Assembly (NCBI GenBank): GCA_029551185.1
Contig: JAKPFY010000116.1
Location: 1-33,651, forward strand
Direction: 5' to 3'
DNA length: 33,651 nucleotides
DNA from: Bacillota bacterium
GTDB lineage: Bacteria > Bacillota > SHA-98 > UBA4971
Shown here: in pieces, positions 1-33,651 of the stretch
Numbering within the stretch: position 1 is the first letter of the stretch
Layout: every line of letters starts with the position of its first letter
Program-made: the position numbers and the translations under genes
Notes under the pieces: model-generated
Databases searched by the model: none
What the model was told of the DNA's origin: nothing
Seen by the model: the letters and a program-made list of their open reading frames with translations, nothing else

Positions 1-21
1 TTTGAAAGGAGGCATAGGTCT

Positions 22-354
22 TTGGAATCTTGTGAAATGAGGATAAAGGAGCACCCGATTCTTGATTTTGATGGAAGGAAGAAAGTGAAGTTTTACTGGG
101 AAGGGGAGGAATTTTGGGGATACGAAGGTGAACCTATAGCGAGCGCTCTTCATGCAAGCGGGGTAAAAGTTTTGCACGAGAGCCTAAAGGAAGGCCACCC
201 CCGTGGCTTTTTTTGCGCTATAGGTAACTGCTCTTCGTGTTTAGTAGTTGTAGATGGGGTTCCTAACGTGAGGGCTTGCACTGAGAAACTGAGGGCGGGG
301 ATGCATGTTGAGATGCAAAGAGGCGTAGGTCCTGCCCCGAGATGTAAGGAGTGA
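22..354 (+). CDS. (2Fe-2S) ferredoxin-like small subunit of a flavin-dependent imino/amino acid dehydrogenase
   Basis: Small iron-sulfur subunit (110 aa), resembling the N-terminal domain of sarcosine oxidase alpha and the HcnA/hydroxyproline dehydrogenase gamma subunits. The plant-type [2Fe-2S] pattern is visible as C65, C70, C73 and C86. It should carry electrons between the flavin subunits of the complex. TTG at 22 is taken as the start because GGAGG at 8-12 is about 9 nt upstream; the ATG at 37 is too far from it. The stop overlaps the next gene, the first of a five-gene run with overlapping ends, so co-translation is likely. The promoter lies outside the window. Family assignment is firm; the substrate is inferred from neighbours, notably the proline racemase-family gene at 5312. 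Confidence 0.85.
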   Translation: MESCEMRIKEHPILDFDGRKKVKFYWEGEEFWGYEGEPIASALHASGVKVLHESLKEGHPRGFFCAIGNCSSCLVVVDGVPNVRACTEKLRAGMHVEMQRGVGPAPRCKE

Positions 355-359
355 CTGGA

Positions 360-1466
360 TTGAAAAAGACGGAAGTTGCGATTGTAGGAGCGGGTCCTGC
401 AGGGATATGTGCTGCTCTTGAAGCTGCTTCATACGGGGTTGAGGTCACGCTTATAGACAGAGGTGAAGCCCCTGGCGGTCAGTTAGTGAAGCAGACCCAC
501 AAGTTTTTCGGGTGGCACGAAAAGAGCGCAGGAACTCGAGGCATTATCATTGCTCAAGATCTTGCGAAGAAGGCAAAGGAAGATCCGAACATATATTTTT
601 TAGGTTCCACAGAGGCTTTAGGTTATTACCAGGATGATGGTGTACTTTTGGTGGAAACACCTGATGGGATAAAAGGGATAAAGCCGGAAAGGCTAGTGAT
701 AGCGGCAGGGGCTTCTGAGAAGATGCTTCTTTTCCCAGGCAACGATCTTCCCGGTGTTTACGGAGCAGGGGCAGTGCAGACTTTGATGAACGTATACGGT
801 GTAAGGCCTGGTCAAAATGTTTTGATGATAGGATCTGGCAACATAGGGCTAATAGTTAGCTATCAGCTGGTGCAAGCCGGGGTTCACGTAGAAGCGGTAG
901 TTGAAGGTTTACCTCAGATTGGCGGTTATGCGGTACATGCATCTAAGATAAGGCGTCTTGGGATTCCCATACTAACTAGGCACAGCATTAAGGAAGCGTA
1001 CGGAGGAAGGTACGTTGAAGGGGCGGTAATCTGGGAGATTGACGATAATTGGCAAGGGATTCCAGGTACTGAGCAAGATTTGAAAGTAGACGTAGTGTGT
1101 CTTGCAGTAGGTCTTTCACCGCTGTGCGAATTTTTGTGGCAAGCAGGAGCTGAGATGAGTTACATACCTGCGTTAGGCGGATTTGTGCCCATTTACGATG
1201 AGAACATGGAGACTACCCTTAAAGGGGTTTACGTAGCAGGTGATGTTGCCAGCATAGAGGAAGCTTCTACGGCTATGGCCGAGGGTTATCTTGCAGGCTT
1301 GGCTGCAGCTCACAGTTTAGGGAAGGTTCCAGAAGACGAATTTAAGTCTAAGAAACAGGCATATGCAACCGAGTTGGAGCAATTGAGAGCGGGACCAACC
1401 AGCGAGAAGATTGTTAGTGGATTGTCAGTTTTGAGGGAACAAATTGGAAAGAGGGTGAGCCTGTGA
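360..1466 (+). CDS. FAD/NAD(P)-binding oxidoreductase subunit (HcnB / sarcosine oxidase alpha-like core)
   Basis: Pyridine-nucleotide-disulfide-oxidoreductase fold without a redox CxxC. The N-terminal FAD-binding GAGPAG is in the first 20 residues, a second Rossmann motif GSGNIG lies near residue 160, and the C-terminal FAD motif VYVAGDVA is present. Family members of sarcosine oxidase alpha/HcnB type usually carry the BFD-like [2Fe-2S] domain fused at the C-terminus; here the protein stops after the flavin domains and that domain is a separate gene (1977). The frame is open from GTG 351, but AAGGAG at 346-351 overlaps that codon, so TTG 360 (8 nt downstream) is the better start. The gene overlaps the next by the TGATG junction at 1464-1468. 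The role in the dehydrogenase complex is inferred from operon structure. Confidence 0.85.
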   Translation: MKKTEVAIVGAGPAGICAALEAASYGVEVTLIDRGEAPGGQLVKQTHKFFGWHEKSAGTRGIIIAQDLAKKAKEDPNIYFLGSTEALGYYQDDGVLLVETPDGIKGIKPERLVIAAGASEKMLLFPGNDLPGVYGAGAVQTLMNVYGVRPGQNVLMIGSGNIGLIVSYQLVQAGVHVEAVVEGLPQIGGYAVHASKIRRLGIPILTRHSIKEAYGGRYVEGAVIWEIDDNWQGIPGTEQDLKVDVVCLAVGLSPLCEFLWQAGAEMSYIPALGGFVPIYDENMETTLKGVYVAGDVASIEEASTAMAEGYLAGLAAAHSLGKVPEDEFKSKKQAYATELEQLRAGPTSEKIVSGLSVLREQIGKRVSL

Positions 1467-1984
1467 TGGATGATGTTTTACTTACTACAGGTATCCCGTC
1501 CAGGGAGCAGATTGAATCTAGAGTGCCCCCTAAAGAGCGGAGGGAAAAGGGTCCATTTGTTGTAATTGAATGTTTTCAAGAGATCCCGTGCGATCCTTGT
1601 TATCACAGTTGTAGATTTGGCGCTATACGGGAATTTGAAAGTATAAATGACATTCCGGAAGTAGATTTGGATAAGTGCACAGGTTGCGGAATTTGCGTAG
1701 GATCTTGCCCTGGTCTGGCGATTTTCGTAGTTGATGAAACATTCAGCGAAACCGAATGTCTCATTGCGCTGCCTTACGAATTCATTCCGTTACCTGCTAA
1801 AGGTGGGGAAGTACTTTTATTAAACAGAGCAGGTGAAGAAGTTGGGAAAGGGAAAGTTCACATAGTAGTTCCAGGCAAGAAGCCAGCAGGTACCAGTGTG
1901 ATTTGGGTAAGGGCTCCAAAGGAGCTATCTATGGAAGTAAGGAACGTAAAGGTTCTTACGGAGGGTGGGGCGAGGTGTGAGTAA
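1466..1984 (+). CDS. 2[4Fe-4S] ferredoxin-type subunit of the dehydrogenase complex
   Basis: Electron-transfer subunit of about 172 aa. Two cysteine groups are visible: C36, C42, C45, C49 and the classical CxxCxxCxxxCP at C71, C74, C77, C81, consistent with two [4Fe-4S] clusters. About 90 residues follow without further cysteine clusters. It lies between the FAD subunit and the BFD-like subunit, as in some proline/hydroxyproline dehydrogenase operons of anaerobes, and could pass electrons onward to a ferredoxin or quinone pool. ATG 1466 overlaps the upstream stop; GTG 1463 one codon earlier is an equal alternative. Fold and clusters are read from sequence; the electron acceptor is unknown. 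Confidence 0.8.
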   Translation: MDDVLLTTGIPSREQIESRVPPKERREKGPFVVIECFQEIPCDPCYHSCRFGAIREFESINDIPEVDLDKCTGCGICVGSCPGLAIFVVDETFSETECLIALPYEFIPLPAKGGEVLLLNRAGEEVGKGKVHIVVPGKKPAGTSVIWVRAPKELSMEVRNVKVLTEGGARCE

Positions 1985-2306
1985 AAACGAAGAAGACATC
2001 ATTGTATGCAGGTGTGAAGATATTACCTTAGGAGAGATAAGGAAAGTTATTAGGGAGGGTGCGACCACCCTAGATGAGGTGAAGCGTATAACCAGGGCAG
2101 GTATGGGTCCTTGCCAGGGTCGTACATGCCGGTTACTAGTAGCAGGAGAGATTGCCAACTATCTAGGGAAGCCAGTTTCGGAAATACTTCAATCGAGTTA
2201 CAGACCTCCTTTTAAGCCTGTAAAGATGGGGGATCTTGCCCAAATACATGAAGGTAATGGGGATTGTTGCGACTGCGATTCTGAGGAGGAGGGGGTTAAC
2301 TCATGA
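1977..2306 (+). CDS. BFD-like [2Fe-2S]-binding subunit
   Basis: Stand-alone BFD-like domain with cluster ligands C11, C13, C46 and C51 (CxC then CxxxxC), numbered from GTG 1977. In sarcosine oxidase alpha and HcnB this domain is usually fused to the flavoprotein; here it is a free subunit. The C-terminal tail adds an unusual cysteine/acidic cluster (GDCCDCDSEEE), not part of the normal domain. The frame is open to GTG 1965, but the purine-rich stretch at 1960-1970 is better placed for GTG 1977. It overlaps the upstream stop by 8 nt and the next gene by ATGA at 2303-2306. Likely the electron link inside the dehydrogenase complex. Confidence 0.8.
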   Translation: MSKNEEDIIVCRCEDITLGEIRKVIREGATTLDEVKRITRAGMGPCQGRTCRLLVAGEIANYLGKPVSEILQSSYRPPFKPVKMGDLAQIHEGNGDCCDCDSEEEGVNS

Positions 2307-3451
2307 GAAGCTCGGCAGATGTTGTAGTGATAGGGGGTGGAGTAGTAGGCGCATCAATCGCGTATAACCTGGCGAAGCAAGGCGTGAAGGACGTAGTTTT
2401 GTGTGAAAAAGACACATTTGCAAATGGATCTACAGGGCGTTGCGGAGCAGGGGTTAGAGAGCAATGGGGTTCTGAAGGCAACATAAGGATATGCAAAGCA
2501 TCTATCGATATATTTGAAAACCTTCAAGAGGAACTAGATTACGATTACGATATTGAATTTGTGCAAAAAGGCTATCTCATGATGGCGTATACCGAAAAAG
2601 AATGGGATCAGTTTCAAAAGAACGTGGAAGTTCAGCATAGGCTAGGTGTGAATTCCATATTGTGCACTCCAGAAGAAGCAAAGGAAATAGTGCCTGTTTT
2701 AAATACTGAGGGCATGTTTGGCGCTACTTACAACGCTCGAGACGGCCACGCAAATCCGTTTCACACTACAAACGCGTACCTCAAGGCATTTGAGCGGCTA
2801 GGAGGAGAAGTCAACGATTTCACTGAGGTTACAGGTATTGAGAAGCGTGGAGATAAGGTGGCCAAGGTGAAGACGACCAAAGGGGACATATCAGCACCTG
2901 TGGTAGTAAACGCTGCCGGTCCATGGGCTGCTCCTGTGGGCTCTATGGTAGGAGTGGAACTTCCTGTGTACACAGAGCGCCACCAGATTTTGGTGACAGA
3001 GGCAGTAGGTCATCTTTTCGATCCAATGCTCATGTCTTTTTCCCTGGGGATCTATTGTCAGCAGACGCCTCACGGTTCTTTGGTAATGGGTATCGGTGAT
3101 CCGAACGAGCCAAAAGGTTATGATATCGGCCAATCCTGGCAGTTTCTGAAGAAGATGTCTGATGTCATGTGCAGACTTGTCCCTGCACTCAAAGGTGTGC
3201 GCGTAGTACGCCAATGGTCTGGGCTTTATACCATTTCCCCTGATGCTCATCCGATTCTAGGTACTGTTCCTGGAGTTGACGGGTACTATCAGGCTGTTGG
3301 TTTCAGCGGACACGGCTTTATGCTAGCCCCTATAGTTGGGAAGCTAATCTCTGAGATGATCGTCGGCAAAGAGCCGTCTATTGACATAAGTGACTTGGAT
3401 CTAGGGCGTTTTGAAAGAGGAGATCTAAGGGTAGAGCCGTCAGTGGTGTAG
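2303..3451 (+). CDS. FAD-dependent D-amino/imino acid oxidoreductase (DAO family, sarcosine oxidase beta / hydroxyproline dehydrogenase beta-like)
   Basis: Catalytic flavoprotein of the DAO superfamily, 382 aa, the usual size. The FAD-binding GGGVVG at residues 11-16 follows a typical beta-strand, and the C-terminal segment GYYQAVGFSGHGFMLAP is the family's FAD-contacting end. Relatives oxidise secondary amines such as sarcosine, glycine, L-proline or cis-4-hydroxy-D-proline. With a proline racemase-family enzyme at 5312 and a proline-peptidase-like gene at 6535, D-hydroxyproline or D-proline is the most likely substrate; this is inference. GGAGGAGGGGG at 2284-2294 precedes ATG 2303, which overlaps the upstream stop. 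Last gene of the overlapping set; 46 nt separate it from the DUF885 gene. Confidence 0.85.
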   Translation: MRSSADVVVIGGGVVGASIAYNLAKQGVKDVVLCEKDTFANGSTGRCGAGVREQWGSEGNIRICKASIDIFENLQEELDYDYDIEFVQKGYLMMAYTEKEWDQFQKNVEVQHRLGVNSILCTPEEAKEIVPVLNTEGMFGATYNARDGHANPFHTTNAYLKAFERLGGEVNDFTEVTGIEKRGDKVAKVKTTKGDISAPVVVNAAGPWAAPVGSMVGVELPVYTERHQILVTEAVGHLFDPMLMSFSLGIYCQQTPHGSLVMGIGDPNEPKGYDIGQSWQFLKKMSDVMCRLVPALKGVRVVRQWSGLYTISPDAHPILGTVPGVDGYYQAVGFSGHGFMLAPIVGKLISEMIVGKEPSIDISDLDLGRFERGDLRVEPSVV

Positions 3452-3497
3452 AGAAAGGCAGAGGATCGCAAGAGGGCCAAAAAAAGGAGGTACCGTC

Positions 3498-5144
3498 ATG
3501 ATTGAAGGAACCTATGAAGATGCTGTCCTTACGTATCGTAAGTTTGACGAAAAATGTGCAAGGACAGTATACAAATATGCATGCAGTCACGATTATGAAA
3601 CTTTATCCCAAGTACCATCTTTGGATTTGAAAGATGAGATGGAGGATGCTTATAAGCGGCTTCTATTAGAAGGTATGGAACTTCCCCAACCGGATCCAGT
3701 GTTTTCTTTGTTGAAAAGCCATTTCCTTGAGTTTCTAGAGGGCCACATATCTGGAGTTGCCAGCAGTTTTGAAAATCCCGACTGGTTCGTAGGCCGAGAA
3801 ACCTATCTATTGGATTTTAACTCAAGACAGGATTCAAGACCCGCCGATGTTAGATTACAAGTTCTCTCAGCCCGGCTATCTCAGTTAGATGATGTTTGGG
3901 AGGGGGTAAAAAGTCTTTTTCCTACAGTTCATCCCGACAAAATACAAGAGACAGCCCAGGCATGTAAGGTTCTACAAACTATTGCAGGCAACGTAGCAAG
4001 CAAAGTACCTTCGTATTACGGAGACCTTGATTTGGATGTTCAGAATGACCTCGCAGAGAGGCTCAGTGAACTTGTATCTAAAGCTAGAAGTTGGGAAGCA
4101 GAATCTTATAGAGCCGCCCAGGATAGGGCTACTTTGGGAGATCTATCTGAACTTACTGAAGCCAAAATAGATCCGGAAAGGTACGGAGAAATCCTTTCCA
4201 GAGAACTAGGTGTGCCCTTGGAGGAGCTGTTGGAATGGTACGAAGAGGAAATAGAATGTACCAGAAAGGAAATGATGGATGTAGCACGAAGTCTGAATCT
4301 TGGATCAGTGGAGTCGCTAGAAGATGTGTTTAAGATCCTGGATCAGTACGCTGGCCCCTGTGACACTGTGGAAGAAATGTTCTCCCGCATGGAAAAATAT
4401 GTGGAAATTGCCAAACGCGCTACCAAAGATGGCTTTGTAAACTTGCCAGAAGAATATTGCATAGTAAGTCCCACACCTGAACAGTGCCGAGATTCGTACC
4501 CATGGGGTGGCTACGGCGGAGGATGCTTCAGGCGAAGGCCGCTTGTGGGGGAAGTGTTTCTAAACGATAGTAATTACAAAGCAGTTACTGATGGATGGTT
4601 AAAGATGATGGCCATACACGAGTGTTATCCTGGTCATCACGTACAATTTGTAAGGACCACTTTGGATCCCCTGCCTGAAACAGTAAAAATAGGGTCGAGG
4701 TATATTCCCCTGCTTGAGGGAACAGCCCATAGGTCGGAAAAACTTATGGAGCACATATTTTCTGATCCGGTGTTTCCTTTATTTGTGCGCTTACGACGTC
4801 ACCATACAGCGGTGAGGATTAAGGCTGACTTATGGCTCCATTACTTTGGGAGATCGGTTGAGGAAGCAGTGGAATTGTACATGAAAGAGTTGGGGTTTGA
4901 CAGGGTATCCGCAAGAGGTCAGGTTCGGTACCAGGAACGTAATCCTGGCTACATGACTTGTTACTACTACGGAATGAAGAAGATTGAGGCGCTCCAGGAG
5001 AAATTCAAATACGGGGACAAAGAATTCACAGAGATTCTGTTTTCTGTAGGAAGGTTAAGCCTACCCAATTTTGAGAGGTTTTTAAAACTTAGCCAGGAAG
5101 ATAAAGTGCGGTTTCAAAAGGATTTTGCCAGCCTGGTAACATAA
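3498..5144 (+). CDS. DUF885 family protein, putative zinc metallopeptidase (copy 1)
   Basis: A 548-aa DUF885 protein. The signature H374-E-C-Y-P-G-H-H381 resembles the expanded HExxH-type zinc motif expected of this family. No signal peptide or membrane segment is seen, so it is probably cytoplasmic and acts on oligopeptides; the exact substrate is unknown. AAAGGAGG at 3483-3490 gives a strong ribosome binding site for ATG 3498. It is close behind the dehydrogenase genes and upstream of the epimerase, which suggests peptide supply to that pathway. A paralogue lies inverted at 7851-9521: over an 81-residue block spanning the zinc motif, 65 residues are identical by hand count, while the N-terminal halves are far more diverged. 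Confidence 0.85.
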   Translation: MIEGTYEDAVLTYRKFDEKCARTVYKYACSHDYETLSQVPSLDLKDEMEDAYKRLLLEGMELPQPDPVFSLLKSHFLEFLEGHISGVASSFENPDWFVGRETYLLDFNSRQDSRPADVRLQVLSARLSQLDDVWEGVKSLFPTVHPDKIQETAQACKVLQTIAGNVASKVPSYYGDLDLDVQNDLAERLSELVSKARSWEAESYRAAQDRATLGDLSELTEAKIDPERYGEILSRELGVPLEELLEWYEEEIECTRKEMMDVARSLNLGSVESLEDVFKILDQYAGPCDTVEEMFSRMEKYVEIAKRATKDGFVNLPEEYCIVSPTPEQCRDSYPWGGYGGGCFRRRPLVGEVFLNDSNYKAVTDGWLKMMAIHECYPGHHVQFVRTTLDPLPETVKIGSRYIPLLEGTAHRSEKLMEHIFSDPVFPLFVRLRRHHTAVRIKADLWLHYFGRSVEEAVELYMKELGFDRVSARGQVRYQERNPGYMTCYYYGMKKIEALQEKFKYGDKEFTEILFSVGRLSLPNFERFLKLSQEDKVRFQKDFASLVT

Positions 5145-5311
5145 TCACAATTTTGAATGGGCAATAACCTAACTTTCGTATGGACGTTTACATGGCAAAG
5201 GGGAAATGGACCAAGAAGGGTTCTGGCTTACCTAAATATGTCTTGGGTGACTTTGGGCGTGGGGAAGGGTAAAAGGCGGCCACAACTCCAGCTATTTAAG
5301 GAGGGCTTCAG

Positions 5312-6319
5312 ATGAGATTTTCAAAGATGATTACGTGCATAGATACCCATACTTGTGGTGAACCTACCAGAATCGTGACTGGAGGAATAGGTTTTATACC
5401 TGGTGATACAGTTGCCGAAAAGATGCTTTATTTTCAAGAAAACTTGGACTGGTTGCGCACTATGCTAATGCACGAACCTAGAGGACAAAGCGTCATGTCA
5501 GGGGCGATACTAACCGAACCATGTGATCCTGCCGCAGATGTGGGCGTTATATATCTGGAGACAGGTGGATATTTGCCGATGTGCGGACATGATACCATAG
5601 GTGTTTGTACGGCTCTAGTTGAATGTGGCATGGTTTTAGTATCTGAGCCTGTGACGGTTGTAACCTTGGAAACTCCTGCCGGTTTGGTTGAGGGAAGGGT
5701 CAAGGTTGAAAATGGCGTGGCTCAATCTGTGACTTTTACTAACGCTGCTTCTTTTGTTTATGACAAAGATATTCGTGCAGATATTCAAGGCTTAGGAGAA
5801 GTGACCTTGGATATCGCATATGGTGGGAATTTTTTCGCGCTAGTAGACGCCCACGATGTTGGGATCAAGATATCTCCAGAGTATTATTGGGCAATAAGGA
5901 GAATCGGGACGAAGATCAAAGATGCAGTGAACGAAGTCTTTCCAGTGGTTCACCCCGAAAAGCCATTCATCAATGCAGTCACTCACGTGTATTTTATTGA
6001 GCAGCCAGTTGCACCTGGAATGAGCGGTAAGAGCGCGGCAATTATCACAAACGGTGACGTTGATAGGTCGCCCTGTGGCACTGGAACTTGCGCTGAACTT
6101 GCTCTTATGTACTCCGAAAAGAGGATTGGACTAGGTGAAGTTTTCTTAAACGAAAGCATAATTGGGACCACCCTCTCAGCTAAAGTGGTTTCAGAAAGTT
6201 CAGTATCCAATTTTCCTGCTGTGATTTGTGAAGTAGAAGGCGCGGCTTACATTACAGGGTTCCACACTTACGTGGTAGATCCCATGGATCCTCTAAAAGA
6301 GGGTTTCTTGTTGCAGTAG
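5312..6319 (+). CDS. Proline racemase family protein, probable 4-hydroxyproline 2-epimerase or proline racemase
   Basis: 335 aa, normal length for the family. Both catalytic cysteines of the two-base mechanism are present: C91 in MCGHDTIG and C255 in DRSPCGTGT. The Cys/Cys pair fits proline racemase or trans-4-hydroxy-L-proline 2-epimerase and argues against trans-3-hydroxyproline dehydratase, which has Thr at the second position. The reaction would convert L-(hydroxy)proline to the D-epimer, the substrate of D-hydroxyproline/D-proline dehydrogenases such as the five-gene complex upstream. AAGGAGGG at 5299-5306 precedes ATG 5312. Family certain; choice between proline and hydroxyproline not settled by the visible residues. 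Confidence 0.85.
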   Translation: MRFSKMITCIDTHTCGEPTRIVTGGIGFIPGDTVAEKMLYFQENLDWLRTMLMHEPRGQSVMSGAILTEPCDPAADVGVIYLETGGYLPMCGHDTIGVCTALVECGMVLVSEPVTVVTLETPAGLVEGRVKVENGVAQSVTFTNAASFVYDKDIRADIQGLGEVTLDIAYGGNFFALVDAHDVGIKISPEYYWAIRRIGTKIKDAVNEVFPVVHPEKPFINAVTHVYFIEQPVAPGMSGKSAAIITNGDVDRSPCGTGTCAELALMYSEKRIGLGEVFLNESIIGTTLSAKVVSESSVSNFPAVICEVEGAAYITGFHTYVVDPMDPLKEGFLLQ

Positions 6320-6475
6320 ATTGAGGAGTTCAGCAAGTTTGAGGGCTTTTTGAGACTCAAAACTGGCACACACAAATTGTTCTAGGCAAACGGTTTGCAG
6401 GAAAGCGTGATCAACGGGTATTACGTAGAGGAATTGCTAGTAAATGGCGGATGTAGGGATGGTAAATTGGAGCAC

Positions 6476-6509
6476 ATCGGCAATAGCTAATAATCGGCAA
6501 TAGCTAATA
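6476..6509 (+). repeat. Perfect 17-bp tandem duplication
   Basis: The 17-mer atcggcaatagctaata occurs twice without a gap (6476-6492 and 6493-6509), immediately upstream of the M24 gene. It contains stop codons and no obvious dyad. Function unknown; it may be a replication-slippage duplication or a doubled regulatory site. Confidence 0.9.
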
Positions 6510-6534
6510 GATGAGAAGGGAGAATTATAAACTT

Positions 6535-7725
6535 ATGCAGAAACTTCGGATTTCCCCCAAAGAGTTTAAGAGGCGTACAGATTTGGTTATAGACAGCATG
6601 AAGGAAAGGGATTTGAATGCGTTCATATTCTGGAGTTCGGTAAGTATTTTTTACCTTTCAGGTTTTGCGTTCATTCCAACAGAAAGGCCATTGTGCCTTA
6701 TTCTATCTAAAGACGGGACAAAGACGATTTTCGGACCTAGGTTGGAGTTAGAACATGCCCAAGAATGTCTGGAGATTCAGGATGTAAAGACGTATCCTGA
6801 CTATCCAGATACAGTCCATCCCATGACTCGACTAGGGCAATTGCTCAAAGAGATGGGCGTGGACTCTGGTAAAATCGGCAGCGATGGGGCTGGCTATGGC
6901 TCTTCACAGGGTTACCGAGGTCCTCAATTGGCAGAAGTTTTGCCTTTGGCTGAAATTGTAGTTGACCCGTATCTCGTTGAGGAAATGAGAATGGTAAAAT
7001 CTGAAGAGGAGATTGCGCTTATAAAAGAAAGCTGTAGGTGGGGTAATCTTGCCCACAGATTTCTGCAGAACTATTCCAAGCCAGGTTCTTTCGAAAATGA
7101 GATTTCTGCCAGGGCATCTCTAGAAGCCACGCTGGCAATGATGAACACCCTAGGTCCTTTATATGATCCTACAACTATCGGTCGTGGCGGAGCTAGCGCA
7201 GGATTCAGGGGGCAGATCGGTCCCAATTCAGCGTTACCGCATGCTATGTCTATAAATGCTATGCTCAAGCCTGGTGATGTTTTGGTGACAGGAGCAGGGG
7301 CGGGTGTGTTTGGGTACAATAGCGAACTAGAAAGAACAATGTTCGTAGGCGAGCCTGACAAAGAGAAAACCAAGTTTTTCAATTTGATGATGCAGGCGCA
7401 GGAGATTGCTTTTGATAACATAAGACCCGGTCGCAAGTGTTCAGAAGTTGATGCTGCAGTGCGGGAGTTTTACGAGAAAAATGGTCTTTGGGATTACTGG
7501 AGACACCATACGGGTCACGCCATAGGCCTGCTTGGACATGAAGCACCTTTCTTTGACATAGGAGACCATACTATTATGAAACCAGGCATGGTATTTAGCG
7601 TAGAACCAGGGCTGTACGTTATGGGCCTAGGGGGATTTAGGCACTCAGATACTGTGTTAGTTACTGAAACCGGTATGGAAATGCTAACCTACTATCCTAG
7701 AGATCTAGAATCTATGATTTGTTGA
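6535..7725 (+). CDS. M24 'pita-bread' family hydrolase (Xaa-Pro peptidase / creatinase-like) with altered metal-ligand set
   Basis: About 396 aa, with a creatinase-type N-terminal domain followed by the pita-bread catalytic domain. H328 (HHTGHAIGL) and E357 (SVEPGLY) are at ligand positions, but the two Asp ligands and final Glu of true aminopeptidase P/prolidase are replaced: T252 in LVTGAG, E264 in YNSELERT and S371 in FRHSDT. The ELERTMF segment recalls metal-independent relatives such as creatinase and ectoine hydrolase. An imino-acid amide or Xaa-Pro hydrolase role fits the neighbourhood, but classical dimetal prolidase activity is doubtful. AGAAGGGAG at 6514-6522 favours ATG 6535; ATG 6511 has no ribosome binding site. 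A hairpin element begins 6 nt after the stop. Confidence 0.8.
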   Translation: MQKLRISPKEFKRRTDLVIDSMKERDLNAFIFWSSVSIFYLSGFAFIPTERPLCLILSKDGTKTIFGPRLELEHAQECLEIQDVKTYPDYPDTVHPMTRLGQLLKEMGVDSGKIGSDGAGYGSSQGYRGPQLAEVLPLAEIVVDPYLVEEMRMVKSEEEIALIKESCRWGNLAHRFLQNYSKPGSFENEISARASLEATLAMMNTLGPLYDPTTIGRGGASAGFRGQIGPNSALPHAMSINAMLKPGDVLVTGAGAGVFGYNSELERTMFVGEPDKEKTKFFNLMMQAQEIAFDNIRPGRKCSEVDAAVREFYEKNGLWDYWRHHTGHAIGLLGHEAPFFDIGDHTIMKPGMVFSVEPGLYVMGLGGFRHSDTVLVTETGMEMLTYYPRDLESMIC

Positions 7726-7730
7726 AGCAT

Positions 7731-7784
7731 GGGGACGGTTCTCGCGCTTCCTTCGCTAGGCGAAGTAGCGCGAGAACCGTCCCC
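7731..7784. repeat. Palindromic hairpin element, GGGACGGTTCTC family (copy A)
   Basis: Perfect 18-bp inverted repeat (7731-7748 with 7767-7784, ggggacggttctcgcgct) enclosing a second 6-bp stem (7751-7756 with 7760-7765) with a TAG loop. It shares its outer arm and the internal cttccttcg with the element at 9641-9697, in the same orientation. This looks like a dispersed REP/MITE-type element. It may also act as a bidirectional terminator between the M24 gene and the convergent DUF885 gene, although there is no T-tract. Confidence 0.85.
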
Positions 7785-7850
7785 CCTATGTCAGATCTAA
7801 TTTTCGCCACAGATCAGATGCTATGGCGGCACAACCTTAGGCAAGTGCTC

Positions 7851-9521
7851 CTATTCATATTTGAGCTTGCTCGGGAACTGGGTCAAGAGCCTTTCCTTAT
7901 CTTCGTCAGTTAGATTCAAAAATGCTTCGAAGTTGGCCAGGCTTATAAAGGGGACCGAAAACAGGTACTCTGTGAAAGTTTTCTTGTCGTAGCCATATTT
8001 TTGTTCTAGGTCTTCTAATTTTTTCATTCCATAATAATAGCAGGTGAAATAACCGATCCTATTTTGGGGCAATTGGGATATGGCTTGTCCTCTTGCAGTC
8101 TGATGGTCGAATCCTAGTTCGTCCATATATAGTTGGATGGCGTCTTCTAAGGGGCGCCCGAAGTATTGCATGTACAGATCGGCCTTAATCCTGACTGAAG
8201 TGTGGTGGCGTCTGTATGTTACTGCCAATGGGTAGAAGGGATCGTCATCATATATATACTCCATAAGGCGTTCACTTCTGTGGCACATCCCTTCTTCCAT
8301 AGGTACTCTTTTCGCCCCCATTTTCACGGTTTCAGGGAGCGGATCAAGGGTTGTGCGTACCCACTGAACATGGTGACCAGGATAGCATTCATGTACTGCG
8401 TTAATCTTAATCCACCCATCAGTTATAGCTTTGTAGTTAGTGTCATTTAAGAAGACTTCGCCGATGAGTGGACGACGTCTTGGACAGCCGCCGCCGTATC
8501 CTCCCCAGGGATAGGTTTCTCTGCACTGCTCGTAGACTGGTACTACTATACAGTCCTCTTCAGGCAGTCTGACCCAATCTCGACACGCTTTTTTGGCCCT
8601 TGCTAGATAGTTTCGTAGACGATCAAACATCTCCTCAGGCGAGTCTGCAGGACCGGCATACTTATTCATGATTTCAACTGCATCCAGAGGTCCAGTCACC
8701 TTGTGACCTGGAAGGTTTAGATTGGCAGCAGTTTCTACAAATTCTGCCCTCGTTTTTTCAACCTCATCTTCGTACCAACTGAGTAATTCATCCAGGCTAA
8801 CGCCTAATTCTTTGTCTAAGATCACCCTATATCTGTCCGGGCCTACCGTAACTAGATTACTGTCATCGTTTTTGGCCGGTTTCTGTTCGATGAGCCTTCC
8901 CAACTCGTTGGCCCATGCTTCTGCCTTTTCAGCGAAAAGTTCTAGCGTTCTCTCAACTGTCTGCAGGTTTTTTTCACTTAAACCCTCGTATTGCTGGCTA
9001 GCCTTAGATTTTTCTATAGCTACTACCCTGCCCAGCAATGAACAAGCAGATACTGCTTCTACCAATTGTGCTCGGGACGTATGGTGAAATATTTCTAAGA
9101 GCGCAGACCACAAAGGGTCTAAAAACGTTGCTCTTTTTACGAGGATCTTGGAGCGTTCTTCAGCGGATCTTGAATCCTTACCTCCCAGAAATGTTAGGAA
9201 GTTAGTAAGAGAAGAGATAAAGGTTGACGGGTAATCATATAAGCCGTCGAGATTGGATTGTTGTCCTTCAATGAAATCGGTAAAGTGGCTCTTTAGTATT
9301 TTGAAGACCGGATCAGGGGCTGGTAGTGCAGATATTTCCTGCTCGAGTTCACGCAAGACTTTCTCCTCATATTCTTTTGCTTGTTTAGTAGGGATGAAAA
9401 GGCTCATCTCGTAATCGCGGTTACTCCATAGTCTATCTTGCTGGAGCCCGCACCGATAATCAATATCCCTGTACCTTTCAACCAAATTATCTAATTCCGT
9501 GAAGGTGAACTCAGATTTCAA
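7851..9521 (-). CDS. DUF885 family protein, putative zinc metallopeptidase (copy 2)
   Basis: 556-aa paralogue of the protein at 3498-5144, in the opposite orientation. The zinc-type motif HECYPGHH starts at H377, and the C-terminal half is very close to copy 1 (YPWGGYGGGC, RRHHTSVRIKADL, TCYYYGMKK). The N-terminal 300 residues align only loosely, so the copies are not a recent duplication. The start is TTG at 9519-9521, with AAGGAG (plus-strand 9531-9536) 9 nt upstream. No signal peptide is seen. The gene sits between two related hairpin elements (7731-7784 and 9641-9697) and converges on the M24 gene. Predicted cytoplasmic peptidase; substrate unknown. Confidence 0.85.
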   Translation of the reverse strand: MKSEFTFTELDNLVERYRDIDYRCGLQQDRLWSNRDYEMSLFIPTKQAKEYEEKVLRELEQEISALPAPDPVFKILKSHFTDFIEGQQSNLDGLYDYPSTFISSLTNFLTFLGGKDSRSAEERSKILVKRATFLDPLWSALLEIFHHTSRAQLVEAVSACSLLGRVVAIEKSKASQQYEGLSEKNLQTVERTLELFAEKAEAWANELGRLIEQKPAKNDDSNLVTVGPDRYRVILDKELGVSLDELLSWYEDEVEKTRAEFVETAANLNLPGHKVTGPLDAVEIMNKYAGPADSPEEMFDRLRNYLARAKKACRDWVRLPEEDCIVVPVYEQCRETYPWGGYGGGCPRRRPLIGEVFLNDTNYKAITDGWIKINAVHECYPGHHVQWVRTTLDPLPETVKMGAKRVPMEEGMCHRSERLMEYIYDDDPFYPLAVTYRRHHTSVRIKADLYMQYFGRPLEDAIQLYMDELGFDHQTARGQAISQLPQNRIGYFTCYYYGMKKLEDLEQKYGYDKKTFTEYLFSVPFISLANFEAFLNLTDEDKERLLTQFPSKLKYE

Positions 9522-9640
9522 TCAGATCATCTCCTTATAAATTCCCATGGTTTTGTCATGTCATCAGACAGTCACATCAGGATAATTCTACATGTGGTAT
9601 AGATAAACCTTTTATTTTTTGACCGTTTTAACGGCGAAGG

Positions 9641-9697
9641 TAGGGACGGTTCTCCTGCTTCCTTCGTTCTGTGAAAGAAGCAGGAGAACCGTCCCTA
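9641..9697. repeat. Palindromic hairpin element, GGGACGGTTCTC family (copy B)
   Basis: Inverted repeat of 20 perfect bp (9641-9660 with 9678-9697, tagggacggttctcctgctt), extended by one more pair. Over the first 25 positions the left arm matches copy A at 22. It lies in the 242-bp space between the divergent DUF885 copy 2 and the SDH-family protease gene, so it could also insulate their transcription. Confidence 0.85.
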
Positions 9698-9763
9698 TAC
9701 TTCACTCTGCACTACTAAGATGATATTGTATGTAGTAGCACGGTGAGCGGAGGGGGTTGAGTA

Positions 9764-10633
9764 ATGGATATAACTGCTCTTATAACCACTTTATTTTGGA
9801 TTATACTGCTCGGTAGCACTTTATTAGCACCTTTTTTTACACAAAAACACCTTGAGACAACTAGATTGACCTTAATGAGCAAATTACAGAAGAAACGAGG
9901 TTCTAGGGTAATTACATTAATTCACAGGCAGGAGTCTTTGAGTCTTCTGGGAATTCCACTGAGTAAGTATATAAATATAGAAGACTCGGAGCAGGTTCTT
10001 CGGGCTATACGTATGACCCCTGACGACGTTCCTATCGACTTGATAGTTCATACGCCAGGCGGGCTGGTTTTGGCTGCAGAGCAGATAGCTCTTGCATTGG
10101 TTCGGCATAAGGCGAAAGTGACTGTGTTTGTGCCTCACTATGCTATGTCAGGAGGTACGTTACTTGCTCTCGCAGCAGACGAAATAGTCATGGACGAGAA
10201 TGCGGTTTTAGGACCAGTAGATCCTCAAATAGGTTCTTACCCTGCTGCATCCATACTGAACGTTGTCCAGAGAAAACCTATCGAGAACATAGACGACAAT
10301 ACGTTGATTTTGGCAGATGTTGCAGAGAAGGCCGTTTTTCAAGTTAGGGAAACAGTCTTGAATATTTTGAAGGAGAATCTTCCCCCTGAACAGGCTGAGG
10401 AAGTAGCCGATGTTTTCACAAAAGGGTACTTTACTCATGACTATCCATTAGGAGCGGCGAAACTGCAGGCACTGGGTTTAGAAGTGTCGTTCGATATGCC
10501 TGAAGAAGTATATAGACTGATGGAGTTGTACCCACAGTCAGGCGCAAACAGACCTTCTGTTGGTTATGTGCCCATGCCATACAAAGCAGAGCCTGGTCGT
10601 GAAAGGACAGGTCGCAAAGCGTCTGAATCTTAA
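9764..10633 (+). CDS. Membrane-anchored SDH/SppA-like Clp-fold serine protease
   Basis: 289 aa. Residues 5-25 form one hydrophobic segment (N-terminal anchor), followed by a basic stretch and a ClpP/SppA-like fold: VHTPGGLVLAAEQIA near residues 95-108, then YAMSGGTLLAL with the presumed nucleophile S129, and MDENAVLGPVDPQIG, typical of the 'serine dehydrogenase proteinase' (SDH) family. Such proteins are thought to act in membrane protein quality control; the natural substrate is unknown. GGAGGGGG at 9749-9756 supports ATG 9764. It stands alone: hairpin element upstream, convergent GH42 gene downstream. The family is well supported, the precise activity is not. Confidence 0.8.
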   Translation: MDITALITTLFWIILLGSTLLAPFFTQKHLETTRLTLMSKLQKKRGSRVITLIHRQESLSLLGIPLSKYINIEDSEQVLRAIRMTPDDVPIDLIVHTPGGLVLAAEQIALALVRHKAKVTVFVPHYAMSGGTLLALAADEIVMDENAVLGPVDPQIGSYPAASILNVVQRKPIENIDDNTLILADVAEKAVFQVRETVLNILKENLPPEQAEEVADVFTKGYFTHDYPLGAAKLQALGLEVSFDMPEEVYRLMELYPQSGANRPSVGYVPMPYKAEPGRERTGRKASES

Positions 10634-10719
10634 CTCAACATGTGATCTAAACTGGCTTGCTTTATACGATCCTGAAAGATGTATTTGACTCTCTTAGGAT
10701 CGAATATGGTTCAAGTCGA

Positions 10720-12942
10720 TTACTTCGTGTTTGAGTTTAAGGACCTTCTCTCCATGATTATGATGTTATACGGTTGTAAATCGATGATACGATCTACTTT
10801 TCTTCCAGTTATTAGGTCGGTATATTCGTTATCGTCTAGTTTTACTGTTTGAGTAGAGCAGGTGAAATTGGACAAAAACACAAAGTCTTTCTCACCGTCG
10901 GTCCTGAGTTGAGCGGTTACGCCATAAGGAAGATCTGCGGCGATAGCTCTTCTAAGCACGGTTCCTTGAGCGTATAAGCTATTGATTAAGGTTTCGTAGA
11001 AGTCGGTCAAAAAGTCATCGTTATTTCGAAATCCAATGTAATATGTATTGCCCTTTCCAAATTTGTTTACAGTTACAGCAGGCCTTCCTGCATAGAAATC
11101 TTCTTTATAAAAACCTAGAGGTTTGGCAGTTTCGCAATGAAAAAGGTCGCAAAATGTTCGGGCTTCATATTCCTTGCTTTTAAGTGGACCATTTTTCGCC
11201 AAGTCTTCTGAGAAATAGACGTAGTTTACATCGTGATCGTATAGGGCATCTATTTCTTCGGACCAGATTCCTGTAAGCTCCCGCAGAGGTCCAGGGAAGC
11301 CGCCGAGAAAACACAGGTCGTTTTCATCTGCTATCCCGCTCAAATAAGTGGTTACAAATGTGCCGCCTTGGCGCACAAAATCTTCAATCCTGCCAGCCAC
11401 CCCAGGTCTTACCATGTATAGCATGGGGGCTACCAGCACTTTGTAATTTGAAAAATCGCAATCCATGTCTATTACATCCGTAGGAATTCCTTTTTCCCAA
11501 AAGGTTCTGTAGTGGCTTTGACACGTATCAAAGTAATCTTTCTTATCTCTTCGAGGTCCTATGGCCCCGCTTATTGCCCAAGAGTTTTCCCAGTCATAGA
11601 TTACTGCAACCTCTGGCGATACCGAAGTACCGAGGATTGGCGTCAATTTGGAAAGCATCTCGCCTACCTGAGACACTTCTTTGAAAACCCTGGTGTTTTC
11701 GTGTCCACAGTGATCTACGACCGCTCCGTGGAATTTCTCATAACCTCCTCGACTCTTTCTCCACTGGAAGTATTGGACCGTTTCAGATCCGTGGGCAACA
11801 GCCTGAAGAGACGACAACACGTGCATACCGGGCCTTCGGAGTTTCCCCACAGGTTGCCAGTTTGTAGCGCTAGGGGAACTTTCCATCATAGCAAATGGCT
11901 GGCCGTGCTTTAAGGACCTGTTTATATCGTGGATGAACGCGCGTCTGCTTCCCTCAATAGGGTCAGGCCTCTCTCCATGCCAATACGGGTAGTTATCCCA
12001 AGACACAAAATCTACGTGTGGCGCAAATTTCCAATAGTTTATTCCATTTTCTATATCGACAAAGTCATCGAAATTGGTTGTGACAGGTATGTTAGGTGTG
12101 ATTTCTCTCAGTGGCTTTATCTCGTTCAAGAAAAAGTCTATGGTTTGGTCTGTGGTAAAACGCTTCCAGTCTAAGTTGAGTCCCATTATAGTGCGTTCGC
12201 CGTGAGGAGCAGGTGACTCAATTTGACTCCAGTCGGTATAGGTGTGACTCCAAAAAGGTGTCCACCAGGCTTGATTTAGTCGCTCAAGGTCTCCATCATA
12301 TTTCTTTTTAAGCCACTGGCGGAATTCTTCCTGACACAACTGGCAATGGCACTGCCCACCATATTCGTTGGAGACGTGCCATGCGATTAGGGCAGGATGG
12401 TCCTTGTATCTTTCTGCCAGTTTAGCGTTTATAATTTGCACCTTTTCCCTGTAAATGGGCGAAGTTAAGCAGTGATTATGTCTTCCTCCGTGGAGGTTTC
12501 TGACCCTGTTTTCTCTCACCCTAAGAACTTCGGGATATTTTTGGGATAACCAGGCCGGTCTAGCGGCGCTGGGAGTAGCAAGCATGACGTACACTCCGTT
12601 TTTGTACAGGTTATCCATGGTTCGATCCAGCCAGTAAAAATCGAACTTACCTTCTTCCTTTTCAATGGATGCCCATGCGAAAATACCCACGCTCATTACA
12701 TTGCATTTGGCAAGTTTCATGAGGCGATAATCCTCCTCTAGAATCTCGGGCATGTGTAACCATTGATCAGGATTGTAGTCGGCGCCATGCAAGAAAAACG
12801 GGGCTTTTTCACTGATTGGCGGATATTTTAGTGGATGAGTTTTTCTTTCTGAAGAGTCCTGACTTTCAGGTTCTATCAAATTTTCTCCGCTATAGGCAGA
12901 TTCTTTGCAGTTACTGCCCTGTAAATCTTTTTGACTATTCAT
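10720..12942 (-). CDS. GH42 family beta-galactosidase
   Basis: 740 aa. The TIM barrel carries acid/base E193 in WHVSNEYGG and nucleophile E354 in AMMESSPSATNW. The cysteine group around CHCQLC just after the acid/base Glu fits the structural zinc site of many GH42 enzymes. The trimerisation domain (DYFDTCQSHYRTFWEKGIPTDV region) and C-terminal beta domain follow. The first 45 residues are a polar, probably disordered extension without signal peptide. The frame is open to 13221, but that part is antisense to tRNA-Gly; ATG 12942 has AAAGGTGAG 9 nt upstream. The product should hydrolyse beta-galactosides inside the cell. No transporter or other sugar gene is adjacent; a LacI-type operator-like dyad lies upstream. 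Confidence 0.85.
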   Translation of the reverse strand: MNSQKDLQGSNCKESAYSGENLIEPESQDSSERKTHPLKYPPISEKAPFFLHGADYNPDQWLHMPEILEEDYRLMKLAKCNVMSVGIFAWASIEKEEGKFDFYWLDRTMDNLYKNGVYVMLATPSAARPAWLSQKYPEVLRVRENRVRNLHGGRHNHCLTSPIYREKVQIINAKLAERYKDHPALIAWHVSNEYGGQCHCQLCQEEFRQWLKKKYDGDLERLNQAWWTPFWSHTYTDWSQIESPAPHGERTIMGLNLDWKRFTTDQTIDFFLNEIKPLREITPNIPVTTNFDDFVDIENGINYWKFAPHVDFVSWDNYPYWHGERPDPIEGSRRAFIHDINRSLKHGQPFAMMESSPSATNWQPVGKLRRPGMHVLSSLQAVAHGSETVQYFQWRKSRGGYEKFHGAVVDHCGHENTRVFKEVSQVGEMLSKLTPILGTSVSPEVAVIYDWENSWAISGAIGPRRDKKDYFDTCQSHYRTFWEKGIPTDVIDMDCDFSNYKVLVAPMLYMVRPGVAGRIEDFVRQGGTFVTTYLSGIADENDLCFLGGFPGPLRELTGIWSEEIDALYDHDVNYVYFSEDLAKNGPLKSKEYEARTFCDLFHCETAKPLGFYKEDFYAGRPAVTVNKFGKGNTYYIGFRNNDDFLTDFYETLINSLYAQGTVLRRAIAADLPYGVTAQLRTDGEKDFVFLSNFTCSTQTVKLDDNEYTDLITGRKVDRIIDLQPYNIIIMERRSLNSNTK

Positions 12943-13016
12943 TTTCAGTTTCTCACCTTTCAATATGTTCAGTTTACCTAAGTTGAAATATACGCTAGTT
13001 AGAGCGTTAAATCCTT

Positions 13017-13037
13017 TGTGCAAACGCTTTGCGCACA
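13017..13037. promoter_or_regulatory. LacI/CcpA-type operator-like dyad upstream of the GH42 gene
   Basis: tgtgcaaacgctttgcgcaca. The core CAAA-CGC-TTTG and the outer TGTGC/GCACA arms are both palindromic, with centres one base apart. The CAAACG core resembles LacI/GalR-family operators. It lies about 75 bp upstream of the GH42 start on the minus strand and just before the tRNA promoter on the plus strand. It matches the CcpA cre consensus only in its core. Binding is inferred. Confidence 0.4.
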
Positions 13038-13040
13038 GGC

Positions 13041-13070
13041 TTGACCCCTGAACTCCTTTTTTAGTACAAT
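13041..13070 (+). promoter_or_regulatory. Sigma-A promoter of the tRNA cluster
   Basis: TTGACC (13041-13046), 18-bp spacer, TACAAT (13065-13070), with tRNA-Gly starting 50 bp downstream. A second TATAAT at 13093-13098 lacks a good -35 box. Confidence 0.6.
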
Positions 13071-13119
13071 AACTCGTGCTATTATGTGTTATTATAATAG
13101 AGCCGAGGACGACTTTCTG

Positions 13120-13193
<74 letters not shown>

Positions 13194-13194
13194 T

Positions 13195-13270
13195 GCGCCT
13201 GTAGCTCAGGGGATAGAGCACCTGCCTTCTAAGCAGGGAGTCGCAGGTTCGATTCCTGCCAGGCGCGCCA
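13195..13270 (+). tRNA. tRNA-Arg (TCT)
   Basis: Acceptor GCGCCTG/CAGGCGC, anticodon loop CTTCTAA between CCTGC and GCAGG, encoded CCA. It starts one base after tRNA-Gly. Confidence 0.95.
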
Positions 13271-13290
13271 GATTGAAACTAAAGTGTTGT

Positions 13291-13368
13291 GGTGGATGTA
13301 GCTCAGGCGGTTAGAGCGCCAGGTTGTGGCCCTGGAGGTCGGGGGTTCAAATCCCCTCATTCACCCCA
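13291..13368 (+). tRNA. tRNA-His (GTG)
   Basis: Anticodon loop TTGTGGC between CCAGG and CCTGG. The extra 5' G at 13291 pairs with C73 at 13365, the histidine identity pair. CCA is encoded. Confidence 0.95.
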
Positions 13369-13391
13369 ATTTTTGACCTGTTACAAACTGT

Positions 13392-13468
13392 GCGCCCGTA
13401 GCTCAATTGGACAGAGCCGCAGACTTCGGATCTGAAGGTTACAGGTTCGAGTCCTGTCGGGCGCGCCA
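13392..13468 (+). tRNA. tRNA-Arg (TCG)
   Basis: Acceptor GCGCCCG/CGGGCGC, anticodon loop CTTCGGA, encoded CCA. The outermost anticodon-stem pair is a G-A mismatch (GCAGA with TCTGA); the rest of the cloverleaf is regular. Confidence 0.9.
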
Positions 13469-13470
13469 GA

Positions 13471-13545
13471 TGGGGCGTGGCCAAGTGGTAAGGCACCAGC
13501 CTTTGGAGCTGACATTCGCAGGTTCGAATCCTGCCGCCCCAGCCA
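13471..13545 (+). tRNA. tRNA-Gln (TTG)
   Basis: Acceptor TGGGGCG/CGCCCCA, anticodon loop CTTTGGA between CCAGC and GCTGA (outer C-A mismatch), encoded CCA. It begins two bases after the preceding tRNA. Confidence 0.92.
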
Positions 13546-13549
13546 TGTG

Positions 13550-13624
13550 GGGCCATTAGCTCAGGGGTAGAGCACCCGCCTTTTAAGCGGGGAGTCGATG
13601 GTTCGAATCCATCATGGCCCACCA
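13550..13624 (+). tRNA. tRNA-Lys (TTT)
   Basis: Acceptor GGGCCAT/ATGGCCC, anticodon loop CTTTTAA between CCCGC and GCGGG, encoded CCA. Confidence 0.95.
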
Positions 13625-13652
13625 TTTCTCTCTTGGCTTTTGTCTTCGAGAC

Positions 13653-13739
13653 GCGAGGGTGTCGGAACCGGCAGACGAGCTGGACTTAGGATCCAGTGCC
13701 TTAAGTGGCGTAGGGGTTCAAATCCCCTCCCTCGCACCA
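13653..13739 (+). tRNA. tRNA-Leu (TAG)
   Basis: 87-nt class II tRNA with acceptor GCGAGGG/CCCTCGC, anticodon loop CTTAGGA between CTGGA and TCCAG, a long variable arm and encoded CCA. Last gene of the cluster. Confidence 0.95.
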
Positions 13740-14137
13740 CTCTTGCACCCAACAATTCAAGTGTGCTGCGTGACCCGTCAGTTCCGGGCAAGGGTTCAGC
13801 CGTGCTGGACAATTCAAGGCCAGTTCCGGTTGCCGAGGAGCGTATTGTTTAGTGCTAGGTCAGGCCTTGGCCCGAAGCGGTTTATTTTGAACCACATGAG
13901 GCTCGGCAAACCAGCTTGTTCTGGGTACGCCAAGGCTATTTGCCCACCCAGGCCAGATCCCTTAGAATTGGTATCTGGAATAGCCGGTGGCGGGTGATTG
14001 CTGTTTTTTCTTCTAGTCTTTTCTGGTAAAATACTCAAGCTTGTATTACACTTGCGCCCAATAAATGATATGAATAGATTCGTGGGTAATGAAGTGATGT
14101 GTTCATCCCGTTACGGATGTGTAAGGAGGACCAGACT
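13740..14137. other. Gene-free stretch between tRNA cluster and tig
   Basis: No convincing gene. It holds two short repeated words (acaattcaag at 13752 and 13809; cagttccgg at 13779 and 13821), probably a decayed local duplication. A nested hairpin (13934-13940 with 13979-13985 around 13953-13958 with 13973-13978) precedes a T-rich run near 14003 and may terminate the tRNA transcript. Confidence 0.4.
14046..14074 (+). promoter_or_regulatory. Candidate promoter of tig
   Basis: TTACAC (14046-14051), 17-bp spacer, TATGAA (14069-14074), about 60 bp before the tig start. Both boxes are imperfect. Confidence 0.35.
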
Positions 14138-15547
14138 GTGAAGGTTACTACAGAGAAACTTGAAGGATCAAGAGTTGCGCTTGACGTGGAATGTCCCAGT
14201 GAAGTGGTAGGCGAAGCCCTCAATCGTGCGTACCGCAAGCTTGTCCGCCAGGTGACCATCCCTGGTTTCCGCCGGGGCAAAGCTCCTAAGAGCTTGGTGA
14301 AGCGGTATTACGGTGCCGAGCTTTTCGACGAGGCCCTCCAGGAAGCCCTCCCGGAGCAGTACATGAAGGCTGTGGAGGAGACCGGTATCATTCCTGTGGA
14401 CAATCCTGAGTTTTCCGACATCCATTTCGTCGAAGGTGAACCCCTCCGGTTCAGAGCAGTGGTTTATGTCAAACCCGAGGTAGAGCTGGAGGATTACAAT
14501 TCAATCTCTGTCCCGTTTGAAACTCCGGCCGTATCAGAAGAAGACATTGACGAGCAGGTTGAGATGCTAAGACAGCGCATGGCTGAGCTGAGGCCCATGG
14601 AAGAAGAGAAGCCCTTGGAACCGGGCCACTTTGTAACGTGCCATGTAAAGTCACTTGACACAGACAAGATGCCTTTTGAAGACGATGTAAATTATCTTGA
14701 AGTAGGCCGCCAGTACACCTTTATCCCGGGCATCGGGGAAGCCTTGGTGGGCATGAACAAGGGTGAGGTAAAGCGGTTCACAGCTACCTATCCTTCCACT
14801 GAGGAGGACGGGGATGACACTACCATAGAATTTGAACTAGAAGTCAAAGAAGTATACGAGAAGCATCTCCCCGGAGATATTGAAGAGATAGCAAAGAACG
14901 TGGGCAAAGCCTCGGTAGAAGAACTGCGCAATGACATAAGGGAACAGCTCATGGAAATGCGGTTGAGAATGGCCCGTGAGGAGCATTCCCGAAAAGTTGA
15001 AGAAGAGCTGTTGCAGAAAGCCCATTGCGAAATCCCTGAAGTGATGGTAAGCCAGCGGGCAAGGACCCTCATGGAAAGGTTCCTCAACAGGCTGGCTAAT
15101 GCCAATGTGAGCCTGGAAGACTATCTTGAGGCACAAGGAAAGTCGTTGGAAGATCTCCAGGCTGAGTTCAACAAACAGGCTGAGCAAGATGTAAAACGCG
15201 ATTTGGTTCTGGAAGCAGTGGCTCAGAAAGAAGACGTCCAAGTATCTGAAGAGTCAGTCGACAGGGTTGTGGAAGGGCTGGCTGCCGAAATGAACCAGGC
15301 TCCACAAGCGGTCAAGACCACTTTGGAAATCAGAGGCGCCCTGGATGACATCCGCAGCCAGCTTATGCGCATCGAGGCTCTGAAACTGGTTGCGTCAAGG
15401 GCGGCCGAGAACGCCGGTACTCCCTTGCCGCCCGAAGAACAGCCTGAAAACCAGGATGATTCCGATGGGGCAGCAGCTGAGCAGGAAGAGGAAGTAGCGA
15501 AAGACGAAGCGCCTGAATCCCAGGCTGAGACTGCTCAAACTGAATAA
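14138..15547 (+). CDS. tig: Trigger factor (ribosome-associated chaperone and peptidyl-prolyl isomerase)
   Basis: 469 aa. The ribosome-docking loop GFRRGKAP is in the N-terminal domain (around residue 45). An FKBP-type PPIase domain follows (about 150-240, LEVGRQYTFIPGIGEALVGMNKGE), then the long helical C-terminal arms. The last 40 residues are a Glu/Gln-rich acidic tail. It binds nascent chains at the ribosome exit tunnel. GTG 14138 has AAGGAGG (14123-14129) at the right distance; the frame extends to 14099 without a better start. The order tig-clpP-clpX-lon is a conserved Bacillota arrangement. GC is clearly higher here than in the genes left of the tRNA cluster. Confidence 0.95.
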   Translation: MKVTTEKLEGSRVALDVECPSEVVGEALNRAYRKLVRQVTIPGFRRGKAPKSLVKRYYGAELFDEALQEALPEQYMKAVEETGIIPVDNPEFSDIHFVEGEPLRFRAVVYVKPEVELEDYNSISVPFETPAVSEEDIDEQVEMLRQRMAELRPMEEEKPLEPGHFVTCHVKSLDTDKMPFEDDVNYLEVGRQYTFIPGIGEALVGMNKGEVKRFTATYPSTEEDGDDTTIEFELEVKEVYEKHLPGDIEEIAKNVGKASVEELRNDIREQLMEMRLRMAREEHSRKVEEELLQKAHCEIPEVMVSQRARTLMERFLNRLANANVSLEDYLEAQGKSLEDLQAEFNKQAEQDVKRDLVLEAVAQKEDVQVSEESVDRVVEGLAAEMNQAPQAVKTTLEIRGALDDIRSQLMRIEALKLVASRAAENAGTPLPPEEQPENQDDSDGAAAEQEEEVAKDEAPESQAETAQTE

Positions 15548-15606
15548 GCTTGGGCAAAGGCGCCGAGGTTAAGCCGTTAGAGGCAGCTAAGGCCATACGC
15601 GTGGTG

Positions 15607-15612
15607 TATAAT
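15607..15612 (+). promoter_or_regulatory. Candidate -10 box upstream of clpP
   Basis: An exact TATAAT 79 bp before the clpP start; no good -35 at 16-18 bp. Weak support for a separate clpP promoter. Confidence 0.25.
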
Positions 15613-15690
15613 AAAAATAGTAGCTGAAAGTTCTGACAAAATGCTAGCGGGCGTTTGATTGGGTAATCATATAAATTGGGGGTGCAGCAT

Positions 15691-16290
15691 GTGAGTTATC
15701 TGGTACCCATGGTTGTGGAGCAGACCGGACGCGGCGAGAGAGCATACGACATCTACTCGCGGCTCCTTAAGGATAGAATCGTGTTTGTAGGAGCTCCTGT
15801 GGATGATCAGCTATCTAACCTGGTTGTAGCCCAGCTGTTGTTTCTCCAGGCAGAAGACCCTGATAAGGAAGTATCGGTATATATAAACTCACCGGGCGGG
15901 TCGGTCACCGCCGGATTGGCGATTTACGATACCATTCAGCATATCAAGCCTCCGGTATCCACCATATGCGTAGGGCTTGCCGCTAGCATAGCTGCGGTAA
16001 TCTTAGCCGGTGGCACGCCAGGACGGAGGTTTATCTTGCCTAACGCCAAGACCCTGATCCACCAGCCACTAGGCGGAGTGCAGGGCCAGGCGACAGAAGT
16101 TCAGATAATGGCAAAAGAGATCCTCAGGACGAAAGAGAGAATCAACAAGCTGCTGGCTAAACACACAGGCCAGCCTATTGACAAGATCGAAAGGGACACT
16201 GAAAGGGATTATTGGATGAACGCAGAAGAGTCCAAAGCTTACGGCCTTGTTGACGAGATCCTTCTTCCCGGTCCCAAGTCGGCTAAGTAA
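15691..16290 (+). CDS. clpP: ATP-dependent Clp protease proteolytic subunit ClpP
   Basis: 199 aa, standard length. Catalytic triad S99 (GLAAS), H124 (IHQPLGG) and D173 (ERDTERD). The N-terminal [26 protein letters not shown] is typical of ClpP, which supports GTG 15691 with GGGGGTG at 15678-15684; the frame stays open to TTG 15676. After the catalytic Ser the sequence reads IAAVILAGG where ClpP usually has MGAFLLAAG, a conservative but unusual change next to the active site. It forms the barrel that degrades substrates unfolded by ClpX, encoded 14 nt downstream; the two are surely co-transcribed. No CtsR operator is seen upstream. Confidence 0.95.
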
Positions 16291-16304
16291 ATTGGGGTGA
16301 AAGG

Positions 16305-17564
16305 ATGTCCAAATTCGAAGAGCATAAGGGCTTGAAGTGCTCATTTTGCGGCAAGTATCAAGATCAGGTACACCGGCTCATCGCTGGGCCGGGTGTATAT
16401 ATTTGCAATGAGTGTATTGAGCTCTGCAACGAGATCATAGCAGAGGAAATGAACGAAGAGGCTGAACACGATCTGCGGGATATTCCCAAGCCCAGAGAGA
16501 TCAAAGCTTTCCTTGACCAATACGTGATTGGCCAAGAGAGAGCTAAGAAGATGTTGTCAGTAGCCGTTTACAACCACTACAAGCGCATAAGCAGGTTTCA
16601 CGGTGACGACGACGTAGAAATCCAGAAGGCCAACATCGTGATGTTAGGCCCGACCGGCTCTGGGAAAACCTATCTCGCTCAGTGTCTTGCCAAGTTCTTG
16701 AACGTACCCTTTGCTATCGCCGATGCCACTACCCTTACTGAGGCAGGGTACGTAGGTGAAGACGTAGAGAATATTCTGCTGCGGCTTATCCAAGCGGCAG
16801 ACTACGATATTGAGAAGGCGGAGCGGGGCATCATATACATCGACGAGATAGATAAGATCGCGCGGAAGTCTGAGAATCCGTCGATAACCCGGGATGTCTC
16901 CGGAGAAGGGGTCCAGCAGGCCCTCCTCAAGATCCTTGAGGGGACCATAGCCAACGTGCCTCCTTTAGGTGGCAGGAAGCATCCCCATCAGGAGTTCATC
17001 CAAATCGATACCACCAACATACTGTTTATCTGCGGAGGCGCGTTTGAGGGGATAGACAAGATAATCCAAAACAGGATCGGCCAGAAGACCTTGGGGTTCA
17101 CGTCTGAGCCCCGGTCCCGCAGGGACACCTCCATCGGGGAGATACTGGCGCAGATTGAACCTCAGGATCTGCTCAAGTACGGCTTGATCCCTGAGTTTGT
17201 AGGCAGGCTTCCGATAATAGTCACTCTGGATGCCCTAAGTGACGATGACCTTGTGAGGATTTTGGTAGAACCCAAGAACGCCTTGGTGAAGCAATACCAG
17301 AAGATGTTCATGATGGACGGAGTCCGCCTGGAATTCGAAGAAGAAGCAATCCGGGCGATAGCCCAGGAAGCCAGCCGGAGAAATACCGGGGCCAGGGGAC
17401 TGAGGGCGGTGATTGAAGATACAATGCTTGAGATCATGTACGATCTGCCTTCTCGTCCCGAAGTTACCAAGTGCGTGATCACACGAGACGTGGTTGTATC
17501 CAAGGCTCCGCCGGTGCTGGTGGCAGGAGACAGTAAGCCAAGGCCAAAGGAAGAGACTGCATGA
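16305..17564 (+). CDS. clpX: ATP-dependent Clp protease ATP-binding subunit ClpX
   Basis: 419 aa. N-terminal C4 zinc finger (C12, C15, C34, C37), Walker A GPTGSGKT at 115-122, Walker [10 protein letters not shown] near 180, a RIGQKTLGF pore/IGF-type region and the C-terminal AAA+ small domain. ClpX unfolds tagged proteins and feeds them to ClpP. ATG 16305 follows GGGGTGAAAGG closely. The gene ends in a strong terminator (17583), closing the tig-clpP-clpX block. Confidence 0.95.
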
Positions 17565-17582
17565 CACCTTAGAGTGCCTGAG

Positions 17583-17623
17583 CCCCGGCACTATAGCGGG
17601 AGTGCCGGGGTTGTTCTGTTTTT
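17583..17623 (+). terminator. Rho-independent terminator after clpX
   Basis: Perfect 10-bp stem CCCCGGCACT (17583-17592) with AGTGCCGGGG (17601-17610), 8-nt loop, then TTGTTCTGTTTTT. Confidence 0.9.
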
Positions 17624-18029
17624 GGCTCCATATCTTCCCCCTGGCATCAGACTCCCAAGTTATATAGCAATCGCTCCGGGTTTGCGATAAACTAATATGT
17701 ACAACAGTACGACGTCAGCTCGGAAAGATAACACCCCGGCTACACAGTGACATTCTCAACTATCCCGGTGGCGACGCACAAGTTCTTGGGCCATAAACGG
17801 ACAAGCTAATGGCTATAGTGGTAATGGCCACTTTGTAGCGGGGCAGGAAAATTTAGCGTAAGAATGGGCAATATAGGAGCAGGTGTATAAACTGGCAGGG
17901 ATTCCCAGTTTTGACAGGCGTCCTAGCAGGACTTCCATTCTTACAAAGAGAATACGGGAAATACGTTTATACTGTGTGTCACTCAGGCTTTTGTTGAGGC
18001 AATATGATGAGACTGGATGAGGATAATGC
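17624..18029. other. Gene-free regulatory region upstream of lon
   Basis: No coding sequence. It contains a dyad AAACTGG-N9-CCAGTTT (17889-17911) whose right arm abuts TTGACA (17911-17916), a small inverted repeat GTCCT-AGC-AGGAC (17920-17932) and a TATACT at 17968-17973. TTGACA has no good -10 at 17 bp (TCCATT), so the start point is unclear. The dyad could be an operator for lon. No CIRCE element is present. Confidence 0.4.
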
Positions 18030-18043
18030 GGGAGGTGTCAAAC

Positions 18044-20458
18044 ATGGGTGACGCGAGAGATGCCGTTCGGAAGTCCTACCCGCTTTTGCCGCTGAGAAAC
18101 GTGTTGGTGTTTCCGGGCATAACCATTTCGCTAGAGGTTGGGCGGCCAAAATCCCTAAGAGCTGTGGACATTGCTCGGGCTTCAGGGAACGAATTGGTTA
18201 TGTGTGCGCAAAAGAGCACAGAGATTACAGACCCTTCGCCCGAAGACATATATAACGTAGGTACTTTGGGAAGAATCAAAGAAGTTGCCAAGGCTCCGTC
18301 AGGCAACCTTCGCATAGTAGTGGAAGGCATCAGGCGCGTGAGGATTTCCTCTTACGACGCCCTGGAACCTGCATACATGGTCACTATCGAGGATTTGCTG
18401 GAACGGCGCCCCAGGCCTGACGAAAACAAGGTCTTGGTAAAAACCCTCATGGAGCAGTATGAAGAATATGTGGGAGTCACCAGGAACGTACCTGCTGAGA
18501 CCCTGATTTCCATTGCCGGGGTGAGCGAGGCAGGACGCCTGTGCGATACAGTGACAACCCACATACCCATCCCGATTTCCGAGAAGCAGGAACTTTTGGA
18601 GACAGTTTCGGTCATCGAGCGGACTGAGAGGCTGCTTGATGTGCTCAACAGGGAGATAGAAATCGCGGGCTTGGAGAAGCGGATTAACCTCAGGGTGCGC
18701 CGGCAGATCGAGAGGAGCCAGAAGGAGTACTGGCTGCGGGAGCAAATGAAGGCCATCCAGAAGGAACTGGGAGACAAGGGCGACGGTCCCAGTGAAGCTG
18801 AAGAGTTCAGGCAGAAGGTCGAGGAAGCCGGGCTTCCTGATGACGCAAAAGAAAGGGCGCTTCGGGAAATCGCCCGTCTTGAGAAAATGCCCCAAGCTTC
18901 GGCTGAGGCGGTCGTGGTGAGGACATATCTGGAATGGCTGGTGTCGCTGCCGTGGAACGTGGTTACGGAAGACACCATTGATATTGAACATGCCGAGAAG
19001 ATCCTGGACCAAGACCATTACGGGCTGGATGAGCCCAAAGAGAGGATACTTGAGTACCTTGCCATCCGTAAGCTGGTGAGCAAGCCTAGGGGGCCCATCC
19101 TATGTTTCGTCGGCCCTCCGGGAGTAGGCAAGACTTCATTGGGCAAGTCCATAGCCAAAGCTCTGGGACGCAAATTTGTGAGGATCTCTCTTGGCGGGGT
19201 GAGGGATGAAGCCGAGATCAGGGGTCATAGGCGCACTTACATCGGTGCCCTTCCTGGGCGGATTATCCAGGGGCTGAGGACTGCAGGCTCCAAGAACCCG
19301 GTGTTCCTCATGGATGAGATAGATAAGTTGGCATCAGATTTCAGAGGGGACCCTGCAGCGGCCTTGCTTGAAGTACTCGATCCTGAGCAGAACCATCAAT
19401 TTTCAGACCATTATCTTGAGGTGCCCTTTGACCTGTCCAAGGTGATGTTTATCACCACGGCTAATTCAACTCATACGATTCCAAGGCCGCTTCTGGACCG
19501 GATGGAAGTGATAACTCTGCCGGGGTACACAGAAGAGGAAAAGGTTGAGATTGCAAGCCGGTTCCTGGTTCCCAAGATGCTCAAAGAGCATGGGCTTACA
19601 CCGACGAACCTGACCATCCGCAGGGATGCGCTCAAGGAGATCATCAGGTCGTATACACGGGAGGCCGGAGTAAGGAACCTTGAAAGGCAAGTTGCCACTA
19701 TTTGCAGGAAAACAGCGAAAGACGTAGTTGCGGGTAACAAGAAGCGGGTTGTGGTTACAGCCAAGAACGTCAACAAGTATCTGGGCATTCCCAAATTCAG
19801 ATACGGCCAGGTGGAGAAGGAAGACCAGGTGGGCGTTGCCCTTGCCCTGGCGGTAACTGAATACGGCGGCGATGTGATGCCATGTGAGGTGAGTGTGGTT
19901 AAGGGCAAAGGCAAGCTCACCCTAACCGGGCAGCTGGGAGATGTGATGAAAGAGTCAGCACAAGCCGCTTTAAGCTACCTGCGGTCCCGGAGCGCAGACC
20001 TTGGTTTGGAACCTGACTTCTATGAACAGGTGGACATCCACGTGCACGTGCCCGAAGGGGCGATACCCAAAGACGGGCCTTCAGCTGGGATAACCATGGC
20101 ATGCGCGATTGCGTCTGCGCTTACAGGCAAACCTGTGAGGCACGATCTGGCAATGACCGGCGAGATAACCTTAAGGGGACGGGTGCTGCCCATAGGCGGG
20201 GTCAAGGAGAAGGTGTTGGCTGCCCACAGGGCAGGTGTTTCCAAAGTGATCCTTCCTTTGGACAACAAGAAGGATCTGGAAGACATCCCCGATAATGTGA
20301 GGGACGACATCGACATTGAACTGGTATCCCACATGGACCAGGTACTCGCGTTAGCCCTTAGAGACGGCAGGGATCCGGAACTTGAGACCCTTGCATGCTT
20401 AGATGGCCTAAAGCAAGGGCAGCAAGGGCAGGATGTGGCTGTAAACCATGTAAGCTAA
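18044..20458 (+). CDS. lon: ATP-dependent protease Lon (LonA type)
   Basis: 804 aa, full length. N-terminal LON substrate-binding domain ([14 protein letters not shown] from residue 11), a coiled helical region, Walker A GPPGVGKT at 357-364, Walker [10 protein letters not shown] near 425, and the C-terminal protease domain with the Ser-Lys dyad S680 (PKDGPSAG) and K723 (second Lys of KEK). It degrades misfolded and regulatory proteins in the cytoplasm. ATG 18044 is chosen because GGGAGGTG at 18030-18037 sits 6 nt upstream; ATGs at 18017 and 18026 lack a site. The last 20 residues are Gln-rich and variable. It is followed by a large terminator. Confidence 0.95.
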
Positions 20459-20836
20459 GCCCGGCAGGCTAAGGCGGCAGCCGGCCAGCAGGCCGGTAAG
20501 CTAAGATAGCAGGACCGGCAGTATTTGTGAATATAGCCCTTGCAGGCATGGGGCCCGGACCATGAAGTCAGGGTAGAGTCCGGGCCGCCTGCAAGGGTCT
20601 TGTACTTTTCTCGGTCGGAGTAGGATCCTCTAGCCGGAAGAGCGGCATCAAGCTGGACGGCCGGGGCTTGATCCGGACGGTTATAACTGTTCCTGCGCCA
20701 GATATGGAAGCCAGCCGCCTCCCAACGTAGGAAGCTACTGTTATTCCTTCCCGAAATTACACCCACGGTTCAGAAGGGTATCGCCATTGTCTGTCGAAAT
20801 GGTCTGAGTCACGGAAATGCCGGTTTAGGTGCAGGT
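20459..20836. other. Gene-free stretch after lon
   Basis: Short GC-rich repeated words (ggctaag, gccggc) follow the lon stop, then the terminator at 20537-20612. The remaining 220 bp show no gene or clear promoter. Confidence 0.5.
20537..20612 (+). terminator. Large hairpin terminator after lon
   Basis: Two stacked perfect stems: CCCTTGCAGGC (20537-20547) with GCCTGCAAGGG (20587-20597), and GCCCGGAC (20553-20560) with GTCCGGGC (20578-20585), followed by TCTTGTACTTTTC. Confidence 0.8.
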
Positions 20837-21478
20837 TTGTTGAAAAACCCAGGGCTTGGCCTATCCCGGCGGTGGCGAAGGGAGGTGGCCCCTTATTTTT
20901 TTTGGGGCGATGATTTGCGGAGAACGGGAAATTCAGACATAGTCTTAACCGGGACCATGGTCCGCCTCCGGGCGGTCACCGAAGACGACCTGCCGAGGCT
21001 TCTGGAATGGGACGAGGACGAGGAAATCTCCAGGTGGGCCGGGAAGAAGTTTTCATGCAGACGAGAAGCAAGAGATTGGTATCTTGACAATCCCCCTGCC
21101 AACAAGCGGACGTTTATCATTGAGACTCTAGACGGGGAAGTTATCGGTGAAGTCGAAATCCTCAACATATGTTGGCGGGTACATACAGGGGAACTGAGGA
21201 TAGTCATAGGTGAAAAGGACCGCTGGAATCAGGGTTACGGTACAGATGCCGTGGTTACCTTCACCAAATGGGTTTTCGATACGTACTCAATCGAGACGAT
21301 TTACCTCAGAGTGGACAAGGAGAATTACAGGGCCAGGAGATGCTATGCCAAGTCGGGGTTTAAGCCTGTGGGGCGGCTCAATTTCTCTCCTGAAAGAAAT
21401 CTTGACCCTGGCATGTCAAGGCACATCATATTGATGAAGATCACCAGAAGCGAGTGGCGTAAGCAAGCCCTTGCTTAG
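20837..21478 (+). CDS. GNAT family N-acetyltransferase
   Basis: GNAT-fold acyltransferase of the RimJ/RimL-like group. The domain begins near residue 37 (LTGTMVRLRAVTEDDLPRLLEW), and the acetyl-CoA-binding loop is at GEKDRWNQGYGTDAV. The C-terminal part (YLRVDKENYRARRCYAKSGFK) is the conserved beta-strand/helix end. It probably acetylates an amine or a protein N-terminus; the substrate cannot be read. The start is uncertain: TTG 20837 gives 213 aa, but GTG 20885 or TTG 20915 would remove an N-terminal segment outside the domain. It stands alone, closed by the terminator at 21518. Confidence 0.8.
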   Translation: MLKNPGLGLSRRWRREVAPYFFWGDDLRRTGNSDIVLTGTMVRLRAVTEDDLPRLLEWDEDEEISRWAGKKFSCRREARDWYLDNPPANKRTFIIETLDGEVIGEVEILNICWRVHTGELRIVIGEKDRWNQGYGTDAVVTFTKWVFDTYSIETIYLRVDKENYRARRCYAKSGFKPVGRLNFSPERNLDPGMSRHIILMKITRSEWRKQALA

Positions 21479-21517
21479 GGTGACTGCGTACTGCATACAG
21501 GCAGCACACATTAAGCT

Positions 21518-21570
21518 CACGAAAGAAGCTTCAGGCTTGCTGAAGCTTCTTTCGTGCCTGTTTCAATTTA
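21518..21570. terminator. Strong hairpin terminator between GNAT gene and convergent prolyl oligopeptidase gene
   Basis: Perfect 16-bp stem, CACGAAAGAAGCTTCA (21518-21533) with its complement at 21541-21556, 7-nt loop, then a T-rich run. It lies between convergent genes and may serve both. Confidence 0.85.
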
Positions 21571-21638
21571 CACCTGTGTCGCATCTTCACCATGTGTCGT
21601 GTCTTCACCACAGATACAGTCAGTCCGGGCCTTAGGGC

Positions 21639-23759
21639 CTACCAGCCGGCCGGCTCTTGGATCTCCAGTCCCAGCTGCCACGCAAAGAATCCCCAGATGT
21701 TGGCTTGTTCGTCGACCACTTTGTATACAGGTTTGCCTACACCGTGGCCTGCATCGGCTTCAACGGTCAGAAGCACCGGGCCCTTGGATGGGGTCCTTGA
21801 GGATACATCCTGGAGCAGAGCGGTCATCTTCCGTGCGTGCATAGGGTCTACCCTGGTATCAGACTCTGCGGTGTAAGTGTAAACAGCAGGGTAAGATACG
21901 TTTTCCTTGACGTTGTGGTACGGCGAATATGCGTAGAGCCACTTAAACGCTTCGGGATCATCAGGGTTTCCGTACTCAGAGCACCATAGGTACGCTATGA
22001 GGAATTTGTGGTACCGGACCATGTCAAGGAGGGGTACCCCGCAAGCCACTGCCCTAAACAGGTCCGGACGCTGGGTGAGGGCAGCCCCTACCAGCAAACC
22101 CCCGTTGCTCCGGCCCCAGATGCCCAGATGTTCAGGGTCGGTATATCCGTTTTCTATCAGATACTTACCTGCGTATATGAAATCGTCGAACACATTTTGC
22201 TTGTTCTGGAGCATACCGGCCCTGTGCCAGCTTTCACCGTATTCGCTGCCACCCCGCAAGTTGGCCGAGGCGTAGATTCCGCCTGATTCAATCCACGGGA
22301 TGATTGCGGGGGAATACGTAGGTGTCCTGCTGATGTTGAAGCCTCCGTAGCCTGAAAGCACTGTGGGCACAGGCCCTGCCTTTGAGATGTCCAAGCCGCG
22401 CCGCTTTAGTATAAACATGGGAACCCTGGTCCCGTCCTTTGAGGAGTAGAACACCTGCTCGATGGTTGCCAGATCGGGGTCTACCCCTTCGGCGCTTGCC
22501 AGGACAACTTCAGGCGTAGCATCTTTCTCAATATCGCACCGGTAAACCGCAGGAGGAACTAAGAACGATTCGAACCGGAAGTAGAAGATGCTGCTGTCGA
22601 GGCTCGCCGTGATCCCGGTGATGGTTCCCAGGGTAGGCAGGGGGATCTCCCTCACCAGCTCACCGTCGAGGGTGTAAACGTACAGATGGGATACGGCATG
22701 TTTTAGGCCGGATATGATTATATGGCCTTTTGCAAACTCCACCCTGTCGATGGTCAAGTCTGGCGACTCGGGAATGATGGTTTTCCAGTTGTCCATGGCA
22801 GGATTGCTGAGGTCCACGACGGCTATCTTATATCTGGGAGCTTGGAAGTTTGTGATTATGTACAGGGTGTCGCCTATGATCTTCCCGTAGAAGATCCCGT
22901 CTTTTCCTTCGACTACGGGCTTAAACTCTGCCCCGTCGGCTTGTTCATCGCGCACATAAAGGTCGGTCCTGTTCCATCCGTGGCTTACCGTGAGCAGCAA
23001 GTATTTGCCGTCGTCTGAAAGGGATGTGCCGTATGACAGTTCCTTAGGACGGCCTTCTCCGAATATCTTGGGATCTTTGTCGGGATCTGTTCCTAACTTA
23101 TGGAAGTAAATGTGCCTGTTGTAGTTCTCCTCGCCAGGCGGCACCTCACCTGGTTTGGGATATCTCCCGTAGTAGAATCCCTGATTGTCTTGTTTCCAGG
23201 TGACTCCGGCGTACCTGGTTCTCTCGATCCTTTCAGGGAGGAGCTCGCCTGTGTCCACGTTGAGGATGTGGAGCACGCTCCATTCATCGCCCCGTTCTGA
23301 AAGCCCATAAGCCAGCATTGACCCGTCAGGCGACGGATGCCACCAGTCCAGTGCCACTATTCCGGCTGTGCTCAGTTGGTTTGGATCCACAAGGACCTGC
23401 GCGCTGCCTGGCTTTCCGTCTGTCTGTTCAGGGTCCATTACCATAAGCACTGGTTGATTCTTTCCCTGTATACGTTTGGTGAAAAACAGTCTGCCGCCCC
23501 GGAGTACGGGTGTACCTACCATATCCTGGGACATTAGCTGAGATATACGTTGCGCTATTAGTTGCCGTTCAGGGAGCTGTTGGAACACTGCGTTTGACCT
23601 CATATTTTGGGCGAGGGTCCATTCCCGTACTTCGGGAGACCGGCCGTCTTCCAGCCAGCGGTAAGGGTCTCTGATCTCAACCCCGTGAACCATGTCCACC
23701 ACAATCCGCTTCGGGGTATCTGGCGGATCAGGGATATGTACCTGCCGTGTGCGTGCCAC
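21639..23759 (-). CDS. Prolyl oligopeptidase (S9A family)
   Basis: 706 aa, full length. The N-terminal seven-blade beta-propeller (HIPDPPDTPKRIVVDMVHG... with RDPYRWLED) is followed by the alpha/beta-hydrolase domain with nucleophile S551 in GRSNGG, Asp in SDTRVDP and His in DAGHG. It cleaves short peptides after proline. There is no signal peptide, so it is cytoplasmic. The frame opens at TTG 23768, but GGAAGGG is better spaced for GTG 23759. It lies 111 nt downstream of the HAD gene on the same strand and may be co-transcribed. With the M24 and hydroxyproline genes, it is another proline-peptide function in the window. Confidence 0.93.
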   Translation of the reverse strand: MARTRQVHIPDPPDTPKRIVVDMVHGVEIRDPYRWLEDGRSPEVREWTLAQNMRSNAVFQQLPERQLIAQRISQLMSQDMVGTPVLRGGRLFFTKRIQGKNQPVLMVMDPEQTDGKPGSAQVLVDPNQLSTAGIVALDWWHPSPDGSMLAYGLSERGDEWSVLHILNVDTGELLPERIERTRYAGVTWKQDNQGFYYGRYPKPGEVPPGEENYNRHIYFHKLGTDPDKDPKIFGEGRPKELSYGTSLSDDGKYLLLTVSHGWNRTDLYVRDEQADGAEFKPVVEGKDGIFYGKIIGDTLYIITNFQAPRYKIAVVDLSNPAMDNWKTIIPESPDLTIDRVEFAKGHIIISGLKHAVSHLYVYTLDGELVREIPLPTLGTITGITASLDSSIFYFRFESFLVPPAVYRCDIEKDATPEVVLASAEGVDPDLATIEQVFYSSKDGTRVPMFILKRRGLDISKAGPVPTVLSGYGGFNISRTPTYSPAIIPWIESGGIYASANLRGGSEYGESWHRAGMLQNKQNVFDDFIYAGKYLIENGYTDPEHLGIWGRSNGGLLVGAALTQRPDLFRAVACGVPLLDMVRYHKFLIAYLWCSEYGNPDDPEAFKWLYAYSPYHNVKENVSYPAVYTYTAESDTRVDPMHARKMTALLQDVSSRTPSKGPVLLTVEADAGHGVGKPVYKVVDEQANIWGFFAWQLGLEIQEPAGW

Positions 23760-23870
23760 CGTCACCAACCCTTCCTGTGTGTGCTTTAGTAGTTACCGGT
23801 TCTTGTGGCTAGCGGCTTAACTCTCACAACCTAGGTCCCTTGGACTTGCCGCCTAACCCGGTTTGTGATG

Positions 23871-24701
23871 TTAAGCTTCTAGCGCGCACAAGGTAAGTAC
23901 CTGGGATATGCTGTCCAGGATGTAATCGGGGTTTTGAGCTGCTACGGCTTCCTTGGGAAATGCCCCGTAGGTAACACCTGCAGTCTTTATAACCGGAACT
24001 GCAGGGCTTGGTCCCGAGCCTGAGGATTTGGCTTTCTCTTCAAGGAAGCGCCGGGCGTTCTTGGCCGATGCTATATCCCAGGGGCTGTCACCGACCATGA
24101 GGACGTTAAGTGGGAATGTTTGGTTGATTGAGGCTGACTCTTGAGTGCATCCCAGAAGGTCCAGTGCTTTGAGAACCGGGGCAGGGTGTGGTTTGTTTTC
24201 CGGAGTATCCTCGCAGAACACAGTGGCGTCAAACAAATGGGTGATACCTGCTATCTCCAGCCCCACCGTCGCAGTCCTGCGCCGCTTGGAAGTTACCAGC
24301 GCTATTTTGACTCCGTTTGCCTTAAGCGCCTGCAAGACGTCTACTGCTCCTGGGTACGGCTTAACGTAGTCTTTGTGGATGGACAGGTTATGAGCTTCAT
24401 ATACTTCGCAAGCTTCAACTGCTCTGCCAGGAAGGAGCTTTGAAAACTGCTCAAAAACAGGCAGTCCCATGTAAGGATGAAGTTCCTCGTCTTTGGGTGT
24501 GGCTCCGGTGAAGTGTCTGATGGTGTACTTCAGTGATTCGTAGATAGCTTGGGTGGTGTCAAGTAGGGTGCCGTCCAGGTCGAACAAGACCGCGTGAAAC
24601 GGGCAACGGGCTCCCTCCGCGGATGCGCCCTGCGACCTTAATTTGGGTCCGTGTTTGGTTTGAGTATTGGTTGTGTGTCTAGATGTATGGGGTTCTGTCA
24701 T
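23871..24701 (-). CDS. HAD family hydrolase (phosphoglycolate phosphatase / PpaX-like)
   Basis: 276 aa. HAD motif I DLDGT (nucleophile D41, acid/base D43), motif II VTSKR, motif III Lys in ENKPHPAP and motif IV GDSPWDIASA are all present, with the C1 cap helical region between motifs I and II. The arrangement is that of Gph/PpaX phosphatases. Two oddities: a polar 33-residue N-terminal extension and a Ser/Pro/Gly-rich insertion after motif IV (LEEKAKSSGSGPSPAVP). The substrate is probably a small phosphate ester or pyrophosphate. GAGGTG lies 11 nt upstream of ATG 24701. Confidence 0.88.
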   Translation of the reverse strand: MTEPHTSRHTTNTQTKHGPKLRSQGASAEGARCPFHAVLFDLDGTLLDTTQAIYESLKYTIRHFTGATPKDEELHPYMGLPVFEQFSKLLPGRAVEACEVYEAHNLSIHKDYVKPYPGAVDVLQALKANGVKIALVTSKRRRTATVGLEIAGITHLFDATVFCEDTPENKPHPAPVLKALDLLGCTQESASINQTFPLNVLMVGDSPWDIASAKNARRFLEEKAKSSGSGPSPAVPVIKTAGVTYGAFPKEAVAAQNPDYILDSISQVLTLCALEA

Positions 24702-25103
24702 TGCTGCGTTAACACCTCATGATCTAGTAATCTCTTTATGCTGCTTCTGAGATTCTCCAGGTCACGCTGCTTATCCTGCTAATAAATGCTGTGACGTTTT
24801 TGCAGTGTTGCCTCTTGGTGAGGGGGAAACCAGCAGTTTGCCGCCGAAAGCCGCCTATAATCAGTACTCTTCCTGGAAATGGGAACCCCCTGGTGGTGGT
24901 GACCCAGCTGCCTGATGGATCGGTCCATATAAAGGAAAACCCGTGTAAGTGGTAGAACTAGTACTCGGATACGCAAACGATGGTGCCTGGAACACCCGAG
25001 GTGGCGCAAGGTACCTTAAACCTCATGGCGCGATGGCGGATCATGCGTGAGGCCGGATGTGCCGTGACAGGCAAAGCTAGGAGGAGGCAAGCGGCCGATC
25101 TCA
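24702..25103. other. Divergent intergenic region
   Basis: About 400 bp between the HAD gene (minus) and the DUF2953 gene (plus). An isolated TATAAT at 24856-24861 has no -35 box at usable distance. No gene, repeat or hairpin of note was seen. Confidence 0.5.
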
Positions 25104-25871
25104 ATGATAATCCTCATTGTGGCACTTAAATGCATATTGTGGGCGGTTATTGTAGTATTCTCCGCTGTCCTCATAGGGCTGGCCTTGCCTGTTTCAGTGA
25201 AGGCTTCCGGTTGGCTTTCTGTTGAAGACAACTTCGAAGAGGCCTCATGCAAGCTTGATGAGGGGTGCTTGGGTGATGTTGCCTTGTTCCTGTACGATGG
25301 CACCTTCACCTTAAGTTGCAGGGCTTTTTTGGGGCTGATTTCTGCACAAGTAGGCCATCTGGCAGCCCCTGAGGTGCGGGTAGCCGGAATAAAGGTGCAG
25401 TTGGGTTCGGGCAGAGCTCCCGGCAAGTCCCAAGGTCCTACAAAGGATCAAACGCCCGGCCGCGCCCAGCCGGACCAGCCTAAGAAGACTGGGGATAAGA
25501 GCAAAGGGAAGAAAATTGACTTTGATGAAATAAGGAAGTACTTGTCGCCGGCTGTAAGGACCGGCTTGATAGATACACTTAAGGCACTGTATAAGGCGTT
25601 CCACTTAGATGCTGACCTAGATGTTGAGTTGGGGCTTTCCGACCCTGCCCATACAGGGATGGTATTCGGCCTGTTTTCAGCTGTTGCCGGTTGGACGGGC
25701 ATAAGCGGGGTGAGGCTCCACCCAAACTTCCACGACCGGGGCCTGCTTGTCCAGGGAAGCATCTCCATGTGGACGGTGCCTTTACATGTGCTTTGGATCG
25801 GGGTGCGCTTCATGCTAGTACCTGAGATCAGGCAACTATGGTGGAACAAACGGAAGCAGGGCGGAGCGTGA
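25104..25871 (+). CDS. DUF2953 family membrane protein (YtfI-like)
   Basis: 255 aa. N-terminal hydrophobic segment (residues 2-28), a conserved beta-rich part, a Lys/Pro/Gln-rich linker (about 105-142), then the DUF2953 signature region (DADLDVELGLSDPAHTGMVFGL near 170-190) and a second hydrophobic segment near the C-terminus. It matches the protein next to YtfJ in Bacillus, supporting an endospore-former; molecular function unknown. AGGAGGAGG at 25079-25087 is 16 nt from ATG 25104, unusually far; GTG 25119 or a non-standard upstream start is possible. Confidence 0.75.
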   Translation: MIILIVALKCILWAVIVVFSAVLIGLALPVSVKASGWLSVEDNFEEASCKLDEGCLGDVALFLYDGTFTLSCRAFLGLISAQVGHLAAPEVRVAGIKVQLGSGRAPGKSQGPTKDQTPGRAQPDQPKKTGDKSKGKKIDFDEIRKYLSPAVRTGLIDTLKALYKAFHLDADLDVELGLSDPAHTGMVFGLFSAVAGWTGISGVRLHPNFHDRGLLVQGSISMWTVPLHVLWIGVRFMLVPEIRQLWWNKRKQGGA

Positions 25872-26019
25872 CTCCCAGTTGGCGGCTGCGTATGGGTTAT
25901 ATGACCGGGTGTACCAGGTGGTCCCAGGTGTGCCATCTGGGAAGTGGCTTGTAGGTGGCACGGTTTCGTGGAAGCAGGCCGTGCCGTAAGATCGAGAAAA
26001 AATAAAGGGAGGCGGAACC

Positions 26020-26451
26020 ATGGAACATGTGAGCTCCATTGAAGCGTTGGGCGCTCAGCTTGAGAAATTCATCTCGACCAAGACGGTATTTGGCGAACCT
26101 GTGGTTGCAGGCAGAGTTACACTAATCCCGATTCAGCAGGTATCCTTTGGGTTTGGCTCAGGCGGCGGCAAGGGCGGAAATGAAAAGGAGTCGGGTTCAG
26201 GTGTAGGTTCGGGCGGTGGGGCCGTACTCAGGCCCTTGGCCATAGTAGCAGTGAGGGACGACGGAGACGTACAGCTCTTCACCTTCGAAGGCAGGGGCCT
26301 AGCCGACAAGGTCATAGAAAGGCTCCCTGATGTGATATCCAAGGTGAGCTTGGCAGTCCCCAAAAAGCTTAAGTGCAAAGACAAAGAAGAGGACAAAACC
26401 GGAGATGCATCTAAAGAAGCTCAAGCTGAAGCTGAGGCACCGGCGGAGTAA
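26020..26451 (+). CDS. ytfJ: YtfJ/GerW family sporulation protein
   Basis: 143 aa. It begins with a helix (SSIEALGAQLEKFIST) and the conserved TVFGEPVVAGRVTLIPIQQVSFGFGSGGG, with the Gly/Ser-rich stretch typical of YtfJ, then VLRPLAIVAVRDDGDVQLFTFEG. A charged Lys/Glu/Ala-rich tail (last 35 residues) is extra. In Bacillus the protein is made in the forespore and is needed for normal germination. AAGGGAGG precedes ATG 26020. It lies 148 nt after the DUF2953 gene, the same order as ytfI-ytfJ. Confidence 0.88.
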   Translation: MEHVSSIEALGAQLEKFISTKTVFGEPVVAGRVTLIPIQQVSFGFGSGGGKGGNEKESGSGVGSGGGAVLRPLAIVAVRDDGDVQLFTFEGRGLADKVIERLPDVISKVSLAVPKKLKCKDKEEDKTGDASKEAQAEAEAPAE

Positions 26452-26625
26452 AACGCAGCTCACTAGGTGAGCAGACCGGCTGGCTAAGCGGCACACGGTA
26501 ACAGTAAGATTGGCAGCCCGATTGTGTAGCGGGGCGCCCGGCAGCGGATATGGCGCCTCGCTAAGTCTTTATTGGGTACAGGTGTCTGATAGCAGAATTT
26601 TTGATCAAAATCGGTTGCTTTGTAG

Positions 26626-26654
26626 TTGGCAAGGGCGGGAGTTTAGGTTATAAT
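26626..26654 (+). promoter_or_regulatory. Sigma-A promoter of the TM1266-hydE-hydG-hydF operon
   Basis: TTGGCA (26626-26631), exact 17-bp spacer, consensus TATAAT (26649-26654). The start is expected near 26661. Confidence 0.85.
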
Positions 26655-26662
26655 CAAGGTGA

Positions 26663-26680
26663 TTGTGAGAGCGTTCACAA
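26663..26680. promoter_or_regulatory. Rex-type redox operator
   Basis: TTGTGAGAGCGTTCACAA matches the Rex consensus TTGTGAANNNNTTCACAA at 13 of 14 defined bases. It starts 8 bp after the -10 box, over the transcription start, where bound Rex would block the promoter until NADH/NAD+ rises. Match seen; binding inferred. Confidence 0.75.
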
Positions 26681-26899
26681 ATTGAAAACTCAACAGCGAC
26701 ATTGAAAAGTGAATAGTGGCGTGTGTTCCTGCGGGGAGGGGCAAGGTCCCTGAACTTTAGGGATTCGATTGGCGAAATCGAGCGTAGCTTGTGTAGGCTG
26801 CGTTTGTGCAATATTTTACAGCATTAGCTGAAACCGGATACCTGAGAGTTAACCTCCGATCAAAGCCCGTCCTCCGCGACGGGCTTTACACATTTATAC
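26681..26899 (+). ncRNA. Structured 5' leader with terminator-like hairpin (candidate cis-regulatory RNA)
   Basis: About 250 nt separate the expected start from the first ATG. Three small hairpins follow one another: 26747-26751 with 26759-26763, 26765-26770 with 26776-26781, and 26783-26788 with 26797-26802. A 10-bp stem AAAGCCCGTC/GACGGGCTTT (26862-26871 with 26878-26887) stands just before the ribosome binding site. Its T-run is short (TTTACACATTT). It matches no riboswitch I recognise. Confidence 0.4.
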
Positions 26900-26912
26900 A
26901 GGAGGGTGGAAG

Positions 26913-27203
26913 ATGAACGGCAACAAGGATATCGGTTCTAAGGGCCCTGCCCAGACAGACGCCAGAAGGATTGCTGTGGTTGGGATTGTGGTTACTGACA
27001 GGTTAAAGACCGCCCCTAAGGTCAACCAAGTACTCAGCGACTACGCCCACATAATCATCGGACGAATGGGCATTCCCTACAGAGACCGCGGTGTTTCCGT
27101 GATTGCGTTGATAGTGGATGGGGACACTGACACACTTGGGGCAATGACCGGAAAACTTGGGAGTATCCCTGGGGTGAGAGTGAGAACCGCCATCACAGTG
27201 TAG
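26913..27203 (+). CDS. TM1266-type iron-only hydrogenase system regulator (ACT-like small protein)
   Basis: 96 aa. After an 18-residue variable start, the ferredoxin-like ACT fold is visible (IAVVGIVVTDRL ... ISVIALIVDGDTDTLGAMTGKLGSIPGVRVRTAI). This small family is found beside HydE/F/G genes, and its role in hydrogenase control is inferred from linkage rather than proven. CAGGAGGGTGG gives a strong ribosome binding site for ATG 26913. It is the first gene of the operon; hydE follows after 50 nt. Confidence 0.88.
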   Translation: MNGNKDIGSKGPAQTDARRIAVVGIVVTDRLKTAPKVNQVLSDYAHIIIGRMGIPYRDRGVSVIALIVDGDTDTLGAMTGKLGSIPGVRVRTAITV

Positions 27204-27253
27204 TAGACTTAGGCTTCTGCGGGGGAGCAGTGGGAACACCGGGGTGAGAGCCT

Positions 27254-28513
27254 ATGACAACCGTTAGAAGGCAGGCAGAAATCAAAATTGACGGGCGGTA
27301 CCAAGAAGTGCTGGGAAGGATCGCCCAGGGGCGCGCTTGCGAACCCCAGGACATCGGTTTGCTATTGTCACCCGATACGAGCAAAGCCGAGTCCGCCCTG
27401 TTTCGGGCTGCTCACAATGCCAGGCTGGCAAATGTGGGCTCCACGGTTCATGTAAGGGGAATCATCGAGTTTTCCAACTACTGCAGGCAGGACTGTCTCT
27501 ATTGCGGCTTAAGGCGCAGCAATACAAGACTTGCGAGATACAGGATGACCCCTGAGCAGATTGTACAAGCGGCTAAAGCGGCACTTAGAGTCCATAAGTT
27601 CGGCACGTTTGTGCTCCAGTCAGGCGAAGATCCTGGCTATCCTGCAGATGCCCTAGCGTACGTAGTGAGAGCTATCAAGCAATTAGGGTCTGCCGTGACC
27701 TTAAGCGTGGGGCAGAGGCCTTACGAAGACTATGAATTGTGGAGGAAGGCCGGGGCCGACCGGTTCCTGCTGAAGTTCGAGACTTCTGACCCTTACCTTT
27801 TCAAAGAACTAAACCCCAGCACCACGTTGGATGAGCGTTTAGAGTGCCTGATGAACCTGAGGAAACTGGGATACCAGATTGGTACCGGGATCATCCTGGG
27901 GTTACCGGGCCAGACAAGGGAAATGGTCATAGGTGACCTCATTCTCCTTAAGCAGCTTGACCCCGAGATGGTGAGCATAGGGCCGTTTATACCCCATCCT
28001 GACACGCCTTTGGGGAAGTCTTTCCCGGGCGCTAACGCTGACCTTGACCCCGAAAACCTTGTCCGGTCTACTTGGCGGACGGTGGCATTAGGCCGCTTGA
28101 TGGTGCCTTTGGCCCACATTCCTGCGACTACTGCATTAGGGGTTATCGGCAAGGGTTCAAGAGGCTGGGTTGACTGGGCTAAGGAGTACGTCATGGAGAT
28201 ATTCGGTGAGATGGCTGGTGAGATGGCGGGTGACAAAGGCGGGCCCGCGTTTCAGGAGTTGACCCGGCATTGGAAGGACCCCAGGGCGGTTGCGCTTACA
28301 TGCGGCGCCAACGTGATCATGCCCGACGTCACCCCCAAGGTGTTCAGGGATTCGTATGAGATATATCCCGGCAAAGCCGGGTCAGACGGCGACGAACTTG
28401 CAGGTACCGTAGAAAGCATTAGGGCGATGCTTAGAAGTTTGGGTATGTCGATTGATCCGGGAAGGGGCGACAGCCCCAAACCTTGGTTTGCATCAGCAAA
28501 CGGTGCTTCTTAG
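27254..28513 (+). CDS. hydE: [FeFe]-hydrogenase H-cluster maturation radical SAM enzyme HydE
   Basis: Radical SAM enzyme with the cluster motif C77-x3-C81-x2-C84 (CRQDCLYC) in a TIM-barrel core. The product helps build the dithiomethylamine-bridged 2Fe unit. At 419 aa it is longer than usual (about 350): residues about 300-341 form an insertion (WVDWAKEYVMEIFGEMAGEMAG...) between the conserved IPATTALG and CGANVIMPDVTP, and there is a C-terminal tail. The repeated GEMA in the insertion suggests slippage growth. GGGGTGAGAG precedes ATG 27254. It is co-transcribed with hydG downstream. Confidence 0.93.
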   Translation: MTTVRRQAEIKIDGRYQEVLGRIAQGRACEPQDIGLLLSPDTSKAESALFRAAHNARLANVGSTVHVRGIIEFSNYCRQDCLYCGLRRSNTRLARYRMTPEQIVQAAKAALRVHKFGTFVLQSGEDPGYPADALAYVVRAIKQLGSAVTLSVGQRPYEDYELWRKAGADRFLLKFETSDPYLFKELNPSTTLDERLECLMNLRKLGYQIGTGIILGLPGQTREMVIGDLILLKQLDPEMVSIGPFIPHPDTPLGKSFPGANADLDPENLVRSTWRTVALGRLMVPLAHIPATTALGVIGKGSRGWVDWAKEYVMEIFGEMAGEMAGDKGGPAFQELTRHWKDPRAVALTCGANVIMPDVTPKVFRDSYEIYPGKAGSDGDELAGTVESIRAMLRSLGMSIDPGRGDSPKPWFASANGAS

Positions 28514-28625
28514 TTGCGTCTTGGAGATGTTGAAGGCGGCTTTGGTATCGGTAAGAAGGAATACCGAATACCGGCAGGTAGAAGTGTCAACAGGCGATTT
28601 GATGAAACAGAGAGGAGTGTCTGTG

Positions 28626-30032
28626 GTGAGGAATGGGCGTCAAACAGCCACTTTCATAGATGAGCAAAAGATAGTAGAGGCGTTGGAGGCGGGCAAGCGG
28701 TACAGCCCTTCAGCCGTAAGGGATGTTGTAGCCAAATCCCTTGAGCTTAAGGGGCTTGATCTAGAAGAACTGGCGGCATTGTTATGGGTGGATGACCCGG
28801 AATTGGAACACGAGGTATACAGCGCAGCACGGAAGATCAAAGAGCAGATCTACGGCAAACGGCTGGTGTTCTTTGCCCCTCTTTACGTGAGCGATTATTG
28901 CGTCAACAACTGCAAATACTGCGGGTACAAGGCGAGCAACCGGTATCCCAGGCGCAAGCTGACCATGGAGGAAATCAGCCAGGAGGTCAAGGTAATACTT
29001 GACATGGGACATAAACGCATCGCCCTTGAAGCGGGCGAAGATCCGGTCAATTGCCCCATCGAATACATCGTAGAAGCTATGGATCAAGTCTATGCGACCA
29101 CTTCAGGCAATTCCAGCATAAGGCGGATTAATGTGAACATAGCCGCCACCACCGTCGATGAATACAAGATGCTCAAAGATGCGGGCATCGGCACGTATGT
29201 GCTGTTTCAGGAAACCTACCACCGGGAAACTTACAAGAAGATGCACTCAGGCCCCAAGGCGGATTACGACTGGCACACCACTGCCATGGACAGGGCGTTT
29301 GCTGCAGGTATTGACGACGTAGGGCTTGGCGTGCTGTTTGGGCTGTATGACTGGCGGTTTGAAACCGTGGGCTTGCTTATGCACGCTCAATATTTGGATA
29401 AGACGTACGGGGTAGGGCCTCACACCATTTCCTTCCCCAGGTTACGTCCGGCTTGCGGTATCTCACTAGACAATTTCCCTCATCTTGTCAGCGACGATGA
29501 GTTCAAGCGGATTGTAGCCTCTTTGCGTTTAGCCGTCCCCTATACAGGCATGATCTTGTCGACCAGAGAGGAGCCGGTGTTCAGGGAAGAAGTAATCGCA
29601 CTGGGTATTTCCCAGATAAGCGCCGGGTCCATGGTGGGTGTAGGCGAATACAGCGCCAAGGCGGCAGCAGGCGGCCAGGCAGACATCCCCCAGTTTGACG
29701 TAGGCGATCACAGGAGCTTAGACCATATCATCTACGATCTCCTGCCCGACGGATACATCCCTAGCTTCTGCACTGCGTGTTACCGTATGGGCAGGACTGG
29801 CGAGAACTTCATGGGCCTTGCCAAGAGTGCCCATATACACGAGATGTGCCAACCTAATGCCATCCTCACGTTCCAGGAATACTTGTGCGACTACGCATCA
29901 GCTGAAACCAGGGAGAGGGCGATCCCGGCCATCGAGAAGGCGCTCATGGAAATTGAGAACGAAGCCCTCAGGAAGGAATGCATTAACAGGCTTGAGCGGA
30001 TCAAGGCAGGAGAGCGGGATTTGTACTTCTAA
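28626..30032 (+). CDS. hydG: [FeFe]-hydrogenase H-cluster maturation radical SAM tyrosine lyase HydG
   Basis: 468 aa, standard length. The radical SAM motif C92-x3-C96-x2-C99 (CVNNCKYC) and the C-terminal second cluster motif C382-x2-C385-x22-C408 are both intact. HydG cleaves tyrosine to give the CO and cyanide ligands of the H-cluster. The frame is open from 28452, overlapping hydE, but those 58 residues are not family-like; GTG 28626 with AGAGGAG at 28610-28616 gives the normal N-terminus. It lies 112 nt after hydE and 71 nt before hydF. Confidence 0.95.
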   Translation: MRNGRQTATFIDEQKIVEALEAGKRYSPSAVRDVVAKSLELKGLDLEELAALLWVDDPELEHEVYSAARKIKEQIYGKRLVFFAPLYVSDYCVNNCKYCGYKASNRYPRRKLTMEEISQEVKVILDMGHKRIALEAGEDPVNCPIEYIVEAMDQVYATTSGNSSIRRINVNIAATTVDEYKMLKDAGIGTYVLFQETYHRETYKKMHSGPKADYDWHTTAMDRAFAAGIDDVGLGVLFGLYDWRFETVGLLMHAQYLDKTYGVGPHTISFPRLRPACGISLDNFPHLVSDDEFKRIVASLRLAVPYTGMILSTREEPVFREEVIALGISQISAGSMVGVGEYSAKAAAGGQADIPQFDVGDHRSLDHIIYDLLPDGYIPSFCTACYRMGRTGENFMGLAKSAHIHEMCQPNAILTFQEYLCDYASAETRERAIPAIEKALMEIENEALRKECINRLERIKAGERDLYF

Positions 30033-30103
30033 CTCCGACCGCTGCGAGATGCTCGCGGGGTGTATGAGCTGGTACAGGATGATCCAGTGAGGAGGAAAAC
30101 AGG

Positions 30104-31540
30104 ATGAGCTTGAACAGGACTCCCAGGGCTAACCGGGTTCACATAGGCATTTTCGGAAGACGTAACGCAGGCAAATCCAGCCTGATAAATGCAATCACAG
30201 GCCAGGACATAGCTTTGGTTTCCGATACCCCTGGCACTACCACTGACCCTGTGTACAAGTCTATGGAGCTGCCCGGGGCGGGACCGGTGGTGTTCATCGA
30301 TACACCCGGGTTAGACGACGAGGGAAATCTGGGACAGGCAAGGGTCCGGAGGGCTGCGAGGATACTGGAGCGCACCGATGTTGCCGTGCTGGTAGTCGAT
30401 CCTGTTGCCGGACTTGGGGAGACTGAGGAGGCACTGCTTGAGGCGGTGATGGCTAAAGCGATACCACTAGTTACGGTGGTTGCCAAGCAAGACACTTGGA
30501 CAGATGCATCTTGTCTGGAAGATGTGCGGGCCAAGGTCCAAGCGATCCTCAGCCAGAAGACCCAAGCCGGCCCTCAAGCAGCCATCATCGGGCGAGCCGA
30601 TCAAGCAGCCCAAGTAGCCAAATTGAAAGCCCAGCCACATGTCCAGTCAGAAGCCCAGCCGGAAGCCCAGTCACCAGCCCCACCCCTGGCGGGGCCTGAA
30701 ATCGGGGAGGCAGGTTCAAAGGCCAGGATTAAAGCCAAGAGTACTTCCCGGAAGGCAGCATCTGAACCAATGGTCTTGGGAGTGAGTGCCGTCACTGGGG
30801 AAGGAGTCAGGGAACTTGTCCTTAGGCTGACCCAGCTCATCAATCACCGATTCGCCGATGCAGAACCTGCCATTGTAGGAGATCTGCTTGAGCCAGGGGA
30901 CACTGTATTCTTGGTTGTCCCTTTGGACCTGCAGGCTCCCAAAGGCAGGTTAATCCTGCCCCAGGTTCAAGTGATAAGGGACCTCTTGGATCACGATTGC
31001 ACAGCCGTTATGGTGAAAACCGGATATCTCGCAGATGCTTTGGAAAACTCCAAACAGCCGCCTGCCTTGGTAATCACGGATTCGCAGGTGTTTGGCGAAG
31101 TGGATGCCGTATTGCCCCAGAATATCCCGCTTACGTCGTTCTCGATTCTGTTTGCCAGATATAAGGGGGACCTGGTGGAACTTGCCAGAGGTGCCCGGGC
31201 GCTAGCCGGGCTTAAGCCTTACGATAAGGTGCTCATTGCTGAAGCATGCACCCATCATCCCATCGCCGATGACATCGGTACGGTCAAAATTCCAAGATGG
31301 CTTGAGGAAAAAGTCGGGGGGCCCCTGGAGTTTTCTTGGCAAAGGGGTGCTGATTACCGCGAAGATCTCAGTCAATACAAGGTCATAATCCATTGCGGAG
31401 GGTGTATGCTCAACAGGCGGGCCATGTGGTCCAGAATAGAAGCTGCCAAAGCTGCAGGGGTTCCGATCACCAACTACGGGATGACCATCGCATATACTAG
31501 GGGAATATTAGAGAGAGCCTTGGAACCGTTTGACCTGTAG
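30104..31540 (+). CDS. hydF: [FeFe]-hydrogenase H-cluster maturation GTPase HydF
   Basis: 478 aa (usual about 400). GTPase domain: G1 GRRNAGKS at 18-25, then DTPGTTTDP and DTPGLDDEG. The C-terminal 4Fe-4S scaffold motif is intact: C382-x-H384 and H430-C431-x2-C434. Two departures: the G4 motif is AKQD where NKxD is expected, and residues about 152-222 between G4 and G5 are an Ala/Gln/Pro/Lys-rich low-complexity insertion. HydF carries the 2Fe precursor and delivers it to the hydrogenase. AGGAGG lies 8 nt before ATG 30104. It is the last gene of the operon; no normal terminator follows, only the dyad array from 31606. Confidence 0.94.
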   Translation: MSLNRTPRANRVHIGIFGRRNAGKSSLINAITGQDIALVSDTPGTTTDPVYKSMELPGAGPVVFIDTPGLDDEGNLGQARVRRAARILERTDVAVLVVDPVAGLGETEEALLEAVMAKAIPLVTVVAKQDTWTDASCLEDVRAKVQAILSQKTQAGPQAAIIGRADQAAQVAKLKAQPHVQSEAQPEAQSPAPPLAGPEIGEAGSKARIKAKSTSRKAASEPMVLGVSAVTGEGVRELVLRLTQLINHRFADAEPAIVGDLLEPGDTVFLVVPLDLQAPKGRLILPQVQVIRDLLDHDCTAVMVKTGYLADALENSKQPPALVITDSQVFGEVDAVLPQNIPLTSFSILFARYKGDLVELARGARALAGLKPYDKVLIAEACTHHPIADDIGTVKIPRWLEEKVGGPLEFSWQRGADYREDLSQYKVIIHCGGCMLNRRAMWSRIEAAKAAGVPITNYGMTIAYTRGILERALEPFDL

Positions 31541-31873
31541 GACTGCAGGAATGGTACATGTAGTCTGCCAATGTACCTCTTGTAAAGATGGAAAGCTGAG
31601 GAGACGGTGCACGGAGTGCACCATTTTGACCCTTGGGGGAGCGAAAAACCCGGAAATTGGTGCACGCAGTGCACTATTTTAGCCCTGAAGGCACCGGGAA
31701 CCCAGAAAATCGGTGCACGTGATGCACCATTTAAGCGGAAAATATCCTGAGAGTCCGGGAAAATGGTGCACCAGGTGCACCATTTCCAGCCAAATCCCTG
31801 AAGAAAGAGAAAGTAATGGTCCACAGAGTACACCATATCCACTAAAACGCTGGTACACGTTGAGGAGATCCGA
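31541..31873. other. Non-coding region between hydF and tRNA-Val
   Basis: Occupied mostly by the 53-bp dyad array. Open frames across it are not credible: the period is not a multiple of three, and no frame has a ribosome binding site. Confidence 0.7.
31606..31834. repeat. Five-unit 53-bp tandem array of 17-bp dyads
   Basis: Palindromes of the form GGTGCACnnnGTGCACC start at 31606, 31659, 31712, 31765 and 31818, every interval exactly 53 bp. Units 1 and 4 have perfect 7-bp arms; 2, 3 and 5 have small changes. Each is followed by ATTT (ATAT in the last). The 36-bp intervals are related to each other (units 1 and 2 match at 23 of 36) but diverged, so this is a decayed tandem repeat in which the dyad is best kept. 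A weak extra unit (GGTACAT) occurs in phase at 31553. Confidence 0.9.
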
Positions 31874-31902
31874 TTGCCTGCCGTACGATATTTTGGTATA
31901 CT
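31874..31902 (+). promoter_or_regulatory. Promoter of tRNA-Val
   Basis: TTGCCT (31874-31879), 17-bp spacer, TATACT (31897-31902), 25 bp before the tRNA. A 7-bp inverted repeat CGTACGA (31882-31888) / TCGTACG (31906-31912) brackets the -10 box. Confidence 0.75.
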
Positions 31903-31927
31903 GTTTCGTACGAAGACAATTTGAGGT

Positions 31928-32002
31928 GGGGACTTAGCTCAGCGGTAGAGCGTTCGGTTCACATCCGAAAGGTCACAGGTTCAAACCCTGTAGTCCCCAC
32001 CA
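31928..32002 (+). tRNA. tRNA-Val (CAC)
   Basis: 75 nt with acceptor GGGGACT/AGTCCCC, anticodon loop TTCACAT between TTCGG and CCGAA, T-loop TTCAAAC, encoded CCA. A single gene with its own promoter. Confidence 0.95.
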
Positions 32003-32432
32003 TCCAAGTCCTCTCTTTGCTCCTAATATGATTTGGATGTTATTTGCCCGGTGTATCACTTTCCCGGTGCTTTCCTCAAGACCTAAACGCACATTTAGTT
32101 TGTCAAAGGGTGCCTTGACCACCCTTTGACTGTGGGTTGTTGGCTGAACCTGTGTGCCTATCCGTGTTTGCTGGATCTCCACATGAACCGCGGACATCCT
32201 TTTTCCATGCACACCTTTCTTCTGATTTGGAAACCGCTCATGTTGATTTCTTTGTGGCTGCCGGGGGATTGGGTCGTATTCCTCTTGGATTAGGAACCGC
32301 CCGAGCCTCAAATACTAAGCGGAGGAGTTAAATCCCGCTATCTAGAGTGGGTGATTCTAAGCCGCTTGCGGCCGGTGACAAGACCTAGGCCTGAGCGCTC
32401 GATGTAAGGCAAGGGAAAGGACGGGTATCTAC
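32003..32432. other. Gene-free stretch downstream of tRNA-Val
   Basis: 430 bp without a gene I can support. A perfect 11-bp hairpin GTCAAAGGGTG/CACCCTTTGAC (32102-32112 with 32120-32130) is followed by TGTGGGTTGTTGG rather than a T-run. A minus-strand frame (31973-32311) runs into the tRNA and resembles no family I recognise. This could be a decayed insertion beside the tRNA; no att-like repeat of the tRNA end was found. Confidence 0.4.
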
Positions 32433-33651
32433 ATGAAGAGGAAAACATTCTTGACGGCATTGGCGGTGATTTTTGCCGCAGTGTGCCTTGTATACCTGGC
32501 GTCAGCCCGGACTGAAGCTGAAGGCATAACCCGGGTAGTCTTGCCCCCGGGGTACAGGATAGAGCGGTACATAAGCGGGCTCACGTTTCCCACCGCGGTA
32601 ACCTGGGACGAGTCCGGCGTCATGTACGTAAGTGAGGCAGCGGTAAGTGCTGGCGAAGGTGAGCAGGGCATAGCGGCTGTGGGAGGGGACGGCGGGCAGG
32701 TTCAAGGCAGGATTGTGCGGGTAGCACCTGATGTATATGAAGTAGTGGTTGACGGTCTTAACGCCCCGGTTACAGATGTGAAAATCCGGTACGGTAAAAT
32801 CTACATTGCCCACAGGGATTGTGTGTCGGTCATCGAAACCGGCACAGACTTTTCGGAACCGAAAGCAAGCCTTGGAGAACCCGCATCTACTGCGGAACAG
32901 GCCGGGGACCAGCCGGGGCAAGCAGACAGGTTCGGCAGGTTCACGCGCACCGACTTGCTGCAAGGATTGCCCTTTGGGGACCACTTCACAGGCGAAATCG
33001 CCTTCGGCCCCGACGGAAGTATCTATGTGGGACATGGTACGGTTACCAATTCAGGGGTTGTGGGTGAGGACAACTTCCAGAGAGGTTGGGCGGCATCTTT
33101 CCCTGAAATGCACGATGTGCCTCCAATGGACGTTGTGCTTTCCGGGATGAATTTCACTTCCCGGGATCCTAGGACCAGCAATCCTTTCGATAATGCGGTA
33201 ACCGGAGGGTTCTTGCCCTTTGGCACGCAATCAACACCTGGACAGAAGATTTCCGGGAAATCTCAGGCCAGCGGCGTGATCTACAGGATTTCCGAAAATG
33301 AAAACCATGCGCAGGTATACGCGTGGGGGCTGAGAAACCCCTTTGGAATTGGGTTTGCCCCTGACGGCAGGCTGATTGCCATAGACCAGGGCTACCAAGA
33401 CAGGGGGTCCCGCTCCGTCGCTAACGCACCGGATCCTGTCTATGAGGTAAAGCAAGGTGCCTGGTACGGTTGGCCTGATTATGCCGCCGGGGAATCCATC
33501 ACAGACCCCAAATTCAAGCCGTCGGCCAAGCACGCCCCGTTGGCCAACCTGCTCCAGGAGCATCCCAAACTTGAGAAACCCTTAGCGGTGTTTCAGCCCG
33601 GAACAGGGCTTATGAAATTCGGATTTGCCCCTGAGATCTTCGATCCCTCAC
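32433..33651 (+). CDS. Exported glucose/sorbosone dehydrogenase-like beta-propeller protein (3' end outside window)
   Basis: 406 codons are open from ATG 32433 to the window edge. Residues 1-26 form a Sec-type signal (KRK, then a hydrophobic core, cleavage likely after LASA); the Cys at position 18 is in a poor lipobox context. The mature part has the blades of the PQQ glucose/L-sorbosone dehydrogenase (GSDH) family: LPPGYRIERYISGLTFPTAVTWDESGVMYVSE, TGEIAFGPDGSIYVGHGTVTNSGVV, YAWGLRNPFGIGFAPDGRL and GAWYGWPDY. A Gln/Gly/Ala-rich insertion lies at about residues 68-90 and another at 140-170. It may oxidise a sugar outside the membrane, or be a catalytically silent propeller. AAAGGA is 11 nt upstream of the start. 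Confidence 0.82.
   Translation, partial: MKRKTFLTALAVIFAAVCLVYLASARTEAEGITRVVLPPGYRIERYISGLTFPTAVTWDESGVMYVSEAAVSAGEGEQGIAAVGGDGGQVQGRIVRVAPDVYEVVVDGLNAPVTDVKIRYGKIYIAHRDCVSVIETGTDFSEPKASLGEPASTAEQAGDQPGQADRFGRFTRTDLLQGLPFGDHFTGEIAFGPDGSIYVGHGTVTNSGVVGEDNFQRGWAASFPEMHDVPPMDVVLSGMNFTSRDPRTSNPFDNAVTGGFLPFGTQSTPGQKISGKSQASGVIYRISENENHAQVYAWGLRNPFGIGFAPDGRLIAIDQGYQDRGSRSVANAPDPVYEVKQGAWYGWPDYAAGESITDPKFKPSAKHAPLANLLQEHPKLEKPLAVFQPGTGLMKFGFAPEIFDPS

What the first reader, a model, noticed from the sequence alone, without database searches (positions are those of the whole stretch)
31553..31834. Exact 53-bp-periodic array of GGTGCAC-N3-GTGCACC dyads after hydF
Five dyads start at 31606, 31659, 31712, 31765 and 31818 with no deviation from 53 bp, about five helical turns, so all face the same side of the DNA. 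A degenerate unit sits in phase at 31553. The intervals are diverged repeats (23 of 36 identical between units 1 and 2), yet spacing and dyads are kept, which points to selection for a cooperative DNA-binding protein, a partition/nucleoid site or serial terminator-like hairpins (stem followed by ATTTT). No gene family explains it.
Basis: partly seen in the sequence, partly recalled or inferred. Interest (0 to 1): 0.75.

Follow-up and report, generated by a model that had tools for sequence, protein, structure and literature searches.

The report
Helically phased palindrome arrays between genes
The stretch after hydF is one member of a previously undescribed family of DNA arrays, scattered between genes in a small group of uncultured heat-loving bacteria, in which a 17-letter palindrome recurs exactly every five turns of the double helix; it looks like a scaffold on which a DNA-binding protein lines up and bends DNA, rather than a gene, an RNA or a CRISPR.

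Summary
In detail: five GGTGCAC-N3-GTGCACC dyads lie exactly 53 bp apart. They are not unique to hydF. The contig belongs to Ca. Fermentithermobacillaceae DTU015. That species and three sisters each carry many such intergenic arrays, mostly at gene 3' ends, with up to 20 units seen. Of 282 measured spacings, 256 are exactly 53. Most large deviations are 42/43, 63/64 or 95 bp, that is, whole helical turns. Spacers diverge in sequence, but their AT content oscillates with a 10.6-bp period locked to the dyad centre in 45 of 45 segments. Dyads show no RNA-type covariation and no strand-specific G·U bias. Sister species G048 keeps the 53-bp period with another dyad (GGCTC...GAGCC). G042 holds, at the same hydF site, an array of a third dyad spaced at 3, 4 and 6 turns. 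Cohnella and Paenibacillus have the GGTGCAC dyad at 51 bp with 10.2-bp phasing. It is not CRISPR, lacks REP tags and RAYT, and has no extra ParB. Most likely it is a one-faced, bent nucleoprotein array of a dimeric DNA-binding protein, working like sopC or BIME sites. The protein and its role are unidentified. The terminator reading is not supported.

The parts
30104..31540 (+). hydF, the gene whose 3' end the array follows by 13 bp (context, not part of the element)
   Evidence: Pfam HydF_tetramer 1.8e-45 and HydF_dimer 2.2e-39
31553..31577 (.). degenerate unit: GGTACAT-N11-ATGTACC, only the left half-site in register
   Evidence: sequence
31606..31622 (.). dyad 1 GGTGCACGGAGTGCACC (0 mismatches)
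31623..31658 (.). spacer 1, 36 bp
   Evidence: W/S phasing pooled with the other arrays
31659..31675 (.). dyad 2 GGTGCACGCAGTGCACT (1 mismatch)
31676..31711 (.). spacer 2, 36 bp
31712..31728 (.). dyad 3 GGTGCACGTGATGCACC (1 mismatch)
31729..31764 (.). spacer 3, 36 bp
31765..31781 (.). dyad 4 GGTGCACCAGGTGCACC (0 mismatches; 12-bp arms with the AAAT/ATTT flanks)
31782..31817 (.). spacer 4, 36 bp
31818..31834 (.). dyad 5 GGTCCACAGAGTACACC (2 mismatches)
31928..32002 (+). tRNA-Val(CAC), next gene downstream (context); its upstream 60 bp are conserved in the sister species
   Evidence: ARAGORN, Rfam tRNA

Best explanation
The array is one copy of a dispersed family of intergenic, helically phased palindrome arrays. 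Each 17-bp dyad (AAAT-GGTGCAY-N3-RTGCACC-ATTT) is the binding site of a dimeric, sequence-specific DNA-binding protein. Because the period is five helical turns, and because AT-rich minor grooves in the spacers recur every turn in phase with the dyad centre, all sites face the same side and the intervening DNA bends or wraps in one plane. An ordered nucleoprotein array can therefore form downstream of genes. It would act on chromosome organisation or topology (as BIME/gyrase sites or sopC-type partition complexes do) rather than as a gene-specific operator, RNA or terminator. Shown here: dispersion, fixed and turn-quantised spacing, phased spacers, 3'-end preference, DNA-level rather than RNA-level constraint, dyad switching between sister species. 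Inferred: that a protein binds, that it is dimeric and cooperative, and the cellular role.
For: A PWM scan blind to spacing found 326 sites. Of 282 neighbour distances 256 are exactly 53 and 11 more lie within 2 bp; of the 15 others 8 are 42/43, 3 are 63/64 and 1 is 95, phase offset 9 degrees at 10.6 bp. Spacer W/S content is phase-locked to the dyad centre at exactly 10.6 bp in 45 of 45 segments, mean 2.50 against null sd 0.16. Dyads are conserved and spacers are not. Single-sided changes are independent, with no overall compensatory excess. Arrays are intergenic: 38 flanks face a gene's 3' end and 20 face a 5' end; 19 against 3 lie within 100 bp. Arrays recur at orthologous sites in sister species with other unit numbers. 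The 53-bp period is kept in G048 with a different dyad. G042's hydF array of a third dyad has 32/42/43/64-bp spacing. Cohnella/Paenibacillus 51-bp arrays of the same dyad are phased at 10.2 bp in 8 of 8.
Against: No binding protein was identified. ParB_N content is the same in array-bearing and array-lacking relatives. Spacers within an array are partly related by local duplication, so array segments are not fully independent tests of phasing. The two G048 arrays fit 10.6 bp less exactly (best near 11 and 10.2). At hydF itself the array is absent in G046 and G047, so this copy is dispensable in relatives.
Confidence: 0.6

Rival explanations
1. Selfish or neutral interspersed tandem repeat (STAR- or minisatellite-like). 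Units spread and expand by recombination or slippage, and the pattern has no host function.
For: Unit number varies between orthologous loci, local higher-order duplications occur (L165, L166, L183, L196), arrays are present or absent between sister species, and STAR elements, also without known function, behave similarly (PMC3532100).
Against: Neutral decay should hit dyads and spacers alike and bring indels. Instead spacers are near-random in sequence while length, dyads and 10.6-bp W/S phase are kept. Many loci are shared between species whose flanks are only about 80% identical.
Confidence: 0.2
2. ParABS-type or nucleoid-occlusion centromere: a ParB/Noc/SopB-like protein loads on the arrays, which serve as dispersed partition sites.
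For: The architecture is close to F-plasmid sopC (twelve 43-bp repeats, ten 16-bp inverted repeats; PMC6238139). 42/43-bp steps occur in G046.
Against: Every species of the order has the same one or two ParB_N genes whether or not it has arrays. No par genes flank the array. The dyad is unlike Spo0J parS TGTTTCACGTGAAACA (own knowledge).
Confidence: 0.1
3. RNA-level element: serial hairpins acting as terminators, mRNA stabilisers or processed RNAs downstream of genes.
For: Dyads can form 7- to 12-bp hairpins, arrays follow genes, and some stems are followed by ATTTT.
Against: Compensatory double changes are not in excess (pair 7/11: 20 seen, 28 expected; pair 3/15: 2 against 4.6). On the presumed transcribed strand G·U 127 against A·C 109. 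Array orientation does not follow gene orientation. Helical-turn-quantised spacing and phased spacers have no meaning in RNA. No Rfam match.
Confidence: 0.06
4. Operator array regulating hydF or the tRNA-Val gene.
For: It lies between the two.
Against: The same arrays follow many unrelated genes (ABC transporters, Ddl ligase, SOD, aldehyde dehydrogenase), mostly at 3' ends. Sister species have hydF and the tRNA without it.
Confidence: 0.03
5. Degenerate CRISPR array.
For: Palindromic repeats with regular spacing.
Against: Repeats are not identical, spacers are alike within arrays, period 53, many loci per genome. A CRISPR-like array in the same order (G050, L234) has invariant repeats with spacing varying from 65 to 70.
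Confidence: 0.01

Closest known systems
sopC (parS of F plasmid) bound by SopB/ParB
   Same: Tandem units of a whole number of helical turns (43 bp; here 53, sometimes 42/43), each with a 16-17-bp palindrome, about a dozen copies.
   Different: Here many loci per chromosome, spacers diverged, no adjacent par genes, no extra ParB gene; binding protein unknown.
REP / BIME (GTAG or CGTC extragenic palindromes; BIME-2 binds DNA gyrase in E. coli)
   Same: Intergenic, mostly downstream of genes, palindromic, clustered. The gyrase binding motif also has about 10.75-bp GC phasing and lies downstream of transcription units (PMC6379681).
   Different: No GTAG/CGTC tag, no RAYT gene in array-bearing species, fixed 53-bp spacing, dyads conserved by sequence rather than by pairing.
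STAR elements of Staphylococcus aureus
   Same: Interspersed intergenic arrays, a short motif with about 40 bp of recurring sequence, variable copy number, locus-specific spacers.
   Different: STAR motif is a 14-bp GC-rich direct repeat of another sequence; helical phasing of STAR was not tested here; here many loci are shared between species.
CRISPR arrays
   Same: Regular palindromic repeats.
   Different: No identical repeats, no unique spacers, dispersed over many loci; see rival explanations.

Membership tests
REP/BIME (RAYT-type) | palindrome of 20-40 bp, intergenic, many copies | tested here: met
   25-27-bp extended palindrome, 326 sites in fetched loci
REP/BIME (RAYT-type) | GTAG or CGTC tag at one end | tested here: not met
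   pooled consensus AAAATGGTGCACCAGGTGCACCATTTT; tags as defined in PMC3733652
REP/BIME (RAYT-type) | RAYT/Y1 transposase in the genome | tested here: not met
   PF01797 absent in G041, G042, G046, G047; found in 2 of the 13 array-lacking genomes of the order
sopC/ParB centromere | tandem units each holding an inverted repeat | tested here: met
sopC/ParB centromere | cognate ParB-type protein | tested here: inconclusive
   no array-specific ParB_N gene; binding not testable
sopC/ParB centromere | adjacent parAB operon | tested here: not met
   flanks are two radical-SAM genes, hydF and a tRNA here, other metabolic genes elsewhere
STAR element | 14-bp consensus T(G/A/T)TGTTG(G/T)GGCCC(C/A) | tested here: not met
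   sequence differs
STAR element | interspersed intergenic arrays with variable copy number | tested here: met
Strong gyrase site | about 10.75-bp GC phasing in flanking arms | tested here: met
   10.6-bp W/S phase in spacers; definition PMC6379681
Strong gyrase site | gyrase binding or cleavage | not testable with these tools
   needs Topo-seq or EMSA
CRISPR | invariant repeats with unique spacers and nearby cas genes | tested here: not met
   repeats vary, spacers related within arrays; no cas gene among the flanking genes examined
Structured RNA / terminator array | compensatory changes or G·U tolerance on one strand | tested here: not met

The most novel reading that the evidence does not exclude
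A bacterial chromatin-like system: a lineage-specific DNA-binding protein assembles phased, wrapped arrays at gene 3' ends across the chromosome. Its recognition sequence switches between sister species (GGTGCAC, GGCTC, TGGTCAG) while the helical register stays fixed, i.e. array and protein co-evolve. The same architecture exists in Paenibacillaceae.
Probability: 0.3. Interest if true: 0.88.

Novelty: new variant of a known kind. Interest (0 to 1): 0.72.

Why it matters
Interspersed palindromic repeats are common in bacteria, but few show directly what is selected. Here register (whole helical turns), phased bendability and a palindrome are kept while everything else, even the palindrome's sequence between sister species, is free to change. 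This makes a specific, testable case for architectural DNA arrays (topology, loop or partition scaffolds) in bacteria. Cultivable Cohnella and Paenibacillus with the same dyad offer a way to fish out the protein.

Tried and rejected
Operator for hydF or tRNA-Val: relatives lack the array. RNA hairpins and terminators: no covariation and no strand bias; Rfam negative. CRISPR: rejected. RAYT-driven REP: no PF01797 in array genomes. ParB: no extra gene. Plasmid or phage origin: blastn of the array against plasmid and phage collections found nothing; two-dyad hits in IMG/VR were not examined one by one. Hits in Thiobacillus, Nitrosomonas and Undibacterium are inverted pairs or GTAGGGTGCAC-type sequences, judged REP-like and unrelated. 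A 509-aa HTH_3 protein next to array L168 (and at the orthologous L185) was considered as a binder, but nothing ties it to the family. Paper searches found no description of these arrays.

Full report
Observation. The five dyads and their 53-bp spacing are exactly as reported. Within the window's five units, dyads are 89% alike, AAAT/ATTT flanks 71%, inner spacers 34%. The unit at 31553 is only half in register. The upstream gene is hydF and the next gene is tRNA-Val.

Where the window comes from. The contig sits in MAG G000, but G000 holds a second ClpX that is only 70% identical to the window's. The window's ClpX is 100% identical to that of G041, the genome of Candidatus Fermentithermobacillaceae bacterium DTU015, which also holds the same hydF-array-tRNA locus with an N-gap inside the array (L160). 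The contig is therefore most likely mis-binned and belongs to DTU015's species.

A dispersed family. A scan of 84,980 species genomes for two dyads 38-68 bp apart found, in this lineage, DTU015 and a second Bacillota MAG (AS08sgBPME_372, G042), both at exactly 53 bp. Genome searches then gave 75 dyads (up to 2 mismatches) in each of G041 and G042, against 11 and 7 for the reversed control pattern. With up to 1 mismatch the counts are G041 46, G042 39, G047 98, G046 13, and 0-1 in 13 other species of the order. Array-bearing species are the closest to the window by ClpX (100, 94, 93, 91%); the next, G048, is at 89%. Arrays of up to 20 units were read in G041, G042, G046 and G047.

Spacing. Sites picked by a PWM that ignores spacing (326 sites) give 282 neighbour distances: 256 are 53, 11 lie within 2 bp, and the other 15 are 42 (3), 43 (5), 48 (2), 63, 64 (2), 78 and 95. 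Twelve of these 15 are whole-turn multiples of 10.6 bp. Spacers have mostly lost sequence similarity yet kept their length, so register is under selection (inference).

Spacer architecture. AT content oscillates along the spacer with best period 10.6 bp (= 53/5), zero phase relative to the dyad centre, in 45 of 45 segments. The mean cosine component is 2.50 against a shuffle null of 0.00 with sd 0.16. Segments share ancestry, so 45 of 45 overstates independence. But A and T (or C and G) are both used at many phased columns, which fits selection for bendability better than inheritance of one sequence. In Cohnella and Paenibacillus the same dyad occurs every 51 bp and the phase period is 10.2 bp (= 51/5) in 8 of 8 segments. 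The E. coli gyrase motif shows comparable 10.75-bp GC phasing (PMC6379681).

DNA or RNA? Changes on the two sides of a pair are, overall, independent or even under-represented together. On the presumed transcribed strand G·U (127) and A·C (109) are alike. Array orientation, defined by the off-centre TTTTC tract, does not follow gene orientation. Rfam is negative. The constraint is on DNA.

Location. Arrays are intergenic. Flanks face gene 3' ends 38 times and 5' ends 20 times; 19 against 3 lie within 100 bp (gene calls by a codon-usage model; one array overlaps a doubtful ORF). Neighbouring genes are ordinary: ABC transporters, Ddl ligase, SOD, aldehyde dehydrogenase and others. Many loci are shared between species with about 80% identical flanks but different unit numbers, e.g. 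L150/L163/L190, L148/L183, L158/L194/L198, L159/L169. The hydF copy is not: G046 and G047 have short array-free gaps there.

Dyad switching. At the hydF site of G042 lies an array of another palindrome of the same 7-N3-7 format, TGGTCAG-N3-CTGACCA. Its spacings of 64, 32, 42, 32, 32, 43, 32, 32 and 41 are 6, 3 and 4 turns (several units are degenerate). G048, which lacks GGTGCAC arrays, has 53-bp arrays of GGCTC-N7-GAGCC dyads (L219, six units; L260, eight units). 31-33-bp repeats, some palindromic, occur in G049 and G052. So what is kept is format and register; the sequence read by the presumed protein changes.

Mechanism. The best-supported reading is a protein array: dimers on each dyad, one face, bent DNA between them, at gene 3' ends. 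Analogues are sopC (twelve 43-bp repeats; PMC6238139) and BIME/gyrase sites. The protein is not identified. An extra ParB was sought and not found, nor a RAYT. Whether the arrays serve topology, partition or neither is open; a selfish STAR-like repeat remains the main rival.

Novelty. No paper in the searched library describes these arrays. They fail defining features of REP, STAR and CRISPR. I file them as a new variant of the broad kind 'interspersed intergenic palindromic arrays'.

Noticed in passing
window 1-33651 (G000:C44): Contig appears mis-binned: G000 has a second ClpX (C195) 70% identical, while the window's ClpX is 100% identical to DTU015 (G041).
   Followed up: yes
L173 (G042 hydF-tRNA-Val gap), reverse strand: Array of a different palindrome TGGTCAG-N3-CTGACCA at 32/42/43/64-bp steps at the same locus.
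   Followed up: partly
L219:1-330 and L260:3589-3976 (G048): 53-bp arrays with GGCTC...GAGCC dyads in the sister species without GGTGCAC arrays.
   Followed up: partly
L054, L060, L074, L082, L087 (Cohnella thailandensis); L065, L077 (Paenibacillus lycopersici): Dispersed 51-bp arrays of the same GGTGCAC dyad, up to 17 units, phased at 10.2 bp.
   Followed up: partly
L199:2735-3079, L200:2765-3121 (G046): Arrays that alternate 42/43-bp and about 53-bp steps (95/96-bp double unit).
   Followed up: partly
L285:10476-10880 (G049), L279:10380-10770 (G052), L286:4720-4980 (G049): 31- to 33-bp repeats, about three helical turns, some palindromic.
   Followed up: no
L234:45-7900 (G050:C1) and L217:2755-3020 (G048): CRISPR-like arrays with the same repeat core CCTACCTATGAGGGATG, spacing 65-70.
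   Followed up: no
L151, L155, L157, L161, L166, L195 and others; L160 N-run: Many arrays lie at contig ends or contain assembly gaps, so short-read assemblies undercount them.
   Followed up: no
window 3498-5144 and 7851-9521: Two similar proteins on opposite strands, the first a DUF885 protein by Pfam, flank a proline racemase gene and a further ORF.
   Followed up: no
window 13120-13739: Cluster of seven tRNA genes; the 833-aa ORF 10720-13221 (minus) runs into the first two, so its listed start is probably too early.
   Followed up: no
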